Assembly: GCF_001278075.1 (NCBI RefSeq)
Contig: NZ_CP011340.1
Span: 7,375,501-7,439,500 of the forward strand
DNA length: 64,000 bases
Direction: 5' to 3'
Origin: Streptomyces pristinaespiralis
GTDB taxonomy: Bacteria > Actinomycetota > Actinomycetes > Streptomycetales > Streptomycetaceae
Shown piece after piece: positions 1 to 64,000 of this stretch; within the stretch, counting starts at the first letter, position 1, and each line of letters starts with the position of its first letter. The notes beneath the pieces are model-generated. The model searched no databases. It was given only the letters and a program-made list of their open reading frames with translations, and was not told the DNA's origin. Made by a program: the position numbers and the translations under genes.

Positions 1-95
1 CCGTGTTGCCATCTGTTGAGATGTGCATGCTAGGGAAGATACTGCCGGGGTCCGTGAACCGTTCAACCATGAACGGATACCAGGGGAGGACCGTA

Positions 96-1607
96 GTGAT
101 CCTGTTGCACACCACCCGAGTGCGACGCAGACGACTGGGTGTCGCCGCGGCGGCCGCCGGACTGCTCGCCACCATGCTGGCGGCGGGGCCGGCGGCGGCG
201 ATTCCCGATCCGGGAGACGCCACCGCCCGCGAGGGCATCTCCGCGAGCGAGTCGGCGGAGACCAGGTCGGCCATCCGCGACGGCGAGATACCCGGCGTGG
301 ACGAGGTCGTTCACAGCGACAACATCGAGCACGTGACGAACATCCCCAAGGATGCGATCACCGGCACCAACTCGGACCTGGCCTTCCAGGGCAGGTACGC
401 GTTCGCCGGCAACTACGACGGCTTCGTCATCTACGACATCAGCAACCCGCGGAGCCCGAAGACCGTTTCGCAGGTCCTGTGTCCGGGATCGCAGAACGAC
501 ATCACCGTCTCCGGCGACCTGCTGTTCCTGTCCACCGACTCCTCACGGAGCGACAACTCCTGCAACAGCACGTCCCAGCCGGCGACCGAGAAGTCGTCCT
601 GGGAGGGCATGAAGATCTTCGACATCAGCGACAAGAAGAACCCGAAGTACGTCGCCGCGGTCGAGACGGCGTGCGGTTCGCACACCCACACGCTGGTGCC
701 CGAGCGCAGGAACGTCTACGTGTACGTCTCCTCGTACTCGCCGAACGCCGCGTTCCCGGACTGCCAGCCGCCGCACGACGGGATCTCCGTCATCAAGGTG
801 CCGCGCAAGGCCCCGGAGAAGTCGGCGATCGTGAACTTCCCGGTGCTCTTCCCGGGCGAGGGACCCGACGGCGGCGGCAACCCGGGCTCGCCCACCAACC
901 CGGGCGTCTCCAAGACCACGGGCTGCCACGACATCACCGTGCTGCCCTCCAAGGACCTGGCCGCCGGTGCCTGCATGGGTGACGGCATCCTGTTCGACAT
1001 CGAGGACCCGGAGCACCCGAGGGTCATCGACCGGGTCCAGGACAACGTCAATTTCGCGTTCTGGCACTCGGCCAGCTTCAACCAGAAGGCGAACAAGGTC
1101 GTCTTCACCGACGAGCTCGGCGGCGGCGGCGCGGCCACCTGCAACGCCGAGATCGGCCCGAACCGCGGTGCGGACGGCATCTACGACATCGTGGGCAAGG
1201 GCGACAAGCGCAAGCTGGTCTTCCGCAGCTACTTCAAGATCCCGCGCCACCAGGCCGCGACCGAGAACTGCGTGGCCCACAACGGCTCCCTGATCCCGGT
1301 CAAGGGCCGCGACATCATGGTCCAGGCCTGGTACCAGGGCGGCGTCTCCGTGTGGGACTTCACCGACTCCTCGAAGCCGAAGGAGATCGCCTACTTCGAG
1401 CGCGGGCCGCTGAGCACCGACAGGCTCTCCGTGGCCGGTTCCTGGTCCGCGTACTACTACAACGGCTACATCTACTCCAACGACATGTCCAAGGGCTTCG
1501 ACGTCCTGAAGATCAGCGACCGGCGCACCGACGCCGGCGCGAAGGTGCGGATGCACGAGCTCAACGTGCAGACGCAGCCGGACTACTTCGACGACTTCGA
1601 CGACTGA
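96..1607 (+). CDS. secreted LVIVD-repeat protein
   Basis: The predicted product has 503 residues and is probably exported, with a beta-propeller-like fold. I chose the GTG at 96 because GGGGAGGA lies 5 nt upstream. The N-terminus then reads as a classic signal peptide: a TRVRRRRLG basic region, an Ala/Leu-rich core and an AAGPAAA cleavage region. LVIVD-type repeats are visible as FVIYDISNPRSPK, MKIFDISDKKNPKY, ILFDIEDPEHPR and VSVWDFTDSSKPKE. The C-terminus is very acidic (DYFDDFDD). Such repeats are found in surface or secreted proteins with no settled biochemical role, so no enzyme activity is claimed. The last 25 bp overlap the convergent TetR gene. In-frame starts further upstream (3, 69) lack a ribosome site and would bury the signal peptide. 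Confidence 0.85.
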   Translation: MILLHTTRVRRRRLGVAAAAAGLLATMLAAGPAAAIPDPGDATAREGISASESAETRSAIRDGEIPGVDEVVHSDNIEHVTNIPKDAITGTNSDLAFQGRYAFAGNYDGFVIYDISNPRSPKTVSQVLCPGSQNDITVSGDLLFLSTDSSRSDNSCNSTSQPATEKSSWEGMKIFDISDKKNPKYVAAVETACGSHTHTLVPERRNVYVYVSSYSPNAAFPDCQPPHDGISVIKVPRKAPEKSAIVNFPVLFPGEGPDGGGNPGSPTNPGVSKTTGCHDITVLPSKDLAAGACMGDGILFDIEDPEHPRVIDRVQDNVNFAFWHSASFNQKANKVVFTDELGGGGAATCNAEIGPNRGADGIYDIVGKGDKRKLVFRSYFKIPRHQAATENCVAHNGSLIPVKGRDIMVQAWYQGGVSVWDFTDSSKPKEIAYFERGPLSTDRLSVAGSWSAYYYNGYIYSNDMSKGFDVLKISDRRTDAGAKVRMHELNVQTQPDYFDDFDD

Positions 1608-2236
1608 TCCGGGATGTGACGTGACGCGCCGCCGGGCGGGGGACCGCCCGGCGGCGCACCCAGTTCCCAGTCCAGCCCGTACCGCTGGAACAGCTCCGCG
1701 CGCAGCCGCGCGCGGGCCATCGGTACGCCCGGCAGCAGCAGGGCGAAGACCGCGCCCATCAGCAGCCCGCGCAGCAGCGGATAGTCGGTGTCGACGTCCC
1801 GTGATCCGTAGCGCTCCACCGTGTCCCGCAGCAATGAGGCGAGCCGTTGCTGCTCCGGGCACTGCACGAAGCCGTCGGCCTGCAGGAGTCCCGCCATGTG
1901 CGTGCGCATCAGCACCGGATGCTCGGTCGCCAGGCCGAGGATCGCGTCGATGGCTCTCGCCAGCCGCTCGCGGCCGTCCTCTGTACGCGGTTCCCTCTCC
2001 AGCGCCGCCTCGAGCGTGAGGTGCATGAGCCGGTGCACGGCCGACTGCAGCAGCTGCCGCTTGCCCGGGAAGTAGTACGAGACGAGGCCGCGCGCGGAAC
2101 CGGCCCGGTCGGCGATGTCGCCGAGCGTCGTGGCCTCGTAACCGCGCTCGTCGACCAGCTCCACCGTCGCCTGCAGAAGCCGCTGGCGAGAACGTCGACG
2201 AAGCTCTTCATTGACCGATGCGCTTCGCGGGGACAT
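1583..2236 (-). CDS. TetR family transcriptional regulator
   Basis: The product is a 217-residue DNA-binding repressor. The N-terminal helix-turn-helix is clear (TLGDIADRAGSARGLVSYYF, about residues 40-60) and is followed by an all-helical ligand or dimer domain ending in a Gly/Pro-rich tail. The ATG at 2236 is preceded by AGGAG at good spacing. The frame stays open far upstream, but that extension would be antisense-type noise over the HAD gene. The gene is convergent with the LVIVD gene and overlaps its 3' end. A dyad just upstream of the start (2256-2268) suggests autoregulation. The target genes are not obvious; the HAD gene on the same strand is the nearest candidate. Confidence 0.87.
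   Translation of the reverse strand: MSPRSASVNEELRRRSRQRLLQATVELVDERGYEATTLGDIADRAGSARGLVSYYFPGKRQLLQSAVHRLMHLTLEAALEREPRTEDGRERLARAIDAILGLATEHPVLMRTHMAGLLQADGFVQCPEQQRLASLLRDTVERYGSRDVDTDYPLLRGLLMGAVFALLLPGVPMARARLRAELFQRYGLDWELGAPPGGPPPGGASRHIPDQSSKSSK
1626..1657. terminator. GC-rich hairpin between convergent genes
   Basis: A perfect 14-bp inverted repeat (GCGCCGCCGGGCGG at 1626-1639, its complement at 1644-1657) has a 4-nt loop. It lies just past the LVIVD stop and inside the 3' coding end of the TetR gene. It could end transcription from the left. It has no T-tract, so this is a structural call only. Confidence 0.4.
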
Positions 2237-2250
2237 GCTTGGCTCCTGCG

Positions 2251-2275
2251 TTGACTGGCTCACAGCCAATATACT
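2251..2275 (-). promoter_or_regulatory. probable operator/promoter of the TetR gene
   Basis: TGGCT-cac-AGCCA forms a dyad at 2256-2268, 20-32 bp before the TetR start. On the minus strand a TATATT hexamer overlaps its edge. This is a typical position for an autoregulatory TetR site. I infer this from position and symmetry; no family consensus was matched. Confidence 0.4.
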
Positions 2276-2388
2276 CAGCGCGTCCCGTCGTCCGGCCCTC
2301 GGGGGCCGGGGCCGACGGGTGGTGCTGCCCGAACCGGGCGACGCGGGGGATCGTCCGGTTCGGGTGGCTTTGTTCTGCTTCCAGTCTC

Positions 2389-3099
2389 CTACGGCGCGGG
2401 CCGCCGGTCGACGAGTCCGAGCACCGGAAGAAGCCCCGCGGGCCGTTCGTCCACCGGCAGATGGTCCACGAAGTGGACGGCGCAGCCCAGCTCCGCGGCA
2501 CCGCCGTCGGCGCGGCGGTCGTCGCCCACCATCAGCACCTCGCGCGGATCGCGCCCCAGGCCCTCGCACGCCGTCCGGAACAGCCGGGCATCGGGCTTCT
2601 GCACCCCGTGCTCGAACGACAGGGTGTACGTGTCGACCAGATCGTCGAGACCATGGGCCCGGAATACCGGACGCAGGTCCCAGCCGATGTTGCTGACCAC
2701 GCCGACGCCGACGTCCCGCTCGCGCAGCCCGCGCAGCACCTCGGCGGCGTCCGCGTAGGGGCTCCAGGCCGCGGGCGTCATGTGACGGTCGTAGAGGGCG
2801 TCGTACAGGGCCTCGTCCGGCAGGGGCACCTCGCGTGCCAGTCCCGTGTACGCGGCACGGTGCCGGTCCGTGTCCGTGTCCCGTACCGCCCACAGCTCGG
2901 CCAGGTGTCCGGGGATCCGCTGCGGGTGGGCTCCGCCCGGCAGCGCGCCGGCCGCCTCCAACCGCCGGGCGCACCGGTCGAGTTCGTCCGCGGACAGCGG
3001 CGACCCGTGCTCCCGCAGCACCGCGCGGAGCCAGCTGCGGGCCGACTCGATGCGAAAGAGCGTCCCGGAGAAGTCGAAGAGAACAGTCCTGATCGTCAT
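2389..3099 (-). CDS. HAD superfamily hydrolase
   Basis: A 236-residue haloacid dehalogenase-like phosphatase. Motif I reads LFDFSGTL, so the nucleophile Asp9 is present but the usual second Asp of DxDGT is Ser11. Motif II is VVSNIG, the motif III Lys is in QKPDARLF, and motif IV is MVGDDRRAD. The cap between motifs I and II fits the HAD-IA class. The substrate cannot be told. The change at the acid/base position may slow or alter phosphoryl transfer. It lies upstream of the TetR gene on the same strand with a gap of about 150 bp, and follows the PAP2 gene closely (20 bp). Confidence 0.85.
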   Translation of the reverse strand: MTIRTVLFDFSGTLFRIESARSWLRAVLREHGSPLSADELDRCARRLEAAGALPGGAHPQRIPGHLAELWAVRDTDTDRHRAAYTGLAREVPLPDEALYDALYDRHMTPAAWSPYADAAEVLRGLRERDVGVGVVSNIGWDLRPVFRAHGLDDLVDTYTLSFEHGVQKPDARLFRTACEGLGRDPREVLMVGDDRRADGGAAELGCAVHFVDHLPVDERPAGLLPVLGLVDRRPAP

Positions 3100-3118
3100 G
3101 ACCGGGATCCTCGGCCGC

Positions 3119-3847
3119 TCAGTGGCCGCGGGACAAGGCCACCCGCCTGTAGGAGGCCACGGCGAGCGTGACGACGCACGCCCCGAGGAGCCAGCCGCCG
3201 ATCACGTCGGAGGGCCAGTGCACCCCCAGGTAGAGCCGGGTGAAACCGACCCCGGCGACGGAGACGGCCGCGGCGGCGAAGCACCACATCCAGGCGGCCC
3301 TGGCCATGTGCCGCCTGCACAGCCAGAGCAGCAGCCCGCAGGTGACCACGGCGGTCATCGCGTGCCCGGACGGAAAAGCCGCGTAGTGCGCCGAGTCGAC
3401 CGGGTCGGGCCACAGGGGCCGCTCCCGCCCTACGAGGGCCTTCACGCCCTGCTGGAGGCCCGTCCCGAGCGCACTGGCGAGCCCCACCCACACCGCCAGG
3501 AGACGCTCCCCGCGCAGCCACAGCCAGACGACCGCCGCCGCGGACAGCAGCCGCATGGTCCACGGGTCCCACACCCAGTCGGTCAGTACGCGGTTGACGT
3601 GCGTGAACGTCGGCTCCTCGACCGCGGAGCCGTGCAGCGCGTCCACCACCGCCCGGTCGAAGGACATCAGCGGTGACCAGGTGAGGACCACCGCCACCAG
3701 CAGCAGAACGCTCAGCCCGGCCGACACCGCGCAGGCGCGGACGCACAGGGCGCTCGCCCGGGCCCTCCGCTCGGGCCGCGCGGTGCGGGGGGAGGCGTCA
3801 TTGCCGTGGTGGGGGGCGACGGGGTCCGTGGAGTGGGGGGAAGACAT
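3119..3847 (-). CDS. PAP2 superfamily phosphatase
   Basis: An integral-membrane lipid phosphatase-like protein of 242 residues. All three PAP2 motifs are present: K-x6-RP (KALVGRERP), PSGH (AAFPSGHAM) and an R-x5-H-x3-D block (TRLYLGVHWPSDV). These form the His/Asp catalytic site on the outer membrane face. About five or six hydrophobic segments surround them, after a 35-residue polar N-terminus. Likely substrates are phosphatidate, undecaprenyl-PP or similar, but the sequence does not decide. The ATG at 3847 has AGGA 8 nt upstream; a TTG two codons earlier is less likely. It sits 20 bp upstream of the HAD gene, so the two may be co-transcribed. Confidence 0.88.
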   Translation of the reverse strand: MSSPHSTDPVAPHHGNDASPRTARPERRARASALCVRACAVSAGLSVLLLVAVVLTWSPLMSFDRAVVDALHGSAVEEPTFTHVNRVLTDWVWDPWTMRLLSAAAVVWLWLRGERLLAVWVGLASALGTGLQQGVKALVGRERPLWPDPVDSAHYAAFPSGHAMTAVVTCGLLLWLCRRHMARAAWMWCFAAAAVSVAGVGFTRLYLGVHWPSDVIGGWLLGACVVTLAVASYRRVALSRGH

Positions 3848-3879
3848 GAACAAATCCTGTCTTCTTTGCGGCCGTACGG

Positions 3880-4818
3880 CTATCCCAGCGCGCGCAGTCC
3901 CGGCACGAAGGCCACGAGCAGCGGAACCACCGGGACCAGGGCGGCGGCCGCCGTCAGCCGCAGCCGGCGGGCCGGAGTGAGCCGGGGCACCGGCGTCAGC
4001 AGCCGGTTCACACGGTGCGGCAGTTCCGCTCCCGGTGTGGGGCAGGGCCCGAACACCCCGCGCTCCTCGTTCAGTTCGACCAGGGCCAGCGCGATCGTGA
4101 GCCGTCCGTAGCGCCGTGAGGCGACGTCGTCCGCCGCCAGTTCGACCAGCCGGTGCATCTCGTCACGGAAGGCGGCGAAGACGGGGATCTGCGGAAAGCC
4201 GTTGGCCAGGGCGGCCGAGCAGTGCAGCAGCCAGTCGTGCCTGGCCCGTGCGTGGCCCTGCTCGTGCGCCAGGACCGCGTCGAGCTGCCGGCCCTTCAGC
4301 CGCCGCAAGGCCGCGGTGGTGATGATCAGCTGGGGCGCGGCGCCCGGCAGCCACCACGCGTCCGGCCGCTCGGCCTCCAGGACGACCAGGGGCTCACTTC
4401 CGGGGACCTCGTCCGGCATCAGGGGGGAGCGCACGAGCAGCTCGGCGCGCTGCCGCTTGCGCCGGACGTGCGCCCGGTGGATCTCCCGCGCCAGCATGGC
4501 CCCGGTCCACACGCCGCAGAATGCCAGGACCACCGCGAGGGCGGCGGACCACCACGTCTCGGTCGCCCCGAGCGCGTACGCCTCCACGACGCCGTGCGGC
4601 GCGGACGCGAAGACATGGCCCCGCACCAACTGCCAGGCGGCGGCAGCGCTGAAGATCATGGACAGCGCGAACGACAGCAGCACGGCGGCGACCACGCACT
4701 GCCAGACCCACAGGGCGACGACGGGCTCGCGCTCCGGCCAGTCGGCACGCGACACCAGGCGCGGGGCGACGACGGCGGCCAGTGCGCCGAGCATCAGCAG
4801 CGCAAGCGAGACCATCAT
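3880..4818 (-). CDS. M56/BlaR1-type membrane metallopeptidase
   Basis: A 312-residue polytopic zinc peptidase. The HExxH motif appears as AHEQGHARA near residue 187, with ELAADDVA about 40 residues later supplying the likely third ligand region. There are hydrophobic spans at the N-terminus, two before the catalytic domain and one at the C-terminus. In Streptomyces such genes usually follow a BlaI/MecI repressor gene and cleave a regulator. No BlaI-like gene is seen here; the next gene upstream encodes a DUF5134 protein. Two ATG codons stand in tandem at the start. Confidence 0.82.
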   Translation of the reverse strand: MMVSLALLMLGALAAVVAPRLVSRADWPEREPVVALWVWQCVVAAVLLSFALSMIFSAAAAWQLVRGHVFASAPHGVVEAYALGATETWWSAALAVVLAFCGVWTGAMLAREIHRAHVRRKRQRAELLVRSPLMPDEVPGSEPLVVLEAERPDAWWLPGAAPQLIITTAALRRLKGRQLDAVLAHEQGHARARHDWLLHCSAALANGFPQIPVFAAFRDEMHRLVELAADDVASRRYGRLTIALALVELNEERGVFGPCPTPGAELPHRVNRLLTPVPRLTPARRLRLTAAAALVPVVPLLVAFVPGLRALG

Positions 4819-4935
4819 GGGGGCAGCCTATGAGCGCGGGGCTACCTGCGGGTATGCCCGTGCGCGTCAAGTGACGCACGCCACGGCGGCGGACGCGGCG
4901 GCACGATCGCGTCAACGCCGGCACGGGAGCGCCCG

Positions 4936-5487
4936 TCACAGGGCCAGCAGCATCGCCAGCATCGCCGTCGCCATGGAGACCCTGCAGGCCGGCACCAACT
5001 CGGGCCGGGAACCGGCCGGATCCGCCACCGGGACCGGACCGCCGCCCGCCGGGGCGAGCGGGACGAGCCGAAGGCCCGAGCGGAGCACGTACCCGGCGAA
5101 GTAGAGGAGCAGCACGCCGGTGAGGAGCGGGACGCCGCCGGCCGTGTGCGCCCCGTGAGCGCCCGGGCCGGCCATCGCGGCCGCCATGTAGACCATCGCC
5201 ATGCAGCCGACGGCATGGTGGAGATGGCGCCCGCCGTTCCCGGCCGGCCGCACCGCGTGCACCGCCGCCGCGCCGAACACCACCGCGTACACCATCCAGT
5301 GCCATCTCGGCAGGGTGAACAGGGTGGCGGGCACGGCCATCGCGGCCATGCCGAGCCCCATCAGCGCCTCACCGCCGGCCGCCTTTCTGCCCGGTCCCCG
5401 GCAACTGCGCATCCGGATCAGGCAGTACGAGCCGGTCGCGGTGCACAGCACCACGAGCATCCAGCCGGACATCGCGGGTCCGTGCAC
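4936..5487 (-). CDS. DUF5134 membrane protein
   Basis: A 183-residue protein made almost wholly of hydrophobic segments, with His- and Met-rich stretches (RWHWMVYAVVF, GRHLHHAVGCMAMVYMAAAM). This fits the actinobacterial DUF5134 family, whose role is unknown. The GTG at 5487 follows GGGGAGG by 6 nt. An internal ATG at 5472 is a weaker option. The His/Met content would suit metal handling or a redox membrane protein, but that is speculation. The neighbouring downstream gene on the same strand is the M56 peptidase (117-bp gap). Confidence 0.75.
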   Translation of the reverse strand: MHGPAMSGWMLVVLCTATGSYCLIRMRSCRGPGRKAAGGEALMGLGMAAMAVPATLFTLPRWHWMVYAVVFGAAAVHAVRPAGNGGRHLHHAVGCMAMVYMAAAMAGPGAHGAHTAGGVPLLTGVLLLYFAGYVLRSGLRLVPLAPAGGGPVPVADPAGSRPELVPACRVSMATAMLAMLLAL

Positions 5488-5703
5488 GGAGTACCTCCCC
5501 CTTCGGCCGGCTTCGGCGGCGGTCGAGGAGTCGATGCCCAGCTCCCGTCCGCGTACGCGAGCGCACGGGGGTACGGGGGAGTACACGGAAGTGCGAGGGG
5601 GAGCGCGGCGAGCGCGGAACGGCTCAGGCGGACCGGCGCGGGGCACGGGCGGGGGCCGGGTTACTCTCGTGCGGACCGCACCCAGTTGGAACGGAGCCAC
5701 TCC

Positions 5704-6255
5704 ATGGACACAGCCCCGCCCAGGGACTCGGCCGAGCTCACCTACCGCGACGCGGCCGAGGCCGACGTCCCGGCTCTCGTCGCCTTGATCGAGTCGGCGT
5801 ACCGCGGTGAATCGAGCCGCGCGGGCTGGACCTCGGAGGCCGACATCCTCGGCGGTCAGCGCACCGATCCGCAGGGGGTGCGCGAGGTGATCACCGCCCC
5901 CGGCAGCCGTCTGATGATCGTCGAGCGCGACGGGGAGCCGGTCGCCTGCTGCCAGCTCGAGCACCGTGGCGACGCCGCCTACTTCGGCATGTTCGCGGTC
6001 CGCCCCGACCTTCAGGGCGCCGGTCTGGGCCGCAGGATCATCGCGGAGGCGGAGCGCAGCGCGCGCGAGACCTGGGGCGTGGCGGAGATGCACATGACCG
6101 TGATCTCCGTGCGAGAGGACCTGATCGCCTGGTACGAACGCCGCGGCTACCGCCGTACGGGCCGGATGACCCCCTTCCCGTACGGCGACGAGCGGTTCGG
6201 CATCCCGCGGCGCGACGATCTCGCCTTCGAGCTCCTGGTGAAGGACCTCGCCTGA
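5704..6255 (+). CDS. GNAT family N-acetyltransferase
   Basis: A 183-residue acyl-CoA-dependent acetyltransferase. The acetyl-CoA binding motif A is visible as RPDLQGAGLGRRII, after the strand YFGMFAV, and a C-terminal WYERRGY segment matches motif B. The substrate is not predictable. The ATG at 5704 is preceded by GGAGCCACTCC; longer in-frame extensions run antisense over the DUF5134 gene and were discarded. The gene is convergent with the glycerophosphodiesterase gene. Confidence 0.85.
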   Translation: MDTAPPRDSAELTYRDAAEADVPALVALIESAYRGESSRAGWTSEADILGGQRTDPQGVREVITAPGSRLMIVERDGEPVACCQLEHRGDAAYFGMFAVRPDLQGAGLGRRIIAEAERSARETWGVAEMHMTVISVREDLIAWYERRGYRRTGRMTPFPYGDERFGIPRRDDLAFELLVKDLA

Positions 6256-6324
6256 GCGAGCGGCCCCCGGGCGCGCCCGCCGGTGCCCTCGGGCGGAGCC
6301 GGCGCGCGCGGGAGCGGGCGGCCG

Positions 6325-7008
6325 TCAGGCCGTGAAACGGCCGGTGCGCCGGATCTCGGGGAAGTCCGTGGTCGCGCCGTCGAGCTCGAGGGCGCGCACC
6401 AGCCGCAGGTGCTCCTGTGTGTTGACCACCCAGCCGATCACCCGCAGCCCCTGGGCGTGCGCCGTCTCGACGGTCTCCAGCGTCAGCCGGCGGATGTTCA
6501 GTGCCAGGGCCTGGGCGCCGACGGCCTTCGCACGGTCCGTGACGTCGGCGCCCCAGCGGCTGGCGATCAGCACCGTGCGCACCCCGGGCACCAGTGCCGA
6601 GATCTCGGCGATCGCGTCGTCGTGGAACGAGGAGACCTCGACCCGGGGCACCAGGTCGCGCCTGCGCATCACCTCGGCCAGCGCGCGCGCCGCGGCCACG
6701 TCCTTGATCTCCGCCTGGAGCGGGCACCGCACGGCGTCGAGAACCTCCTCGAACACCGGCACCCGCTGGCCGCCGCCCGCGTCGAGCTGACGCAGCTCGG
6801 CGAGCGTCATCTCGGCGATGGCGCCGCTCCCGTCGGTCGTGCGGTCCACGTCGGCGTCGTGCATGACGGCGAGCGCGCCGTCCTTGCTCAGATGCAGATC
6901 GAGTTCGATGGCGTCCATGCCGGCCTGCTCGGCGCGAACGAAGGAACGCAGGGTGTTCTCCGGCTCGACGCCCATGACCCCGCGATGACCGATGGTGAGG
7001 AAAGTCAA
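6325..7008 (-). CDS. glycerophosphodiester phosphodiesterase
   Basis: A 227-residue TIM-barrel enzyme that would hydrolyse deacylated phospholipids to glycerol-3-phosphate plus alcohol. Family residues are present: HRG (His8), PENT, the metal-binding ELDLHLSKDG block, and MHD with the second catalytic His. There is no signal peptide, so it looks cytoplasmic, unlike secreted GlpQ enzymes. It is transcribed away from the DUF6421 operon. Confidence 0.9.
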   Translation of the reverse strand: MTFLTIGHRGVMGVEPENTLRSFVRAEQAGMDAIELDLHLSKDGALAVMHDADVDRTTDGSGAIAEMTLAELRQLDAGGGQRVPVFEEVLDAVRCPLQAEIKDVAAARALAEVMRRRDLVPRVEVSSFHDDAIAEISALVPGVRTVLIASRWGADVTDRAKAVGAQALALNIRRLTLETVETAHAQGLRVIGWVVNTQEHLRLVRALELDGATTDFPEIRRTGRFTA

Positions 7009-7394
7009 GATTCTCTCGCTTCCGTCGACGGCGGCTCCCGCGGGACGCAGCCCGGCGCCCGGCGGTATCGAGGCAGCCTAACGGCCCCTCCCGAAGACGG
7101 AACCGCTCGCGCGCGGGGTGTCCTGAAGCCGCACACCGACGGCGTCGGCGCCCTGGGGGCGCAGCGGCCCGGCACCCCTTCACCCGTGCGTGGGCGCGTC
7201 TCCCGCGAGCTTGACGGGGCCGGGCCTGTCGGCCCTGGCAGGACACCGATGCGGTCGCGATGAGCACCCGCCACCGCAAAAACTGCGGCGATCATGGGGG
7301 TCGCACAGGATAATTTCCCCCGCCCGCACTTGTGAGGGAGAACCGCACACGGATACGGTGTCTTGACGCGAGGTTCTCCTGTGGAGGAAGTGAC
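7009..7394. other. intergenic region between divergent genes
   Basis: This 386-bp gap holds the divergent promoters of the glycerophosphodiesterase gene and the DUF6421 operon. A GGATAAT block near 7307 and a TTGACG near 7365 are possible promoter parts, but no well-spaced pair is convincing. No gene or clear repeat was seen. Confidence 0.5.
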
Positions 7395-8792
7395 ATGACG
7401 GAAATTCTTGTGCAGGACGTGGCTGCAGGGGGCATATCCCAGGCCGGCCCGGTGGCCGGCCATCCGAGCTGGACATTGCTCAAGAATGCCGTCGAAGAGA
7501 TCCGCCCCTGGCAGTCCAAGGACGGCTCGATCGACTTCGACGCGGACGACGCGCCCTCCCGCAAGGAGGCCGAGGCCGCCGTCGAGCGTGTGATCGGCGC
7601 GGTGGAGGACCTCGCCCCGCTGCTCCCGCACGACGCCGCCTACCACCGGGCACTCGTCGCCGACCTGCGCAAGTGGGCCGACGAGGGCTTCGTGGTGCCG
7701 GACTTCCTGGACTCGCTGCTCGCCTTCCAGCCGGCCGCCTCCCGCGAGGACGGACTGCGGCACCTGGTCGTCTTCCCGATGTACACGCAGAACGGCAACC
7801 CCGACCGCAACCTCGAGGCGGTCGTCCTGAAGATGGTGTGGCCCGAGTGGCTCGCCGAGCTCGAGCGCACCCGCTACGACAACCCGCTCTTCTGCGGCAT
7901 CACGTTCGAGGACTTCACCGCCGGTTACGACACCAACTCCGCGGTGCTCTTCCCCGAGACCATCGCCGTGCGCGAGGCGCCCGAGCGCTTCACCTGGGGC
8001 GGTATCTTCTGCGACCGCGAGGCCGCCCGCTTCCGCGCCGTCACCGACGAGGCCGTGCGGGTGCTCGGTCTCGAACTGCCCGACGACATCCGCGAGATGG
8101 TCGCCGACCAGAAGCGGTGCGAGCAGGCCTTCGTGCTCTGGGACATGGTCCACGACCGCACCCACAGCCACGGCGACCTGCCCTTCGACCCGTTCATGAT
8201 CAAGCAGCGCCAGCCGTTCTGGATGTACGGCCTGGAGGAGCTGCGCTGCGACCTCACCGCCTTCAAGGAGGCCGTGAAGCTGGAGGCCGAGGGCAACCCG
8301 CACGGCCGTGACGTGCAGTACGCGGTGCTCTTCGACCGCATGTTCCGCTTCCCGGTGACCGGCGACCGGGTGCGCAACTACGACGGCCTCGGCGGTCAGC
8401 TGCTCTTCGCCTACCTGCACAAGCATGACGTCGTCCGCTGGACGGACAACACCCTGAAGATCGACTGGGAGCGTGCCCCGCAGGTCACCAACCAGCTCTG
8501 CGGCGAGATCGAGAAGCTCTACCGCGAGGGCATCGACCGCCCCAAGCTGGTCCACTGGTTCGCCGCGTACGAACTGGTCTCCACCTACCTCGCCCCGCAC
8601 CCCGGGTCGCGCTGGGCCAAGGGGCCCGACGCCCTCGACCTGACCCTGCCGCCTCGTAAGCTCGTGGATGACGTGCTTCCGGACGAGTTTCCGCTGAGCA
8701 TGTTCTATGAGGCGCTCTCCAAGAAGCTGAAGAACGTGATCGCCTCGACCAAGGGGATCACCGCCGCTTCCGCTCCGGGGGCTGCCGCGTGA
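7395..8792 (+). CDS. DUF6421 family protein
   Basis: A 465-residue soluble protein of unknown function, conserved in streptomycetes. The start at ATG 7395 is preceded by GGAGGAAG at ideal spacing. No signal peptide or membrane segment is visible. Acidic and aromatic residues dominate conserved-looking stretches such as WDMVHDRTHSHGD and YGLEELRCDLTAF. The His-rich HDRTHSHGD could bind metal, but this is only suggestive. It is followed with almost no gap by an SDR gene and then a threonine aldolase-like gene, so the three probably act in one pathway. Confidence 0.82.
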   Translation: MTEILVQDVAAGGISQAGPVAGHPSWTLLKNAVEEIRPWQSKDGSIDFDADDAPSRKEAEAAVERVIGAVEDLAPLLPHDAAYHRALVADLRKWADEGFVVPDFLDSLLAFQPAASREDGLRHLVVFPMYTQNGNPDRNLEAVVLKMVWPEWLAELERTRYDNPLFCGITFEDFTAGYDTNSAVLFPETIAVREAPERFTWGGIFCDREAARFRAVTDEAVRVLGLELPDDIREMVADQKRCEQAFVLWDMVHDRTHSHGDLPFDPFMIKQRQPFWMYGLEELRCDLTAFKEAVKLEAEGNPHGRDVQYAVLFDRMFRFPVTGDRVRNYDGLGGQLLFAYLHKHDVVRWTDNTLKIDWERAPQVTNQLCGEIEKLYREGIDRPKLVHWFAAYELVSTYLAPHPGSRWAKGPDALDLTLPPRKLVDDVLPDEFPLSMFYEALSKKLKNVIASTKGITAASAPGAAA

Positions 8793-8818
8793 GCTCTCGA
8801 ACCGAGGAGGCGACCAGC

Positions 8819-9574
8819 ATGGACACCAACGGCAGTGGCGCCCTGGAAGGTGCGGTGATCGCGGTGGCCGGCGCGGCCGGTCCCGCGGGCCGGGCCACCC
8901 TGCTCCGGCTCGCAGAGGCGGGCGCCGTCGTCGTCGCCTCCGACGCCGACCCCCAGCGGCTCGCCGAGGCCGTGGACGCGGCCAGGTACGCCCACGGCGG
9001 GGCGACCGTCACCGGTGACACCGTCGACCTGCTCGACCTGGGCGCGGCCCGCGAGTGGGCCGACAAGACGGAGAAGGAGTTCGGCCGGATCGACGGCCTG
9101 GTCCACCTGGTGGGCGGCTGGCGCGGTGGCGCCTCGTTCACCGAGACCAACCCCGCCGACTGGGAGCTGCTGGAGAAGCTGCTGATCCGCACCGTCCAGC
9201 ACACCTCGCTCGCCTTCCACGACGGTCTGCTGCGCAGCGACAAGGGCCGCTACCTGCTGATCAGCGCCGCCGGGGCCAGCAAACCCACGGCGGGCAACGC
9301 GGCGTACGCGGCGTCCAAGGCAGCCGCGGAGGCGTGGACGCTGGCCCTCGCCGATTCGTTCCGCAAGGCGGGGGGCGAGCAGGGCCCGAAGGCCGCTGCT
9401 GCCATCCTGGTCGTCAAGGCACTGGTGCACGACGCCATGCGCGCCGAGCGTCCCAATGCGAAGTTCGCGGGCTTCACCGACGTGACGGAGCTGGCCGACG
9501 CCATCGCCGGACTGTGGGACCGCCCCGCTCAGGAAGTGAATGGACAGCGTCTGTGGCTGACCCCGGAACCGTAA
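8819..9574 (+). CDS. SDR family oxidoreductase
   Basis: A 251-residue short-chain dehydrogenase. The nucleotide-binding turn is AVAGAAGPAGRA, a variant of TGxxxGxG. DxVDLLD and HLVGGWRGG mark the central sheet. The catalytic Ser is in LLISAAG and the Tyr/Lys pair in YAASK. The ATG at 8819 has AGGAGG 8 nt upstream. A GTG at 8789 overlapping the previous stop would add ten residues and remains possible. It is the middle gene of the DUF6421 set, and its 3' end overlaps the threonine aldolase start, implying translational coupling. Confidence 0.85.
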   Translation: MDTNGSGALEGAVIAVAGAAGPAGRATLLRLAEAGAVVVASDADPQRLAEAVDAARYAHGGATVTGDTVDLLDLGAAREWADKTEKEFGRIDGLVHLVGGWRGGASFTETNPADWELLEKLLIRTVQHTSLAFHDGLLRSDKGRYLLISAAGASKPTAGNAAYAASKAAAEAWTLALADSFRKAGGEQGPKAAAAILVVKALVHDAMRAERPNAKFAGFTDVTELADAIAGLWDRPAQEVNGQRLWLTPEP

Positions 9575-10638
9575 AGACCGACGCGCGGCGCCACCACGAT
9601 CCCTCCGTGCGCGGTTTCGCCAGCGACAACTACGCGGGCGCCCACCCGGAGATCCTCGCCGCGCTCGCCCTCGCCAACGGCGGCCACCAGGTCGCCTACG
9701 GCGAGGACGAGTACACCGACCATCTCCAGCGTGTCGTGCACAGCCACTTCGGTGCGACGGCCGAGGCCTTCCCGGTCTTCAACGGCACCGGCGCCAATGT
9801 GACCGCCCTCCAGGCGCTCACCGACCGTTGGGGCGCCGTGATCTGCGCCGAGTCGGCGCACATCAACGTCGACGAGGGCGGCGCGCCGGAGCGCATGGGC
9901 GGGCTGAAGCTGCTGACCGTGCCGACGCCGGACGGAAAGCTCACGCCGGAGCTCATCGACCGGCAGGCGTGGGGGTGGGAGGACGAGCACCGGGCCATGC
10001 CGCAGGTGGTGTCGATCACCCAGAACACCGAGCTGGGCACCGTCTACACCGTGGACGAGATCCGCGCGATCGTCGCCCACGCCCACGGTCACGGCATGAA
10101 GGTCCATCTCGACGGAGCCCGGATAGCCAACGCCGCTGCTTCGCTGAACGTGCCCATGCGGGCCTTCACCAACGCCGTCGGTGTCGACGTCCTGTCCTTC
10201 GGCGGCACCAAGAACGGCATGCTCTTCGGTGAGGCGGTCGTGGTCCTGAACCCGGACGCGGTCAGCCACATGAAGCATCTGCGCAAGCTGTCCATGCAGC
10301 TCGCCTCCAAGATGCGCTTCGTCTCCGTGCAGTTGGAGGCACTGCTCGCCAAGGACCTGTGGCTGCGCAACGCCCGGCACTCCAACGCCATGGCCCAGCG
10401 GCTCGCGGACGGTGTGCGCGCGGTGGACGGGGTGGAGATCCTCTACCCGGTGCAGGCGAACGCCGTCTTCGCGCGGCTGCCGCACGACGTCAGCGAGCGG
10501 CTGCAGAAGCGCTTCAGGTTCTACTTCTGGGACGAGGCGGCCGGTGACGTGCGCTGGATGTGCTCGTTCGACACCACGGAGGACGACGTAGACGCCTTCC
10601 TCCAGGCTTTGAAGGAAGAGATGGCGCGCCGGCCCTGA
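9553..10638 (+). CDS. threonine aldolase family PLP enzyme
   Basis: A 361-residue fold-type I PLP enzyme that would cleave a beta-hydroxy amino acid such as L-threonine to glycine plus aldehyde, or act as a related beta-eliminating lyase. The PLP lysine lies in SFGGTKNGMLFGE, with HLDGARIANA upstream supplying the cofactor Asp. FASDNYAGAHPE matches the N-terminal family signature. The GTG at 9553 overlaps the SDR gene by 22 bp; a GTG at 9607 is the only later option before the signature. Neither has a strong ribosome site, so re-initiation after the SDR stop is likely. Confidence 0.88.
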   Translation: MADPGTVKTDARRHHDPSVRGFASDNYAGAHPEILAALALANGGHQVAYGEDEYTDHLQRVVHSHFGATAEAFPVFNGTGANVTALQALTDRWGAVICAESAHINVDEGGAPERMGGLKLLTVPTPDGKLTPELIDRQAWGWEDEHRAMPQVVSITQNTELGTVYTVDEIRAIVAHAHGHGMKVHLDGARIANAAASLNVPMRAFTNAVGVDVLSFGGTKNGMLFGEAVVVLNPDAVSHMKHLRKLSMQLASKMRFVSVQLEALLAKDLWLRNARHSNAMAQRLADGVRAVDGVEILYPVQANAVFARLPHDVSERLQKRFRFYFWDEAAGDVRWMCSFDTTEDDVDAFLQALKEEMARRP

Positions 10639-10669
10639 AGACAGGTCCGCAGACTGCATAGATATACGG

Positions 10670-10714
10670 CCGACCGATAAGTCATTGACTGTCGGTCGGT
10701 CGTCTTTCTATGCT
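10670..10714 (+). promoter_or_regulatory. promoter embedded in a nested dyad
   Basis: Arms CCGACCGA (10670-10677) and TCGGTCGG (10692-10699) enclose a second dyad, AGTCA-t-TGACT (10680-10690). TTGACT at 10685-10690 and TATGCT at 10709-10714 are spaced 18 bp and form a good sigma-70-like promoter. The predicted start of transcription is within about 2 nt of the ATG at 10723. The dyad could be an operator or a hairpin ending the upstream operon. Confidence 0.55.
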
Positions 10715-10722
10715 CCCGGGGC

Positions 10723-11298
10723 ATGGAGTTCATCCAGCAAGACCCCGAACTTTCGGCCTATTTGGCTGCTGACGACGCAATCGATCACGAGCACCCGGTC
10801 GTCCGGGAGGTTGCCGCCGATCTCGCCCGTGGTGCGGCGGATTCATACGTATACGCCCGGGCTGCTTATGAGTACGTCCGTGATGCCGTGCCGCACTCGC
10901 ACGACACGGGCGACCCCCGGGTCACCTGGCGCGCCTCCGACGTGCTGCGGCAGCGCACCGGCATCTGCTACGCCAAGTCCCACGCCCTTGTCGCGCTGCT
11001 GCGTGCCGAGGACATCCCGGCGGCCCTGTGCTACCAGCGGCTGGACGGGGTGGTGCACGGTCTGGTGGCGGTGCGGTTCCACGGGGCCTGGCACCGGCAG
11101 GACCCCCGGGGTGGCCGGCCGGGTGGGTCCGTGCCGTTCTCGCTGGCGGGGGAGCGCCTGCCGTACGCACCACGACCGGAGTCCAGTGACATGGACTATC
11201 CGGTACTCTACGCTGCACCGCACCCCGTGGTCCTGGCAGCTCTGCAAGGGGCTCCCGACCGGGCGCGCCTGTGGCAGGCGCTCCCGACCTCTCTCTGA
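10723..11298 (+). CDS. transglutaminase-like protein
   Basis: A 191-residue transglutaminase-like cysteine protein. The Cys of the catalytic triad is in RTGICYAKSHALVALLR (Cys82), His in VVHGLVAVRF (His112) and Asp probably in WHRQDPRG (Asp127). Bacterial members are usually proteases or amidases, not crosslinkers. No signal peptide is seen. There is no ribosome site before the ATG, and the promoter places the transcript start nearly at the ATG, so the mRNA is probably leaderless. The B3/B4 gene follows 21 bp downstream. Confidence 0.82.
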   Translation: MEFIQQDPELSAYLAADDAIDHEHPVVREVAADLARGAADSYVYARAAYEYVRDAVPHSHDTGDPRVTWRASDVLRQRTGICYAKSHALVALLRAEDIPAALCYQRLDGVVHGLVAVRFHGAWHRQDPRGGRPGGSVPFSLAGERLPYAPRPESSDMDYPVLYAAPHPVVLAALQGAPDRARLWQALPTSL

Positions 11299-11319
11299 AA
11301 TGTTCGAGGCAAGCAGGCG

Positions 11320-12012
11320 ATGACTCTCAGGCTCACCGTGTCCGACGACGTGCGCGCACTCGCGCCCGGCTTCACCCATGTCGCCGTCGAGGCGCACGGA
11401 CTCACCAACGGACCCAGTAATGACGGGAGTTCGGCGCTCCTGGACGAGGCCGCCCGCCGGCTCGCGAGCCGCCTCGACGGGCGTGCGCCCCACGAGGAGG
11501 CGGGTATGGCCGCCTGGCGTGCGGCGTACACGGCGTTCGGCGCCAAGCCGTCCCGTACCCGCAACTCGGCGGAAGCGCTGGCCAGGAGGGCGCTCACGGA
11601 CGGCGGGCTGCCCCGGATCAACATCCTGGTGGACGTCTACAACGCCATCAGCGTGGCGCACCTGATCCCCGTCGGCGGTGAGGACACCGACCGGATCAAG
11701 GGTGGCATGAGGCTCGTCAGGGCCACGGGACAGGAGCCGTTCGTCACGGTGGCGGGGGGCGAGGAGACCGTTGAGCACCCGGAGCCGGGCGAGGTCGTCT
11801 GGTGCGACGACGAAGGTGTCACCTGCCGCCGCTGGAACTGGCGCCAGGGAGTGCGCACCCGGCTGACGGAGGACTCGGTGAACGCCCTGTTCCTGCTCGA
11901 AGGCATGGGTCCCGCGGCGGGCGGCGCAGCGGCGGCCGCCGCGGCCGAACTCGCCGAATCACTGGAGAAGCTGAGCCCGGGGGCGCGGATCACCGTCCAT
12001 GACCCGCGCTAG
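11320..12012 (+). CDS. B3/B4 domain-containing protein
   Basis: A 230-residue protein matching the B3/B4 domain that also occurs in phenylalanyl-tRNA synthetase beta subunits. The conserved segments are KPSRTRNSAEALARRAL and INILVDVYNAISVAHLIPVGGEDTD (in parts), then the LLEGMG region at the C-terminus. Stand-alone B3/B4 proteins are thought to be tRNA-editing-like hydrolases or substrate binders, but function is unproven. The Ala-rich tail is typical padding. It is probably co-transcribed with the transglutaminase-like gene. Confidence 0.82.
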   Translation: MTLRLTVSDDVRALAPGFTHVAVEAHGLTNGPSNDGSSALLDEAARRLASRLDGRAPHEEAGMAAWRAAYTAFGAKPSRTRNSAEALARRALTDGGLPRINILVDVYNAISVAHLIPVGGEDTDRIKGGMRLVRATGQEPFVTVAGGEETVEHPEPGEVVWCDDEGVTCRRWNWRQGVRTRLTEDSVNALFLLEGMGPAAGGAAAAAAAELAESLEKLSPGARITVHDPR

Positions 12013-12034
12013 GCCCTCGTCCGGCCGGGCAGGC

Positions 12035-12757
12035 TCAGTGCGCCTCGCGGACCTCGGCCGCTGTGGGCGCCGTGCCGCCGAGGTGGGCGGGCACCCACCA
12101 GGTGTCGGCCGCGTCCCTGGGGCGCACGGGGTAGGCCCGCTGGGCGGCCTCGAGCAGCTCCTGGACACGCTCGCGCAGTCGCCGGGTGATCGCGCCGGCG
12201 TACTGGTCGGCGGGCGCCTCGACGGGCTCGCCGACGCGGATGGTCACCGGGATGTGGGAGCGCTTGAAGTTGCGCGGGCGGCCCTTGGTCCACAGCCGCT
12301 GCGTGCCCCACAGCGCCATCGGGATCAGCGGGACGCCCGCCTCCTGCGCAAGCCGCGCCGCTCCCGACTTGAACGACTTCAGCGTGAACGACTCGGAGAT
12401 CGTCGCCTCGGGGAAGACGCCCACGATCTCGCCCGAGCGCAGCGAGTCCAGCGCGTGCGCGTACGCCGCCTCGCCCTGCTTGCGGTCCACGGGGATGTGC
12501 TTCATCCCCCTCATCAGGGGGCCGGAGATCTTGTGGCGGAAGACCGACTCCTTCGCCATGAAGCGCACCAGGCGCTTCTGCGGCAGGGCGCCGAGGCCGG
12601 TGAAGATGAAGTCCAGGTAGCTGATGTGGTTGCTGACCAGCACCGCTCCGCCGGTGCGCGGAATGTTCTCCGACCCCTGAGTGTCGATCTTCAGGTCGAG
12701 CGCCTTGAACATCGTGAGAGCGGCGCCGATGACCGGCCGATAGACGAGCTCTGCCAT
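12035..12757 (-). CDS. 1-acylglycerol-3-phosphate acyltransferase (PlsC family)
   Basis: A 240-residue membrane-associated acyltransferase that would transfer an acyl group to lysophosphatidate in phospholipid synthesis. The HX4D motif is SNHISYLD. The second motif is FPEATISESF, the PEATI variant common in actinobacterial PlsC homologues. Block III lies in VPLIPMALWG. It is convergent with the B3/B4 gene. The start at 12757 follows GGGTCCTCCCCCC read on the minus strand. Confidence 0.88.
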   Translation of the reverse strand: MAELVYRPVIGAALTMFKALDLKIDTQGSENIPRTGGAVLVSNHISYLDFIFTGLGALPQKRLVRFMAKESVFRHKISGPLMRGMKHIPVDRKQGEAAYAHALDSLRSGEIVGVFPEATISESFTLKSFKSGAARLAQEAGVPLIPMALWGTQRLWTKGRPRNFKRSHIPVTIRVGEPVEAPADQYAGAITRRLRERVQELLEAAQRAYPVRPRDAADTWWVPAHLGGTAPTAAEVREAH

Positions 12758-13012
12758 GGGGGGAGGACCCTTTCGTCATGCCCGGGGAGGGTTCGCCCGG
12801 TTGGAAGTTACGCAGCCGTAGGTTTTTGGCTTTGGGCCGATCGTGCCCCATGTGCGCCGTGCTGACCAGTCCTGGACGCCTGCCGGCGCGAGATTCTCGT
12901 CACTTCACGGACGGGAACCCGGCCACCGGCGCGGCCTGCGGGAATCCCCGCCCGGCCGGGAACGCTGCAGCTCGGGGAAGTGAACACACGGCGCAGGTCG
13001 GAAGGCGGAGAA

Positions 13013-13339
13013 GTGCACGGACAGGACGCGGAACGTCGGCTTGGCGAGCCGGAGCTGGGCCGGGGACCGGGTGAACGCGCCACCCTCGTACAGTTCTCGA
13101 CCGCCTTCTGTCAGCCCTGCCGGGCCACCCGGCGCGTCCTCGCCGACGTCGCCGCGATGGTCGACGGCGTCGTCCATGTCGAGATCGACGCAGAGGAGCA
13201 ACTCGCCCTCGTGCGCGAACTGGGCATCGTGAGCACGCCGACCGTGCTGGTCCTCGACGCCGCCGGACGGATCGTCACCAGGGCGTCGGGCACACCCCGA
13301 AAGGCCGACGTCATCGCCGCGCTGGGGCGGGCGATATGA
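13013..13339 (+). CDS. thioredoxin family protein
   Basis: A 108-residue thioredoxin-fold protein. The redox motif is FCQPC (TAFCQPCRATRR) in place of WCGPC, and the cis-Pro is in VSTPTVLVLD. The GTG at 13013 has GAAGG 7 nt upstream. A GTG at 12980 would add eleven mostly basic residues. No membrane anchor can be found in frame upstream, whereas close actinobacterial relatives, as I recall, often carry one. The flavin reductase gene follows on the same strand. Confidence 0.8.
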   Translation: MHGQDAERRLGEPELGRGPGERATLVQFSTAFCQPCRATRRVLADVAAMVDGVVHVEIDAEEQLALVRELGIVSTPTVLVLDAAGRIVTRASGTPRKADVIAALGRAI

Positions 13340-13535
13340 CACCCGTGACCCTGGTCGCACCTTCCGGTGCGCACTTGACTGTGTACGCCATGTATCGCCA
13401 GGCTGGCTCCCGTGCTTCCAGAACTCCTTCTCGACGGGCGGGTTCATGCCGATCTCTCCCGTGATGCGAGCGCCCGCTGTCAGGCTGCCCGTGCAGCCGC
13501 AGTCGCATAGTCCGCTCCCCAAGAAGGAACACTCG

Positions 13536-14042
13536 ATGACGGCCTCGCCCGATCTCGGCGCCGCTCAGCTCGCCTCCCCCGACCTCCTGCGATCCGTCTT
13601 CCGGCAGCACGCCGCCGGTGTCGCGGTGATCACCGCGGGCGGCCCGCGTCCGGTCGGATTCACCGCGACCTCGCTCACCTCCGTCGCGGCCGAGCCGCCG
13701 CTCATCTCCTTCGGTGTGGGTACCGGCTCCTCCAGCTGGCCCGTCGTCGCGGAGGCCGGGCATGTCGGCGTGCACATACTCGGCGAGCACCAGCGCGAGC
13801 TGGCCGCCACCTTCGCCCGCAGTGGCGCCGACCGCTTCGCGCCGCCGACGAGCTGGCGCGAAGGGCCGGAAGGTGTCCCCGTGCTGGACGGTGTGCTTGC
13901 CTGGATGGTGTGCCGTGTCGTGGCCCGTGTGCCCGCGGGCGACCATCGCATCGTGATCGCCGAGGCGGTCGTCGGGGATCCGGCGGGCGGCGGCCGGCCA
14001 CTGCTCTACCACCAGGGACGCTTCACGGCTCTGCAGGAGTGA
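13536..14042 (+). CDS. flavin reductase-like FMN-binding protein
   Basis: A 168-residue split-barrel protein of the flavin reductase/HpaC type, which supplies reduced flavin or binds FMN. The family pattern is clear: FRQHAAGVAVITA, PVGFTATSLTSVAAEPPLISF, and a final HYHxGRF-like element (LYHQGRFTAL). The ATG at 13536 has AAGAAGGAA about 7 nt upstream. An in-frame ATG at 13446 would add 30 Pro/Ser-rich residues and cannot be excluded. The electron-transfer flavoprotein genes lie just downstream, a fitting redox neighbourhood. Confidence 0.82.
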   Translation: MTASPDLGAAQLASPDLLRSVFRQHAAGVAVITAGGPRPVGFTATSLTSVAAEPPLISFGVGTGSSSWPVVAEAGHVGVHILGEHQRELAATFARSGADRFAPPTSWREGPEGVPVLDGVLAWMVCRVVARVPAGDHRIVIAEAVVGDPAGGGRPLLYHQGRFTALQE

Positions 14043-14237
14043 GCTGTGCGGAGGCGACGGACGCTCCGTTGTCAAGGTCACAGTTCAAAGCGCTTGCTTA
14101 GCGGGAACACACTGGGTGTACTGACGAGTAATATTTCGTTCGGAGCGCGGCCCGCCCCGACCGGGATCCGCCCCATCGGACGCCTATGCTGCGTTCACAA
14201 GGCAGTCCAGTAGAGACGATGCAGTAGGAGAGCCGGC

Positions 14238-15023
14238 GTGAGCCTGAGGATCGTTGTCTGTGTGAAGTACGTGCCCGACGCCACCGGCGACCGGCACTTC
14301 GCCGATGACCTGACCGTCGACCGCGACGACGTCGACGGCCTGCTGTCGGAGCTGGATGAGTACGCGGTCGAGCAGGCGCTGCAGATCGCGGACGAGGCGG
14401 ACGACGCCGAGGTCACCGTGCTGACCGTCGGCCCCGAGGACGCCAAGGACGCCCTGCGCAAGGCGCTGTCCATGGGCGCGGACAAGGCCGTCCACGTCGA
14501 GGACGACGACCTGCACGGCTCCGACGTCATGGGTACCTCGCTGGTCCTCGCGAAGGCGGTCGAGAAGACCGGTTACGACCTGGTCATCTGCGGCATGGCC
14601 TCCACCGACGGCACCATGGGCGTGCTGCCGGCGATCCTCGCCGAGCGTCTGGGTGTCCCGCAGGTCACCCTGCTCTCCGAGGTCTCCGTCGAGGACGGCA
14701 CCGTGAAGGGCCGCCGCGACGGCGACACCGCCAGCGAGCAGCTCGAGGCGTCCCTGCCGGCCGTCGTGTCCGTGACGGACCAGTCGGGCGAGGCCCGCTA
14801 CCCGTCCTTCAAGGGCATCATGGCCGCCAAGAAGAAGCCGGTGGAGTCCCTGGACCTCGAGGACCTCGAGATCGACGCGGAAGAGGTCGGCCTCGAGGGC
14901 GCCTGGACCAAGGTCGACTCGGCCGCGGAGCGCCCGGCCCGCACCGCCGGCACGATCGTCAAGGACGAGGGCGAGGGCGGCAAGCAGCTCGCGGAGTTCC
15001 TCGCGAGCCAGAAGTTCATCTAG
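14238..15023 (+). CDS. etfB: electron transfer flavoprotein beta subunit
   Basis: A 261-residue ETF beta subunit. It pairs with EtfA to carry electrons from acyl-CoA and other flavin dehydrogenases to the respiratory chain. The N-terminus reads VCVKYVPDA and the AMP-binding loop region is visible in VICGMASTDGTMGVLPAILAERLG. The GTG at 14238 is preceded by AGGAGA. EtfA follows 57 bp downstream and both end at a strong hairpin. No ETF-ubiquinone oxidoreductase gene is adjacent. Confidence 0.95.
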   Translation: MSLRIVVCVKYVPDATGDRHFADDLTVDRDDVDGLLSELDEYAVEQALQIADEADDAEVTVLTVGPEDAKDALRKALSMGADKAVHVEDDDLHGSDVMGTSLVLAKAVEKTGYDLVICGMASTDGTMGVLPAILAERLGVPQVTLLSEVSVEDGTVKGRRDGDTASEQLEASLPAVVSVTDQSGEARYPSFKGIMAAKKKPVESLDLEDLEIDAEEVGLEGAWTKVDSAAERPARTAGTIVKDEGEGGKQLAEFLASQKFI

Positions 15024-15080
15024 AGGCTTCGGCCCTCTACCGCCCCCTTCATACTTCGCAAGCAGGAGAGAAGAAGTCCC

Positions 15081-16043
15081 ATGGCTGAAGTTCTCGTCTA
15101 CGTCGACCACGTGGACGGCGCCGTCCGCAAGCCCACCCTGGAGCTGCTGACGCTGGCCCGCCGCATCGGTGAGCCCGTCGCCGTCGCTCTCGGCTCCGGT
15201 GCCGAGAGCACCGCCGCCGCGCTCGCCGAGCACGGCGCGGTGAAGGTCCTCACGGCCGACGCCCCCGAGTTCGCCGAGTACCTGGTCGTCCCGAAGGTGG
15301 ACGCGCTGCAGGCCGCGTACGAGGCCGTCTCCCCGGCCGCCGTGCTCGTCCCGTCCTCCGCCGAGGGCAAGGAGATCGCGGCCCGCCTCGCAGTCCGCAT
15401 CGGCTCCGGCATCATCACCGACGCCGTCGACCTCGAGGCCGGCGACGAGGGCCCGGTCGCGACGCAGTCCGCGTTCGCCGCCTCCTTCACCACCAAGTCC
15501 CGCATCACCAAGGGCACCCCGGTCATCACGGTCAAGCCGAACTCGGCCGCCGTGGAGGCCGCCCCGGCCGCGGGCAGCGTCGAGGCGCTGTCGGTGTCGT
15601 TCTCCGAGCAGGCCACGGGCACCAAGGTCACCTCCCGCACCCCGCGTGAGTCGACCGGCCGCCCGGAGCTGACCGAGGCCGCGATCGTCGTCTCCGGCGG
15701 CCGTGGCGTCAACGGCGCGGAGAACTTCGCCATCATCGAGGCGCTCGCCGACTCCCTCGGCGCGGCCGTCGGCGCCTCGCGCGCCGCGGTCGACGCGGGC
15801 TGGTACCCGCACACCAACCAGGTCGGCCAGACCGGCAAGTCCGTGTCGCCGCAGCTGTACATCGCCTCCGGCATCTCCGGCGCGATCCAGCACCGCGCGG
15901 GCATGCAGACGTCGAAGACCATCGTGGCCATCAACAAGGACGCAGAGGCCCCGATCTTCGACCTCGTCGACTACGGCGTGGTCGGCGACCTCTTCGAGGT
16001 CGTCCCGCAGCTGACCGAAGAGGTCAAGACCCGCAAGGGCTGA
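15081..16043 (+). CDS. etfA: electron transfer flavoprotein alpha subunit
   Basis: A 320-residue ETF alpha subunit holding the FAD. The C-terminal FAD signature is present: [13 protein letters not shown], then [30 protein letters not shown] (in parts) and [14 protein letters not shown], ending [20 protein letters not shown]. The ATG follows CAGGAGAGAAGAAG. Length and order fit the family exactly. It is co-transcribed with etfB. Confidence 0.96.
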
Positions 16044-16062
16044 TCTGCAGGTTCTCTTCGGC

Positions 16063-16098
16063 CCGGGGCCGCGCGGTGATTCCACCGCGCGGCCCCGG
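16063..16098 (+). terminator. strong terminator hairpin after etfA
   Basis: A perfect 16-bp stem (CCGGGGCCGCGCGGTG at 16063-16078, complement at 16083-16098) with an ATTC loop begins 19 bp after the etfA stop. It is followed by TCCTTTG. This is a convincing end for the etf operon. Confidence 0.8.
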
Positions 16099-16115
16099 TC
16101 CTTTGAGGCGCACCA

Positions 16116-16165
16116 TTGACGCAGATCACGGCCGCCCCTTAACTTCATTCAACAGAATGTTGAAT
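16116..16165 (+). promoter_or_regulatory. promoter with IclR-like operator over the start site
   Basis: TTGACG (16116-16121) and TTAACT (16139-16144) are spaced 17 bp. Immediately after is a perfect dyad, ATTCAACA-gaa-TGTTGAAT (16147-16165), covering the expected start of transcription. This position implies repression. The TTCAAC/GTTGAA type of dyad resembles sites bound by IclR-family repressors such as those of glyoxylate and allantoin pathways; the regulator's identity is an inference. Confidence 0.65.
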
Positions 16166-16212
16166 CCGTGATGCGGGCACCACGGATCCCGAAGTGTGCG
16201 GAGGGTGTGGGA

Positions 16213-17502
16213 ATGGGTCAGCAGGAGAAGGTGGCGACAAGCCTCGCGGGCGCGGTCAGCGAGGACATCAGCGCCTCCCTGGCGACGGTGGACGCGGAGC
16301 TCGCCCGCCGCTACCCCGGAGATCCGGGCACCCGCCAGCCCGTCCACACCGTCTACGTCCCCGGCAACGACTTCGCCGCCGACACGATCCGCTCGTGGGG
16401 CGACCGGGCCCTCGCCGCCCTCGACGAGCACGCGCCCGACGCCCGCACCTTCGCCCGGGTCCTGGGCCTCGCGGACGAGCTCGCGGAGCCCGTGTACACG
16501 CGCGTTCGCGCCAAGCTGGAGCGTGAGCCGGTCGAGGACCTGCGCGTCGACTTCGAGGACGGCTACGCGGGCCCCGACGAGGACGCCGACGCCGCACGCG
16601 CCGCGCGGCTGATCTCCGAGGCGTACGAACAGGGCACCGCCGCCCCGTACATGGGCATCCGGATGAAGTGCATGGAGGCCGCCGTACGCGACCGGGGCAT
16701 CCGCACCCTCGACATCTTCCTGACCGGCCTGATGGAGCGCGGCGGACTGCCCGGCGGCCTGGTGCTGACCCTCCCCAAGGTCACCTATCCGCAGCAGGTC
16801 ACCGCGATGGTGCGGCTGCTGGAGCAGTTCGAGAAGTCCCGCGGTCTCGAACCCGGCCGCATCGGCTTCGAGATCCAGATAGAGACCAGCCAGTCGATCC
16901 TCGCCGCCGACGGCACCGCCACCGTCGCCCGCATGATCGACGCGGCCGAGGGCAGGGCCACCGGACTCCACTACGGCACCTTCGACTACAGCGCCTGCCT
17001 CGGCGTCAGCGCCGCCTACCAGTCCAGCGACCACCCCGCCGCCGACCACGCCAAGGCCGTCATGCAGGTGGCCGCCGCCGGCACCGGAGTACGTGTGTGC
17101 GACGGGTCCACCAACGTGCTGCCCGTCGGACCCGCCGAGAAGGTCCACGACGCCTGGCGGCTCCACCACGGCCTCACCCGCCGCGCCCTCGCCCGCGCCT
17201 ACTACCAGGGCTGGGACATGCACCCCGGCCAGCTCCCCACCCGGTACGCCGCGGTGTTCGCGTTCTACCGCGAGGGCTTCGAGCAGGCAGCGGCCCGCCT
17301 CGCCGCCTACGCGGGCCACGTCGGCGGCGACGTCATGGACGAGCCCGCCACCGCCAAGGCGCTCAGCTCCTACCTGCTGCGCGGCATCGACTGCGGCGCC
17401 CTCGACGAGGCGGAGGTCACCGGCCTGACCGGCCTCGACCGTGCCTCTCTCGACGGTTTCGCCCGGCCGCGGCGGGGCGACCTGACCGCCACGGCCGGGT
17501 AA
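16213..17502 (+). CDS. DUF6986 family protein
   Basis: A 429-residue protein resembling the HpcH/HpaI aldolase and citrate lyase beta barrels. Acidic metal-ligand-like segments occur in the expected order: LRVDFEDGYAGPDED, GFEIQIETSQSIL and HYGTFDYSACLG. A carbon-carbon lyase or synthase is likely, but the substrate is unknown. The ATG at 16213 has GGAGGG 7 nt upstream. A GTG at 16168 lies directly at the operator and would be the wrong start. The IclR-like operator suggests induction by a small organic acid or a purine-degradation intermediate. Confidence 0.78.
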   Translation: MGQQEKVATSLAGAVSEDISASLATVDAELARRYPGDPGTRQPVHTVYVPGNDFAADTIRSWGDRALAALDEHAPDARTFARVLGLADELAEPVYTRVRAKLEREPVEDLRVDFEDGYAGPDEDADAARAARLISEAYEQGTAAPYMGIRMKCMEAAVRDRGIRTLDIFLTGLMERGGLPGGLVLTLPKVTYPQQVTAMVRLLEQFEKSRGLEPGRIGFEIQIETSQSILAADGTATVARMIDAAEGRATGLHYGTFDYSACLGVSAAYQSSDHPAADHAKAVMQVAAAGTGVRVCDGSTNVLPVGPAEKVHDAWRLHHGLTRRALARAYYQGWDMHPGQLPTRYAAVFAFYREGFEQAAARLAAYAGHVGGDVMDEPATAKALSSYLLRGIDCGALDEAEVTGLTGLDRASLDGFARPRRGDLTATAG

Positions 17503-17578
17503 CACCCGGCGTCCGCGGCGCGCTGCCCCCTCTAGTCTGTGATCCGTCACTTTTTCGGATCCACGGAGCGGGGCAGCG

Positions 17579-19408
17579 GTGTCAACGGGGGAGAACGAAC
17601 GGCTGGCCGGGCGTTATCGGCTGGTCGGGCAACTGGGCCGCGGCGGAATGGGCGTCGTCTGGCGGGCGGTCGACGAGGTCCTCGGACGCGAGGTCGCCGT
17701 CAAGGAACTGCGCACGTACACCGACTCGTCGGCGCCCGAACTGGCCGACCTGACCGTGCGGATGCAGCGCGAGGCGCGGGCCGCCGCCCGCGTCCGGCAC
17801 CCAGGGGTCGTCGCCGTCCACGACGTCGCGGAGCACGAGGGCCGGCCGGTCATCGTGATGGAGCTCGTCGACGGCCCCTCGCTCGACGACGTGCTGAACA
17901 CCCGCGGCGTGCTGGACCCGCGGGAGGCCGCCGGCATCGGCGCGAGGGTGCTGGAGGCGCTCGGAGCCGCGCACCGCGCCGGTGTGCTGCACCGGGACGT
18001 CAAACCGGGCAACGTCCTGCTGGACCGCTCCGGCCGGGTGGTGCTCACCGACTTCGGCATCGCGGCCATGGACGATCCCGGCGACGGCTCCACGTCCCGT
18101 CTCACCCGCAGCGGTGAGATCGTCGGCTCCCTCGACTACCTGGCCCCCGAGCGTGCCCAGGGCAACGATCCGGGCCCGGCCTCCGACGTGTGGGCGCTCG
18201 GCGCCACCCTGTACGCGGCGGTCGAGGGCTCCTCCCCGTTCCGCCGGACCTCCACCTGGTCGACGCTCACCGCGATCGTCGCCGAGCCGCTGCCGGAGCC
18301 CCTGCGCGCCGGTCCGCTCGCGCCCGTACTGCGGCAGCTGATGCACAAGGACCCGGCACGGCGGCCCGACGCCGACGCGGCGGCGCGGATGCTGTCCGCC
18401 GTCGCCGCAGGCGAGGATCCCGCCGGACACACGGCGCCGCTCGGACCGCCGGTGGACGGACCGCGCGAACAGGCACCGCCCAGGGTGCCGACGGTGCTCA
18501 GCGCCGCGCCCTACCAGCCGCAGGGCTTCGGTCCCGCGGAGCCGGAGCCCGCCGCGGGCGGCGCGGTGCCCGGTCCTCCGGGGACGTACGCGGCGCCGGC
18601 GGCCGGTGCGGTGCCCGGACCCGTGGCGTCGTACACGCCGCAGGCGGCCGGGCCTCCGGGAACTCCTCCCGGCGGCGGGCCGGTCCGGCACGGCCGCGGC
18701 AAGGTGATGATCGCCGCAGCCGTCGCCGCGGTCCTGCTCGCCGGCGGCGGCGTGACGTACGCGCTCGTCGGCAAGGACGACGGCGGCACCACCCGAGGCG
18801 ACCTCGCGGGCGGCGAGGCCGCCGGCCCCTCAGCCGGCGCGGGCCCTTCCGGTGACACGCCGGGCACCGGCCCGGCGGGCGAGCGGTCCCCGAGCGCCGG
18901 GAGCGGGCCCGACGAGAAGGGCGGCGAGGGGACGAAGTCACCGTCTCCGGCGTCGAAGGCGCCCGTTCCGGGCGGAGCGGCGGCCGAACCGGACGCCGGC
19001 GATTCGACCGGCGGGAGCGAGAGCGGTTCGGGGGGTGGCTCCGACGGCGGCGCCTCCGGCGGTTCCACGGGCGGGAGTTCGACCGGCGGAGGCGGTACGA
19101 CGGGCGGCGGCGACTCCGAGCCCGCGCCGGCGTGCCACGCGATCGGCGCCGGCAAGTACAACTGCCAGGTCTGGAAGACCGCGCAGTCCTACAACGACGG
19201 CGGCGCCCAGGTCGGTGTCCTCAACGCGGGCACCAACTACTTCTACTGCCAGGCGAATCTCGGCCGCCGCGAGACCTCCGGCGAGTGGACCAACGTCTGG
19301 TGGGCAAAGACCGACGACGACAGCGGGAACCGCAATGTCTGGGTGAGCGACGTCTACGTCCAGGGCGGCGCCAACGACGAGCCGGTACCCGGCCTCCCCG
19401 TCTGCTGA
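17579..19408 (+). CDS. receptor-type Ser/Thr protein kinase
   Basis: A 609-residue transmembrane PknB-like kinase. The kinase domain spans about residues 10-270: GRGGMGVVW glycine loop, VAVKEL (Lys42), HRDVKPGN catalytic loop, DFGIA, and LAPERAQG. A Pro/Gly-rich linker follows, then one membrane helix (VMIAAAVAAVLLAGGGVTYAL), a long Gly/Ser/Thr-rich stalk and an extracellular domain of about 90 residues with three or four Cys residues (ACHAIGAGKYNCQVW, YFYCQANLG, LPVC). The outer domain is not PASTA; its SH3-like look suggests binding of a cell-wall ligand. The start GTG follows GGAGCGGGG. Confidence 0.9.
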   Translation: MSTGENERLAGRYRLVGQLGRGGMGVVWRAVDEVLGREVAVKELRTYTDSSAPELADLTVRMQREARAAARVRHPGVVAVHDVAEHEGRPVIVMELVDGPSLDDVLNTRGVLDPREAAGIGARVLEALGAAHRAGVLHRDVKPGNVLLDRSGRVVLTDFGIAAMDDPGDGSTSRLTRSGEIVGSLDYLAPERAQGNDPGPASDVWALGATLYAAVEGSSPFRRTSTWSTLTAIVAEPLPEPLRAGPLAPVLRQLMHKDPARRPDADAAARMLSAVAAGEDPAGHTAPLGPPVDGPREQAPPRVPTVLSAAPYQPQGFGPAEPEPAAGGAVPGPPGTYAAPAAGAVPGPVASYTPQAAGPPGTPPGGGPVRHGRGKVMIAAAVAAVLLAGGGVTYALVGKDDGGTTRGDLAGGEAAGPSAGAGPSGDTPGTGPAGERSPSAGSGPDEKGGEGTKSPSPASKAPVPGGAAAEPDAGDSTGGSESGSGGGSDGGASGGSTGGSSTGGGGTTGGGDSEPAPACHAIGAGKYNCQVWKTAQSYNDGGAQVGVLNAGTNYFYCQANLGRRETSGEWTNVWWAKTDDDSGNRNVWVSDVYVQGGANDEPVPGLPVC

Positions 19409-19438
19409 CTCACGCCGCCCCGGCCGGGCCCGCCCCGG

Positions 19439-20497
19439 TCAGGACGGCGGCGGGATCTCCCCGGAGCCGCGGGGGACGAGCACCGTCTCCAGGGCCACCT
19501 GGGACGGTTCGTCGTTCACGCCGTCGAGCCTGCGGAACAGCCGCTCCGCCGCGGTGCGCCCCAGGGCCGCGGCGTCCTGGGCTATGACGGTGATGCCGAG
19601 CAGGTCCGCGAGCTCGATGTCGTCGAACCCGACGAGGGCGACGCGCTGGTCGTGCCCGGCGAGGACCCGTACGGCGGTCACCGTCACCCGGTTGTTGCCG
19701 GCGAAGATCGCGGTGACCGGCTCCGGGCCCGCCAGCACCGACTTCACGGCCTCCTGGACCCGCTCGGGCGCCGTCGAGCCGAGGGCCACCCACGAGTCGT
19801 CGATCACCAGACCCGCGTCCTCCATGGCGGCCCGGTAGCCGCGCAGCCGCTCCACGGCGGTGTGGATGCGCGGCTGGTCGCCGATGAAGGCGATACGGCG
19901 GTGGCCGTGGGCGATCAGATGCGCCACACCGGCCCGCGCGCCGCCGAAGCTGTCGGAGAGCACCACGTCCGCTTCGATCCGGCCCGGCGGACGGTCGACG
20001 AACACCGTGGCCACGCCCGCCTTCATCTCCGGCTCCAGATAGCGGTGGTCGTCGCCCGCCGGAATCACGATCAGACCGTCCACCCGGCGTGCGCACAGCG
20101 CCAGCGCCAACTCCTGCTCCCGCTCCGGGTCCTCGGCGCTGGAACCGTTGATGAGCAGCGCCCCGTGGGCCCGCGCGACCTCCTCGACCGCGCGGCTCAG
20201 CGGACCGTAGAACGGGTCGGCGAGATCCTCGAGAACGAGGCCGATCGAGGCGGTACGGCCCTTGCGCAGCACCCGCGCGCTGTCGTTGCGGCGGAACCCG
20301 AGGGACTCGATGGCCTCCTGCACCCGGCGTTCCGTGTCCGGCGTGACACCCGGCTCGCCGTTCACCACGCGTGAGACCGTCTTCAGCCCGACACCGGCCC
20401 GTGCCGCCACGTCCTTCATCGTGGGCCGGTTCCCGTAGCGGGGCTCGGGGCCGCGAGGGCTGCCCGGAGGCGTCGGAGGACGGGTCGAATCGGCCAC
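19439..20497 (-). CDS. LacI family transcriptional regulator
   Basis: A 352-residue repressor. The N-terminal helix-turn-helix is TMKDVAARAGVGLKTVSRVV with the hinge VTPDTERRVQEAIESLGFR. It is followed by a periplasmic-binding-protein-like sugar domain (LVLEDLADPFYGPL, VGFDDIELADLL). The start is GTG at 20497 after AAGGA. It is divergent from the ROK kinase gene, and a perfect 12-bp LacI-type site lies between them, so it probably controls that gene and itself. Confidence 0.9.
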   Translation of the reverse strand: MADSTRPPTPPGSPRGPEPRYGNRPTMKDVAARAGVGLKTVSRVVNGEPGVTPDTERRVQEAIESLGFRRNDSARVLRKGRTASIGLVLEDLADPFYGPLSRAVEEVARAHGALLINGSSAEDPEREQELALALCARRVDGLIVIPAGDDHRYLEPEMKAGVATVFVDRPPGRIEADVVLSDSFGGARAGVAHLIAHGHRRIAFIGDQPRIHTAVERLRGYRAAMEDAGLVIDDSWVALGSTAPERVQEAVKSVLAGPEPVTAIFAGNNRVTVTAVRVLAGHDQRVALVGFDDIELADLLGITVIAQDAAALGRTAAERLFRRLDGVNDEPSQVALETVLVPRGSGEIPPPS

Positions 20498-20571
20498 GGT
20501 GCGCTGTCCTTATGGGTCTGGGCGGTCACGTTCTTCGTATTTGTAGCGTGTGGCGTCGAGCATAGGCCCTG

Positions 20572-20583
20572 GACAACGTTGTC
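20572..20583. promoter_or_regulatory. LacI-type operator
   Basis: GACAACGTTGTC is a perfect palindrome with the central CG typical of LacI/GalR-family operators. It lies 74 bp upstream of the LacI start and 61 bp upstream of the ROK start, and so could control both. Confidence 0.7.
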
Positions 20584-20644
20584 AGGGGAATGGAGACTGT
20601 TATGGAAACCGCAGGTCCGACAGCTCCCGGGGGATCCCGTACCG

Positions 20645-21607
20645 ATGCATAACAGCCTCGTCGCCGCTCTCGACATCGGCGGCACCAAGATCGCCGGCGC
20701 GCTGGTGGACGGCAACGGCGCGATTCTCCACCGCGCCCAGTGCCCCACACCCGCCCACGACGACGGCGAGACGGTGATGCGCGCGGTCGAGAGCATCCTC
20801 GCCGAGCTGACGGCCTCACCGCTGTGGGTCCGGGCCACGGCGCTCGGCATCGGCAGCGCCGGCCCTGTCGACGCCTCCGCCGGTACGGTCAGCCCGGTCA
20901 ACGTGCCCGGGTGGCGCGCGTTCCCCCTCGTGGACCGGGTGTCGCACGCCGTCGGCCGCCATCTGCCCGTCACCCTCGTCGGCGACGGCGTCGCGATGAC
21001 CGCCGCCGAACACTGGCAGGGCGCCGCCCGCGGCTACGACAACGCACTGTGCATGGTGGTCTCCACCGGCGTCGGCGGCGGCCTGGTGCTCGGCGGCAAG
21101 CCGCACGCCGGGCCGTCGGGCAACGCCGGACACATCGGCCACATCAGCGTGGACCTCGACGGTGACCTGTGCCCCTGCGGCGGGCGCGGCTGCGTGGAAC
21201 GCATCGCCAGCGGACCCAACATCGCCCGCCGGGCGCTCGAGAACGGCTGGCGGCCCGGACCCGGCGGCGACACGTCCGCCGCCGCCGTCGCGGAGGCGGC
21301 GCGCGCCGGGGACCCCGTCGCCACCGCCTCGTACGAGCGCGCCGCCCAGGCGCTCGCCGCGGGGATCGCGGCCACCGCCACGCTCGTCGAGATCGAGATC
21401 GCCGTGGTCGGAGGGGGCGTGGCCGGGGCGGGCGAGGTCCTGTTCGGCCCGCTGCGGCGTGCGTTGCGTGACTACGCCGCCCTTTCCTTCGTCCAGCGGC
21501 TGACCGTCGCGCCCGCGGTGACCGGCACGGACGCCGGGCTGGTGGGCGCGGCGGCCGCGGCCACGCTGGGGCAGGGGGAGGCGGCGGTACCGGCCGGGCG
21601 GGCCTGA
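20645..21607 (+). CDS. ROK family sugar kinase (glucokinase-like)
   Basis: A 320-residue ATP-dependent sugar kinase of the ROK family. The phosphate-binding DIGGTKIAGAL is at residues 10-20. The sugar and zinc region reads SGNAGHIGHISVD and CPCGGRGCVERIASG. There is no N-terminal helix-turn-helix, so it is an enzyme and not a ROK repressor. I chose ATG 20645 because the conserved start of the domain follows directly; a TTG upstream would add 22 unlikely residues. It is probably induced with the divergent LacI regulator and may phosphorylate sugar imported by the nearby ABC system. Confidence 0.88.
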   Translation: MHNSLVAALDIGGTKIAGALVDGNGAILHRAQCPTPAHDDGETVMRAVESILAELTASPLWVRATALGIGSAGPVDASAGTVSPVNVPGWRAFPLVDRVSHAVGRHLPVTLVGDGVAMTAAEHWQGAARGYDNALCMVVSTGVGGGLVLGGKPHAGPSGNAGHIGHISVDLDGDLCPCGGRGCVERIASGPNIARRALENGWRPGPGGDTSAAAVAEAARAGDPVATASYERAAQALAAGIAATATLVEIEIAVVGGGVAGAGEVLFGPLRRALRDYAALSFVQRLTVAPAVTGTDAGLVGAAAAATLGQGEAAVPAGRA

Positions 21608-21650
21608 GCGGCGCGCCTCCTGAAGGCGCGCGTTCGCAGGTCTCGGGCCC

Positions 21651-21738
21651 GGCGCGGTTGCGTGACGTCCCCCGGGCGCGGCCCGGCGCGGTTGCGTGAC
21701 GTCCCCCGGCCCGGTCCGGCGCGGTCGCGTGACGTCCC
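21651..21738. repeat. three-copy intergenic direct repeat
   Basis: A unit of about 24 bp with core GGTTGCGTGACGTCCCCCG occurs at 21651-21674 and 21685-21708, with a degenerate third copy at about 21718-21738 (GCGGTCGCGTGACGTCCC). The period is 33-34 bp. The array fills the gap between the ROK kinase and sigma factor genes. Each unit contains the palindrome GACGTC. Confidence 0.7.
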
Positions 21739-21818
21739 GCGCGGTCGGCCCGGGCAGGCCCGGCAAGCGCCGGCCAGAGACGGCCCGCGCCCCGGCTCGT
21801 GCCCGCCGAGCCACCGCG

Positions 21819-22697
21819 TCACGCCGGACTGTCCAGGAGGGCCAGGTGCACCTCGCGAAGGCGGTCCGGCTCCGCGATCACGTCGATCTCGGTGATCCTG
21901 TCGTCCTCGATGGTGAACTCGAGGACCAGGAACAGCCGGCCGCGCGGCGCCATCACCAGGCCGACCGAGCCGTTCACCAGCGCCGGTTCGCTGAAGCGGA
22001 CCCGCTCCGACGCCGCCGACGCACCCCTGGCCACGGCCTCGGCGCCGTGGAACACGAGAGGTTCCGGTGTCGGTCCGACGGCCCGGTCCGCGCGGAAGAC
22101 GACGTCCGGATGGAGAACCGCCACCAGCGCGTCGAAGTCCCCGCCGCGAGCTGCGGCGAGGAACGCCTCGACGACCCGTCGTTGCTGGGTCCGGTCGGTC
22201 TCCGGCGCGGGGGCCGTACCCCGGACACGGCGGCGGGCGCGGCTCGCCAGTTGCCTGGTCGCGGTGGGGGAGCGCTCGATCATGGGGGCGATCTCGTCGA
22301 AGGGCACGGCGAACATGTCGTGGAGCACGAACGCGAGCCGCTCGGCCGGCGACAGCATGTCGAGCACCACCAGCAGAGCCAGTCCGACCGAGTCGGCCAG
22401 CAGCGCCTCCTGCTCCGGGTCGGGTCCGTCCGCCTTGTCGGCGGTCGCCGGCTCGAGGGGTTCCTCTCGCCGCCTTTCGCGGGTGCGGAGCATGTTCAGA
22501 CACACCCGTGCCACGATCGTCGTCAGCCAACCGCCGGGGTTCTCGATGTCACTCGTCCCCGCGCGGTCGACGCGCAGCCATGCCTCCTGCACCGCGTCCT
22601 CGGCCTCGCTCGCGGAGCCGAGCATCCGGTAGGCCACCGCCTTCAGGCGGGGCCGGTGCTCCTCGAAGCGCTCCTTCGACCAGGCGTGCTCGTCCAC
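21819..22697 (-). CDS. sigJ: ECF41-type sigma factor with SnoaL-like extension
   Basis: A 292-residue sigma factor. Region 2 includes YRMLGSASEAEDAVQEAWLR and WLTTIVARVCLNMLR; region 4 includes LSPAERLAFVLHDMFAVPFDEIA. About 110 extra C-terminal residues form a SnoaL_2/NTF2-like domain (FLAAARGGDFDALVAVLHPDVVF), the hallmark of the ECF41/SigJ group, where the extension tunes activity in place of an anti-sigma factor. These genes usually sit beside a COE (carboxymuconolactone decarboxylase-type) gene; none is present here. The gene symbol follows family usage only. Confidence 0.85.
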   Translation of the reverse strand: MDEHAWSKERFEEHRPRLKAVAYRMLGSASEAEDAVQEAWLRVDRAGTSDIENPGGWLTTIVARVCLNMLRTRERRREEPLEPATADKADGPDPEQEALLADSVGLALLVVLDMLSPAERLAFVLHDMFAVPFDEIAPMIERSPTATRQLASRARRRVRGTAPAPETDRTQQRRVVEAFLAAARGGDFDALVAVLHPDVVFRADRAVGPTPEPLVFHGAEAVARGASAASERVRFSEPALVNGSVGLVMAPRGRLFLVLEFTIEDDRITEIDVIAEPDRLREVHLALLDSPA

Positions 22698-22903
22698 TGG
22701 ATCTCGTTCCTCTCTCGGGTCTCAAGGAAGTAGACCCCGTGGAGCCCTGCGATGTGACAGGAGCCGTGGGGCGCGCGTTTGCGGTAGGGCTTGTTGGAGT
22801 CTGTTGGGAGAAGGCTCGTTCAACCCCTTGACGACATGCCTTGTTGAGGGTGAGATCCAAGCCTCGCGTTCGGTTGTGTTGGGTTGCAGCCCGAGGAGGC
22901 AAC

Positions 22904-24241
22904 ATGGCGCAGGTCTCGTTCGACGGTTCCGCCGTGCCCGGAGGCCGGGTGTCCCGGCGGAGTCTGCTCAGGGGCGCGGCGGCGGGCGCCGGCGCGGTGG
23001 CGTTGCCCGCGGTGCTCGCCGCCTGCGGAAGCGGCCCCGGCGGCGACGGCAGAACTATCCGCCTGGGGTCCAACTCCTCCGACCCGGTGCCGAAGAAGGC
23101 CTTCGCCGCCGCCTTCGCCGCCTACGAGAAACAGTCGAAGGAAGGGCGGAAGGTCAAGGTCAACACCGTCGACCACAACACCTTCCAGGAGAACATCAAC
23201 CGCTATCTCCAGGGCAAGCCCGACGACGTCTTCATGTGGTTCGCCGGCTACCGCATGCAGTTCTTCGCCAAGAAGGGGCTGCTGCACGACATCAGCGACA
23301 TCTGGGGGTCGTACGAGGGCTTTTCGCCGGCGCTCAAGGCCCAGTCGACGGGCGAGGACGGCAAGCAGTACCTCACGCCGTACTACTACTACCCGTGGGC
23401 GGTGTTCCACCGCCGGAGCGTCTTCGAGGAGCGCGGGTACCAGGCGCCCGGGACCCTCGACGAATACATCGCGCTGGCCCGGCAGATGCAGAAGGACAAG
23501 CTCGTTCCCATCGCGTTCTGCGACAAGGACGGCTGGCCCGCGATGGGCACGTTCGACTACATCAACATGCGGACCAACGGTTACGAGTTCCACCGGCGGC
23601 TGATGGCCGGCGAGGAGGCGTGGACCAGCAACGAGGTCCGGCAGGTCTTCGACACCTGGCGCAGCCTGCTTCCGTACTGCCAGCCCGCGGCCAACGGCCG
23701 AACCTGGCAGGAGGCGGCCACCAGCCTCCAGAAGAAGCAGGCGGGGATGGCCGTCTTCGGACTCCCGCACCCCGGCCAGCAGTTCCCGGAGGAGGAACAG
23801 GACGACATCGACTTCTTCCCGTTCCCGGTGATCAACCCGGAGCACGGCCAGGACGCCGTCGAGGCGCCCATCGACGGGTTCCTGCTGGCGAAGAAGTCCA
23901 AGTCCCTGAAGCAGGACAAGGTGATGGAGAGCGCCAAGGACCTGCTGAAGTGGCTGTCGACGGGAGAGGCCGAGGACATCTACCTCGCGGGCGATCCGAA
24001 CAACATCGCGGTCAGCGACCGGGCCGACACCTCCAAGTACACCGCGCTGCAGAAGAAGGCCGTGGAACTGGTCTCCGGCGCCAAGCAGATCTCGCAGTTC
24101 CTGGACCGTGACACCCGGCCGGACTTCTCCTCGGTGGTGATGATCCCGGCCATCCAGAGCTTCATCAACGACCCGAAGGACGTGGACGGTCTGGTCAACG
24201 GCATCGAGCGCCAGAAGAAGACGATCTTCGCCGCCGACTGA
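22904..24241 (+). CDS. ABC sugar-binding lipoprotein
   Basis: A 445-residue extracellular solute-binding protein for carbohydrate import. The N-terminus has a twin-arginine-like RRSLLRG, a hydrophobic core and the lipobox VLAAC (Cys41), so it is probably a Tat-exported lipoprotein. The body matches family 1 binding proteins: DDVFMWFAGYRMQFFAKKGLL, YYYYPWAVFHRR, and a C-terminal YLAGDPNNIAVS. Aromatic residues near the pocket suit a sugar ligand. The ATG follows GAGGAGG. It is first in an operon with two permeases; the start of the next gene overlaps its stop. Confidence 0.9.
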   Translation: MAQVSFDGSAVPGGRVSRRSLLRGAAAGAGAVALPAVLAACGSGPGGDGRTIRLGSNSSDPVPKKAFAAAFAAYEKQSKEGRKVKVNTVDHNTFQENINRYLQGKPDDVFMWFAGYRMQFFAKKGLLHDISDIWGSYEGFSPALKAQSTGEDGKQYLTPYYYYPWAVFHRRSVFEERGYQAPGTLDEYIALARQMQKDKLVPIAFCDKDGWPAMGTFDYINMRTNGYEFHRRLMAGEEAWTSNEVRQVFDTWRSLLPYCQPAANGRTWQEAATSLQKKQAGMAVFGLPHPGQQFPEEEQDDIDFFPFPVINPEHGQDAVEAPIDGFLLAKKSKSLKQDKVMESAKDLLKWLSTGEAEDIYLAGDPNNIAVSDRADTSKYTALQKKAVELVSGAKQISQFLDRDTRPDFSSVVMIPAIQSFINDPKDVDGLVNGIERQKKTIFAAD

Positions 24242-25191
24242 TGCCCATCGGCCGGCTGATGCCCATGATGAGGGAACGGGAGGCACCGCCCGTGCCGACG
24301 CGCACCGTTGGACGACGGCGACGTTTCACCCGCCGCGACGCCGGGGTCATCGGAGTGCTCCTCGGCATACCGGTCCTGCTGGACGTCTTCGTCGTCTGGG
24401 GGCCGACCCTCGCGTCCGTGGTGCTGTCCTTCACCAGCTGGGACGGCATCGGGGACATCTCCTGGGTCGGCACGGACAATTACGAGAACCTCTTCACCAA
24501 CTACCCGGCCTTCTGGCCGGCCGTCCGCCACAACGTGCTCTGGCTGGCCTTCCTCGGGCTGGTGTCGACCCCGTTCGGACTGCTGCTCGCCGTGCTCGTC
24601 GACCGGGGGGTGCGGTTCAGCCGCTTCTACCAGTCGGCCCTGTACATGCCCGTCGTCCTGTCCCTGGCCGTCGTCGGATTCATCGCCCAGCTCGTCTTCT
24701 CGCGCGACCAGGGCGCACTCAACGCCGTCCTGGGAGGCGGCACCAACCCCACCGACTGGCTCGGCGACCCCGATCTGAACATCTGGATGATCCTGCTGGC
24801 CGCGGCCTGGCGCCACACCGGCTACGTGATGATCCTCTACCTCGCCGGGCTGAAGGCCGTCGACCCGGCCCTCAAGGAAGCGGCGGCCATCGACGGCGCG
24901 AGCGAGCGGCAGACGTTCTTCCGCGTCGTCCTGCCGACCCTGCGCCCCGTCAACATCATCGTCGGCGTCATCACGGTCATCGAGGCCCTGCGCGCCTTCG
25001 ACATCGTCTACGCCGTCAACAAGGGCCGCAACGGCCTGGAACTGCTCTCCGTCCTCGTCACCGACAACATCATCGGAGAGGCGAGCCGGATCGGGTTCGG
25101 CTCGGCCATCGCCGTGGTCCTGCTGCTCGTGTCCATGGGGTTCGTCGTGACGTTCCTGGTCCAGGAGATGCGTGGGGAGAAGAACCGATGA
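24241..25191 (+). CDS. ABC sugar permease (MalF-like)
   Basis: A 316-residue inner-membrane permease with six predicted membrane segments. The EAA loop that docks the ATPase is EAAAIDGASERQTFFRVVLP. The ATG overlaps the previous stop by one base (TGATG), and the next gene overlaps by ATGA, so the three genes are translationally coupled. No ATP-binding subunit is encoded in the operon. Streptomyces commonly uses one shared ATPase, MsiK, for such importers. Confidence 0.92.
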   Translation: MPIGRLMPMMREREAPPVPTRTVGRRRRFTRRDAGVIGVLLGIPVLLDVFVVWGPTLASVVLSFTSWDGIGDISWVGTDNYENLFTNYPAFWPAVRHNVLWLAFLGLVSTPFGLLLAVLVDRGVRFSRFYQSALYMPVVLSLAVVGFIAQLVFSRDQGALNAVLGGGTNPTDWLGDPDLNIWMILLAAAWRHTGYVMILYLAGLKAVDPALKEAAAIDGASERQTFFRVVLPTLRPVNIIVGVITVIEALRAFDIVYAVNKGRNGLELLSVLVTDNIIGEASRIGFGSAIAVVLLLVSMGFVVTFLVQEMRGEKNR

Positions 25192-26108
25192 CACTCGACA
25201 CCGCTCCGCCCCCCACCCGCACCACGGCGGTGGCCCCGGTACGGAGCCGGCCGCGGCGCGGCCCCGGCCGGTTCGGGGTGCACGCCTTCCTGATGGCCGT
25301 GTCGCTGGCCTTCCTCGCCCCGCTGATCCTCGCTGTGTACGCCTCGTTGAGGCCGTACGAGGAGACCTCCGAGCACGGCTACTTCTCCTGGCCGGACAAC
25401 CTGTCCCTGGACTACTACCAACAGGCCTTCACCGACTCGGGGATGACGAAGTACTTCGTCAACACCCTGATCATCGCCGTCCCCGGGGTGCTGCTCGCGC
25501 TCTTCTTCGCCTCGTTCGTCGCCTTCGCCGTCGCCCGGCTGCGGTTGCGCGGATCGATCGTGCTGCTCATGCTGTTCACCGCGGGCAACCTGCTGCCGCA
25601 GCAGGTCATCGTCACCCCGCTGTACGTGCTGTTCAACCGCATCCCGCTGCCGTACTGGATGTCCGACTCGATGACGATGTTCGACTCGTACTGGGCCGTC
25701 GTGCTGGTGCAGACCGGCTTCCAGATCGGGTTCTGCGTCTTCGTGCTCGCCAACTTCATGCGCACCCTGCCGCAGGAGATCCTCGAGGCGGCGATCGTGG
25801 ACGGCGCGGGGGTGTGGACCCAGTACTGGCGCGTCACGCTGCCGCTGTGCCGGCCCGCGCTGGCGGCGCTCGGCACACTCCAGTTCACCTGGATGTACAA
25901 CGACTTCCTGTGGGCGCTGGTGTTCATCTCCGACGGCGACAAGCTGCCCATCACCTCGGCGCTGAACAACCTGCGCGGCCAGTTCTTCACGGATTACAAC
26001 CTGCTGGCGGCGGGGTCGGTGATCGTGGCGCTGCCGACGCTCGTCGTCTTCCTGCTGCTCCAGCGCCACTTCATCGCCGGGCTGACGCTGGGCTCCACCA
26101 AGGGCTAG
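25188..26108 (+). CDS. ABC sugar permease (MalG-like)
   Basis: A 306-residue partner permease with six membrane segments. Its EAA loop is EAAIVDGAGVWTQYWRVTLP. It starts at ATGA over the stop of the first permease. The gene appears intact and ends LTLGSTKG. Its TAG stop is part of the CTAG at which the downstream mobile element begins, so the insertion has separated this operon from whatever followed it, often a glycoside hydrolase gene in such loci. Confidence 0.92.
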   Translation: MTLDTAPPPTRTTAVAPVRSRPRRGPGRFGVHAFLMAVSLAFLAPLILAVYASLRPYEETSEHGYFSWPDNLSLDYYQQAFTDSGMTKYFVNTLIIAVPGVLLALFFASFVAFAVARLRLRGSIVLLMLFTAGNLLPQQVIVTPLYVLFNRIPLPYWMSDSMTMFDSYWAVVLVQTGFQIGFCVFVLANFMRTLPQEILEAAIVDGAGVWTQYWRVTLPLCRPALAALGTLQFTWMYNDFLWALVFISDGDKLPITSALNNLRGQFFTDYNLLAAGSVIVALPTLVVFLLLQRHFIAGLTLGSTKG

Positions 26109-26121
26109 TAGTGCTTCGTTA
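26109..26121 (+). repeat. left terminal inverted repeat
   Basis: TAGTGCTTCGTTA matches the right end at 28070-28082 in 12 of 13 bases on the opposite strand. Confidence 0.75.
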
Positions 26122-26160
26122 CGTCGGGTGATCTTGCGTGGTGTTGGGCATCTTCTTGGC

Positions 26161-26400
26161 ATGAGGCTGGGGGAAGTGGAACGACTCCAGGGTGAGTTAT
26201 CGGAGTTCGTTGCCGATGTGTTCGCCTCGGTGCCGCGGCGGGATCAGCGGCGGTGGGGCGAGTGTTATCTGCGGGGCCTGATGCTGGATGGCCGGCGCAA
26301 GTCGGTCCAGCCGATGGCCGAGCGTCTGCCGGACGGGAACATGCAGGCCCTGCAGCAGTTCGTGAATCAGTCGCCGTGGGATCCGCTGCCGGTCAGACAG
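26161..26400 (+). pseudogene. IS701 family transposase, N-terminal fragment
   Basis: About 80 residues match the start of actinobacterial IS701 transposases: FVADVFASVPRRDQRRWGEC, GLMLDGRRKSVQPMAERLPD and NMQALQQFVNQSPWDPLPVR. Homology stops near 26397, where the sequence changes to unrelated DNA. Full-length family members are about 400 residues, so the catalytic DDE core is missing. The fragment contains a TTA leucine codon (26197-26199), rare in this window. An upstream in-frame start at 26128 is possible. Confidence 0.85.
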
Positions 26401-26465
26401 CGGGTCCCACGTTCTTACCGGCACCCCTACATGTCCGTTCGCCGTAGCTATACGAGAACAGTGCC

Positions 26466-26543
26466 GTGAACGCGGTCAACATCGTCACCAGCAAGTACTT
26501 CCGCGGGGCCGTCGGTATCCCGCAGCGCGAGACCGGTCTCAGG
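26466..26543 (+). pseudogene. nrdJ: nrdJ fragment (B12-dependent ribonucleotide reductase)
   Basis: A 26-residue stretch reads NAVNIVTSKYFRG and AVGIPQRETGL. From memory this matches almost exactly a segment about 70-80 residues into Streptomyces NrdJ, where VNAVNIVTSKYFRG and a GTPQRETGL follow a conserved Trp-Ser. Homology ends abruptly on both sides. It is a captured gene scrap, not a functional reading frame. It lies between the broken transposase and the RTX gene. Confidence 0.7.
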
Positions 26544-26581
26544 CTGCAGCGGGATGCTCTCCCAGGTCCTCGCCGCCGGGG

Positions 26582-27682
26582 TCACACCTCGCAGTTGGTC
26601 TCGAAGTCGACGCCCGCTTCTCCGTCGCAGTCGTCTGTACCGGAGCTGCCGTTCAAGAAGTCGTTCGCGGGTCCGCCCCTGAGCGTGTCGTTACCGGATC
26701 CCGCATCGATCCGGTCGGACCCGCCCACAGTGGTGACCGATCCGTCCGGGCCCACGTTGTCACCGAAGAGGACGTCGTCCCCGCCGCGCCCGGAGATCTG
26801 ATCGTGCCCGGCGGTCGCTCCGCTCGGGTCTCCCAAGCCGCTGTCTCCGACGATCTCGAACTCGCCCGCACTGCCCCCGGTGATCCGGTCGTTGCCGGAG
26901 CCGATCGCGGTGCCCTGGGAAGCAGCGTGATCGCCGATCGCGATCGTGCCGCCGTCCGCACCCAGGTCCACGATGTCGTCACCGCCGGCCCCGCTCGCGT
27001 TCCCCACAATAGAGACGCTGTCGCCCGTCGCGTCGCCGAGTTCGCCGGGACCTTCCAGGAGCACGTCGTCGCCGGCCCCGGAGGCGTTGAAGAAGGCCAC
27101 CGAGTCGCCGATGAGGCCGTCGTTGCCCTCGCCGCCTTCGAGGCGGTCGCTCGCGCCGCCGGAGGCGCTCTCCCCGTTGGTGTCGCCGACCAGGCTGTCG
27201 TCGCCCGGGCCGCCGTACAGGGAGTCGCGCGCTGCCCCACTGGCAGTGCCCTGGAAACCCGCGGAGTTGTCGCCCACCAGGCTGTCGTCGCCCGCGCCGC
27301 CGAGCAGACGGTCCGTTCCGGTGGCGCCCGTAACGCCGGTCGCGTCGAAGCTGTCCCCGACAACTCCGTCGTTGCCGTCACCGCCGTCGATCGAGTCATT
27401 GCCGGGGCCGCCCCTCAGGCGGTCGTCGCCACCCAGACCGCAGATCAGGTCGTCGCCGCCCAGGCCGTTGATGACGTCGGGCCCCGCGGTGCCGACGATC
27501 ACGTCCCGGCCCGATGTCCCGGTCGTGCCCGTGGTCGTCGCGGGGACGCCGAAGCACGTGGGCACCTGCGCGCCGGCTTCCGTGGCCCCGAGACCGACGA
27601 TGGCTGCCGCTGCGAAGACATTGGCGCAACAGCTCAGGAGGACCCGGCAGCCGGGTCTCCTTCGGCGGATGGCGTTCATCAT
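26582..27682 (-). CDS. secreted RTX-like calcium-binding repeat protein
   Basis: A 366-residue protein with a signal peptide (RRRRPGCRVLLSCC, then an Ala-rich core ending TEAGAQ). Nearly all the rest is built of glycine/aspartate nonapeptides of the GGxGxDxxx type, for example GGLGGDDLICG, GGPGNDSIDG, GGAGDDSLVGD, GGEGNDGLIGD and GRGGDDVLFGD. These form calcium-binding beta rolls. There is no catalytic domain, so it may be a surface or matrix protein. The ATG at 27682 has GGAG 5 nt upstream. It lies wholly inside the mobile element as cargo, with GATCAC boxes upstream of its start. Confidence 0.82.
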   Translation of the reverse strand: MMNAIRRRRPGCRVLLSCCANVFAAAAIVGLGATEAGAQVPTCFGVPATTTGTTGTSGRDVIVGTAGPDVINGLGGDDLICGLGGDDRLRGGPGNDSIDGGDGNDGVVGDSFDATGVTGATGTDRLLGGAGDDSLVGDNSAGFQGTASGAARDSLYGGPGDDSLVGDTNGESASGGASDRLEGGEGNDGLIGDSVAFFNASGAGDDVLLEGPGELGDATGDSVSIVGNASGAGGDDIVDLGADGGTIAIGDHAASQGTAIGSGNDRITGGSAGEFEIVGDSGLGDPSGATAGHDQISGRGGDDVLFGDNVGPDGSVTTVGGSDRIDAGSGNDTLRGGPANDFLNGSSGTDDCDGEAGVDFETNCEV

Positions 27683-27703
27683 GGCTGCTCCATGCAAGTG
27701 GTT

Positions 27704-27808
27704 GTGATCAGTGACGCGTGATCACTTCCAGCGCAGGCGCAGAAGTCGCGCTATTCCTGCCGTTTTCATCAGTTCAGCACTGTTCACAGATCACTCCCAG
27801 TTGATCAC
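27704..27808. promoter_or_regulatory. cluster of GATCAC boxes upstream of the RTX gene
   Basis: GTGATCA (27704-27710) and TGATCAC (27719-27725) form a 7-bp dyad with an 8-bp spacer. Further AGATCAC (27788-27794) and TGATCAC (27802-27808) boxes follow. All lie within 130 bp upstream of the RTX start, as expected for a multi-site operator. The regulator is unknown. Confidence 0.5.
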
Positions 27809-27828
27809 GACCGCTGGTTGCGCGTCCC

Positions 27829-27936
27829 CACGTCAGGGTGAGGCTTGGTCAGGATGCGGTCGCGTGGCTCTGCTTGCTCGGGAGTGAACGAGTCGTGCAG
27901 CCCGCGGGAGGTGATCGTGCGCTTGAACCGCGGGTA
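27829..27936 (-). pseudogene. possible Tn3-type transposase scrap
   Basis: A minus-strand stretch reads YPRFKRTITSRGLHDSFTP followed by EQAEPRDRI. This resembles the start of DUF4158-containing Tn3-family transposases, where an RELHxFYTPTxEE pattern is common. The match is short and from memory. If right, it is a second unrelated mobile-DNA remnant within the element. Confidence 0.3.
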
Positions 27937-28069
27937 GCCGGAGGAGCCCGCTTCCTGTCCTGGGCGCCCTCGTTGGGCTGGTCGAGTGATCGAGGTCAAA
28001 GACCGCCGCAAGCTCCCCAGCCCTCATACAGCCGGCGAAATACCACACACCCAACGCGACAAGACCAGC

Positions 28070-28082
28070 TAACAAAGCACTA
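28070..28082 (-). repeat. right terminal inverted repeat
   Basis: Read on the minus strand this is TAGTGCTTTGTTA, matching the left end at 26109-26121 with one mismatch. CTAG follows at 28083-28086. Confidence 0.75.
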
Positions 28083-28206
28083 CTAGGGCTCTTTGCCGTG
28101 TCCCGCGGATCGGCGAGGGCTCACCGCACCCGGCCCGCGGGAGCGGAAGCGGGCAACGTTTGGCGCGGCGTGAGCCCGCCGCGGCCGGGAACGCACCGGG
28201 TAGCGG

Positions 28207-28701
28207 TCAGCGGCGCAGCGCGGCGAGCTCCCGGTTCATCTCGGCGAGGAAGCGGACCACCACCCGCAGCTCCTGCGTGGTGAAACGGCCACGCGCGGCG
28301 TCGGTGCCCCGGGCGAGGGGCTGGAAGTAGTCCCGGGCCACCTGCTTGGCCCCCTCCGCGTAGTGCAGGTGCACCACCCGGCGGTCGTCGGCCGCTCTGA
28401 CCCGCCGGATGTGACCGGCCTTCTCCAGCCGGTCGAGGCACGCGGTCATGGCGCCCGACGTCAGGTTGAGCTGCTTGCGCAGCCTGCCGGGCGTCATCGG
28501 CCCCGCCTCGTCGGCGTGATCACCGTCCAGGATCGCGATCAGCGCCTGCACGTCGGTCAGGTGCAGACCCTGCGACTGGGCGAACTCCTGGGCGATGCGG
28601 TTGAACTCGCCGTTCATACGCCGCAACAGCACCGCGAAGTCCTGCAACCCCACCGGGTCCTCGGAGGGAAGTACGGGGGAGGGAGTGTCGGCGCTGCGCA
28701 T
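28207..28701 (-). CDS. MarR family transcriptional regulator
   Basis: A 164-residue winged-helix regulator. The DNA-binding part reads MTPGRLRKQLNLTSGAMTAC and LDRLEKAGHIRRVRAADDRR, with flanking dimerisation helices. The ATG at 28701 is preceded at once by GGGGGA; a TATACT hexamer (28713-28708) lies so close that the transcript may be leaderless. An earlier in-frame ATG near 28728 is less likely. It is divergent from an MMPL exporter gene, and a long dyad between them suggests it represses both, as is usual for MarR-exporter pairs. Confidence 0.87.
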   Translation of the reverse strand: MRSADTPSPVLPSEDPVGLQDFAVLLRRMNGEFNRIAQEFAQSQGLHLTDVQALIAILDGDHADEAGPMTPGRLRKQLNLTSGAMTACLDRLEKAGHIRRVRAADDRRVVHLHYAEGAKQVARDYFQPLARGTDAARGRFTTQELRVVVRFLAEMNRELAALRR

Positions 28702-28712
28702 TCCCCCAGTAT

Positions 28713-28752
28713 ATAGTTTCTCGATCATTGACATACTCGATGACTGAACTAT
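28713..28752. promoter_or_regulatory. MarR/MMPL divergent control region
   Basis: ATAGTT (28713-28718) and AACTAT (28747-28752) form the outer arms of a 40-bp symmetric region. Inside are two direct CTCGAT repeats (28720-28725, 28736-28741) and TTGACA (28728-28733), a likely -35 element for the exporter gene. Binding here would block both promoters. Confidence 0.5.
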
Positions 28753-28775
28753 CCGTCGTGACCAGGGACTGTTGA

Positions 28776-30893
28776 ATGAGAAGCACACCGCGCTGGGCCC
28801 GTTGGCTGGTACCAGTGACGCTCCTGATCGTCTGGCTGGGCATCGGCGGGACGCTCGGCCCGTACGCGGGCAAGCTCGGCGAAGTGGCGACCAACGACCA
28901 GGCCGCGTTCCTGCCGCGCAGCGCGGAGTCGACCAAGGCGCTGGAGGCCCGTGAGGCGTTCGACCACGCGGAGACGGTGCCCGCCATCGTCGTATGGACG
29001 ACGGACGGGAACCGGGTCGGCGAAGCCCAGCAGGCGACCGCGACCCGGGTGGTCGGTGAGCTCGCCGGCCGGCCCGGAATCGTCGGCCGGCCCTCGCCCG
29101 CGCTGGTGTCGAAGGACGGCGCCGCGATGCAGGCCGTCATCCAGCTGGAACCGGATCTCGGTGACGAACTGCCTGCCGTCCTCGACGAGGTACGCGCGGC
29201 GGCGGGCGACGTACCGGGCGCGACGGCCCGGATCGCGGGCCCGGCGGCGAGCCAGGCGGACCTGTCCGACGCGTTCGCCGGCATCGACGGGCTGCTGCTG
29301 GGCGTGGCGCTCGGCGCCGTACTGCTCATCCTGCTGCTGGTCTACCGGAGTGTGCTGCTGCCGTTCCTGATCATCCTGGGGGCCGTCTTCGCGCTGGGCC
29401 TCGCGTGCGCGGTGGTCTACGCGCTGGCGGACCGGGACATCGTCCGGGTGGACGGGCAGGTGCAGGGCATCCTCTCCATCCTCGTGATCGGCGCCGCCAC
29501 CGACTACGCACTGCTGCTCGCCGCCCGCTTCCGGGAGGAACTCGCGGTGCGCGAGGACCGTACGGCCGCCGCACTGGCCGCCGTACGCCGTTCGTTCGGT
29601 GCCATCACCGCCAGCGCGGCGACCGTGGCGCTGGGACTGCTGGCTCTGCTGGCGAGCGACCTCACCAACAACCGCGCCCTCGGGCCGGTCGGCGCCATCG
29701 GCATCGTCTGCGCCGTGCTCTCGACCCTGACGTTCCTCCCGGCCGTACTGGTTCTGCTCGGCCGTGCCGCCTACTGGCCGGCCAGGCTGAAGCCGTCGGA
29801 CGGCACCGCGGAGGGGCACGGCGTATGGCGCCGCGTCGCCGCACTGGTCGACCGCCGGCCGCGGCGGGTGTGGGTCGCCACCGCCCTCGTGCTCACGGCT
29901 TTCGCCGCCTTCTCCCCGGCGCTGTCCTCGAAGGGTGTGCCGCTCGACGAGATCTTCGTCAACGACGCCCCGTCCGTCGCCGCACAGGAGAGCCTCGGCA
30001 AGCACTTCCCGGGCGGCTCGGGCAACCCCGCGGTGATCATCGCCGACGCGGAACGGGCCGCTCAGGTGACGGCCGCGGCGGAGGGTACCGAGGGCGTGGC
30101 CTCGGCCGGTGCCGTCTCCGCCTCTGGCAGGCCGGGCGCCGGTGAACCCCTCGTCGTGGACGGGCGGGTGCGCATCGACGCCACCCTCGAGGCGGCCGCC
30201 GACAGTGACGCCGCGAAGGACGCGATCGAGCGGCTGCGCGAGAACGTGCACGCGGTGAGCGGCGCCGACGCGCTCGTCGGCGGCTACACGGCGCAGCAGT
30301 ACGACACCCAGCAGACCGCCGCCAGGGACCGGACCGTCATCGTCCCCGTCGTGCTCGGCATCATTCTGCTGATCCTGGTACTGCTGCTGCGCTCACTGCT
30401 GGTGCCCGTGCTGCTGGTGGCGACGGTCGCGCTCAACTTCCTGGCGACGCTCGGGGTGGCGACCCTCGTCTTCGATCTCCTCGGCTTCAGCGGCACCGAC
30501 GCGTCCGTCCCGCTGTACGGGTTCGTGTTCCTGGTTGCTCTCGGCGTCGACTACAACATCTTCCTGATGTCCCGGGTTCGGGAGGAGGCGCTCACCCACG
30601 GCACCCGGCAAGGCGTGCTGCGCGGACTGGCGACCACCGGCGGGGTCATCACTTCGGCGGGAGTGGTCCTCGCGGCGACCTTCGCGGCGCTCATGGTGAT
30701 CCCGCTGGCCTTCCTGGTGCAGATCGCGTTCATCGTGGCGTTCGGCGTCCTGCTGGACACCCTCGTGGTCCGCTCCCTGCTGGTGCCGGCGCTCGTGGTC
30801 GACATCGGCCCCAGGGCGTGGTGGCCGAGCTCCCTCGCCAAGGTCGCCACGGTGGATTCCCGGGCGGGCGGCGAGGCGGGACGCACGGCGTAG
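28776..30893 (+). CDS. MMPL family transporter
   Basis: A 705-residue RND-superfamily membrane exporter. There are twelve predicted membrane spans in two halves, each with a large extracytoplasmic loop. The Asp-Tyr pairs of the MMPL proton relay are in IGAATDYALLLAARFREE and LGVDYNIFLMSRVREE. Substrates of this family include lipids, siderophores and drugs; none is implied by the neighbours. The ATG at 28776 has AGGGA 8 nt upstream. Regulation by the divergent MarR gene is likely. Confidence 0.9.
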   Translation: MRSTPRWARWLVPVTLLIVWLGIGGTLGPYAGKLGEVATNDQAAFLPRSAESTKALEAREAFDHAETVPAIVVWTTDGNRVGEAQQATATRVVGELAGRPGIVGRPSPALVSKDGAAMQAVIQLEPDLGDELPAVLDEVRAAAGDVPGATARIAGPAASQADLSDAFAGIDGLLLGVALGAVLLILLLVYRSVLLPFLIILGAVFALGLACAVVYALADRDIVRVDGQVQGILSILVIGAATDYALLLAARFREELAVREDRTAAALAAVRRSFGAITASAATVALGLLALLASDLTNNRALGPVGAIGIVCAVLSTLTFLPAVLVLLGRAAYWPARLKPSDGTAEGHGVWRRVAALVDRRPRRVWVATALVLTAFAAFSPALSSKGVPLDEIFVNDAPSVAAQESLGKHFPGGSGNPAVIIADAERAAQVTAAAEGTEGVASAGAVSASGRPGAGEPLVVDGRVRIDATLEAAADSDAAKDAIERLRENVHAVSGADALVGGYTAQQYDTQQTAARDRTVIVPVVLGIILLILVLLLRSLLVPVLLVATVALNFLATLGVATLVFDLLGFSGTDASVPLYGFVFLVALGVDYNIFLMSRVREEALTHGTRQGVLRGLATTGGVITSAGVVLAATFAALMVIPLAFLVQIAFIVAFGVLLDTLVVRSLLVPALVVDIGPRAWWPSSLAKVATVDSRAGGEAGRTA

Positions 30894-30971
30894 CACGTAT
30901 GTGCGCGTGCCGCCCCGGCGGCACGCGCCTACCGTGAGCAGCAGGACATCTCGGCCGAAAGGGGACCTTCC

Positions 30972-31874
30972 ATGGCAGCCAAGGTGAGCCCGCTGCGCGG
31001 CCGGACCGCCGTCGTGACCGGAGCGGCGCGCGGCCTGGGAGAAGCCGTGGCACGGAGGCTGGCCGACCGTGGCGCCGACGTCGCCCTCCTCGGCCGGGAG
31101 GAGAACGCGCTGGCCCGGGTCCGGGACTCACTCACCGGTCCGGGCCGGGCGTTGTGCTGGGAGGTCGACGTCACGGACGACGCGGGGATGGCGCGCGTCG
31201 CCGCCGAGGTCCGCGAGCGACTCGGTGCCCCCTCCGTGGTCGTGGCCAACGCGGGTGTGGCGGAAGGCGGGCCCTTCGCCGAGTCGGACCCCGCGACATG
31301 GCGCCGGGTGATCGAGGTGAACCTGATCGGCAGCGCCGTCACCGCCCGGTCCTTCCTCCCTGCGCTGTTCGACACCCGGGGCTTCTTCCTGCAGGTCGCG
31401 TCGCTCGCGTCCATCGGCGCGGCTCCCATGATGAGCGCGTACTGCGCGTCCAAGGCCGGGGTGGAGTCGTTCGCCCACTCACTGCGCGCCGAACTCGCCC
31501 ACCGGCAGGTGGGCGTGGGCATCGCCTACATCAACTGGACCGACACCGACATGATCCGGGACGCCGACGCCCACGCGGTCCTGCGCGAGCTGCGCGGCCA
31601 CATGCCGCCGCCCGCGCGCAGGGTGTACCCCGCCGCGCAGGTGGCCGGCCGGCTGGTCGCGGCGGTCGAACGGCGCCGTCCGACCGTGTACATGCCGTCG
31701 TGGCTACGGGCGACGCAACTCGTGCGGGCCGCCATGCCCCCCGTGGTCACGATGCTCTCCCGTCGCGAGCTGCCGCGTCTCGCGGCAGCGGAACCCTTCG
31801 AGGGCACGGGCCTGCTCGGCGCCGGCGGCCGCGCCGACGTGGCGCCCGCCCGCGGATCCTCCAGCGGGGCATGA
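30972..31874 (+). CDS. SDR family oxidoreductase
   Basis: A 300-residue classical short-chain dehydrogenase. The cofactor motif is VVTGAARGLGEAVA (TGxxxGxG), NAG is in VVVANAGVAEGG, the catalytic Ser in QVASLASIG, and the Tyr/Lys pair in YCASKAG. The C-terminal 80 residues are longer than usual, with a basic hydrophobic patch (PSWLRATQLVRAAMPPVV) that might touch membrane, as in acyl-lipid-acting SDRs. The ATG follows AAAGGGGACC. It lies 78 bp after the MMPL gene and may share its transcript. Confidence 0.87.
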   Translation: MAAKVSPLRGRTAVVTGAARGLGEAVARRLADRGADVALLGREENALARVRDSLTGPGRALCWEVDVTDDAGMARVAAEVRERLGAPSVVVANAGVAEGGPFAESDPATWRRVIEVNLIGSAVTARSFLPALFDTRGFFLQVASLASIGAAPMMSAYCASKAGVESFAHSLRAELAHRQVGVGIAYINWTDTDMIRDADAHAVLRELRGHMPPPARRVYPAAQVAGRLVAAVERRRPTVYMPSWLRATQLVRAAMPPVVTMLSRRELPRLAAAEPFEGTGLLGAGGRADVAPARGSSSGA

Positions 31875-32083
31875 AGCCCGCATCGGCATGACGCATCCGC
31901 CGGCCCGCCCCCGGGCGAAGTCGCTGTGCGGACGTGGCGCCCGGACAGCGGGTGCCGCGGTGCGCCGGCACGCGACCGCCGGGCCTCGCGGCCGAAACCG
32001 CTCCGGCAGAGCATCCGGGCAGCCAGGACACGCCGTGTGCCCGAAAGCAGCCCTCACAGCAGCGATGAATCAGGAGTGGAGCC

Positions 32084-33457
32084 ATGACCGTCGCGGTCGT
32101 CCTGTTCACCTCCGACCTGCGCCTGCACGACCACCCGCCCCTGCGGGCCGCGCTGCGCGCGGCGGACGAGGTGGTGCCGCTCTTCGTCCTCGATCCCGGC
32201 ATCGGCGCCGCGGGGTTCGAGGCCCCCAACCGGTGCGCGTTCCTGGCCGACTGCCTGGCCGACCTCGACGCCTCACTGCGTGAGCGCGGCGGTCGGCTCG
32301 TGGTCCGTTCGGGACCGGTGGCCCAGCAGGTGGGCGCGATCGCCGCCGAGTGCGGAGCCGGCGAGGTGCACATGGCGGCCGGCGTCACCCGCTACGCCCG
32401 CAGACGGGAGGAACTGCTGCGCACGGTGCTGCGGGAACGCGGCGCCACGCTGCGGACGCACGATGCCGTGATCACCGTCGTCGCCCCCGGTGCGGTGACG
32501 CCGGCCGGCTCCGACCACTACTCCGTCTTCACCCCCTACTTCCGGCGCTGGTCGCAGCAGCGGCTGCGGGACCCCTGCCGGGCGCCCCGCACCGTGCCCG
32601 TCCCCGTGACGATGCACGGGGAGCCGCTGCCGTCCCGCGACGCGGTGCCGAGGATCTCGCCCGGTCTGCCGGCCGGCGGGGAAAGCGCGGGGCGTAAGCG
32701 GTTCCACGACTGGGAGGCGTCCGGCCTGGACGCCTACGACGTCCAGCACGACAGCTTGGCCGGCGACATGACCTCCCGCCTGTCGCCCTACCTCCACTTC
32801 GGCGCTCTGTCGCCTCTCGAGCTGGTGCGCGAGGCGTCCGCCCACGGCGGAACCGGCGCGGAGGCGTTCGTGCGCCAACTGTGCTGGCGCGACTTCCACC
32901 ACCAGGTGATGGCGGCCCGGCCCGCGTCCTCCGTCGAGGACTACCGGCCCCGCCACGACCGGTGGCGCACGCAGGACGACGCGGCGGAGGACATCACCGC
33001 CTGGAAGGAGGGCGCCACCGGCTTTCCCGTCGTCGACGCGGCGATGCGGCAGCTGCGCCATGAAGGCTGGATGCACAACCGGGCCCGCCTGCTCGTGGCG
33101 AGCTTCCTCACCAAGACGCTCTACGTCGACTGGCGCATCGGCGCCCGCTACTTCCTCGACCGGCTGGTGGACGGCGACATCGTCAACAATCAGCTCAACT
33201 GGCAGTGGGTCGCCGGAACCGGCACCGACACCCGCCCGCACCGCGTCCTCAACCCGGTGGTCCAGGGCAAGCGCTTCGATCCGCGAGGAGAGTACGTGCG
33301 CCGCTGGGTGCCCGAACTGCGGGAGATCCCGGACGGAGCCGTCCACGAGCCGTGGCGGCTGCCGGCGGACCGACGCGCCCGCCTGGACTATCCCGACCCG
33401 CTGATCGACCTCGCGGAGGGGCTCGCACGCTTCAAGCACGCCCGCGGCCGGATCTGA
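32084..33457 (+). CDS. phr: deoxyribodipyrimidine photolyase
   Basis: A 457-residue FAD enzyme that repairs UV-induced cyclobutane pyrimidine dimers with blue light. The N-terminal alpha/beta antenna domain begins VVLFTSDLRLHDHPPL. The FAD domain shows SRLSPYLHFGALSP, LCWRDFHHQ, GFPVVDAAMRQL, GWMHNRARLLVASFLTK, and NQLNWQWVAGTGTDTRPHR then NPVVQGKRFDP. These match class I CPD photolyases, including DNA-contact and electron-transfer Trp positions. It is convergent with a LitR-like MerR gene, a pairing that suggests light-induced expression. Confidence 0.93.
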   Translation: MTVAVVLFTSDLRLHDHPPLRAALRAADEVVPLFVLDPGIGAAGFEAPNRCAFLADCLADLDASLRERGGRLVVRSGPVAQQVGAIAAECGAGEVHMAAGVTRYARRREELLRTVLRERGATLRTHDAVITVVAPGAVTPAGSDHYSVFTPYFRRWSQQRLRDPCRAPRTVPVPVTMHGEPLPSRDAVPRISPGLPAGGESAGRKRFHDWEASGLDAYDVQHDSLAGDMTSRLSPYLHFGALSPLELVREASAHGGTGAEAFVRQLCWRDFHHQVMAARPASSVEDYRPRHDRWRTQDDAAEDITAWKEGATGFPVVDAAMRQLRHEGWMHNRARLLVASFLTKTLYVDWRIGARYFLDRLVDGDIVNNQLNWQWVAGTGTDTRPHRVLNPVVQGKRFDPRGEYVRRWVPELREIPDGAVHEPWRLPADRRARLDYPDPLIDLAEGLARFKHARGRI

Positions 33458-33523
33458 GCGAGCACCGGCAGACCGGCCACCGAGGCCGGACGCCGCCCCC
33501 AGCGAAACCGAGGCGATGACACC

Positions 33524-34504
33524 TCATCGCCGCACGACCGACTCCACAGCGGCCAACGCTTCGACCAGCCCCGTGGGGCGGAGCAGGCCGGGCAGCGTCC
33601 GACCGGCCCAGCCCGGCCCGAGCGTCAGCACGACCGGCTGCCTGCGGGCACCGCGTACACCCCACTCCATGGCGGCCACATGCTGCGCCAACGGCCGGCT
33701 CGCGGTGGTACGGGACTGGGCCCACAGGCCGACGGCCGCAGGTCCGGTCCGCCGCACCGCCTCGACGAGCGCCTCGACGGGCAGCGCCGCGCCGAACATC
33801 CGCACCGGAAGGCCGCGCTCGGCGAGGGCGGCGGCCAGCACCTCGAGCGGCAGCGTGTGGCTCTCGCCGGGCACGCAGGCGAGCACGACCGTGGCACCGG
33901 GCCGCTCGGCGGCGACGGGAGGGGAGCCGCGCCGCAGGGCGCCTGCCACGTGCCAGGACAGGAAGTGCTCGACCTCCACGTACTTCTCGCCGGAGGTCTC
34001 CCACTTGCGGCCCACGGCCTGCAGCGTGGGCATGATGACCTCGTTCCACGCGGTCACCAGACCGTGAGCGGTGATCACCGAGGCGAGCAGCTCGTCCAGG
34101 GCCGCCGCGTCGAGCCGAAGGGCCGCGCGGGCAAGCCCCTTGCATTCCTGGCGGACGTCGCCCAACTGGAGACCGGTGCGGGCACGGCTGCGCACAGGGC
34201 CGGACCGCGATACGCCGGCGGCCTCTGCGGAGGGCTGCCGCGTATCGAGCGGTGCGCCCTCACGTGCGAGCCGCGCGGCCTCGGCGGGCGGTACCCCCGT
34301 CGTGGTCAGGGCGCACATCCGCTCCAGCCGGGCGATGTCCGCGGCGGTCCAGCGGCGGTGCTTCCCGCCGGTGTGCGCGTCGGGCCCCAGGCCGTAGCGG
34401 CGGTCCCAGGAGCGCACCGTCGTGGGCGCCACTCCCAGCCGCCTCGCCACCTCGCCCGTGGTCAGGCCCCCGCTCTCTCCGGTGTCCTCCCGCGCGCTGG
34501 TCAT
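33524..34504 (-). CDS. MerR regulator with B12-binding-like domain (LitR/CarH-like)
   Basis: A 326-residue regulator. The MerR helix-turn-helix is LTTGEVARRLGVAPTTVRSW with a GKHRRW wing. The rest resembles the cobalamin-binding light sensor CarH/LitR: a helical cap with Trp168 and an EH pair (Glu179-His180) in KWETSGEKYVEVEH, then a Rossmann-like domain with GESHTLPLEV. His216 there aligns with the axial B12 ligand of CarH (ERHELG), although the following Gly is Pro here. In this family, dark AdoCbl-bound tetramers repress and light releases them. It is divergent from an ECF sigma gene. Confidence 0.8.
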   Translation of the reverse strand: MTSAREDTGESGGLTTGEVARRLGVAPTTVRSWDRRYGLGPDAHTGGKHRRWTAADIARLERMCALTTTGVPPAEAARLAREGAPLDTRQPSAEAAGVSRSGPVRSRARTGLQLGDVRQECKGLARAALRLDAAALDELLASVITAHGLVTAWNEVIMPTLQAVGRKWETSGEKYVEVEHFLSWHVAGALRRGSPPVAAERPGATVVLACVPGESHTLPLEVLAAALAERGLPVRMFGAALPVEALVEAVRRTGPAAVGLWAQSRTTASRPLAQHVAAMEWGVRGARRQPVVLTLGPGWAGRTLPGLLRPTGLVEALAAVESVVRR

Positions 34505-34517
34505 GACCTCAGCTTAC

Positions 34518-34558
34518 GACGCACAAACGATGCATGTTGCTTGCGTCGATTGTGCGTC
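34518..34558. promoter_or_regulatory. nested dyad between MerR and ECF sigma genes
   Basis: GACGCACAA (34518-34526) and TTGTGCGTC (34550-34558) are perfect 9-bp arms. A second pair, CGATGCA and TGCGTCG, lies inside with one mismatch, around TGTTGC. The site is 14 bp upstream of the MerR start and 84 bp upstream of the sigma start. It is a strong candidate for the LitR-like binding site. Confidence 0.6.
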
Positions 34559-34641
34559 CAAGACTGAAGGACGACCGCCTCGGCACACGACCGCCGGACC
34601 CCTCCGGCTCCGGCACGTCGTCCGGCAGAAGGAACAGGACC

Positions 34642-35256
34642 ATGAGCACGATCACGCGACCTCGCGACCACCTGCGACCGCCGGCCGAGGAGAGGCAGCA
34701 GGAGGCAGAGCTGACCCGTGGCCTCTTCGCCGCCGACGAGCGCGTGTTCGCCACGATCTACCGGCAATGGAGCCCGCTGGTGCGGACCATGGCCACCCGC
34801 ACCCTCGGCGACGCGCGCGAGGCGGAGGACGTCACCCAGCTGGTCTTCCTGGCCGCCTGGCGGGGGAGGAGCGGATTCCGGCCCGACAAGGGCCCGCTCG
34901 GCGCCTGGCTGGTCGGCATAACCCGCCGCAAGATCGTCGACGCGCTGGCGGCCAGGACCCGGCGGCTCAGGCTGATCGACGCGGCGGCCGACGCGTCGAC
35001 CGCGACCGCACTGCGGCGAGGTGACGCCGGGCCGGACTCCGTCCTGGACCGTGTGCTGCTCGCCGACGAGATCTCCCGCCTCCCCCTGCCGCAGCGCCAG
35101 GTGCTGCGCATGGCGTTCTACGAGGACCTGACCCAGCGCCAGATCTCCGAGCGCACCGGCCTGCCCCTCGGAACGGTGAAGAGCCACGCCCGCAGGGGCC
35201 TGCACCGGCTCCGCCACCGGATCGAGCAGAACCGCCCGTCCGACACGGACGAGTAG
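34642..35256 (+). CDS. ECF RNA polymerase sigma factor (LitS-like position)
   Basis: A 204-residue group 4 sigma factor. Region 2 reads FATIYRQWSPLVRTMATRTL, then DAREAEDVTQLVFLAAWRG; region 4 reads LPLPQRQVLRMAFYEDLTQR followed by GLPLGTVKSHARRGLHRLR. The ATG at 34642 has AAGGA upstream. No anti-sigma gene follows; the next gene encodes a DUF4397 protein. In S. coelicolor the LitR-LitS pair drives light-induced genes, and the arrangement here is analogous. Confidence 0.87.
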   Translation: MSTITRPRDHLRPPAEERQQEAELTRGLFAADERVFATIYRQWSPLVRTMATRTLGDAREAEDVTQLVFLAAWRGRSGFRPDKGPLGAWLVGITRRKIVDALAARTRRLRLIDAAADASTATALRRGDAGPDSVLDRVLLADEISRLPLPQRQVLRMAFYEDLTQRQISERTGLPLGTVKSHARRGLHRLRHRIEQNRPSDTDE

Positions 35257-35357
35257 GTCCCGGCCCGAACCGGTCCGCATCCGCCGGGGGCGCCACACCG
35301 GAAACGACAACGAGACTTCGCAACACGGCGGAGCCCTCTTCCGAAGGACTGATCCTC

Positions 35358-36176
35358 ATGACCTCTCGGACCCCCCTCACCCTCGTGGCCTCAGCCGGCG
35401 TCTGCGTGTTCGCACTCGCCGCCGCCGCACCCGCCATGGCCTCCTCCGCCCAGGACGAGAAGGCCATGGTGTCGGTGTTCCACGGCGTACCCGGACTTGA
35501 CGTCGACGTCTACGCCAACGGTGATGAACTGCTCGGCGACTTCAAGCCCGGCACCCTCACCGAGCCGCAGTCGCTCGCCGCCGGCACCTACGACATCCAG
35601 GTCTTCGCAGCCGGCGAAGGACCCGGCGGCACCCCGGCCGTCGAGAAGTCGATCGACGTGCCGGCGGGAGCGAACGCGACCATCGCCGCGCATCTGTCGG
35701 CCGACGGCAAGCCGCAGCTGACCGCCTTCGTCAACGACATGTCCGCGCTCGAAGCGGGCAAGACCCGCCTGACCGTCCGCCACGTCGCCGCGGCTCCCGC
35801 CGTGGACGTCCGGGCAGGCGGACAACCTCTGTTCACCGGACTGGAGAACCCGAAGCAGGCCACCACCGAGGTCGACGCGGGCGCCGTCTCCGCCGATGTC
35901 GTGCTGGCCGGCACGGACACCGTGGCCGTCGGCCCGGCCGACCTGGACCTCAAGGAGGGAACCGGCAACGTCGTCTACGCCTGGGGCAGCGCCCAGGACA
36001 AGAACCTGGCACTCAAGGTGCAGAGCTTCAGCGGCATGGAATCCGCTTCCGGGGCCGACGGCGCGGCCGTCCCCCGGAACTCGTCCCAGCCCTGGCTCGC
36101 CTCGGCCGCCGCGGCCGGGGTGGTCGCGGTCCCCGGTCTCCTCGTCGCCCGCCGCGCCGCCGGACGGCGTGGCTGA
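35358..36176 (+). CDS. DUF4397 surface protein
   Basis: A 272-residue exported protein. A signal peptide (TPLTLVASAGVCVFALAAAA, then PAMA) precedes two DUF4397 beta-sandwich repeats, seen as VSVFHGVPGLDVDVYANGDE and LTVRHVAAAPAVDVRAGGQP. A hydrophobic segment near the end and the basic tail RRAAGRRG make it a C-terminally membrane-anchored protein. No LPxTG-type sortase motif is visible. Its place directly after the ECF gene suggests that sigma factor directs it. Confidence 0.85.
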   Translation: MTSRTPLTLVASAGVCVFALAAAAPAMASSAQDEKAMVSVFHGVPGLDVDVYANGDELLGDFKPGTLTEPQSLAAGTYDIQVFAAGEGPGGTPAVEKSIDVPAGANATIAAHLSADGKPQLTAFVNDMSALEAGKTRLTVRHVAAAPAVDVRAGGQPLFTGLENPKQATTEVDAGAVSADVVLAGTDTVAVGPADLDLKEGTGNVVYAWGSAQDKNLALKVQSFSGMESASGADGAAVPRNSSQPWLASAAAAGVVAVPGLLVARRAAGRRG

Positions 36177-36221
36177 CACGGACTCTCCCCGCGCATCCCT
36201 GCGGGGCACCGCGGGGACAGA

Positions 36222-36259
36222 GGCGCCGTCGCCCGTGCCATCGCGCGGGCGACGGCGCC
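36222..36259 (+). terminator. terminator hairpin after the DUF4397 gene
   Basis: GGCGCCGTCGCCCG (36222-36235) and its exact complement (36246-36259) form a 14-bp stem with a 10-nt loop, 45 bp after the stop codon. Confidence 0.7.
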
Positions 36260-36376
36260 CGACGTCCTACGGCCGCCGCGGTGTTGCGCGGACGCGCCCG
36301 CGGCTTGCCAGGCGCAGCGGAGCACCGGCCGGCTCGGGGTCCTGAGCAGGCTCGGGGTCCTGAGCAGGGGAGCCGC

Positions 36377-36811
36377 TCAGCACGCGGTGTGGTCGGGGTG
36401 ATGCTTGGTGCGGCGTTCTTCCTTCATCTCCGCCTCGTAAAGGTGGTCCCGGCCGTCGGCGAGCTCGCTGCGGATCTCCTCTTCGAGCTGCTGGAAGGGC
36501 CGGTAGTAGGTGGCGTTGTATGCCTCGATGATCTGGAACGTCCAATGATCGGGAATGACGTTCCGGCCGAGGACCTCCCTCTCCACACGGTCGGCCTCCC
36601 GGCCGTGACCGGCTTCGCGCAGGAGGCGCACCGCGTCGTCCAGAACGAGGTCCGCGCTGCCGGTGAGCTGGTGAAAGCTGTAGAGGGCGCCGCGGGCCCG
36701 CTCGGTCGTCTCCAGAGCCTTCGACAGCGCCCCCAGCGCTTCGACCGTCGCCCTGGTCACGCCGGAGGGCCGCCGGTGCCGCGAGTCCGGCCGCTCGTGA
36801 TCAGAACTCAT
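36377..36811 (-). CDS. hypothetical protein, helical
   Basis: A 144-residue soluble protein that I cannot assign with certainty. It is mostly helical and charged: LGALSKALETTERARGALYS, LLREAGHGREADRVEREVLG, NATYYRPFQQLEEEIRSELA, with a His-rich end (KHHPDHTAC). The ATG at 36811 follows GGGAAGGGAG. A longer frame to 36901 adds residues without a ribosome site. No membrane segment or signal is present. Confidence 0.7.
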   Translation of the reverse strand: MSSDHERPDSRHRRPSGVTRATVEALGALSKALETTERARGALYSFHQLTGSADLVLDDAVRLLREAGHGREADRVEREVLGRNVIPDHWTFQIIEAYNATYYRPFQQLEEEIRSELADGRDHLYEAEMKEERRTKHHPDHTAC

Positions 36812-37085
36812 GCATCTCCCTTCCCGCTCTTCTCCCGCTCTTCGCGCCGGTGACTTCGGGTCCGCGGTGCGGTCGGTCGCGAGGGCGCGCGTGAGTGCCA
36901 CTCTTCCCTCCGCGTGGGTTCAGGCCGAACGGCCCGCGCGGCCGTTCACCCGCTCGTACCAAGGAGCGGTCGGCCGCCGGCCCGGCAGGCGCGTGATCCA
37001 CCGCGCTGCGACCGGGCGTCCGGGTGTCCGGGCGTCCAAGGGGCCATGGATCCGTTCCGTCACCGGTCCGGTCATCGGTCCACCG

Positions 37086-37265
37086 TCACCAGCCCCGCTC
37101 CGAGCTCTGCTGCTGCGGCACCACGACCAGGAACGCGTCCGAGTCCAGGTCCATCACGACCTCCGCAGCCAGACCCTCGTCCCTGCGGTGACGGGCGTAT
37201 TCCTCCGCCTGCCGACTGCCCCGCGGATCACCCGCCGGGAACTTCTCCAACACTGTGCGGCGCAT
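37086..37265 (-). CDS. small conserved-type hypothetical protein (59 aa)
   Basis: A complete 59-residue frame beginning MRRTVLEKFPAGDPRGSRQA and continuing EEYARHRRDEGLAAEVVMDL, then DSDAFLVVVP. GGGAG lies 9 nt upstream of the ATG. The amphipathic pattern and sensible codon bias support a real gene. Similar small proteins with a KFPAGDPRGS start are, from memory, common in Streptomyces. Function is unknown. Confidence 0.65.
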   Translation of the reverse strand: MRRTVLEKFPAGDPRGSRQAEEYARHRRDEGLAAEVVMDLDSDAFLVVVPQQQSSERGW

Positions 37266-37424
37266 GACGCACTCCCTCGTCTCTCCCGCTCCAACGACGG
37301 TCCCCGGCCGGTGTCACGGCCCGGCCACAGTTGGAACGGCTGACCGGCCAACCGGTTCCGGTACCGGGTTTGCGTGGCAGGGTGTTGCGGGCAATCCACT
37401 GTGGGCTACGGAAGAGGGGGACCC

Positions 37425-38468
37425 GTGATCGTCTGGATCAACGGTGCGTTCGGAGCGGGCAAGAGCACTACCGCACGCGAACTGATCGACCTGATCCCGA
37501 ACAGCACACTGTTCGACCCCGAACTGATCGGCGCGGGCATGCGGCACCTGTTGCCGGCCAAGCGGCTGGCCGAGGTCGGCGACTATCAGGACCTGCCCAT
37601 CTGGCGGCGGCTCGTGGTGGACACGGCGGCGGCGCTGCTCGCCGAGTTGGGCGGCGTGCTGGTGGCGCCCATGACCCTGCTGCGGCAGGACTACCGTGAC
37701 GAGATCTTCGGCGGTCTCGCCTCCCGCCGGATAGCGGTGCGGCATGTGCTGCTGGCACCTGCTGAAACGATTTTGCGCGAACGAATAGCCGCCCGTGAGG
37801 CGTTCCCCGACGATGCGGAGGAGAGCGAACGCGTCCGACGATGGGCCGTCGGGAACATCGAGCGCTATCAGGCCGCGCTCGGCTGGCTGGCCGGCGACGC
37901 GCACGTCATAGACACCAGCCGCCTCGGCGCCCGGGCCGTCGCCGCAGCCGTCGCGGACGCCGTCCGCACGGGCGCGGCGCCCGCCAGCGACATCGTCCAG
38001 ACGCCCGAACCGGCGGCCGAGACCCTCGCCGCCGGTGTGCTGCTCTTCGACGAACACGACCGGGTGCTCCTCGTCGACCCGACCTACAAGCCCGGCTGGG
38101 AGTTCCCCGGCGGCGTCGTGGAGCGCGGCGAGGCGCCGGCCCGCGCGGGCATGCGGGAGGTCGCGGAGGAACTCGGCATCGAACTGACAGAGGTTCCCCG
38201 GCTGCTGCTCGTCGACTGGGAGCCTCCCGCGCCGCCCGGCTTCGGCGGACTGCGGCTGCTGTTCGACGGCGGCCGGCTCCCCGAGGGCGACGCCGCACGC
38301 GTACTGCTCCCCGGCTCCGAACTCCGCGGCTGGAAGTTCGCCACCGAGCACGAAGCGGCCGGCATGCTGCCGCCCGTCCGCTACGAGCGGCTGCGGTGGG
38401 CCCTGCGGGCCCGGGAGCGTGGAACGGTCCTCAACCTGGAGGCGGGCGTCCCGGTCGGCGGTTCCTGA
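37425..38468 (+). CDS. P-loop kinase-like / Nudix hydrolase fusion
   Basis: A 347-residue two-domain protein. Residues 1-180 are an AAA/kinase-like NTPase with Walker A INGAFGAGKSTTA at the very start, resembling chloramphenicol phosphotransferase or zeta-toxin-like P-loop kinases. Residues 205-340 are a Nudix hydrolase; the Nudix box is GGVVERGEAPARAGMREVAE followed by ELGI. The GTG at 37425 follows GAAGAGGGGG. The pairing suggests a kinase linked to nucleotide-derivative clean-up. The substrate is unknown. Confidence 0.85.
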   Translation: MIVWINGAFGAGKSTTARELIDLIPNSTLFDPELIGAGMRHLLPAKRLAEVGDYQDLPIWRRLVVDTAAALLAELGGVLVAPMTLLRQDYRDEIFGGLASRRIAVRHVLLAPAETILRERIAAREAFPDDAEESERVRRWAVGNIERYQAALGWLAGDAHVIDTSRLGARAVAAAVADAVRTGAAPASDIVQTPEPAAETLAAGVLLFDEHDRVLLVDPTYKPGWEFPGGVVERGEAPARAGMREVAEELGIELTEVPRLLLVDWEPPAPPGFGGLRLLFDGGRLPEGDAARVLLPGSELRGWKFATEHEAAGMLPPVRYERLRWALRARERGTVLNLEAGVPVGGS

Positions 38469-38891
38469 CGGCTCACGGTCCCCTCGGCGGCGCGCCGCGC
38501 CCAGGGCGGGGCCGAGCGGCCTGCCGGGCGTGGACGAACGGCATTCGGGTCACGGGACGCGGCGTACGGCCACCGGGCGGGACGTGGCGTACGGCAACCC
38601 AGGCCCGGGCCCAGGAGGCGGCGCACGGCAACCTGGGCCCGGGCCCAGGACGCGGCGAACGGCCCCGGGCACTGGACGTGGCGAACGGTTCCGGGACCCG
38701 GCGGCACCGGTCGGGCGGACGCGCCGGGCGCTCCGGCAGCCACGGGGCGCGGCGCGCGGCCCGGGCTCGGGACGTGGCGAACGGTGCCGGGACCCGGCAG
38801 ACGGGTGGGGCGGCGCTCCGGCGGTGCCGGGCAGCGGGCTCAGGGTGGCAGGAGTTCGAGGGGGGCGGGGCCTTGGCCGCGGGCCGGGCCC
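38469..38891. repeat. gene-free gap with a six-copy GGACGYGGCGNACGG array
   Basis: This 423-bp gap has no credible gene. It contains six copies of a 15-bp unit close to GGACGTGGCGAACGG at 38555, 38580, 38614, 38648, 38674 and 38770. The first five are spaced 25-34 bp, near multiples of the helical turn. All point the same way. GC-rich hairpins such as CCCAGGCCCGGGCCCAGG lie between copies. Confidence 0.75.
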
Positions 38892-39584
38892 TCAGTCGGT
38901 GGTCGCCTCGGCCGCGGCCAGCAGCACCGCCGCGGCGTCCTCGGTGAGCGGGTCGCCGTGCCCGAAGCAGACCGTGGAGGGCGCGAGCGACGCGAGGCGC
39001 CGCATCGACGCCCGCGCCGCAGCCCGGTCCACGTTGAACACCCCCAGCATCACCTCGCCGACACCGGCGACGCAGTCACCTGTGAACAGCACCCCGTGGA
39101 CCGGCAGATGGAGACCGATCGAGCCGTCGGTGTGGCCGGGGGAGTGCACCACCCGCGCTCCGCCACCGAAGTCCAGCACGTCGCCGTCCTCCAGCTCGCG
39201 GTCCACCCGGGTCGGCGGCGCCGGCGGCACGGTCAGCCCGTGCTCGTACAACGGAACCTCCCAGTCCAGCAGGACCGGTTCCGGTACGGGCCGCTCGCCC
39301 CGCACCACCGGGGCGTCCAGCCGGTGGGCGAGGATCTCGGAGCCGTGCCGCTCCGCCAGTACCCCGGCCGCGCCCACATGGTCGCGGTGGCAGTGGGTGA
39401 GGACGATCCGCCGGACGCGCGCCGGGTCCAGCCCGGCACCGCGCAGCCCCTCCTCCATCAGCGGTGCGCTGCCCGCGTGTCCGGCGTCGACCAGCGTGAG
39501 ATCGTCGCCGTCCCGCCACACGTACGCCTGACCGATCGGGAAGCGGAACATGTACAGCCGGGGCGACACCTGGATGAAGTCCAT
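38892..39584 (-). CDS. MBL-fold metallohydrolase
   Basis: A 230-residue metallo-beta-lactamase-fold enzyme. The metal-binding motif is LTHCHRDHVG (HxHxDH), with His in VVHSPGHTDGS, Asp in LFTGDCVAGVG and a final His in CFGHGDPL. It most resembles glyoxalase II-like or general thioester hydrolases; it is not clearly a beta-lactamase. No signal peptide is seen. The M20 dipeptidase gene lies 63 bp upstream on the same strand. Confidence 0.88.
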   Translation of the reverse strand: MDFIQVSPRLYMFRFPIGQAYVWRDGDDLTLVDAGHAGSAPLMEEGLRGAGLDPARVRRIVLTHCHRDHVGAAGVLAERHGSEILAHRLDAPVVRGERPVPEPVLLDWEVPLYEHGLTVPPAPPTRVDRELEDGDVLDFGGGARVVHSPGHTDGSIGLHLPVHGVLFTGDCVAGVGEVMLGVFNVDRAAARASMRRLASLAPSTVCFGHGDPLTEDAAAVLLAAAEATTD

Positions 39585-39647
39585 GCGGCGAACCTACGCA
39601 GGCGCACGGCCCGCCGCACGGATCTCTGCTCTCGGCAGATCCTCGGG

Positions 39648-41012
39648 TCAGCTCCGCTTCGACCGGGCGTAGTTGGCGAGGAACAGCGCCTCGGTGACCG
39701 ACATCCGCTCAAGCTCAGAGGGCGACACGCTCTCGTTCACGGCGTGGATCTGCGCCTCCGGCTCGCTCAGGCCGATCAGCAGGATCTCCGCCTGCGGGTA
39801 CAGAGCGGCGAGTGTGTTGCACAGCGGGATCGAGCCGCCCATGCCCGCGGCCTGCATCTCCTCGCCCGGGTACGCGACCTTCATCGCCTCGGCCATCGAC
39901 GCGTACGCGGGGCTCGTCACGTCCGCGCGGAACGCCTGGCCCTGGCCGATCTGCTCGACCGCCACCCGCGCGCCCCACGGCGTGTGCGCCTCCAGATGGG
40001 CGGCGAGCAGCTTGTTCGCCTCCGCCGCGTCCTGGCCCGGCGGCACGCGCAGGCTGATCAGCGCCCGCGCGGACGCCTGTACCGACGGCGTCGCGCCGAC
40101 CACGGGCGGGCAGTCGATGCCCAGCACGGTCACGGCCGGCCGGGCCCAGATCCGGTCGGCGACCGTGCCGTCGCCGATCAGGCCCACCCCGTCGAGCACC
40201 TTGGCGTCCCTGCGGAAGTCGTCCTCCGGATAGGCGAGCCCGTCCCAGGTCGCGTCCGCCGCGAGCCCGTCCACGGTCGTCGAGCCGTCCTCGTCCCGCA
40301 GCGAGTCCAGCACCCGGATGAGGGCGGCCAGCGCGTCGGGGGCGGCGCCGCCGAACTGCCCGGAGTGCAGGTTCCCCCCGAGGGTGTCGATCTGCACCCG
40401 CAGCAGCGTCATACCGCGCAGACTGGCCGTGACCGTGGGCAGACCGACACGGAAGTTGCCCGTGTCGCCGATGACCACGGCGTCCGCGGCCAGCAACTCG
40501 GGGTGGGCCTCCGCGTACTGCTCCAGACCGCCCGTGCCCTGCTCCTCGGAGCCTTCCACGATCATCTTGATGCCCACCGGCACACCGCCGTTCGCCTTGA
40601 GGGCGCGCAGGGCGAGCAGGTGCATGATGAAGCCGCCCTTGCAGTCCGCGGTACCCCGCCCGTACCAGCGGCCGTCCCGTTCGGTCAGCTCGAACGGCGG
40701 TGAGATCCACGCCGCCTCGTCCAGCGGCGGCTGCACGTCGTAGTGCGCGTACAGCAGCACGGTCGGGGCGCCGGCCGGGCCGGGCAGGAAGCCGTAGACG
40801 GACTGGGTGCCGTCGGGGGTGTCCAGGACGGCCACGTCCGTGAAGCCCTCCGCGGTCAGGGCGCCCGCCACCCATGCGGCCGCTGCCTCGCACTCGCTCT
40901 TCGGGAACTGGGCCGGGTCCGCGACCGACTGGAACGCCACCAGCTCCGCGAGTTCCGCCTTGGCGCGGGGAAGCAGCGACGCGACGGTTTCTGCGATCGG
41001 TACGGCGGTCAT
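39648..41012 (-). CDS. M20 family dipeptidase
   Basis: A 454-residue di-zinc peptidase of the M20/carnosinase group. Zinc ligands are in YAHYDVQPP (His, Asp), RGTADCKGG (bridging Asp), VEGSEEQGTGG (catalytic Glu), VIGDTG and the C-terminal IHAVNESV. A central dimerisation domain is present. It would cleave dipeptides in the cytoplasm. The ATG at 41012 has GAGGAG 9 nt upstream; the longer frame to 41336 is low-complexity and out of place. Confidence 0.92.
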   Translation of the reverse strand: MTAVPIAETVASLLPRAKAELAELVAFQSVADPAQFPKSECEAAAAWVAGALTAEGFTDVAVLDTPDGTQSVYGFLPGPAGAPTVLLYAHYDVQPPLDEAAWISPPFELTERDGRWYGRGTADCKGGFIMHLLALRALKANGGVPVGIKMIVEGSEEQGTGGLEQYAEAHPELLAADAVVIGDTGNFRVGLPTVTASLRGMTLLRVQIDTLGGNLHSGQFGGAAPDALAALIRVLDSLRDEDGSTTVDGLAADATWDGLAYPEDDFRRDAKVLDGVGLIGDGTVADRIWARPAVTVLGIDCPPVVGATPSVQASARALISLRVPPGQDAAEANKLLAAHLEAHTPWGARVAVEQIGQGQAFRADVTSPAYASMAEAMKVAYPGEEMQAAGMGGSIPLCNTLAALYPQAEILLIGLSEPEAQIHAVNESVSPSELERMSVTEALFLANYARSKRS

Positions 41013-41158
41013 GGGCACGCTCCTCGGGGGCACGACGTTGTGCGATATGTGTACGGCGAATGTGTGGTCGATCCTCCCACAAGGGGTGGGGGGCGCCCGC
41101 GCCGTAGGATGCCGTCGAGAGCACTGGCCACAGGTCGGATCGGGAGCAGAAGTACATC

Positions 41159-42406
41159 GTGAGCAGCGAGAACGATGCCACCGGAGCAGAGGCGGCAAAT
41201 GAGCTTGGCGACCCCGTGTGGGACGTCGTCGTGGTCGGCGGAGGGCCCGCGGGGGCGTCGGCGGCCTACGCGGCGGCGGTGACCGGCCGCAGGGTGCTTC
41301 TGCTGGAGAAGGCCGAACTGCCCCGCTACAAGACATGCGGCGGGGGGATCATCGGACCGTCCCGCGACAGTCTGCCGCCCGGCTTCGAACTGCCGCTGCG
41401 TGACCGGGTTCACGCGGTGACCTTCTCGCTCAACGGCAGGCTGGCCCGCACCCGCCGCTCCAAGCGGATGCTCTTCGGGCTCATCAACCGCCCGGAGTTC
41501 GACGCGGGTCTGGTCGAGCAGGCGCAGAAGGCGGGAGCGGTGCTGCGCACCGGCGCGTCCGTGTCCCGCGTCGAACAGCACGGACCCGCCGTGCCGGACC
41601 GGCGCACTGTCGCCGTGGTGCTGTCGGACGGGGAGACGGTCCTGACGCGCGCGGTCGTCGGCGCCGACGGCAGCGCCGGCCGGATAGGCGCACATGTCGG
41701 TGTGAAGCTCGAGCAGGTCGATCTCGGGCTCGAGGTGGAGATCCCGGTCCCGGAGACGGTCGCGGAGGACTGGGAGGGCCGGGTCCTCATCGACTGGGGT
41801 CCGATGCCCGGCAGTTACGGCTGGGTGTTCCCCAAGGGGCGGACGCTGACGGTCGGTGTGATCTCGGCGCGCGGCGAAGGGGCCGCGACCAAGCGGTACC
41901 TGGAGGACTTCATCGCCCGGCTGGGTCTCGCCGGCTTCGAGCCCGCGATCTCCTCGGGCCACCTGACGCGCTGCCGCAGCGAGGATTCGCCGCTCTCCCG
42001 CGGCCGGGTCCTGGTCTGCGGCGACGCGGCCGGGCTGCTCGAGCCCTGGACCAGGGAAGGCATCTCGTTCGCACTGCGGTCCGGACGGCTCGCGGGGGAG
42101 TGGGCCGTGCGGATCGCGGAGGCCCACGACGCCGTCGACGCGCGCCGGCAGGCGCTGAACTACGCGTTCGCCGTCAAGTCGGGGCTCGGCGTCGAGATGG
42201 CGGTCGGGCGGCGGATGCTCACCGTCTTCGAGCGGCGGCCGGGGCTGCTGCACGCGGTCCTGACCGGTTTCCGCCCGGCGTGGAAGGCGTTCGCGGACAT
42301 CACCCGCGGGTCGACGACGCTGGCCGGCCTGGTGCGCACGCACCCGCTGGCCCGGCGTGCGCTGGACGTCCTGGACAAGCGGGCGGCGTCGCAGCCGGCG
42401 CCCTGA
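41159..42406 (+). CDS. geranylgeranyl reductase family FAD oxidoreductase
   Basis: A 415-residue flavoprotein. The FAD-binding GxGxxG region reads VVVVGGGPAGASAAYAAA, followed by the family's PRYKTCGGGIIG, and the second FAD motif LVCGDAAGLLEPWTREGI. Members reduce isoprenoid double bonds of lipids, quinones or chlorophyll precursors using NADPH or another donor. It is divergent from the dipeptidase gene. In streptomycetes it may act on menaquinone or polyprenyl lipids; this is inference. Confidence 0.88.
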   Translation: MSSENDATGAEAANELGDPVWDVVVVGGGPAGASAAYAAAVTGRRVLLLEKAELPRYKTCGGGIIGPSRDSLPPGFELPLRDRVHAVTFSLNGRLARTRRSKRMLFGLINRPEFDAGLVEQAQKAGAVLRTGASVSRVEQHGPAVPDRRTVAVVLSDGETVLTRAVVGADGSAGRIGAHVGVKLEQVDLGLEVEIPVPETVAEDWEGRVLIDWGPMPGSYGWVFPKGRTLTVGVISARGEGAATKRYLEDFIARLGLAGFEPAISSGHLTRCRSEDSPLSRGRVLVCGDAAGLLEPWTREGISFALRSGRLAGEWAVRIAEAHDAVDARRQALNYAFAVKSGLGVEMAVGRRMLTVFERRPGLLHAVLTGFRPAWKAFADITRGSTTLAGLVRTHPLARRALDVLDKRAASQPAP

Positions 42407-42774
42407 CCGGTCGGCGGGGGCGGGGGCACGCCTGGCCGGGGGCTCCTTCCGGGGCGGTTTGCGGCTGGGTCCGGGCCATGGTCCGGCGTGGTTCCGGCGT
42501 AGCCGGTACGGCTCGGGCCGGCAGGTCCGGTCCGGTACGTGTCCGGCCGGTGAGCGGCCCGGTCGTGACCGATGGGTCACGTCCGACCGACACGGTCCCA
42601 AGCGGTACGCGGCTGCCCGGGCCGGCAGGTCCGGTCCGGTACGTGCCCGGCCCGGCGCACCGCCCGGCCCGGCGCACCGCCCGGCCCGGTGAGCGGCCCG
42701 GTCGCGGAGCGCGGCGCCCGCGCGCCCGGCGTCCCCGTGCTCGCCGCCCTGGGCCGCACCCCTCGGTGAGGGGC
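42407..42774. repeat. gene-free gap with long direct repeats
   Basis: A 27-bp sequence beginning GGGCCGGCAGGTCCGGTCCG occurs identically at 42515-42541 and 42619-42645. A second unit, CCGGTGAGCGGCCCGGTCG, occurs at 42547-42565 and 42686-42704. CGCCCGGCCCGGCGCAC is tandem near 42655-42685. No coding frame is credible in these 368 bp. Confidence 0.72.
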
Positions 42775-43224
42775 TCAGCCGGTCACGGTGATCCGGAAGA
42801 CGGGGTGCCGGTGGGCCGCCGCGAGGAGTTCCTCGTCCGTGGAGCGGGCGTCGACCTCGCCGAAGAAGCGGCCGACCTCCCAGCCCCAGCGCTCGAGGTA
42901 GGTGCGCAACAGCTCCGGCTTCTGGTCGTCGGGCAGCTCCACGGCGGTGAACTGCTGTGTTCTGCGGCCGACCTTGAGTTGCCCGCCACCGGCGGCGCGG
43001 AGGTTGCGGACCCACTGGGAGTGGCCGCGGGCGGAGATCAGGTACGGGCCGCCGTCGTAGGGCAGCGGGTTGACGGGGATCGCCCGCCACTCCCCGCTGG
43101 TCCGGCCGCGTACGGACAGCTCCGCCGTGCCCATGAGGCTGATGCCCCGGCGGGCGAGCCAGCCGACGGCGTTGTTCAGGATCGTGTCGAACCGGTTGGG
43201 CTTGATGTAGTGCGCCTTCGACAT
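42775..43224 (-). CDS. Ddn-like deazaflavin (F420)-dependent protein
   Basis: A 149-residue split-barrel protein of the nitroreductase/deazaflavin-dependent family named after mycobacterial Ddn. Family features are LSVRGRTSGEWRAIPVNPLP, GPYLISARGHSQWVRNLRAA and GRRTQQFTAVELP. It would use F420H2 for quinone or nitro reduction. The ATG at 43224 follows GGGAGAAGG. A TetR gene is divergent, and two matching palindromes lie between them, so it is probably repressed by that regulator. Confidence 0.87.
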   Translation of the reverse strand: MSKAHYIKPNRFDTILNNAVGWLARRGISLMGTAELSVRGRTSGEWRAIPVNPLPYDGGPYLISARGHSQWVRNLRAAGGGQLKVGRRTQQFTAVELPDDQKPELLRTYLERWGWEVGRFFGEVDARSTDEELLAAAHRHPVFRITVTG

Positions 43225-43292
43225 GGCCTTCTCCCGTGTGTGGACCGTGGACCGGTTCGTCGGTGTTCCTGAGCGTGACCGGTGCTTCAATT

Positions 43293-43309
43293 CGAGAGCG
43301 CCGCTCTCG
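43293..43309. promoter_or_regulatory. TetR operator, copy 1
   Basis: CGAGAGCGCCGCTCTCG is a perfect 17-bp palindrome 69 bp upstream of the Ddn-like gene. It matches copy 2 at 14 of 17 positions. Confidence 0.65.
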
Positions 43310-43344
43310 CTTGAGAACAGTGTGCATGTGGCGGCGCTCCAAAG

Positions 43345-43361
43345 CAAGAGCACTGCTCTCG
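43345..43361. promoter_or_regulatory. TetR operator, copy 2
   Basis: CAAGAGCACTGCTCTCG contains the dyad AGAGCA-c-TGCTCT, 41 bp upstream of the TetR ATG. A half site, TGCTCTGC, follows near 43373. Copies 1 and 2 serve the two divergent promoters. Confidence 0.65.
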
Positions 43362-43401
43362 TTGTTGGCTACTGCTCTGCAACGTGACAGAGTGTTCCCC
43401 C

Positions 43402-44133
43402 ATGAGCACCATCCGAGGGGCCAGGGAACGGGCCCGCACCGAGATCACCGCCGCCATCAAGAACGAGGCCCGCGCGCAGCTCGCGGCAGAAGGCGCGGCC
43501 AAGCTCTCCCTCCGAGCCGTCGCCCGCGAACTCGGCATGGCCTCGTCCGCCCTCTACCGCTACTTCCCCAGCCGCGACGACCTGCTGACCGCCCTGATCA
43601 TCGACGCCTACGACTCCGCCGGAGCCGCCGCGGAGGCCGCCCTCGCCGCGGCCCCGCCCGACGCCGGCCACTGCGCCCGCTGGACCGCCGCCTGTTCCGC
43701 CGTACGCGCCTGGGCCCTCGACCACCCGCACGAGTACGCACTCGTTTACGGCTCACCCGTCCCCGGCTACAGCGCACCCCAGGACACAGTCGCCGCGGCC
43801 TCCCGTGTCCCCCTCGCGCTCGTCTCCGTCCTCCGCGACGCCCACCGCACGCACGGTCTCGCTCTGCCACCGCTGTCCGGTGGGATGCGTGCGGAAGCGG
43901 AGCGCATGGCCGCGGACATCGCCCCCGACCTGCCGCCGGCCGTCGTCACCGCGATGGTCGCCGCCTGGTCCCATGTCTTCGGGACGATCTCCTTCGAGCT
44001 CTTCGGCCACTTCAACAAGGTGGTCGAGGACCGGGAGGCCTTCTTCGAGCACACGGTCACCCGGATCGCCCACGAGGTGGGACTGCGTCCTCAGGCCGCC
44101 GGCACGTCACCGGGCATCAGCGCCGGGTCCTGA
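43402..44133 (+). CDS. TetR/AcrR family regulator
   Basis: A 243-residue repressor. The helix-turn-helix is LSLRAVARELGMASSALYRY followed by FPSRDDLLTALI. The C-terminal part matches the TetR_C_13-like or WHG type common in actinomycetes (VYGSPVPGYSAP, SFELFGHFNKVVED). The start is ATG 43402; GTG 43384 is an alternative. Neither has a ribosome site, so translation may begin on a nearly leaderless transcript. The paired operators imply control of itself and the Ddn-like gene. Confidence 0.86.
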   Translation: MSTIRGARERARTEITAAIKNEARAQLAAEGAAKLSLRAVARELGMASSALYRYFPSRDDLLTALIIDAYDSAGAAAEAALAAAPPDAGHCARWTAACSAVRAWALDHPHEYALVYGSPVPGYSAPQDTVAAASRVPLALVSVLRDAHRTHGLALPPLSGGMRAEAERMAADIAPDLPPAVVTAMVAAWSHVFGTISFELFGHFNKVVEDREAFFEHTVTRIAHEVGLRPQAAGTSPGISAGS

Positions 44134-44581
44134 CGCAGCACCCGCCCGCGCAGGGCGCGCAGCGCACGGGAATCCGCTGCTGCGCCCAGCGGCGCCGCAC
44201 CGCCTCCGGCCACGGTCCCGTGAGCCCTCGGCGAGCTCGCCGAGGGGCCCACAACGCCTCGCCCTGCGAGGCCGGTTCGCCGGCCCTGCGCGGATCCCCC
44301 GCCTCCTGCACCGCCGGCGCCGCAGGCATCGGCGCACGCCGCTCCCGCACGTCGTCGATCTCCACACCCGTGAGCCGGTGGCCGCTGCCCGTCGCCGTGC
44401 GGCCGGCCGGCCGCGTGAGCCGGTGGGCGCCGCGCCCGCCGCGCCGCGTGCATCGCCAGGGCCGGGCTCCCCGGGGGCCGCAGGCCTCAACGAGCCCGGC
44501 GACGCGTACTCCCCAGGGAGTACGCGTGATCGCCACGCCCGGCTGACGCCCGGCGGGACCGCGCCGGTCTAGCGTGGCCGC
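44134..44581. other. gene-poor region upstream of the two-component system
   Basis: This 448-bp stretch holds no gene that I can support. A 139-residue minus-strand frame (44117-44536) has skewed composition and no recognisable domain. The last 80 bp carry the strong dyad described separately. Confidence 0.5.
44502..44527. promoter_or_regulatory. 12-bp-arm dyad, probable response-regulator site A
   Basis: ACGCGTACTCCC (44502-44513) and GGGAGTACGCGT (44516-44527) are perfect arms with a 2-bp spacer, ending 54 bp before the histidine kinase gene. Its central 22 bp recur with four mismatches at 53431-53452, in front of an ABC exporter operon. Confidence 0.72.
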
Positions 44582-45814
44582 ATGGAACAGCAGAGCACCG
44601 GAAACCGCGGAGGCCCGCCCTGGTCACACGGCGGGCCGCCGTGGATGCGGGCTTTCCTGGACCGGCACGACAGCGCACGCCTCCCCTGGCTGTCGACCGT
44701 CGCCCTCGCCGTCTTCGTCATGGTCGGCACGGGCTTCGCCGCCGAGGGTCAGCAGGACACCCGCGAGCCGCTAGACGTGTTCGCGCGTGTCCTCCTCCTC
44801 GCCGGCCCGGCGTTGCTTCTGCTGCGCAAGCGGTACCCCGTCGTCACCGTCTTCGGCGTCTGCGCCATCGCGTTCGTGTACTTCGCCGCCGGCTATCCGT
44901 ACGGGCCGGTCTTCCTCACCATCGCCGTGGCCTGCTTCGCCGCGATCGTCGCGGGGCACCGGCGCGCCGCCTGGTGGGCCATCGGCCTGCTCTGGGCCGG
45001 GCACCTGCTGATCGCGCACCGGCTGTACCGGTACCTCCCCCCGGGCGGTGACGACGCCGCTCCCTGGGGCCAGGAGGTGTTCATCACCGCCTGGGTGATC
45101 GCGATCGTCGCCGCGTCCGAGCTGGTACGGGTGCGGCGCGAGGTCTGGGCACGGGAACGCGCCGAGCGCGCCGCCGCCGAGCGACGCCGGGCGGACGAGG
45201 AACGGCTGCGCATCGCCCGCGAACTCCATGACGTGCTCGCGCACTCGATCTCCGTCATCAACGTCCAGGCGGGAGTCGGCCTCGCGCTGCTCGACTCCGA
45301 CCCGGAGCAGGCCCGCAGCGCCCTGACCACCATCAAGGCGGCGAGCAAGGAGGCCCTGGGCGAGGTGCGCCAGGTCCTCGGCGCACTGCGCGCACCCGGC
45401 GACGCGCCCCGCGCGCCCGCCCCCGGCCTCGACCGCCTGCCGGAACTGGTCGAACAGGCAGCCGGCGCCGGCCTCACCGTCCACGTCGAGCGGGTCGGGG
45501 AACCGGCGGCGCTCGCGCCCGGCACCGACCTGGCCGCCTTCCGCATCGTCCAGGAGGCCCTGACCAACGTCGTACGGCACTCGGGCTCCCGCACCGCGCG
45601 CGTACGGATCGCGCACTCGCCCGGCAGGCTCGTCCTCCAGGTCGACGACGAGGGGCCCGCGACCGGCTCCGACGCCGGCGGCAGCGGCAACGGCCTGATC
45701 GGCATGCGGGAACGGGCCGGCGCACTCGGTGGCACCATCGAGGCGGGTCCGCGGCCGGACGGCGGTTTCCGGGTCCTCGCCGACCTTCCCGTGCAGCCCA
45801 AGGAGTCGCCGTGA
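44582..45814 (+). CDS. sensor histidine kinase (DesK/NarX type)
   Basis: A 410-residue membrane sensor. Four or five hydrophobic segments fill residues 35-180, with little extracytoplasmic sequence, as in intramembrane-sensing kinases. The HisKA_3 phospho-acceptor is RIARELHDVLAHSISVINVQ. The ATP-binding domain shows FRIVQEALTNVVRHSG and NGLIGMRERAGALGG. The response regulator gene overlaps its stop codon. A strong dyad upstream suggests autoregulation. Such pairs often sense envelope stress or antibiotics and control ABC exporters. Confidence 0.92.
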   Translation: MEQQSTGNRGGPPWSHGGPPWMRAFLDRHDSARLPWLSTVALAVFVMVGTGFAAEGQQDTREPLDVFARVLLLAGPALLLLRKRYPVVTVFGVCAIAFVYFAAGYPYGPVFLTIAVACFAAIVAGHRRAAWWAIGLLWAGHLLIAHRLYRYLPPGGDDAAPWGQEVFITAWVIAIVAASELVRVRREVWARERAERAAAERRRADEERLRIARELHDVLAHSISVINVQAGVGLALLDSDPEQARSALTTIKAASKEALGEVRQVLGALRAPGDAPRAPAPGLDRLPELVEQAAGAGLTVHVERVGEPAALAPGTDLAAFRIVQEALTNVVRHSGSRTARVRIAHSPGRLVLQVDDEGPATGSDAGGSGNGLIGMRERAGALGGTIEAGPRPDGGFRVLADLPVQPKESP

Positions 45815-46476
45815 TCCGTGTAGTGCTCGCCGACGATCAGATGCTGGTCCGGGCCGGTTTCCGGGCGCTGCTGGACGCCCAGCCCGACATCGGGGTCGCG
45901 GGCGAGGCGTCCGACGGCGAGGAAGCGGTGCGCCTGGTGGGCGAACTGCGCCCGGACGTGGTGCTCATGGACATCAGGATGCCCGTCATGGACGGCCTGG
46001 CAGCCACTCGCCGGATCACCGGCGACGAACGCCTGGCGGACGTGAAGGTGGTCATGCTCACCACCTTCGAGCTCGACGAGTACGTCTTCGAGGCCATCCG
46101 CTCGGGTGCCTCCGGATTCCTGGTGAAGGACACGGAGCCGGAGGAACTGCTGCGTGCGGTGAGGGCCGTGGTGGAGGGGGACGCGCTGCTGTCGCCCGGT
46201 GTGACACGCCGCCTGATCGCCGAGTTCGCCGCCCGCTCCAAGGGCCCGGCCGAGGCCCAGGGACTCGGCGAACTCACGGAACGGGAACGGGAGGTCATGG
46301 CCCTCGTCGGAATCGGCCTGTCCAACGAGGAGATCGCCCGCCGCCTGGTCGTCAGCCCGCTCACCGCCAAGACGCACGTCAGTCGCACCATGGTGAAACT
46401 CGGCGCCCGCGACCGGGCCCAACTGGTCGTCCTGGCCTACGAGTCGGGCCTCGTGCGCCCCGGCTGGCTCGGCTGA
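45811..46476 (+). CDS. NarL/LuxR family response regulator
   Basis: A 221-residue two-domain regulator. The receiver domain has the acidic pocket ADDQMLVRAG, phospho-acceptor Asp in DVVLMDIRMPVMDG and the Lys in GFLVKDTEPE. The C-terminal LuxR helix-turn-helix is LTEREREVMALVGIGLSNEE followed by IARRLVVSPLTAKTHVSRTM. The GTG overlaps the kinase stop (GTGA), giving coupled translation. I infer that it binds the dyads at 44502-44527 and 53431-53452. Confidence 0.93.
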   Translation: MIRVVLADDQMLVRAGFRALLDAQPDIGVAGEASDGEEAVRLVGELRPDVVLMDIRMPVMDGLAATRRITGDERLADVKVVMLTTFELDEYVFEAIRSGASGFLVKDTEPEELLRAVRAVVEGDALLSPGVTRRLIAEFAARSKGPAEAQGLGELTEREREVMALVGIGLSNEEIARRLVVSPLTAKTHVSRTMVKLGARDRAQLVVLAYESGLVRPGWLG

Positions 46477-46588
46477 CACCCTCGCGCCGCGCGGCACGGA
46501 AGCGGCTCTCCTCCCGGCGCCGTCACCGGGAGAGGACCCGCTCCGCGGCGAAATCCGGTACCCGGGGCGGGAGGTGACCTGCGACGCT

Positions 46589-47098
46589 GTGCCCGTGACC
46601 GACACGACCCCCTACGACGCCGACCGCGCCAGGTTCTCCCGCTCCGCCCTGGCCCGACTGGTCCTCTGCGACCACGCCGTGGACGTTTCCAAGAGCGCAG
46701 AGGGTCTTGTTCCCACCGGCCACGACCCGGACACCGGCCCGGGCGGCCGGGTGAGCCAGGCGGCCCAGCTCGTGGAGCTCGCGGAACGCGCTCTCGCCTC
46801 GGCGGTGATCTACGAGCGCGAGCGCGGCAGTTCCTGGGGCGAGATCGCCCAGTACCTGGGAATGGAGGCCGGCGAAGCGGAAGATCGCTTCGCCGCCGAC
46901 CTCGACCACTGGAACACGGCCTTCGAGGTGCCGTACCGGCTCGACGGCACCGGCCGCAAACGTATCCCTCAACTGCCCACGGCGGCCTACGACCCCGTGT
47001 GGGCGTGCAAGCACCTCGACCTCTGGGCGTACCTCCGCCACCGCGGCACCGGCGACAAGCACGCCGTCAGCTCCGGGCTGGACACGCCGGAAGCCTGA
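46589..47098 (+). CDS. hypothetical protein with HTH-like segment
   Basis: A soluble protein of about 169 residues that I cannot assign to a named family. The middle section, LVELAERALASAVIYERERG and SSWGEIAQYLGMEAGEAEDR, looks like a degenerate sigma-type helix-turn-helix seen in many streptomycete hypotheticals. The C-terminus is aromatic (WACKHLDLWAYLRHRG). The start is uncertain: GTG 46574 overlaps the GGGAGG site, GTG 46589 is 14 nt after it and GTG 46595 further on. Confidence 0.65.
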   Translation: MPVTDTTPYDADRARFSRSALARLVLCDHAVDVSKSAEGLVPTGHDPDTGPGGRVSQAAQLVELAERALASAVIYERERGSSWGEIAQYLGMEAGEAEDRFAADLDHWNTAFEVPYRLDGTGRKRIPQLPTAAYDPVWACKHLDLWAYLRHRGTGDKHAVSSGLDTPEA

Positions 47099-47129
47099 TC
47101 CGGCCGTCCCGGCGATCCCCGGCGGGGGA

Positions 47130-47873
47130 CTACGACCAGGTGATGCCCGACTGCTCCCGCCACAGCCGCGCCAGACCGGTGTCACCGGTGATGGACACGG
47201 CGTCCAGGGGGAGCCGGTTCCACAGCGTCAGATAGAGGCGCTCCGCGGTGCCGCTGACCTCGCAGTCGGCGGGCCCCTCCTCCGTGCGTCCGGTGCGTGG
47301 CGGCTCCGGCGACAGCCGTACGGTCCACACGTCGCCCGTGTCCGTCGCCCTCACGCGCAGCACCCTGGGCGTCTCGGTGCGGACCCTGCTCTTGCCCCGG
47401 GCGTGGAACGCGGAGAGCAGTTCGTCGACGCCGTCCACGGCGAACTCCGGTGCGACCTCCCCCGGGTCGCCGCCGGCGGCGGACTGGGCGTCCGCGCGAT
47501 GGACGGCCGTCTCGTGGGCCTGCCGCCGTGCCCAGAAGTGGAGCGGCGTCGGCGCGGGCAGGAACGACCAGCAGCTCACGTCCGGCGGGGCCTCGCTGAG
47601 TGCGCCCACCAGCAGCCCGTGGCCCTCACGGAACCATTCGAGCAGTTCGTCGCCGTCGAGATCCGGTTCGCCGGCTTCCGGGCGGTACTCGGTGCACCCT
47701 TCCGCGACGAAGACCGTTGCCCAGCGGTGCACCATCCCCGTGTGCCGGAGCAGGTGGCGCACCTGCCACGCCGGGCAGGTGGGCACGGCGGCGTCCGGCC
47801 CCGCCTCCTCGGCGGCGAGGGCCAGCAACTGTCCCTCCTGGACGAGCGACTTGATCAGGGCAGAGGTCTCCAT
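47130..47873 (-). CDS. maleylpyruvate isomerase family (MDMPI) protein
   Basis: A 247-residue DinB/MDMPI-type protein. The N-terminal four-helix bundle is visible as LIKSLVQEGQLLALAAEEAG and CPAWQVRHLLRHTGMVHRWA, with WARRQAHETAVHRADA carrying the conserved His residues for metal and mycothiol. The C-terminal SCP-like part follows (VWTVRLSPEPP, LYLTLWNRLP). Members are mycothiol-dependent isomerases or transferases; the substrate is unknown. ATG 47873 is the start; upstream extension overlaps the next gene. Confidence 0.85.
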   Translation of the reverse strand: METSALIKSLVQEGQLLALAAEEAGPDAAVPTCPAWQVRHLLRHTGMVHRWATVFVAEGCTEYRPEAGEPDLDGDELLEWFREGHGLLVGALSEAPPDVSCWSFLPAPTPLHFWARRQAHETAVHRADAQSAAGGDPGEVAPEFAVDGVDELLSAFHARGKSRVRTETPRVLRVRATDTGDVWTVRLSPEPPRTGRTEEGPADCEVSGTAERLYLTLWNRLPLDAVSITGDTGLARLWREQSGITWS

Positions 47874-47919
47874 GACGCCGATTGTGCCAGTGGACCGCCC
47901 GGCTCTCGAGAGGACGCCG

Positions 47920-48264
47920 TCAGACACCGCGCGGGCGGGCGGTGGCCGTTCTGTCCTTCAGCAGCCGGGTGAAGGCGCCGAGGGCGAGGGCCTGGACGAG
48001 TACCGCCAGGACCAGCGCCGGATACAGGAAGGCCGCGGACTCGGCCGACGAGTCGCCGAAGAACATTCCCGCGGCCAGGAGGCCGAAGATGGCGGGTGCG
48101 GCCAGGAAGAACAGCCACACACCCGCGAACGAGGCGTCCGCGTGCTGCGCGAACGCCGTGTCGACGGCGACGTGGACGGCCGCGACGGCGACGAGCGCCA
48201 GATACGCCTGGGCGGGCCGGTTGCCGAAGGTCAGTCGTGCGAGGGCGGTCAGGCGTGTGTGCAT
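47920..48264 (-). CDS. SCO4225-like membrane protein
   Basis: A 114-residue protein with three hydrophobic segments (AYLALVAVAAVHVAVDTAF, GVWLFFLAAPAIFGLLAAGM, FLYPALVLAVLVQALALGAF) and a basic tail. This layout fits the small actinobacterial SCO4225 family of unknown function. The ATG is preceded by GGGAGAAG on the minus strand. It lies between the MFS and MDMPI genes, all on the minus strand. Confidence 0.75.
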   Translation of the reverse strand: MHTRLTALARLTFGNRPAQAYLALVAVAAVHVAVDTAFAQHADASFAGVWLFFLAAPAIFGLLAAGMFFGDSSAESAAFLYPALVLAVLVQALALGAFTRLLKDRTATARPRGV

Positions 48265-48329
48265 GGCTTCTCCCGTGGTGGTCGTCGCCCCATGCTGCGA
48301 CGGCCCGGCCCGGCGGCGCCTGAGTACCG

Positions 48330-49553
48330 CTACTCAGCCGCACCGGGTACGGCGGCCCCCCGGGCGCCGTACGCGATGGCCGCCGCGCAGGCGGCCAGTA
48401 CGGCCACCGTCGTCAGGGCCAGGGGCAGCGAGAACCAGTCGGCGAGGAAACCGATCGCGGGCGGGCCGAGCAGCATGCCGCCGTATCCGAGGGTCGAGGC
48501 GGCGGCGACACCGCCGGGGCCTGCGAGCTCACCGGCCCGTCCGACGGCCACGGGGAAGATGTTCGCCAGGCCCAGCCCCGCGACGGCGAAACCGGCGAGC
48601 GCCACCCATACCGACGTGGCGAGGGCGCCGATCAGCATGCCTGCGGCGGCGGTCGCCCCGCCGAGGACGAGCGTGCGGGTCTGGCCGAACCGTTCGAGCA
48701 TCGCCGTGCCGGTGAGCCGCCCGACGGTCATGGTCAGCGCGAACAGGGAGTAGCCGGCGGCGGCGAGGCCCGGGTGGGCGTGCAGGTCCTGCTCGAGGTG
48801 CAGCGCGCTCCAGTCGGCCATCGCACCCTCTCCGTACGCAGTGCACAGCGCGATCACGCCGAAGAGCACCACGAGCCGTCGGGTGCGGCCCTCGAGGCGG
48901 CGCGGCGCGGGGGAGGCCGTCGGTGTCCCGGCCGCGGGCGCCCGGTGGCGGAGCAGTACGGGCCCGGCGGCGGCGGTGACCAGGAGCCCGATGCCGGTGA
49001 GGGCGAGCAGGTGGGTGGTGGGGGACAGGCCCCCGGCGACGAGGCCGCCGAGGCCTGCGCCGAGCATGCCGCCGAGGCTGAAGGCCGCGTGGAAGGCGGG
49101 CATGACGGGCCGTCGCATCGTCTTCACGAGGTCGACCGCGGCGCTGTTCATGGCGACGTTGATCCCGCCGTAGGCGGCGCCGAAGACGAGGAGCACCAGG
49201 CCGAGTGCGAGCGCGGAGTGGGTGAGCGGCGGCAGCGCCATGCTCAGGGACAGCAGTACGGCGGCGGCGACGGTGACCCGGTGGCTGCCGAAGCGGCGGC
49301 AGAGCCGGCCGGTGAGGGTCATCGTGACGACGGCGCCGGCCGAGACCCCGAGCAGGGCGAGGCCGAGGTCGCTCGCGGACGACCCGGTCTGCTGCTTGAT
49401 CGCCGGGATACGGACGACCCAGCCGGCGAAGAGGAAGCCGTCGAGGGCGAAGAAGACGGTGAGGGCGACGCGGAGGCGGGACAGGAAGGCGGGGGCGGGG
49501 TCTCCGCCGGGTCCGCCCGGTACGACTGTCCGGGGTTTGTTTAGTAGCGGCAC
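48330..49553 (-). CDS. MFS transporter
   Basis: A 407-residue major facilitator with about 12 hydrophobic spans. GRLCRRFGSHR between spans 2 and 3 is the MFS signature loop, and its counterpart GRLTGTAMLERFGQTR lies in the second half. It resembles the FucP/YbjJ-like sugar or drug group. I chose GTG 49553 because a TTGAAA-18-TATCCT promoter puts the transcript start at that codon. The gene is divergent from a ROK-type repressor, which probably controls it. Confidence 0.87.
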   Translation of the reverse strand: MPLLNKPRTVVPGGPGGDPAPAFLSRLRVALTVFFALDGFLFAGWVVRIPAIKQQTGSSASDLGLALLGVSAGAVVTMTLTGRLCRRFGSHRVTVAAAVLLSLSMALPPLTHSALALGLVLLVFGAAYGGINVAMNSAAVDLVKTMRRPVMPAFHAAFSLGGMLGAGLGGLVAGGLSPTTHLLALTGIGLLVTAAAGPVLLRHRAPAAGTPTASPAPRRLEGRTRRLVVLFGVIALCTAYGEGAMADWSALHLEQDLHAHPGLAAAGYSLFALTMTVGRLTGTAMLERFGQTRTLVLGGATAAAGMLIGALATSVWVALAGFAVAGLGLANIFPVAVGRAGELAGPGGVAAASTLGYGGMLLGPPAIGFLADWFSLPLALTTVAVLAACAAAIAYGARGAAVPGAAE

Positions 49554-49589
49554 AAAGTGAGGATAGGGGGTACGGCCGCTTCCTTTCAA
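49553..49589 (-). promoter_or_regulatory. promoter for a leaderless MFS transcript
   Basis: On the minus strand TTGAAA (49589-49584) and TATCCT (49565-49560) are spaced 18 bp. Transcription would start at about 49553, the first base of the GTG start codon. TTTGT and ACAAA arms nearby (49536-49540, 49552-49556) might be a ROK repressor site. Confidence 0.55.
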
Positions 49590-49650
49590 GGCGGCCGGAT
49601 TCCCCGCACGGAAGCGCTCGCACCTCCGGGATCATGGGAGACTCGCCTCC

Positions 49651-50865
49651 ATGAACGGCAAGGCGACGACCACCCGGACGAGACTCGAGAGGGGCCGAAG
49701 TGCGCTCGGCCCCGCCCTGGAGCTGGTTCACACCGGACGTGCGCCCACGCGTGCCGTGCTCACCGCCGAGCTCGGCGTCACCCGCGCCACCGCCGGTGCC
49801 GTCGCGGCGGAACTGGAAGCGCTCGGCCTGATCCGCGTCGACTCCCGGCCCGGCGCCGCCGCCGGCTCGCAGGGCCGCCCCTCCCACCGGCTGTCCGTCG
49901 ACGACACCGGCCCGGTCGTCCTCGCCGCACAGGTGCACGCCGACGGCTTCCGCGCCGCGCTCGTCGGCCTCGGCGGCCGGATCGTCGCCACCGCGCCCGG
50001 CTGCGTCACCGTGCAGGCCGACCCCGCCCAGGTGCTCGGCGAGGTCGTCGACGCCGGCGCCGAACTGCTGCGCCGCAGCGGCCGGCGCTGTGTCGGCGCC
50101 GGACTCGCCGTGCCGTCCGCGGTCGCGGAGCCAGAGGGCACCGCGCTGAACCCGCTGCACCTGGCCTGGCCGGCCGGGGCCCCGGTTCGCGACATCTTCG
50201 CCGAGCGGGTGAGCGCGGCGGGTATCACGGGACCGGCCTTCACCGGCAACGACGTCAACCTCGCGGCCCTCGCCGAGCACCGGCACGGCGCCGGCCGGGG
50301 CGCACAGCACCTGCTGTGCGTCGCCACCGGCCACCGCGGCGTCGGCGGCGCGCTCGTGCTCGACGGGCGCCTGCACAGCGGCAGTTCGGGACTGGCGCTC
50401 GAGGTCGGGCACCTCACGGTGAACCCGGAGGGCCGCCCCTGCCACTGCGGCAGCCGTGGCTGCCTCGACGTCGAGACGGACCCGCTCGCCTTCCTGACCG
50501 CGGCGGGCCGCAACCCCGGCCCCGAGGTCTCCCTGCTGCAACGGGCCAGGGATCTGCTCCGCGGGGAGTACGACGACCCGTCCGTGCGCGCCGCGGCGGA
50601 GGAACTGATCGACCGGCTGGGACTGGGCCTCGCGGGCCTCGTCAACATCCTCAACCCGGACCGCATCATCCTGGGCGGCCTCCACCGGGAACTGCTCGAC
50701 GCCGACCCCGACCGGCTGCGGGCCGTGGTCGCCGACCGCAGCCTGTGGGGCAGGAGCGGCGGCGTCCCCATCCTGGCCTGCACCCTCGACCACAACAGCC
50801 TCGTCGGCGCGGCGGAACTGGCGTGGCAGCCGGTCCTCGACGACCCCTTGGCCGCGCTCGCCTGA
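49651..50865 (+). CDS. ROK family transcriptional repressor
   Basis: A 404-residue NagC/XylR-type protein. A winged helix-turn-helix occupies the N-terminus (PTRAVLTAELGVTRATAGAV, AAELEALGLIRVDSRP). The ROK domain follows, with zinc motif CHCGSRGCLDVE and GLALEVGHLTVNPEG. The kinase phosphate loop DxGxT is replaced by AAQVHADGF, so it binds sugar but probably does not phosphorylate it. It is divergent from the MFS gene, its likely target. Confidence 0.87.
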   Translation: MNGKATTTRTRLERGRSALGPALELVHTGRAPTRAVLTAELGVTRATAGAVAAELEALGLIRVDSRPGAAAGSQGRPSHRLSVDDTGPVVLAAQVHADGFRAALVGLGGRIVATAPGCVTVQADPAQVLGEVVDAGAELLRRSGRRCVGAGLAVPSAVAEPEGTALNPLHLAWPAGAPVRDIFAERVSAAGITGPAFTGNDVNLAALAEHRHGAGRGAQHLLCVATGHRGVGGALVLDGRLHSGSSGLALEVGHLTVNPEGRPCHCGSRGCLDVETDPLAFLTAAGRNPGPEVSLLQRARDLLRGEYDDPSVRAAAEELIDRLGLGLAGLVNILNPDRIILGGLHRELLDADPDRLRAVVADRSLWGRSGGVPILACTLDHNSLVGAAELAWQPVLDDPLAALA

Positions 50866-51320
50866 CGGCAGGGTGCGAAGTCGCCCGCCGGCGCGTTCGC
50901 CTGACGGCCGGTCCGAAAGGTCCGCCGGCCCGATCGGCCGGCTCGGTCCGTCGGCGCTGCCTTCCGAAGGCGGCGCCGGGTGCCGGACGCTGAACGCCGC
51001 CCCCCCGCTGACGCCGCCCCCGCCGATGCCGCGCCGCCCGGCACGCCTCTCGGAGGGGCCGGTCGGCACCCGGCTGGCCCGGCGTCCGCCGCGTGCCTTG
51101 GGGCTGGCCGGGCCGTGTCCCCATGTGGCCGCGGACGTACGGGAGCCGGCCCGTCGACAGGGCGTGACCCGGACCCCCGGCGCACGCCTGCGCGGACCCG
51201 GCGCGCCGGAGGCGCCCCGTGCCCGTCCGGTGCCTCGGGAGCGCCGGGCGAGCGCGGACCGGCCACCCGTCCGGAGGCACCGTGGCCGGGTCGCCGGTGC
51301 TTTCGGGTAGGCCACGACAT
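50866..51320. other. gene-free GC-rich region
   Basis: This 455-bp gap has no supported gene. It holds short hairpin-forming blocks just after the ROK gene, such as CCGGTCCGAAAGGTCCGCCGG with symmetric GGTCC/GGACC content and CCGATCGG near 50930. No ordered array or promoter stands out. Confidence 0.45.
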
Positions 51321-52202
51321 GTGAGCTACGACCCCGCCCGCCCGCACCGTCTGATGCGCCTGTGGCGCAAGCTGGCCGAGTCGCCGCTCGGGGTCGGCTG
51401 GAGCCGCGGCCGCCGGCTCGAACTGATGCACCGGGCCATGGGCTTCGCCGCGCTCGGCTTCCTGACGCTCGTGCCGCTGCTGATCGTCGTCGCGGCCACC
51501 GACCCGGCGAGCGGCCAGGGCTTCGCCCGGTGGATGAGCCAGGCGCTGGGGCTCGCGGAGTCCTCGCAGGACGAGGTGGAGCGCCTGTTCGGTCTGCCGC
51601 GCCAGGCGCTTCAGCGGACCACTGCCTTCGGTCTCGCCGCGCTCGCCGTCTTCGGGCTCACCTTCGGCTCCGCCGTGCAGACCACGTACGAGAAGGTCTG
51701 GGACCTGCCGGCGGCCCGCTGGCACACGATGTGGCGGCACGTCGTGTGGCTGGGGATGCTGATCGTCTACCTGATGCTCTTCGTGAGCACGCCGCTGCCC
51801 GGTGAGTCGGTGCTGTCGTTGGCCATCGGGGCGATCGGTGACCTGGCGGGCACGGTGCTGTTCTTCTGGGCGTCCCAGCGGGTCCTGCTCTGCGGACGGG
51901 TCCGCTGGCGGGCCCTGCTGCCGGGCGCTGTCGCGACCGCCATCGCACTGCTCGGGCTGCGGGTCTTCTCCCAGCTGGTCTTCTCCCCGCTGATCGCGTC
52001 GAACGCGGTGACCTACGGCCCGTTCGGCACGGTTCTCGTGGTCCAGTCCTGGCTCGTGGGCGTCGGAGTGGTCGTCTACGGCGGCGCCATCGCGGGGCGC
52101 GTCGGCCATGAGATGTGGACGAGGCGGCACCTGGCACGCAGGGGCGGGAAGCCGCAGGGGCGGCGGCCGGGCCCGCCCGCCGCGGGCCCCCCGCATCGGT
52201 GA
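51321..52202 (+). CDS. YihY/BrkB family membrane protein (YhjD-like)
   Basis: A 293-residue integral membrane protein with six hydrophobic segments, matching the YihY/BrkB fold: an N-terminal GWSRGRRLELMHRAMGFAAL, then GFLTLVPLLIVVAA, and later TYGPFGTVLVVQSWLVGVGV. The role of the family is unclear; transport of lipid or lipopolysaccharide-like molecules has been proposed. The GTG at 51321 lacks a strong ribosome site. It is convergent with the DUF4865 gene, with adjoining stops. Confidence 0.82.
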   Translation: MSYDPARPHRLMRLWRKLAESPLGVGWSRGRRLELMHRAMGFAALGFLTLVPLLIVVAATDPASGQGFARWMSQALGLAESSQDEVERLFGLPRQALQRTTAFGLAALAVFGLTFGSAVQTTYEKVWDLPAARWHTMWRHVVWLGMLIVYLMLFVSTPLPGESVLSLAIGAIGDLAGTVLFFWASQRVLLCGRVRWRALLPGAVATAIALLGLRVFSQLVFSPLIASNAVTYGPFGTVLVVQSWLVGVGVVVYGGAIAGRVGHEMWTRRHLARRGGKPQGRRPGPPAAGPPHR

Positions 52203-52784
52203 TCACCAGTGTCTGCCGCGTGGCAGCGCCGCACGCTCCGGCTGCGAGAGGTGCAGCACCTGGTAGCGGTCGCCGTCGGCCCCGGGCCGGTCGTCGGCCC
52301 ACAGCGTGAGGTGCAGCAGCTCCCAGCGGCGTGGGTCGACAGCGAGCGCGGCGCAGACGACCCCGTCCAGTGCGGCGAGCCGCTCCGTCTCCCGTACGGC
52401 CTCGTCCACCAGCGGGGCGGGTGCGGCGCCCGGCGGCAGTGCGTGGCGCCGCCGGACGGCGGTGACCGGGCGGTGCCCGGCGGCGGGGCCCTCGTAGTAG
52501 GCGAGCCCCGTGGAGTGCCGTACCTCGGGCCGCCCGAAGTCGTCGACGATGCCCTGGAACCCGGGGCCCCACAGGAAGCGGTTCATGCCCTCCGGCGCCG
52601 CCCAGAGATACAGCGGCGCGTACTGGTTCACCGGCGAGTGCGCGCCGCGTTCCCGCACCAGGTACGCCTTGAGCCCGAGGCCGGGGAAGTCGTCGAGCAG
52701 ATGCCCTCGGGTCGCCACCCGCTCGCGGATGATCCCCATGTCGTAGTCGGCGGGAAGCGTGATCTCGTACTGCATCACCTGCAT
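52203..52784 (-). CDS. DUF4865 family protein
   Basis: A 193-residue protein. The N-terminus MQYEITLPADYDMGIIRERV and the sections FPGLGLKAYLVRERGAHSPV and YAPLYLWAAPEGMNRFLWG fit DUF4865, which has a dimeric alpha-beta barrel look. It is 7 bp downstream of a TetR gene and surely co-transcribed. In related genomes a tautomerase gene often sits between the two; it is missing here. Confidence 0.82.
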   Translation of the reverse strand: MQVMQYEITLPADYDMGIIRERVATRGHLLDDFPGLGLKAYLVRERGAHSPVNQYAPLYLWAAPEGMNRFLWGPGFQGIVDDFGRPEVRHSTGLAYYEGPAAGHRPVTAVRRRHALPPGAAPAPLVDEAVRETERLAALDGVVCAALAVDPRRWELLHLTLWADDRPGADGDRYQVLHLSQPERAALPRGRHW

Positions 52785-52791
52785 GGCGCGC

Positions 52792-53364
52792 TCAGCTCCT
52801 GTCGTCGGCGGAAGGATCCAGAAGGGTGAGCAGTCCCCGCACCCCGGCGTCGAAGGCGGCCGGGGAGCCGGACGCGCGGGCCAGTACGTAGCCGCCCTGG
52901 ACGGTGGCGACGATCGTCGCGGCGATGTCGGCCGGGACGAGCGCCGCGCTCAGCTCGCCGCGTTCCGTGCCCTCCTCGACGACCGACGCCAGCCGACCGC
53001 GCAGCCAGTCGAGCGTCTCTTCGACCGGTGCCCGCAGCCGGTCGTCGGCGATGACGTCCGGGTCCATGGTCAGCCGGCCGAGGGGGCACCCGCGCAGCAC
53101 GTCCCGCTCGCGCAGCAGGTAGCCGGCGATGCGCTCGTACGCCGTGCCGGGGCCGTCGAGGGAGGCCGCCGCGGCCGCCCGCATCTCCTCGGCGGTGCGC
53201 CGGACGGCTGCCAGCGCCAGGTCCGGCTTTCCCGTGAAGTGGTGGTACATGCTGCCCTGGCCCGCGCCCGCGAGCTGCTGGATCGCCTTCGGGCTGGTGC
53301 CCACGTAGCCGCGTTCCCACAGCAGCTCACGAGTGGCCTCGATCAACCGCTCGGAAGTGCTCAT
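52792..53364 (-). CDS. TetR/AcrR family regulator
   Basis: A 190-residue repressor. The helix-turn-helix is TSPKAIQQLAGAGQGSMYHH, and the C-terminal domain has the CPLGRLTMDP pattern found in TetR regulators of oxidative or electrophile stress genes. The conserved Cys in that segment could sense ligands. The ATG at 53364 has no clear ribosome site, and a dyad begins 7 bp upstream, typical of an autoregulated, nearly leaderless gene. It forms an operon with the DUF4865 gene. Confidence 0.86.
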   Translation of the reverse strand: MSTSERLIEATRELLWERGYVGTSPKAIQQLAGAGQGSMYHHFTGKPDLALAAVRRTAEEMRAAAAASLDGPGTAYERIAGYLLRERDVLRGCPLGRLTMDPDVIADDRLRAPVEETLDWLRGRLASVVEEGTERGELSAALVPADIAATIVATVQGGYVLARASGSPAAFDAGVRGLLTLLDPSADDRS

Positions 53365-53370
53365 GAGCCC

Positions 53371-53394
53371 ACTGTACATACCAGTAGGTACAGT
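53371..53394. promoter_or_regulatory. TetR autoregulatory dyad
   Basis: ACTGTAC (53371-53377) and GTACAGT (53388-53394) are perfect 7-bp arms with a 10-bp spacer that includes TACCAGTA. It begins 7 bp upstream of the TetR ATG. Confidence 0.6.
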
Positions 53395-53430
53395 AGCCAG
53401 GTCCCGCAGCGAAGCAGCCGCGCGGGCCCC

Positions 53431-53452
53431 GCGTACTCCGCGGGTGGTACGC
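53431..53452. promoter_or_regulatory. dyad upstream of ABC exporter, response-regulator site B
   Basis: GCGTACTCC (53431-53439) and GGTACGC (53446-53452) match the centre of the dyad at 44504-44525 in 18 of 22 positions. It lies 98 bp upstream of the first exporter gene. The likeness links the exporter to the two-component system at 44.6-46.5 kb. Confidence 0.6.
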
Positions 53453-53550
53453 ACACTGCCGCTGGCCGTACGACGACTCGCACCCCCTGCCGGCGGGAGC
53501 CTCGAAGCGACAAGGAAAGCGCACCGTCGCCACCCGAGGAGCTGATCGAG

Positions 53551-53835
53551 ATGAACGCACTCGCCTATGACGGGCCCGGCCCGTGGGTCCTGTTCTTCCC
53601 GCTGATCTGGGCCGCCGTCGTCGTCGGCGCCGTCACCGTCCTGCGCCGCACCGGCGTCTGGCGCGGCCGTCCCGCGCGGTGGCAGGGCACCCGCCCGCCG
53701 ATCGCCGAGAGTTCGCCGCTCGCCGTCCTCGGCCGCCGCTTCGCCGCGGGCGAGATCGACGAGGAGGAGTACTGGCGCCGCCTGTCGGTCCTGGAGGAGC
53801 AGTTCGGCCGCGTCTCCAAGGACGGTGCGGCATGA
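53551..53835 (+). CDS. SHOCT-domain membrane protein
   Basis: A 94-residue protein with one N-terminal membrane segment (WVLFFPLIWAAVVVGAVTVL) and a C-terminal SHOCT motif (PLAVLGRRFAAGEIDEEEYW, then RRLSVLEEQF). SHOCT domains are short helical pairs often joined to transport or signalling genes. The ATG has GAGGAG 10 nt upstream. The ABC ATPase start overlaps its stop (ATGA), making it the first gene of the exporter operon. Confidence 0.85.
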   Translation: MNALAYDGPGPWVLFFPLIWAAVVVGAVTVLRRTGVWRGRPARWQGTRPPIAESSPLAVLGRRFAAGEIDEEEYWRRLSVLEEQFGRVSKDGAA

Positions 53836-54617
53836 CCGGCACCGTCACCACCGGGACGGACACCCGGACCGCCGCCCGGGTCGTCGACGCCGTGAAGGTC
53901 TACGGCAGCGGCGACACCGAGGTGAGGGCCCTGGACGGGGTGAGCGTCGACTTCACGGCCGGCCGCTTCACCGTGATCATGGGGCCCTCGGGCTCGGGCA
54001 AGTCCACCCTCATGCACTGCGCCGCCGGGCTCGACACCCTCACGTCGGGCTCGGCGTTCATCGGCGACACCGACCTCAGCGGCCTCGACGACCACCGGCT
54101 CACCCTGTTGCGCCGCAGGCACCTCGGCTTCGTCTTCCAGGCCTTCAACCTCCTGCCCACCCTCACCGTGGCGGAGAACATCACCTTGCCGATGGACCTC
54201 GCCGGTGAGCGGCCCGACAGCCGGTGGCTGGACGCGCTCATCGACACCGTCGGGCTGCGTGACCGGCTGCACCACAGGCCGAGCGAGCTCTCCGGGGGCC
54301 AGCAGCAGCGCGTGGCGGTGGTCCGCGCCTTCGCGGGCCGGCCCCAGGTCGTCTTCGCCGACGAGCCGACCGGGAACCTCGACTCGCGCTCCGGCGAGGA
54401 GGTGCTCCGGCTCCTCGCCGGCACCGTCCGCCGCACCGACCGCACGGTGGTCATGGTCACCCACGACCCCGTCGCCGCGGCCCACGCCGACGAGGTCGTC
54501 TTCCTCGCGGACGGACGTCTCGTCGACCGCATGGAGGCCCCCACGGCGGAACGGGTCCTCGACCGCCTCAAGGCCTTCGACGGCACCCGGCACAAAGAGC
54601 GGGAGGTGTCACCATGA
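53832..54617 (+). CDS. ABC transporter ATP-binding protein (MacB/LolD type)
   Basis: A 261-residue ATPase. Walker A is GPSGSGKST, the Q-loop follows in FVFQAFNLLPTLTVAENI, the signature is ELSGGQQQRVAVVRA, Walker B is VVFADEPTGNLDS and the switch His is in VMVTHD. This set matches the LolD/MacB group, which works with FtsX-like permeases in antibiotic or peptide export and envelope maintenance. It overlaps both neighbours by 4 bp. Confidence 0.94.
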   Translation: MTGTVTTGTDTRTAARVVDAVKVYGSGDTEVRALDGVSVDFTAGRFTVIMGPSGSGKSTLMHCAAGLDTLTSGSAFIGDTDLSGLDDHRLTLLRRRHLGFVFQAFNLLPTLTVAENITLPMDLAGERPDSRWLDALIDTVGLRDRLHHRPSELSGGQQQRVAVVRAFAGRPQVVFADEPTGNLDSRSGEEVLRLLAGTVRRTDRTVVMVTHDPVAAAHADEVVFLADGRLVDRMEAPTAERVLDRLKAFDGTRHKEREVSP

Positions 54618-57184
54618 CCGCCACCGGCGCCTCCCTGCGCCTCAGCCGGACGTCCCTGCGTGCCCACAGGCGCCGCTTCGCGGGCACGTTCACCGCCGTG
54701 CTGCTCGGAGTGGCCTTCCTGACCGGCACGCTCGTCATGGGCGACACGCTGCGCGCGAGTTTCGACAGCCTCTTCGCCTCGGCCACCGGCGGTACGGACG
54801 CCGTCGTACGCAGTCTTGATGTCGTCACCGTCTCCGGAGAAGCCCAGGGCACCCGGCAGCCGGTGCGCACCGACCTCGTCGCCCGGATCGAGCGGACGCC
54901 CGGCGTCGCCGCGGCCGAACCCGACATCCGGGGCGCCGGCCAGCTCATCGGTTCCGACGGCGAACCGGTCGGCGGACAGGGCCCGCCCACCGTCGCCGGC
55001 AACTGGATCCAGGACCGGGAACTCAACCCGTACCGGCTCGCGGAGGGACGCGCACCGGCCGCGAGCGGTGAGGTGGTGATCAACCGAGGCGCCGCCGAGG
55101 CCGGCGGGCTGAGGATCGGTGACGCCACCGTGCTGCGCACCCCCGACCCCCTGCGTGTCACCGTCGTCGGGCTCGCCGCCTTCGGCGGCGAGGACGGTAT
55201 GGGCCGGACCACGTTCACCGCGATGACCCGCGCCGACGCCGAGAAGTACCTCACCCCGAGGCCGGGAGAGGCGGCGTCCATCCAGGTGCGGGCCGGTCCC
55301 GGGACCACCCAGCAGGAGCTCGTCGACGCCCTCGGAGCCGTACTGCCCGACGACGTCGAGGCCATCACCGGAGAGCAGTCCACGCGGGAGAACCAGGAGA
55401 TGATCTCCGGTCAGTTCCTGAGCCTGTTCACCACGTTGCTGCTGGTCTTCTCCGGCATCGTCCTGTTCGTCGCCACCTTCTCGATCTACAACACCTTCGC
55501 CATCGTCATCGCCCAGCGCACCCGCGAGAACGCGCTGCTGCGGGCGCTCGGCGCGACCCGCCGACAGATCGTCGGCGCCACCCTCGTCGAGGCCGCCGTC
55601 GTGGCCCTCGCGGCCTCCGCCGCGGGGCTGCTCGTGGGCATCGGTATCGCCGCCGGGCTCCAGGCGCTGTTCCCGGCCGTCGGGTTCCCCTTCCCCGAGG
55701 GCGCCTTGAAGGTCAGCGGCGTCTCGATGCTGCTTCCGCTCGCCGTGGGCCTGCTGGTCTGTCTCGGCTCCGCGTTGATGCCCGCCGTCCGCGCCGGACG
55801 CACGGCGCCGCTGGCCGCGCTGCGCGAGAGCACCGTGGAGGACTCCGCCGCCTCACGGAAGCGGGCGTACGCGGGCGGCACCCTGGCGCTCACCGGGATC
55901 GCCGCCATCCTCACCGGCGTGCTCGCCGTCCCCTCGGTCACGCTCGCCGCGACCGGTGCGGCACTCGTCCTCGCCGCGTTCGTGGCGCTCGGTCCCGTCG
56001 CGGCAGGCCGCGCCGTCCGCGTCATGGGCCGCCCGCTGGACCGGCTGCCGGGTGTGTCGGGCCGGCTGGCCAGGCGCAACGCCCTGCGCAGCCCTCGGCG
56101 CACCGCGGCCACGGCCGCCGCACTCATGATCGGCGTCGCCGTCGTTTCGTTGTTCACCGTCTTCGGGGCCTCGCTCAAGGCGACCATGGACGAGACGGTC
56201 TCCCGTTCCTTCGCGGGCGATGTCGCGGTCAGCACGCCCGCGTTCGGAGCGGGCGGCAGCGGCCTGAGCCCGAAGCTCGCCCCCGCGATCGAGGCACTGC
56301 CCGAGGTGCGCACCGCGGTCGGACTCGGCCGGGGTGTCGCCGAGGTCGACGGCGCGGGGCGCCGGCTGACCGTCACCGACCCCGCCGCGCTCGCGGACGC
56401 GTTCGAACTCGGCGAGGTGCGGGGCTCGCTCTCCGCGCTGGGCACCACCGGCCTCGCCGTGGCGGACACGGAGGCCGACGAGCACGGCTGGCGGCCCGGC
56501 TCCACCGCCGAGCTGACGTTCACCGACGGCGCGCGGCAGACCTTCACCGTCCGGGCCGTCTACGAGGAGTCCGAGCTCGCCGGCGACTACGTCGTCACCC
56601 GCGAGGCGTGGGCGCCGCACCGCGGCCAGGACTCCGACACGCTGGTCTCCGTCACCTTCGAGGACGGCGTGAGCACCGCCGACGGCACGGCCGCGGTCGA
56701 GAGGACGGCGGCGGACTTCGGCAACCCGGAGGTGCAGACCCGCGACGAGTACGCGCGGAGCGCGGCCGGTGGCATCGACATGATGCTCACCCTCGTCTAC
56801 GCGCTGCTCGCCCTCGCCGTCGTGATCGCGCTGCTCGGCATCGCCAACGCCCTCACGCTCGCCGTCCACGAACGCACCCGGGAACTGGGCCTGTTGCGGG
56901 CCGTCGGGCAGACCCGGTCGCAGTTGCGGTCGATGGTGCACTGGGAGTCGGTGCTGGTGGCGGCGTTCGGCACCGCCGGCGGCCTGGCGCTCGGAGGGCT
57001 GCTGGGATGGGTGCTCGTCGAGGCGTCGGAGGGATCGGGCGGGACGGCGTTCGCCTTCGCGGTCCCACCGCTGCAACTCGCCGTCGTCGCGGCGGTCGGT
57101 CTGGTGGCGGGCGCGCTCGCGGGCCGGCGGCCCGCACGCCGCGCCGCACGTCTCGACGTGCTGCGCGCCATCGCCGCCGAATGA
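54614..57184 (+). CDS. FtsX-like ABC permease
   Basis: An 856-residue permease with the duplicated actinobacterial layout. A first membrane helix (FAGTFTAVLLGVAFLTGTLV) precedes an external domain. Three helices with the FtsX pattern follow (FSIYNTFAIVIAQRTRENAL, LLRALGATRRQIVGATLVEA). A second half repeats it, ending ELGLLRAVGQTRSQLRSMVH. The large outer domains could bind a drug or peptide. It would form the exporter with the preceding ATPase, probably controlled by the two-component system. Confidence 0.92.
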   Translation: MTATGASLRLSRTSLRAHRRRFAGTFTAVLLGVAFLTGTLVMGDTLRASFDSLFASATGGTDAVVRSLDVVTVSGEAQGTRQPVRTDLVARIERTPGVAAAEPDIRGAGQLIGSDGEPVGGQGPPTVAGNWIQDRELNPYRLAEGRAPAASGEVVINRGAAEAGGLRIGDATVLRTPDPLRVTVVGLAAFGGEDGMGRTTFTAMTRADAEKYLTPRPGEAASIQVRAGPGTTQQELVDALGAVLPDDVEAITGEQSTRENQEMISGQFLSLFTTLLLVFSGIVLFVATFSIYNTFAIVIAQRTRENALLRALGATRRQIVGATLVEAAVVALAASAAGLLVGIGIAAGLQALFPAVGFPFPEGALKVSGVSMLLPLAVGLLVCLGSALMPAVRAGRTAPLAALRESTVEDSAASRKRAYAGGTLALTGIAAILTGVLAVPSVTLAATGAALVLAAFVALGPVAAGRAVRVMGRPLDRLPGVSGRLARRNALRSPRRTAATAAALMIGVAVVSLFTVFGASLKATMDETVSRSFAGDVAVSTPAFGAGGSGLSPKLAPAIEALPEVRTAVGLGRGVAEVDGAGRRLTVTDPAALADAFELGEVRGSLSALGTTGLAVADTEADEHGWRPGSTAELTFTDGARQTFTVRAVYEESELAGDYVVTREAWAPHRGQDSDTLVSVTFEDGVSTADGTAAVERTAADFGNPEVQTRDEYARSAAGGIDMMLTLVYALLALAVVIALLGIANALTLAVHERTRELGLLRAVGQTRSQLRSMVHWESVLVAAFGTAGGLALGGLLGWVLVEASEGSGGTAFAFAVPPLQLAVVAAVGLVAGALAGRRPARRAARLDVLRAIAAE

Positions 57185-57207
57185 CGTACGGCCCCCTGTC
57201 CGCCCGG

Positions 57208-57744
57208 TCAGCCGGCAACGGCCGACCGGGCGGCAACCGTCTCCGTCTCCGGGACGACCGGCAGGATCTCGGCCGGCGGCAGCCCGGTGAACGGGCCGAT
57301 GGTCGTCGCACCGTAGACCGCCGCGCAGGGCGGCATGGTCACGGCGGGGGAGGGGGCCGGGAGAGTGAACCAGACGACCTTGCCGCTGTCGCCCTGCGGT
57401 CTCACGCCCCAGCTCTCGCTCATGGCGGCGATCAGCGCGAGGCCACGTCCCGATGTGGCGGACGACCCGGGCCTGCGCACGGTCGGCATCCGCGGATCGT
57501 GGTCGTGTACGGACACCGTGAGCCGGTCGAGCAGCAGCTCGACGTCCACGGTGCACATCTTGTCCGGCCGAGCATGCCGGTGGACATTGGTCAGCAGCTC
57601 GGTGACGCCCAGCGCCGCCTGGTCGATCAAAGGATCGAGATGCCAGTAGCGTAGTTGCGCCGAGATGATTCTGCGGACCTGACCGATCCGCGACGGCAGG
57701 GCCTGGAGCTCCACCGTGCAGTGCCTGCTTGGCTGGCTGATCAC
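57208..57744 (-). CDS. RsbW-like ATP-binding regulatory protein
   Basis: A 178-residue HATPase_c_2 protein of the anti-sigma/serine kinase type abundant in Streptomyces. The N box is LGVTELLTNVHRHARPDK and the G box SSATSGRGLALIAAMSESWG. The usual DxGxG segment reads VHDHDPRMP, a common variant. The C-terminal 50 residues are Pro/Val-rich and of unknown use. Such proteins bind an anti-anti-sigma or sigma partner. The GTG at 57744 follows GGGGAG. Confidence 0.85.
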   Translation of the reverse strand: MISQPSRHCTVELQALPSRIGQVRRIISAQLRYWHLDPLIDQAALGVTELLTNVHRHARPDKMCTVDVELLLDRLTVSVHDHDPRMPTVRRPGSSATSGRGLALIAAMSESWGVRPQGDSGKVVWFTLPAPSPAVTMPPCAAVYGATTIGPFTGLPPAEILPVVPETETVAARSAVAG

Positions 57745-57923
57745 GGCTGCGACTCCCCGAAATAGTCCGGAAGAAGACGAGAAAAGCGATCCAGCAGTTG
57801 GCCGACCTGCTGATCAGACCGGCGGGGCTGGATCGCAGCGTGACCGCCGGTGCACCCTGAGTGATGTGGAACCAGCGTGGACCATCGCTCAAGGGCCCGC
57901 AACTCACGGCACCACCGCGCGTC

Positions 57924-58247
57924 TCAGCGCTCGGAACCGCCGGCCCCGCGTACCGCTTCGAGGAAACGCCCGGCCAGGGCACGGGCGTCCGGCCGCCGGC
58001 TGCGCTGCCCCATGGTCAGCCGGTAACGCTTGCCGTTGAGCGTCGCCACCGTGCTGTCGTCACCCGCGAACCACGGGCGTCCCGCGGTGACCGCACGCAC
58101 CGGCGCGCTCTCGATCACCCGGCCGTAACTGGTCATCAGCGCCAGCCTGCCGTCCTTGATCAGCACCTGCCCGGCCCGGGTGAGCGAGCGTGGCCAGCGC
58201 TCGATACGCACCCCCGTGGCGCTGAATTCCGGCTCTGCCATGGCCAT
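57924..58247 (-). CDS. small hypothetical protein
   Basis: A 107-residue protein of no recognised family. It seems to be mostly beta: [40 protein letters not shown] and [18 protein letters not shown], with a helical basic end. The pattern suggests a small PH-like or beta-barrel fold. ATG 58247 has AAAGGGGG 8 nt upstream. It is divergent from the Cds1-like gene. Confidence 0.68.
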
Positions 58248-58441
58248 TGCGTCCGCCCCCTTTGCAGCGACTCTTCTGGAAGTGTGCACAACTCGCGCCC
58301 TGCACACCAGTACGCCCGACGCAGTCACGCCACAAGCAGCGCCTATGGATACCCAAAGTGAACGTTTACGCAGGTGGCGGGCTTACTGTTGCCGGTGTGG
58401 CCGGAGGACGGCACCAAGGACCGCAGACGGAGGGCGACGTT

Positions 58442-59578
58442 ATGAACAGCACCGGGCAGCAGCAGGCACCGGGCGCGCCGGCCGTGACCGTCGACGTCGA
58501 CCGCAGCGATCCGCGCTACCGGGCATGGCTCAAGGACGCCGTACGCAAGGTCCAGGCCGACGCCAACCGGTCGGCCGACACCCACCTGCTCCGCTTCCCG
58601 CTACCCGAGGCGTGGGGGATCGACCTCTACCTCAAGGACGAGTCCACCCACCCCACCGGCAGCCTCAAGCACCGTCTGGCCCGCTCGCTGTTCCTGTACG
58701 GGCTCTGCAACGGCTGGATCAGACCCGGCAAGCCCGTCATCGAGGCGTCCAGCGGCTCGACCGCCGTCTCCGAGGCGTACTTCGCCAAGCTGGTCGGGGT
58801 GCCCTTCGTCGCCGTCATGCCGCGCACCACCAGCGCCGAGAAGATCCGCCTGATCCAGTTCCACGGCGGACAGTGCCACTTCGTCGACGACCCCCGCAGG
58901 ATGTACGAGGAGTCGGCCGCGCTCGCCGAGCGCACCGGCGGCCACTACATGGACCAGTTCACCTATGCCGAACGGGCCACCGACTGGCGCGGCAACAACA
59001 ACATCGCCGAGTCGATCTACCAGCAGCTGCGTCTCGAGCGGTACCCGGAGCCGGCCTGGATCGTCGCGACGGCCGGTACCGGAGGCACCTCGGCGACCAT
59101 CGCCCGCTACGTGCACTACATGCAGCACGACACCCGCATCTGCGTCCCCGACCCGGAGAACTCCTGCTTCTTCGACGGCTGGACCCACGGCGACCCCCGC
59201 GCCAGCAGCGACTGCGGCTCGCGGATCGAAGGCATCGGCCGGCCCCGTATGGAGCCCAGCTTCGTGCCGGGAGCCATCGACCGGATGATGAAGGTGCCGG
59301 ACGCGGCGAGCGTCGCCGCCGTACGAGCCCTGGAACAGGCCATCGGGCGCAAGGCGGGCGGCTCCACCGGCACCGGGCTGTGGAGCGCCTTCAAGATCGT
59401 TTCCGAGATGGTGGCGGCAGACGAGAAGGGCAGCGTCGTCACCCTCATCTGCGATCCGGGCGACCGCTATCTCGACAAGTACTACTCCGACGCCTGGCTC
59501 GCCGAACAGGGGCTGGACATCCACCCGTACACGGTCGCGATCGAGGAGTTCCTCGCCGGCGGCGTCTGGCCCTGCTGA
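58442..59578 (+). CDS. PLP-dependent cysteine synthase/desulfhydrase family (Cds1-like)
   Basis: A 378-residue fold-type II PLP enzyme. The cofactor Lys is in [13 protein letters not shown], the substrate loop in [14 protein letters not shown], the phosphate-binding loop in [13 protein letters not shown], and a C-terminal [12 protein letters not shown] follows. It resembles actinobacterial Cds1, which releases hydrogen sulfide and pyruvate from cysteine, more than CysK, because of its length and C-terminal extension. The ATG follows GGAGGGCG. Confidence 0.87.
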
Positions 59579-59595
59579 CCCGCCGGTCCTGACGG

Positions 59596-60075
59596 TCAGC
59601 CGGAGGAACGGTCCAGCCGGCGGTCCAGATTGCGCATGGCGTCCTTGAAGGCGCGCCCCAGCCCGGGACGGCCCAGGCGCAGCACGATACGCAGCGGCCC
59701 GGGGCCGTCGGCCGCGAACGTCCACTGCACCCGGGAGCCGGTCGGCGTCGGGGCGATCCGCCACTCCTCCAACAGGGCTCGCAGGCCAGGGGCGTTGGTC
59801 TGGTCGACGCGATACGCGTAGCGGATGTCCGGCTCCCGTGCGAGGACCGTCTCCGTGAACACCGTGCCGCCCTTGAGCCTGATCTCGCGTCCCGCGCCGT
59901 CGTCCACGGGCCGGGCCGCGGTCACCGCGGTGAACCATGCGGGCCAGCCGGCGACATCGTCGGCGAGTGCCGCGTACAACGCCTGCGGCGACGCCGTGAG
60001 GTGCGCGGAGAAAACCAGACGCAGCGGTGCGCTCTCCACGAACTCCAGGTCCACGGGGCGGAGTTGACGTGCCAT
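59596..60075 (-). CDS. SRPBCC family protein
   Basis: A 159-residue START-like fold protein. FSAHLTASPQALYAALADDV and AGWPAWFTAVTAARPVDDGA mark the first strand and helices; RYAYRVDQTNAPG and RVQWTFAADGPGPLR form the sheet, and a long C-terminal helix closes the pocket. These proteins bind hydrophobic ligands or polyketide intermediates. The substrate is unknown. It is convergent with the Cds1-like gene. A second SRPBCC gene lies 70 bp away in the same direction. Confidence 0.83.
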   Translation of the reverse strand: MARQLRPVDLEFVESAPLRLVFSAHLTASPQALYAALADDVAGWPAWFTAVTAARPVDDGAGREIRLKGGTVFTETVLAREPDIRYAYRVDQTNAPGLRALLEEWRIAPTPTGSRVQWTFAADGPGPLRIVLRLGRPGLGRAFKDAMRNLDRRLDRSSG

Positions 60076-60145
60076 GGGGGTCCTCACTGCAGCGGCGGGC
60101 GACGGGACCGCACACCATAGCCGCAGCCCGCTCCGATGTCCGCCC

Positions 60146-60592
60146 TCAGTGCCGGTCCCGGCCGTTCAGGAGCGCGTCCAGCGCGCGGGCGAACACGAGG
60201 CGGCCCACCCGGGCCACCACCCGGTCCAGTCGCCGGGGCAGCAGCGCCACACGCAGCTCCTCCACCCACAGGACCACCGAACCCGTCTCCGTGCCATGGA
60301 CCTCGATCTCGGCCCAGCCGGTGACGACCCTGCCGCGCTTCTCCAGCCGGCAGCGGCCCCGCCGGACCTCCGACGGCGGCTCCCACTCGACGATCTCCAT
60401 CGGATCGTCGAAGCCGAACCGGCCCGCACCACTGCGCGCGACGACCGTCGTGCCCACCCCGGCCGGCCCGGGGCCCGACACCGTGACGGCCGTCAGCGGC
60501 ACCGCCGCCCCGTGCGCCGGCCAGTCGGTGACCCTCGACCAGCACTCGGCGGCCGGCAGGCCGGTGATCCGCCCGATGCGGAAGGTGCTCAC
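60146..60592 (-). CDS. SRPBCC family protein
   Basis: A 148-residue START-like protein. The pattern ECWSRVTDWPAHGAAVPLTA, then FGFDDPMEIVEWEPPSEVRR and GWAEIEVHGTETGSVVLWVE, and a C-terminal helix fit polyketide cyclase/dehydrase-type SRPBCC members. The GTG at 60592 lies 5 bp after the DeoR stop, so it is translated from the same transcript. Together with the neighbouring SRPBCC and DeoR genes it forms a three-gene minus-strand unit. Confidence 0.82.
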   Translation of the reverse strand: MSTFRIGRITGLPAAECWSRVTDWPAHGAAVPLTAVTVSGPGPAGVGTTVVARSGAGRFGFDDPMEIVEWEPPSEVRRGRCRLEKRGRVVTGWAEIEVHGTETGSVVLWVEELRVALLPRRLDRVVARVGRLVFARALDALLNGRDRH

Positions 60593-60597
60593 GGTGC

Positions 60598-61437
60598 TCA
60601 GCCGTCCTGCGCGTCGGCCTGTTCGCCCGCCACGACCAGGGAGGGCAGATGCTCGGCGATCTCCTCGCGGACCGCGGCAGGCAGCCCCGCGTCGGTGACC
60701 AGGGTGTCCACCTCCGCGAGCCCCGCGAACGAACTGAGGCCCACCGTCCCCCACTTGGTGTGGTCCGCGACCACCACCACCCGGCGCGCGGCCTGCACGA
60801 GGTGGCGGTTTGTCTCCGCCTCCGCGAGATTCGGCGTGGACAGGCCGGCCTCCACCGAAATGCCGTGCACGCCGAGGAACAGCACATCGAAGTGCAGCGA
60901 GCGGATCGCCTGGTCGGCCACCGGACCGACCAGCGAGTCCGACGGCGTGCGCACCCCTCCGGTGAGCACCACCGTCGCGGCGCCCGGCCGCCGCCCGCCC
61001 GCGCCGCCCGACCGCTGTGCCGTGTGGAAGACGTCGGCCACCCGCACCGAGTTGGTGACGACCGTCAGGTCCGGCATGTCCAGCAGATGGTGCGCCAGCG
61101 CGTACGTCGTCGTCCCGCCGGAGAGGGCGATCGCGCTGCCCGGCGCCACCAGCGCGGCCGCGGCCCGCGCGATGTCCTCCTTGGCCCTCAGCTCGAGCGC
61201 CGACTTCGCCTCGAAGCCAGGCTCGTGGGTGCTCGCCTCGACCACCGGGACGGCGCCGCCGTGCACCTTCTCCACGACACCCTGCCGCGCCAGAGCGTCC
61301 AGATCGCGCCGCACCGTCATGTCGGAGACGTTCAGCCTGCGGGTGAGTTCGTTGACCCGGACCCCGCCCCGCCTGCGCACCTCGTCGAGGATCAGAGCAC
61401 GCCGCTGCTCCGCGAGGAGGTTCTGGTTGTCGCTCAC
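60598..61437 (-). CDS. DeoR family transcriptional regulator
   Basis: A 279-residue repressor of sugar-phosphate type. The N-terminal helix-turn-helix is GGVRVNELTRRLNVSDMTVR, then RDLDALARQGVVEKVHGGAV. The C-terminal DeoRC sensor domain shows ALSGGTTTYALA, VVLTGG and ADHTKWG. It probably senses a phosphorylated sugar. GTG 61437 has AGGAAGGA about 11 nt upstream; a TTG at 61500 is less likely. It appears to be the first gene of the unit with the two SRPBCC genes. Confidence 0.88.
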   Translation of the reverse strand: MSDNQNLLAEQRRALILDEVRRRGGVRVNELTRRLNVSDMTVRRDLDALARQGVVEKVHGGAVPVVEASTHEPGFEAKSALELRAKEDIARAAAALVAPGSAIALSGGTTTYALAHHLLDMPDLTVVTNSVRVADVFHTAQRSGGAGGRRPGAATVVLTGGVRTPSDSLVGPVADQAIRSLHFDVLFLGVHGISVEAGLSTPNLAEAETNRHLVQAARRVVVVADHTKWGTVGLSSFAGLAEVDTLVTDAGLPAAVREEIAEHLPSLVVAGEQADAQDG

Positions 61438-61711
61438 CGCCGGGGCCGGTCCTTCCTGGTAGCCGTACGCCGTCCACGCCCTCCACGGGGCCGTGGCCAA
61501 GGCTTCTCATCCTCGCACGCGTATTGCCCCTCGGGCTCGGGGAGATTCCGTGAGAGCGGTGCGGCGGCCTGTCGTGATCCGCGATTCTGTCGCCATCGTT
61601 GCTGCGGGGGGCACGCCGGACGAGGCCGCGCCGTACCGGCCCCTCGCGTTCCACCCGTTCCGTCCCGTTGTGTTCCGTTCCGGCTCGTCCCGAGATGAGG
61701 GAGTCACCGCA

Positions 61712-64000
61712 GTGTCCCCTGCCACCCAGGAACCGCGAAGCGGCGGTCCCGCGCTCGAGCTGCTCGTCCACGGCGTCGGCGGAGCGACCCCGCAGGACAT
61801 GCTCGGCGACCCCCGTACCGTACGGATAACCGGCGACGAGAAGGCAGCCGTGTACCGCCGCACCGACGACGCGGAGGCGGAGGACCGCCCCGGCGACTAC
61901 CGGGACCGGCCCATCCCGGAGGCGTACTGCTGGTCCAACCTCACGTCCGGCAACGGCGCCCGGGCACTGTGGCTGCTGCTGCTCCCGTTCATGGTCGTCA
62001 ACCTCGCTCACTGGATGCGGCCCAGGGCGAAGGGGAGACGCACGACCACCCGTCTCTACGGTGCGCTGGTGCGCCTGGTCGCCCTCACCCTGACCGTACT
62101 GCTGACCGCGGCGGCCTGTGAGGTCGCCCTCGACCTGCTGGCCTGGCAGTGCGCCGGGTCGGACGCGTGCAGCGACGAGCGGTCGTGGCTCGGCTTCATG
62201 TCCGCTGCCAGGGAAGGCTGGTGGTCCCAGCCGGGGCGGCGCCTGACCGTCGCGGCGGTGGTGCCCGCCGCGCTGGTCGCACTGCTCTGGTACCTGTCCA
62301 ACCGGACCTGGAGCGCCTACGAGTCCCAGCGCCCGCCGACCGGCGCCGGGGACACGGCCGCCGGGGACGAGGACGACGAGGGCGACGAGGACACTCCGGA
62401 GGCCGAGGACGGCGACCACGACGGCCGGAACGGGCGTGGCGAGGACAGCCGGAACGGGCGTGGCGAGGACGGCCGGAACGGGCGTGGCGAGGACGGCGAT
62501 CACGAGGACGGCGGCGACCACCCCGGGTCCGCCGGACAGCGGAAGCCGCTCGTCCGGCCCGCTCTGGGACGGCCCGGGTTCTGGTACGGACGGCGGCTCG
62601 TCGCCCGGCTGCGCGCCGCGCACACCGCGGCCGGATTACTCACCGTCGCCGCCGCGGTCGCCGGTGCCGCCGCCCGCCACGACCGGGGCGGCGAGAACGC
62701 CCTGTTGAAGGTCTGCGGCATCCTCCTGGAAGGCGCGCTCGTCGCCGGTGCCGCCGCCGTGCTGTGGGTGGTGGCCCGCCGGGGCCGCAGCGAGCGGCGC
62801 GTCGACGCCGGCATCGACCGGGCCGCCGTGCGCTGCCTGCCCGGTGCCGCCCTGGTCCTGCTCGCCCTGTCGCTGCTCTACGCCTCCTGGTCACGCCCCG
62901 GATGGACCTCGGCCGGCACCCTCCCCGGCGACGTCACCTTCCGGGTGATCGTCCTCGCCCAAGGTGCGCTCGTCGTCGCCCTGGCCGTGGCCGCCCGGCG
63001 GCTGCACCGCCGCGCCCGGCACCCCCGCACCGTGCTGCACGGACTCGGCGGACCGGCCGTGGCCATGCTCGCCTGCGCGCTCGGCGGCGTGATGACCGGC
63101 GGCGTCGCCCAGCGCGTCGCGGACTGGCTGGACGGACCGGGCACCCCCGGCATGGACGGGGAAGGCACCATCCCGGGGCCGCCGGTCCTGCTGAGCTGGC
63201 AGGCGTCCGTCATCCCCGTGCTGCTGGCGGTGCTGCTCGTACCGGCCGTACTGCTCGCCGTACGGACATGGCACACCGCACGCCGCCTCGTGCCGCAGAT
63301 CGAGGCCGAGTACTTCGACGGCGACCCCGGAGAAGGCCGCCGCGACCGTGTCCGCACCCGCCGGATAGCCGGCACCCGCGCCCGCGCGGCACTCACCGAC
63401 GTCGCGCCGCTGATCGTCGGCGTCGTCTCCGGCGCGACCCTGCTGCTCGGCGCCGCGGCCGTCGGCGGCGCGTGGGCCAGCGGCGAGGTGCCGGGCCGGT
63501 CCTTCGGCGAGGGGCCCGCCGAATCGGCGGCGGAGGCCGCGCAGGCACTGGGGTCCTGGCTCATCGGCTTCGGCTTCATACTGTTCGTCACCATGGGCCG
63601 CCGCGCCTACCGCGACGCCTCCGCCCGGCGGACCATCGGCATCCTGTGGGACGTGGGCACCTTCTGGCCGCGCGCCGCGCACCCCTTCGCACCGCCGTGC
63701 TACGCCGAGCGGGCCGTACCCGACCTGACGTGGCGCATGTGCACCTGGACCGGGCGGACCGGCGGCCGGCTGGTGATCTCCGGGCACTCGCAGGGCAGCG
63801 TCCTCGCCGCGGCCGCCGTGTGGCAACTGCCCGCCGACACCCGTAAACGGGTGGCGCTCCTGACGTACGGATCTCCGCTGGAGCGCCTGTACGGGCGCTG
63901 GTTCCCGGCCTACTTCGGGCCCAAGGCGCTGCTGGAACTCAGCAGTGAGGTCGACTGCTGGCGCAACCTGTGGCGGCGCACCGACCCCATCGGCGGGCCG
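61712..64000 (+). CDS. polytopic membrane protein with GHSQG hydrolase motif (partial)
   Basis: An open frame of 763 codons that continues past the window. The GTG at 61712 has GAGGGAG upstream. An N-terminal LELLVHGVGGATPQDMLGDP looks like the start of an alpha/beta hydrolase. About ten membrane segments follow, and the nucleophile elbow LVISGHSQGSVLAAA comes at about residue 693 (Ser). So a lipase-like fold appears to be split by a large membrane insert. A charged stretch holds three copies of an eight-residue repeat. A TTA leucine codon occurs at 62636-62638, so full translation should depend on the bldA tRNA. The substrate is unknown. Confidence 0.82.
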   Translation, partial: MSPATQEPRSGGPALELLVHGVGGATPQDMLGDPRTVRITGDEKAAVYRRTDDAEAEDRPGDYRDRPIPEAYCWSNLTSGNGARALWLLLLPFMVVNLAHWMRPRAKGRRTTTRLYGALVRLVALTLTVLLTAAACEVALDLLAWQCAGSDACSDERSWLGFMSAAREGWWSQPGRRLTVAAVVPAALVALLWYLSNRTWSAYESQRPPTGAGDTAAGDEDDEGDEDTPEAEDGDHDGRNGRGEDSRNGRGEDGRNGRGEDGDHEDGGDHPGSAGQRKPLVRPALGRPGFWYGRRLVARLRAAHTAAGLLTVAAAVAGAAARHDRGGENALLKVCGILLEGALVAGAAAVLWVVARRGRSERRVDAGIDRAAVRCLPGAALVLLALSLLYASWSRPGWTSAGTLPGDVTFRVIVLAQGALVVALAVAARRLHRRARHPRTVLHGLGGPAVAMLACALGGVMTGGVAQRVADWLDGPGTPGMDGEGTIPGPPVLLSWQASVIPVLLAVLLVPAVLLAVRTWHTARRLVPQIEAEYFDGDPGEGRRDRVRTRRIAGTRARAALTDVAPLIVGVVSGATLLLGAAAVGGAWASGEVPGRSFGEGPAESAAEAAQALGSWLIGFGFILFVTMGRRAYRDASARRTIGILWDVGTFWPRAAHPFAPPCYAERAVPDLTWRMCTWTGRTGGRLVISGHSQGSVLAAAAVWQLPADTRKRVALLTYGSPLERLYGRWFPAYFGPKALLELSSEVDCWRNLWRRTDPIGGP
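62423..62494 (+). repeat. three tandem 24-bp repeats in coding sequence
   Basis: The unit encodes GRNGRGED, SRNGRGED and GRNGRGED in tandem, with one base differing between copies. It lies in a disordered, Asp/Glu/Gly-rich cytoplasmic or outer loop of the polytopic protein and could vary in copy number between strains. Confidence 0.85.

Follow-up and report, generated by a model that had tools for sequence, protein, structure and literature searches.

This locus raises the question of how an intact gene came to be enclosed by two facing insertion sequence (IS) ends: whether the enclosed DNA moved as a unit or whether the structure was assembled stepwise. The window analyzed here comprises 64,000 nucleotides (positions 7,375,501–7,439,500 of a single-contig genome of 8.53 Mb), and the segment under study (1982 bp; Table 1) begins at the end of an ABC permease gene. 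The initial annotation interpreted it as a non-autonomous IS701-like element with an RTX gene as cargo. On balance, we consider it to be a mosaic insertion-deletion scar, located at the edge of acquired DNA and bounded by the left ends of two IS701s of different types.

The ends of the segment are complementary in 12 of 13 bases, as had been claimed, or in 16 of 17 when the outer CTAG is included. They are IS701 family ends, identical to those of intact-length copies of two IS types, for which we coined the names C-type (approx. 1390–1420 bp; e.g. in plasmid pSV2) and T-type (approx. 1380–1390 bp; e.g. in plasmid pSVL1). The transposases of the two types are 55% identical. The IS701 family is described as having 4-bp direct repeats and a length of 1400–1550 bp (PMC2266710), and CTAG stands on both sides of the segment, a layout that two separate insertions would also produce. 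The sole mismatch between the ends falls on the C/T base that separates the two types, and does not reflect random decay.

The left arm is the 5′ end of a C-type IS701. It is 99.3% identical to a sequence of genome G030 (L014), which is an intact-length C-type copy, 96.7% to one of G140 (L015), and 92% to that of pSV2 (L011). The arm breaks off at approximately position 26406, which is the exact end point of 21 of the 30 arm matches, the other nine ending between 26366 and 26411. Both IS ends (≤3 mismatches) were found in 18 of the 32 loci compared (L011–L042), 1392–1418 bp apart. The transposase had been said to be reduced to about 80 residues, and it is indeed cut after approximately the first 82, which are 91% identical to the pSV2 transposase. 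The remnant ORF (26128–26469) matches positions 2–69 of the 272 of Pfam DDE_5 (82 bits) and positions 1–72 of the 363 of NCBIfam transpos_IS701 (below the cut-off); as only this part of the IS701 profile is represented, the segment has no complete DDE transposase.

The right arm is the 5′ end of a T-type IS701 in the opposite orientation. It shares 78 of 85 bases, including the start codon region, with that end of the pSVL1 IS701 (S. vietnamensis; L063) at which the transposase gene starts, and has 66–79 bases in common with nine T-type 5′ ends. Alignment with T-type 3′ ends, examined for the seven copies fetched with both ends, covers only 23 bases, and the 3′ end of the C-type, which differs just inside the repeat, gives no match.

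Both arms are thus 5′ ends, of two IS701 types and in inverted orientation, and this assignment is firm. It contradicts a single IS701 with an internal deletion, the model behind the initial annotation, in which one IS lost its middle and captured the RTX gene. Such an origin would account for the IS701-like ends, the truncated transposase and the RTX gene inside, but it is highly improbable given that the right arm carries a transposase start, matches the 5′ ends of the other type over up to 85 bp, and fits the 3′ end of neither type. Hence both ends are genuinely of the IS701 family, but they come from two IS701s rather than one.

Table 1. Features of the IS701-ended segment and its surroundings (positions within the window)
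Feature	Position	Strand	Description
Lineage-specific block, 10,978 bp	26105..37082		Begins with the IS701-ended segment; not present in G173
5′ end of C-type IS701, 302 bp including CTAG	26105..26406	+	Inverted repeat and first ~82 transposase codons
Left end	26105-26121		CTAG+TAGTGCTTCGTTA
Left CTAG	26105..26108		End of the ABC permease gene, GGC TAG: last base of the final sense codon, then the stop codon
43-bp piece	26427..26469		Seen beside recombinase/Tn3-family genes in some Streptomyces plasmids
nrdJ fragment (B12-dependent ribonucleotide reductase), 82 bp	26466..26547	+	
RTX-repeat gene, intact	26582..27697	-	371 aa from first TTG (putative start); PF00353
Upstream stretch common to two RTX homologues	27698..27732	-	Homology extends to 27732 in L092 and L094
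Tn3-family transposase debris, two pieces	27870..28001		Similarity to DUF4158/Tn3 transposase sites
5′ end of T-type IS701, inverted, 85 bp including CTAG	28002..28086	-	Inverted repeat and transposase start
Right end	28070-28086		TAACAAAGCACTA+CTAG
Right CTAG	28083..28086		

Between the arms, the gene scraps and single intact RTX gene noted initially were both recovered. The RTX ORF matches PF00353 in four stretches (E=5e-27, 93.8 bits, above the curated cut-off), and its residues 2–371 align, at 61% identity, with the best homologue among the matches listed. The PF00353 nonapeptide repeats place the product in the RTX-repeat class, for which secretion and calcium binding are predicted; its hydrophobic N-terminus resembles, as judged by eye, a signal peptide. 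The closest homologues among the matches listed, near full length and 60–61% identical, are those of Streptomyces sp. TRM49041, Ru71 and S. roseolilacinus, and the RTX gene of pSVL1 is 67% identical at the DNA level over part of its length. A protein search of 30 genomes (E≤1e-15) gave matches in the genome itself and in G173, G330 and G317, that of G173 being a C-terminal remnant only, at 2.54 Mb.

Since two homologues have a short upstream stretch in common with the segment, the RTX gene was probably taken together with part of its own upstream region. In three other loci (L093, L181 and L182) the homology stops at 27577 or earlier. Unlike the segment, the RTX calcium-binding protein loci of Streptomyces have no IS701 end nearby (≤2 mismatches; fetched stretches of seven homologue loci), and none was found in the fetched stretch around the G173 remnant either.

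The remainder of the interior is largely debris. The stretch 26407–26426 gave only a chance-like 21-base match in the same genome (E 0.003). The 43-bp piece that follows is 98% identical (42/43) to a site just after a recombinase gene on a plasmid of S. clavifer (L290) and 80% identical to a stretch upstream of a Tn3 DUF4158 gene of NBC_01591 (L294); on pSSFR1 (L291), where 41/44 bases match, it extends into the end of a hypothetical gene.

The nrdJ fragment is 95% identical (78/82) to a site at 2.47 Mb in the same genome, and it matches NCBIfam NF005122 (E=9e-6, 23.6 bits) and Pfam PF08471 (E=0.11), in each case below the cut-off. A plasmid of S. zaomyceticus matches it equally well (95%), 82 bp being too short to tell its origin. 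Derivation of this scrap from a neighborhood containing both RTX and nrdJ genes was rejected, as the two were not adjacent in the stretches fetched from the seven RTX loci and the G173 remnant locus.

On the other side of the RTX gene, a 137-bp stretch (27733..27869) has no significant match in plasmids (best E 0.2). It is followed by the Tn3-like pieces, of which the first (27870–27936) is 79–84% identical to sites annotated as DUF4158 or Tn3 transposase in several plasmids (on the minus strand for L292), while the second (27929–28001) is 83% identical to a stretch running into the start of a Tn3 transposase gene of NBC_00873 (L065, opposite sense); no Pfam domain was found in 27870..28001. 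Besides the two IS701s, the pieces of the interior are thus assigned by sequence similarity to at least three sources: the Tn3 family, nrdJ and an RTX locus.

The surroundings of the segment were compared among 392 genomes of the same genus, its own included. Searches with the whole segment, the MarR/MMPL block, the permease and the permease tail were scored for one or two candidates per genome. The nearest relative found is G173 (permease 95% identical; 90–94% DNA identity over the region), although, as the set represents part of the genus, a closer one may exist outside it. In G173, the homologues of window positions 26104 and 37083 are only 13 bp apart, and the segment is the left edge of the resulting 10,978-bp difference between the two genomes. 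The 9 kb to the right of the segment are represented in G173 by only 14 scattered matches (69–83%).

The absence of the segment from the relatives examined is equally firm. The permease was detected (E≤1e-180) in 58 of the 392 genomes, own included. In all 20 relatives whose loci were fetched, the homologue of the window from 37 kb onwards comes after the permease, either immediately or beyond other DNA, and in none of them (at the thresholds used) does the sequence 26109–37082 lie beside the permease. The other DNA, present in several relatives, amounts to about 1–6.5 kb, which indicates that this junction is variable. The arrangement is therefore not fixed at this locus: when the permease tail joined to the start of the element was used as a query against 294 genomes, permease matches were obtained in 41, in no case with continuation into the element, and three further genomes matched the IS arm. 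A clean empty site, with a single CTAG after the permease stop, was sought with a query of the joined flanks in 100 genomes, and none of the matches listed spans the join; G173 lacks the adjoining 9 kb as well, and its permease ends in GGG TGA, not in CTAG.

That the block missing from G173 starts exactly at the left IS701 end suggests another origin, in which a larger IS701-bounded composite, with the segment as its left end, would have delivered 26105–37082 and later lost its right IS end. There is, however, no CTAG or IS701 end near 37082, the nearest CTAG sites being those at 28083 and 44569. Moreover, the first 2.8 kb of the block beyond the segment (the MarR and MMPL genes) were detected (E≤1e-100) in 190 of the 392 genomes, own included, and near the permease in none of nine fetched loci, so this DNA travels or persists without the permease. 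We regard such a composite as unlikely.

The CTAG flanks must be read with caution. This tetranucleotide is scarce in the window (8 occurrences versus 27 expected from its trinucleotides), and 16 of the 18 full-length IS701 copies found have it on both sides. Since IS701 copies nearly always sit at CTAG, its presence on both outer sides of the segment fits two separate insertions equally well, and for ISs of this kind such flanks are no proof of movement as a unit. Two relatives (G070 and G204; L196 and L212) have a permease stop that naturally forms CTAG without any insert (two of 48 rows, in which five genomes are represented twice), which makes a natural CTAG stop plausible as the target of the left IS.

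To place the combination of types in context, IS701 ends were collected with the pattern CTAGTAGTGCTTYGTTA, which is present in 66 of the 392 genomes searched, own included. Among the matches listed there were 150 sites (64 genomes); facing ends closer than 6 kb were paired and then typed. Of the resulting 36 pairs, 35 are of a single type, the only mixed one being the segment itself. Thirty-three pairs span 1380–1442 bp, and the remaining three 163, 1188 and 1982 bp, the last being the segment. The other 78 of the 150 sites are unpaired, a number inflated by contig ends and mutated partners. The same ends, for which the initial annotation had proposed a search, occur at other sites, around intact-length copies at CTAG in other genomes.

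We favor stepwise assembly of the segment, since its arms differ in type when pairs are otherwise of a single type, its interior is derived from several sources, and G173 joins the permease to 37083 within 13 bp. From this evidence we infer that the segment did not arrive in one piece, and propose a history in which (i) a C-type IS701 would have inserted into the CTAG that includes the permease stop codon, (ii) a T-type IS701 would have inserted, in the opposite orientation, into a CTAG beside the neighboring acquired DNA (the MarR/MMPL block), (iii) later insertions and deletions involving the Tn3 family would have removed the body and the 3′ end of both ISs, and (iv) the Tn3 and nrdJ scraps and the intact RTX gene would have been left between the two outer ends.

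Some observations run against a scar. Facing outer ends 2 kb apart with CTAG outside give exactly the appearance of a unit insertion; by our own reckoning, two independent insertions followed by random loss would yield this layout in about a quarter of cases. With only 13 bp between the permease and 37083 in G173, the 9-kb block could have preceded a later cassette. The proposed order of events was seen in no genome.

The main rival to stepwise assembly is therefore movement of a hybrid cassette with two left ends, whose two inverted repeats an IS701 transposase would have recognized as a pair. In the manner of a mobile insertion cassette, the RTX segment would have entered the CTAG of the permease stop when this already adjoined the MarR block. 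The facing ends, the near-identical 13-bp repeats and the CTAG on both outer sides are consistent with such an event, as is the CTAG stop at the same position in two relatives. A further parallel is provided by genome G349, in which two IS701 3′ ends form a palindrome of 163 bp with CTAG on both sides, indicating that CTAG-flanked pairs of same-side ends do occur. We nevertheless judge this possibility to be less probable than stepwise assembly, given that no clean empty site was found, that the listed sites give no other mixed-type pair (1/36), and that neither a second full copy nor a matching transposase could be detected, as described below.

In its own genome, the segment has one full match, which is itself, and in the 391 other genomes of the genus the best match is the left arm alone (E 6.9e-152). 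A scan of the 8.53-Mb genome with the 13-mer end (Y at the variable base, ≤1 mismatch) gave one site per strand, both being the ends of the segment; the reversed pattern, used as a control, gave zero and one matches by strand (one chance match). Within one mismatch, there is therefore no further IS701 end in this genome, nor a full IS701 copy with the same ends, which the initial annotation had proposed to look for.

DDE_5 matches in this genome number four, the remnant in the segment included. Only one of the other three proteins was detected with the C- and T-type transposases (29% and 26% identity, respectively), so that no transposase of either type was found, the best other candidate being 29% identical. 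Since neither type was detected, mobilization from within this genome is at present unlikely, and a transposase from outside would be needed. The earlier suggestion that the segment could move if an IS701 transposase were supplied in trans gains no support from these results, with no second copy, no matching transposase and CTAG flanks that are not diagnostic.

The segment resembles several known kinds of structure, to which it adds a mixed-type case. With IS701 family ISs it shares the ends, the CTAG target and the transposase N-terminus, but it has no intact transposase, and its 1982 bp of mixed content lie between two 5′ ends from two types. Mobile insertion cassettes, solo inverted repeats and partial copies persisting as scars are among the structures treated in PMC3129680, according to which a related intact IS can activate some of the IS-ended structures that lack a complete transposase gene. 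The segment, as a mobile insertion cassette does, has IS ends around a non-transposase gene (the intact RTX gene); it differs in that no cognate IS was found in the genome (an external source may exist), in being present in a single copy, in having ends from two ISs and in an interior full of debris. It also recalls the remnant of a composite transposon in its two inverted IS pieces around a gene, but whereas in a composite transposon the same IS is present twice, in functional form at least once, the arms of the segment come from different ISs and are both truncated. No published account of the segment was found in a literature search that covered mostly papers available without subscription.

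The example illustrates that a convincing-looking mobile cassette can arise from the ends of two different ISs. A stronger proposal is that ends of two types act jointly in a single transposition, with transposases that are only 55% identical; any two facing ends close together, whatever their types, could then pick up a gene like this RTX gene and carry it. We consider this rather doubtful. If it were true, different IS701 types could cross-mobilize each other's debris, giving Streptomyces a simple means of moving single genes.

Isolated IS701 ends, which count in favor of a scar, were also encountered besides the 78 unpaired sites mentioned above. G349 contains eight lone end pieces (74–105 bp) with an outer CTAG, five of the 5′ type and three of the 3′ type, for which no partner ends were detected within approx. 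7 kb (E≤1e-4), which indicates that partnerless IS701 end fragments are not rare. Two of the eight (L285 and L286) have internal IS701 remnants, of approx. 75% identity, nearby.

The block that begins with the IS701-ended, RTX-bearing segment is missing from the nearest relative found (G173). The same junction is occupied by other DNA in relatives and thus resembles a hot spot for insertions. As judged from the translations, the genes of the block encode MarR-type, MMPL transporter, SDR, photolyase and MerR/sigma-type proteins (the domain scan covered the MarR-type protein alone). A C-terminal remnant of an RTX gene is retained in G173 at a different locus. The 82 bp of nrdJ carried by the segment recur (95% identity) on a plasmid of S. 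zaomyceticus, within a gene annotated as encoding a helicase C-terminal domain protein.

Other arrangements of IS701 ends were observed in genomes of the same genus. A T-type end pair in G299 is shorter and has CTAG outside both ends. A T-type end in G109 runs straight into what appears by eye to be an inner part of an IS701 transposase gene, seemingly a hybrid or an internal deletion. Genome G349 contains eight solitary end pieces (five from the 5′ end and three from the 3′ end), broken at similar positions and each with CTAG on its outer side; no partner end was detected within approx. 7 kb at E≤1e-4. The same genome carries a miniature element or similar derivative, composed of two inverted IS701 3′ ends (98% palindromic) with CTAG on both sides.

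Location and size of the block and of related sequences
Feature	Source	Position	Size
Block	window	26105-37082	10,978 bp
nrdJ piece	window	26466-26547	82 bp
nrdJ piece	plasmid (L293)	3001-3082	82 bp
RTX remnant	G173 (L298/L300)	2.54 Mb	230 bp
T-type end pair	G299 (L254)		1188 bp
T-type end, transposase part	G109 (L263)	from 140	
Solitary 5′ ends	G349 (L279-L286)		74-105 bp
Solitary 3′ ends	G349 (L279-L286)		~77-83 bp
Palindromic unit	G349 (L255/L287)		163 bp
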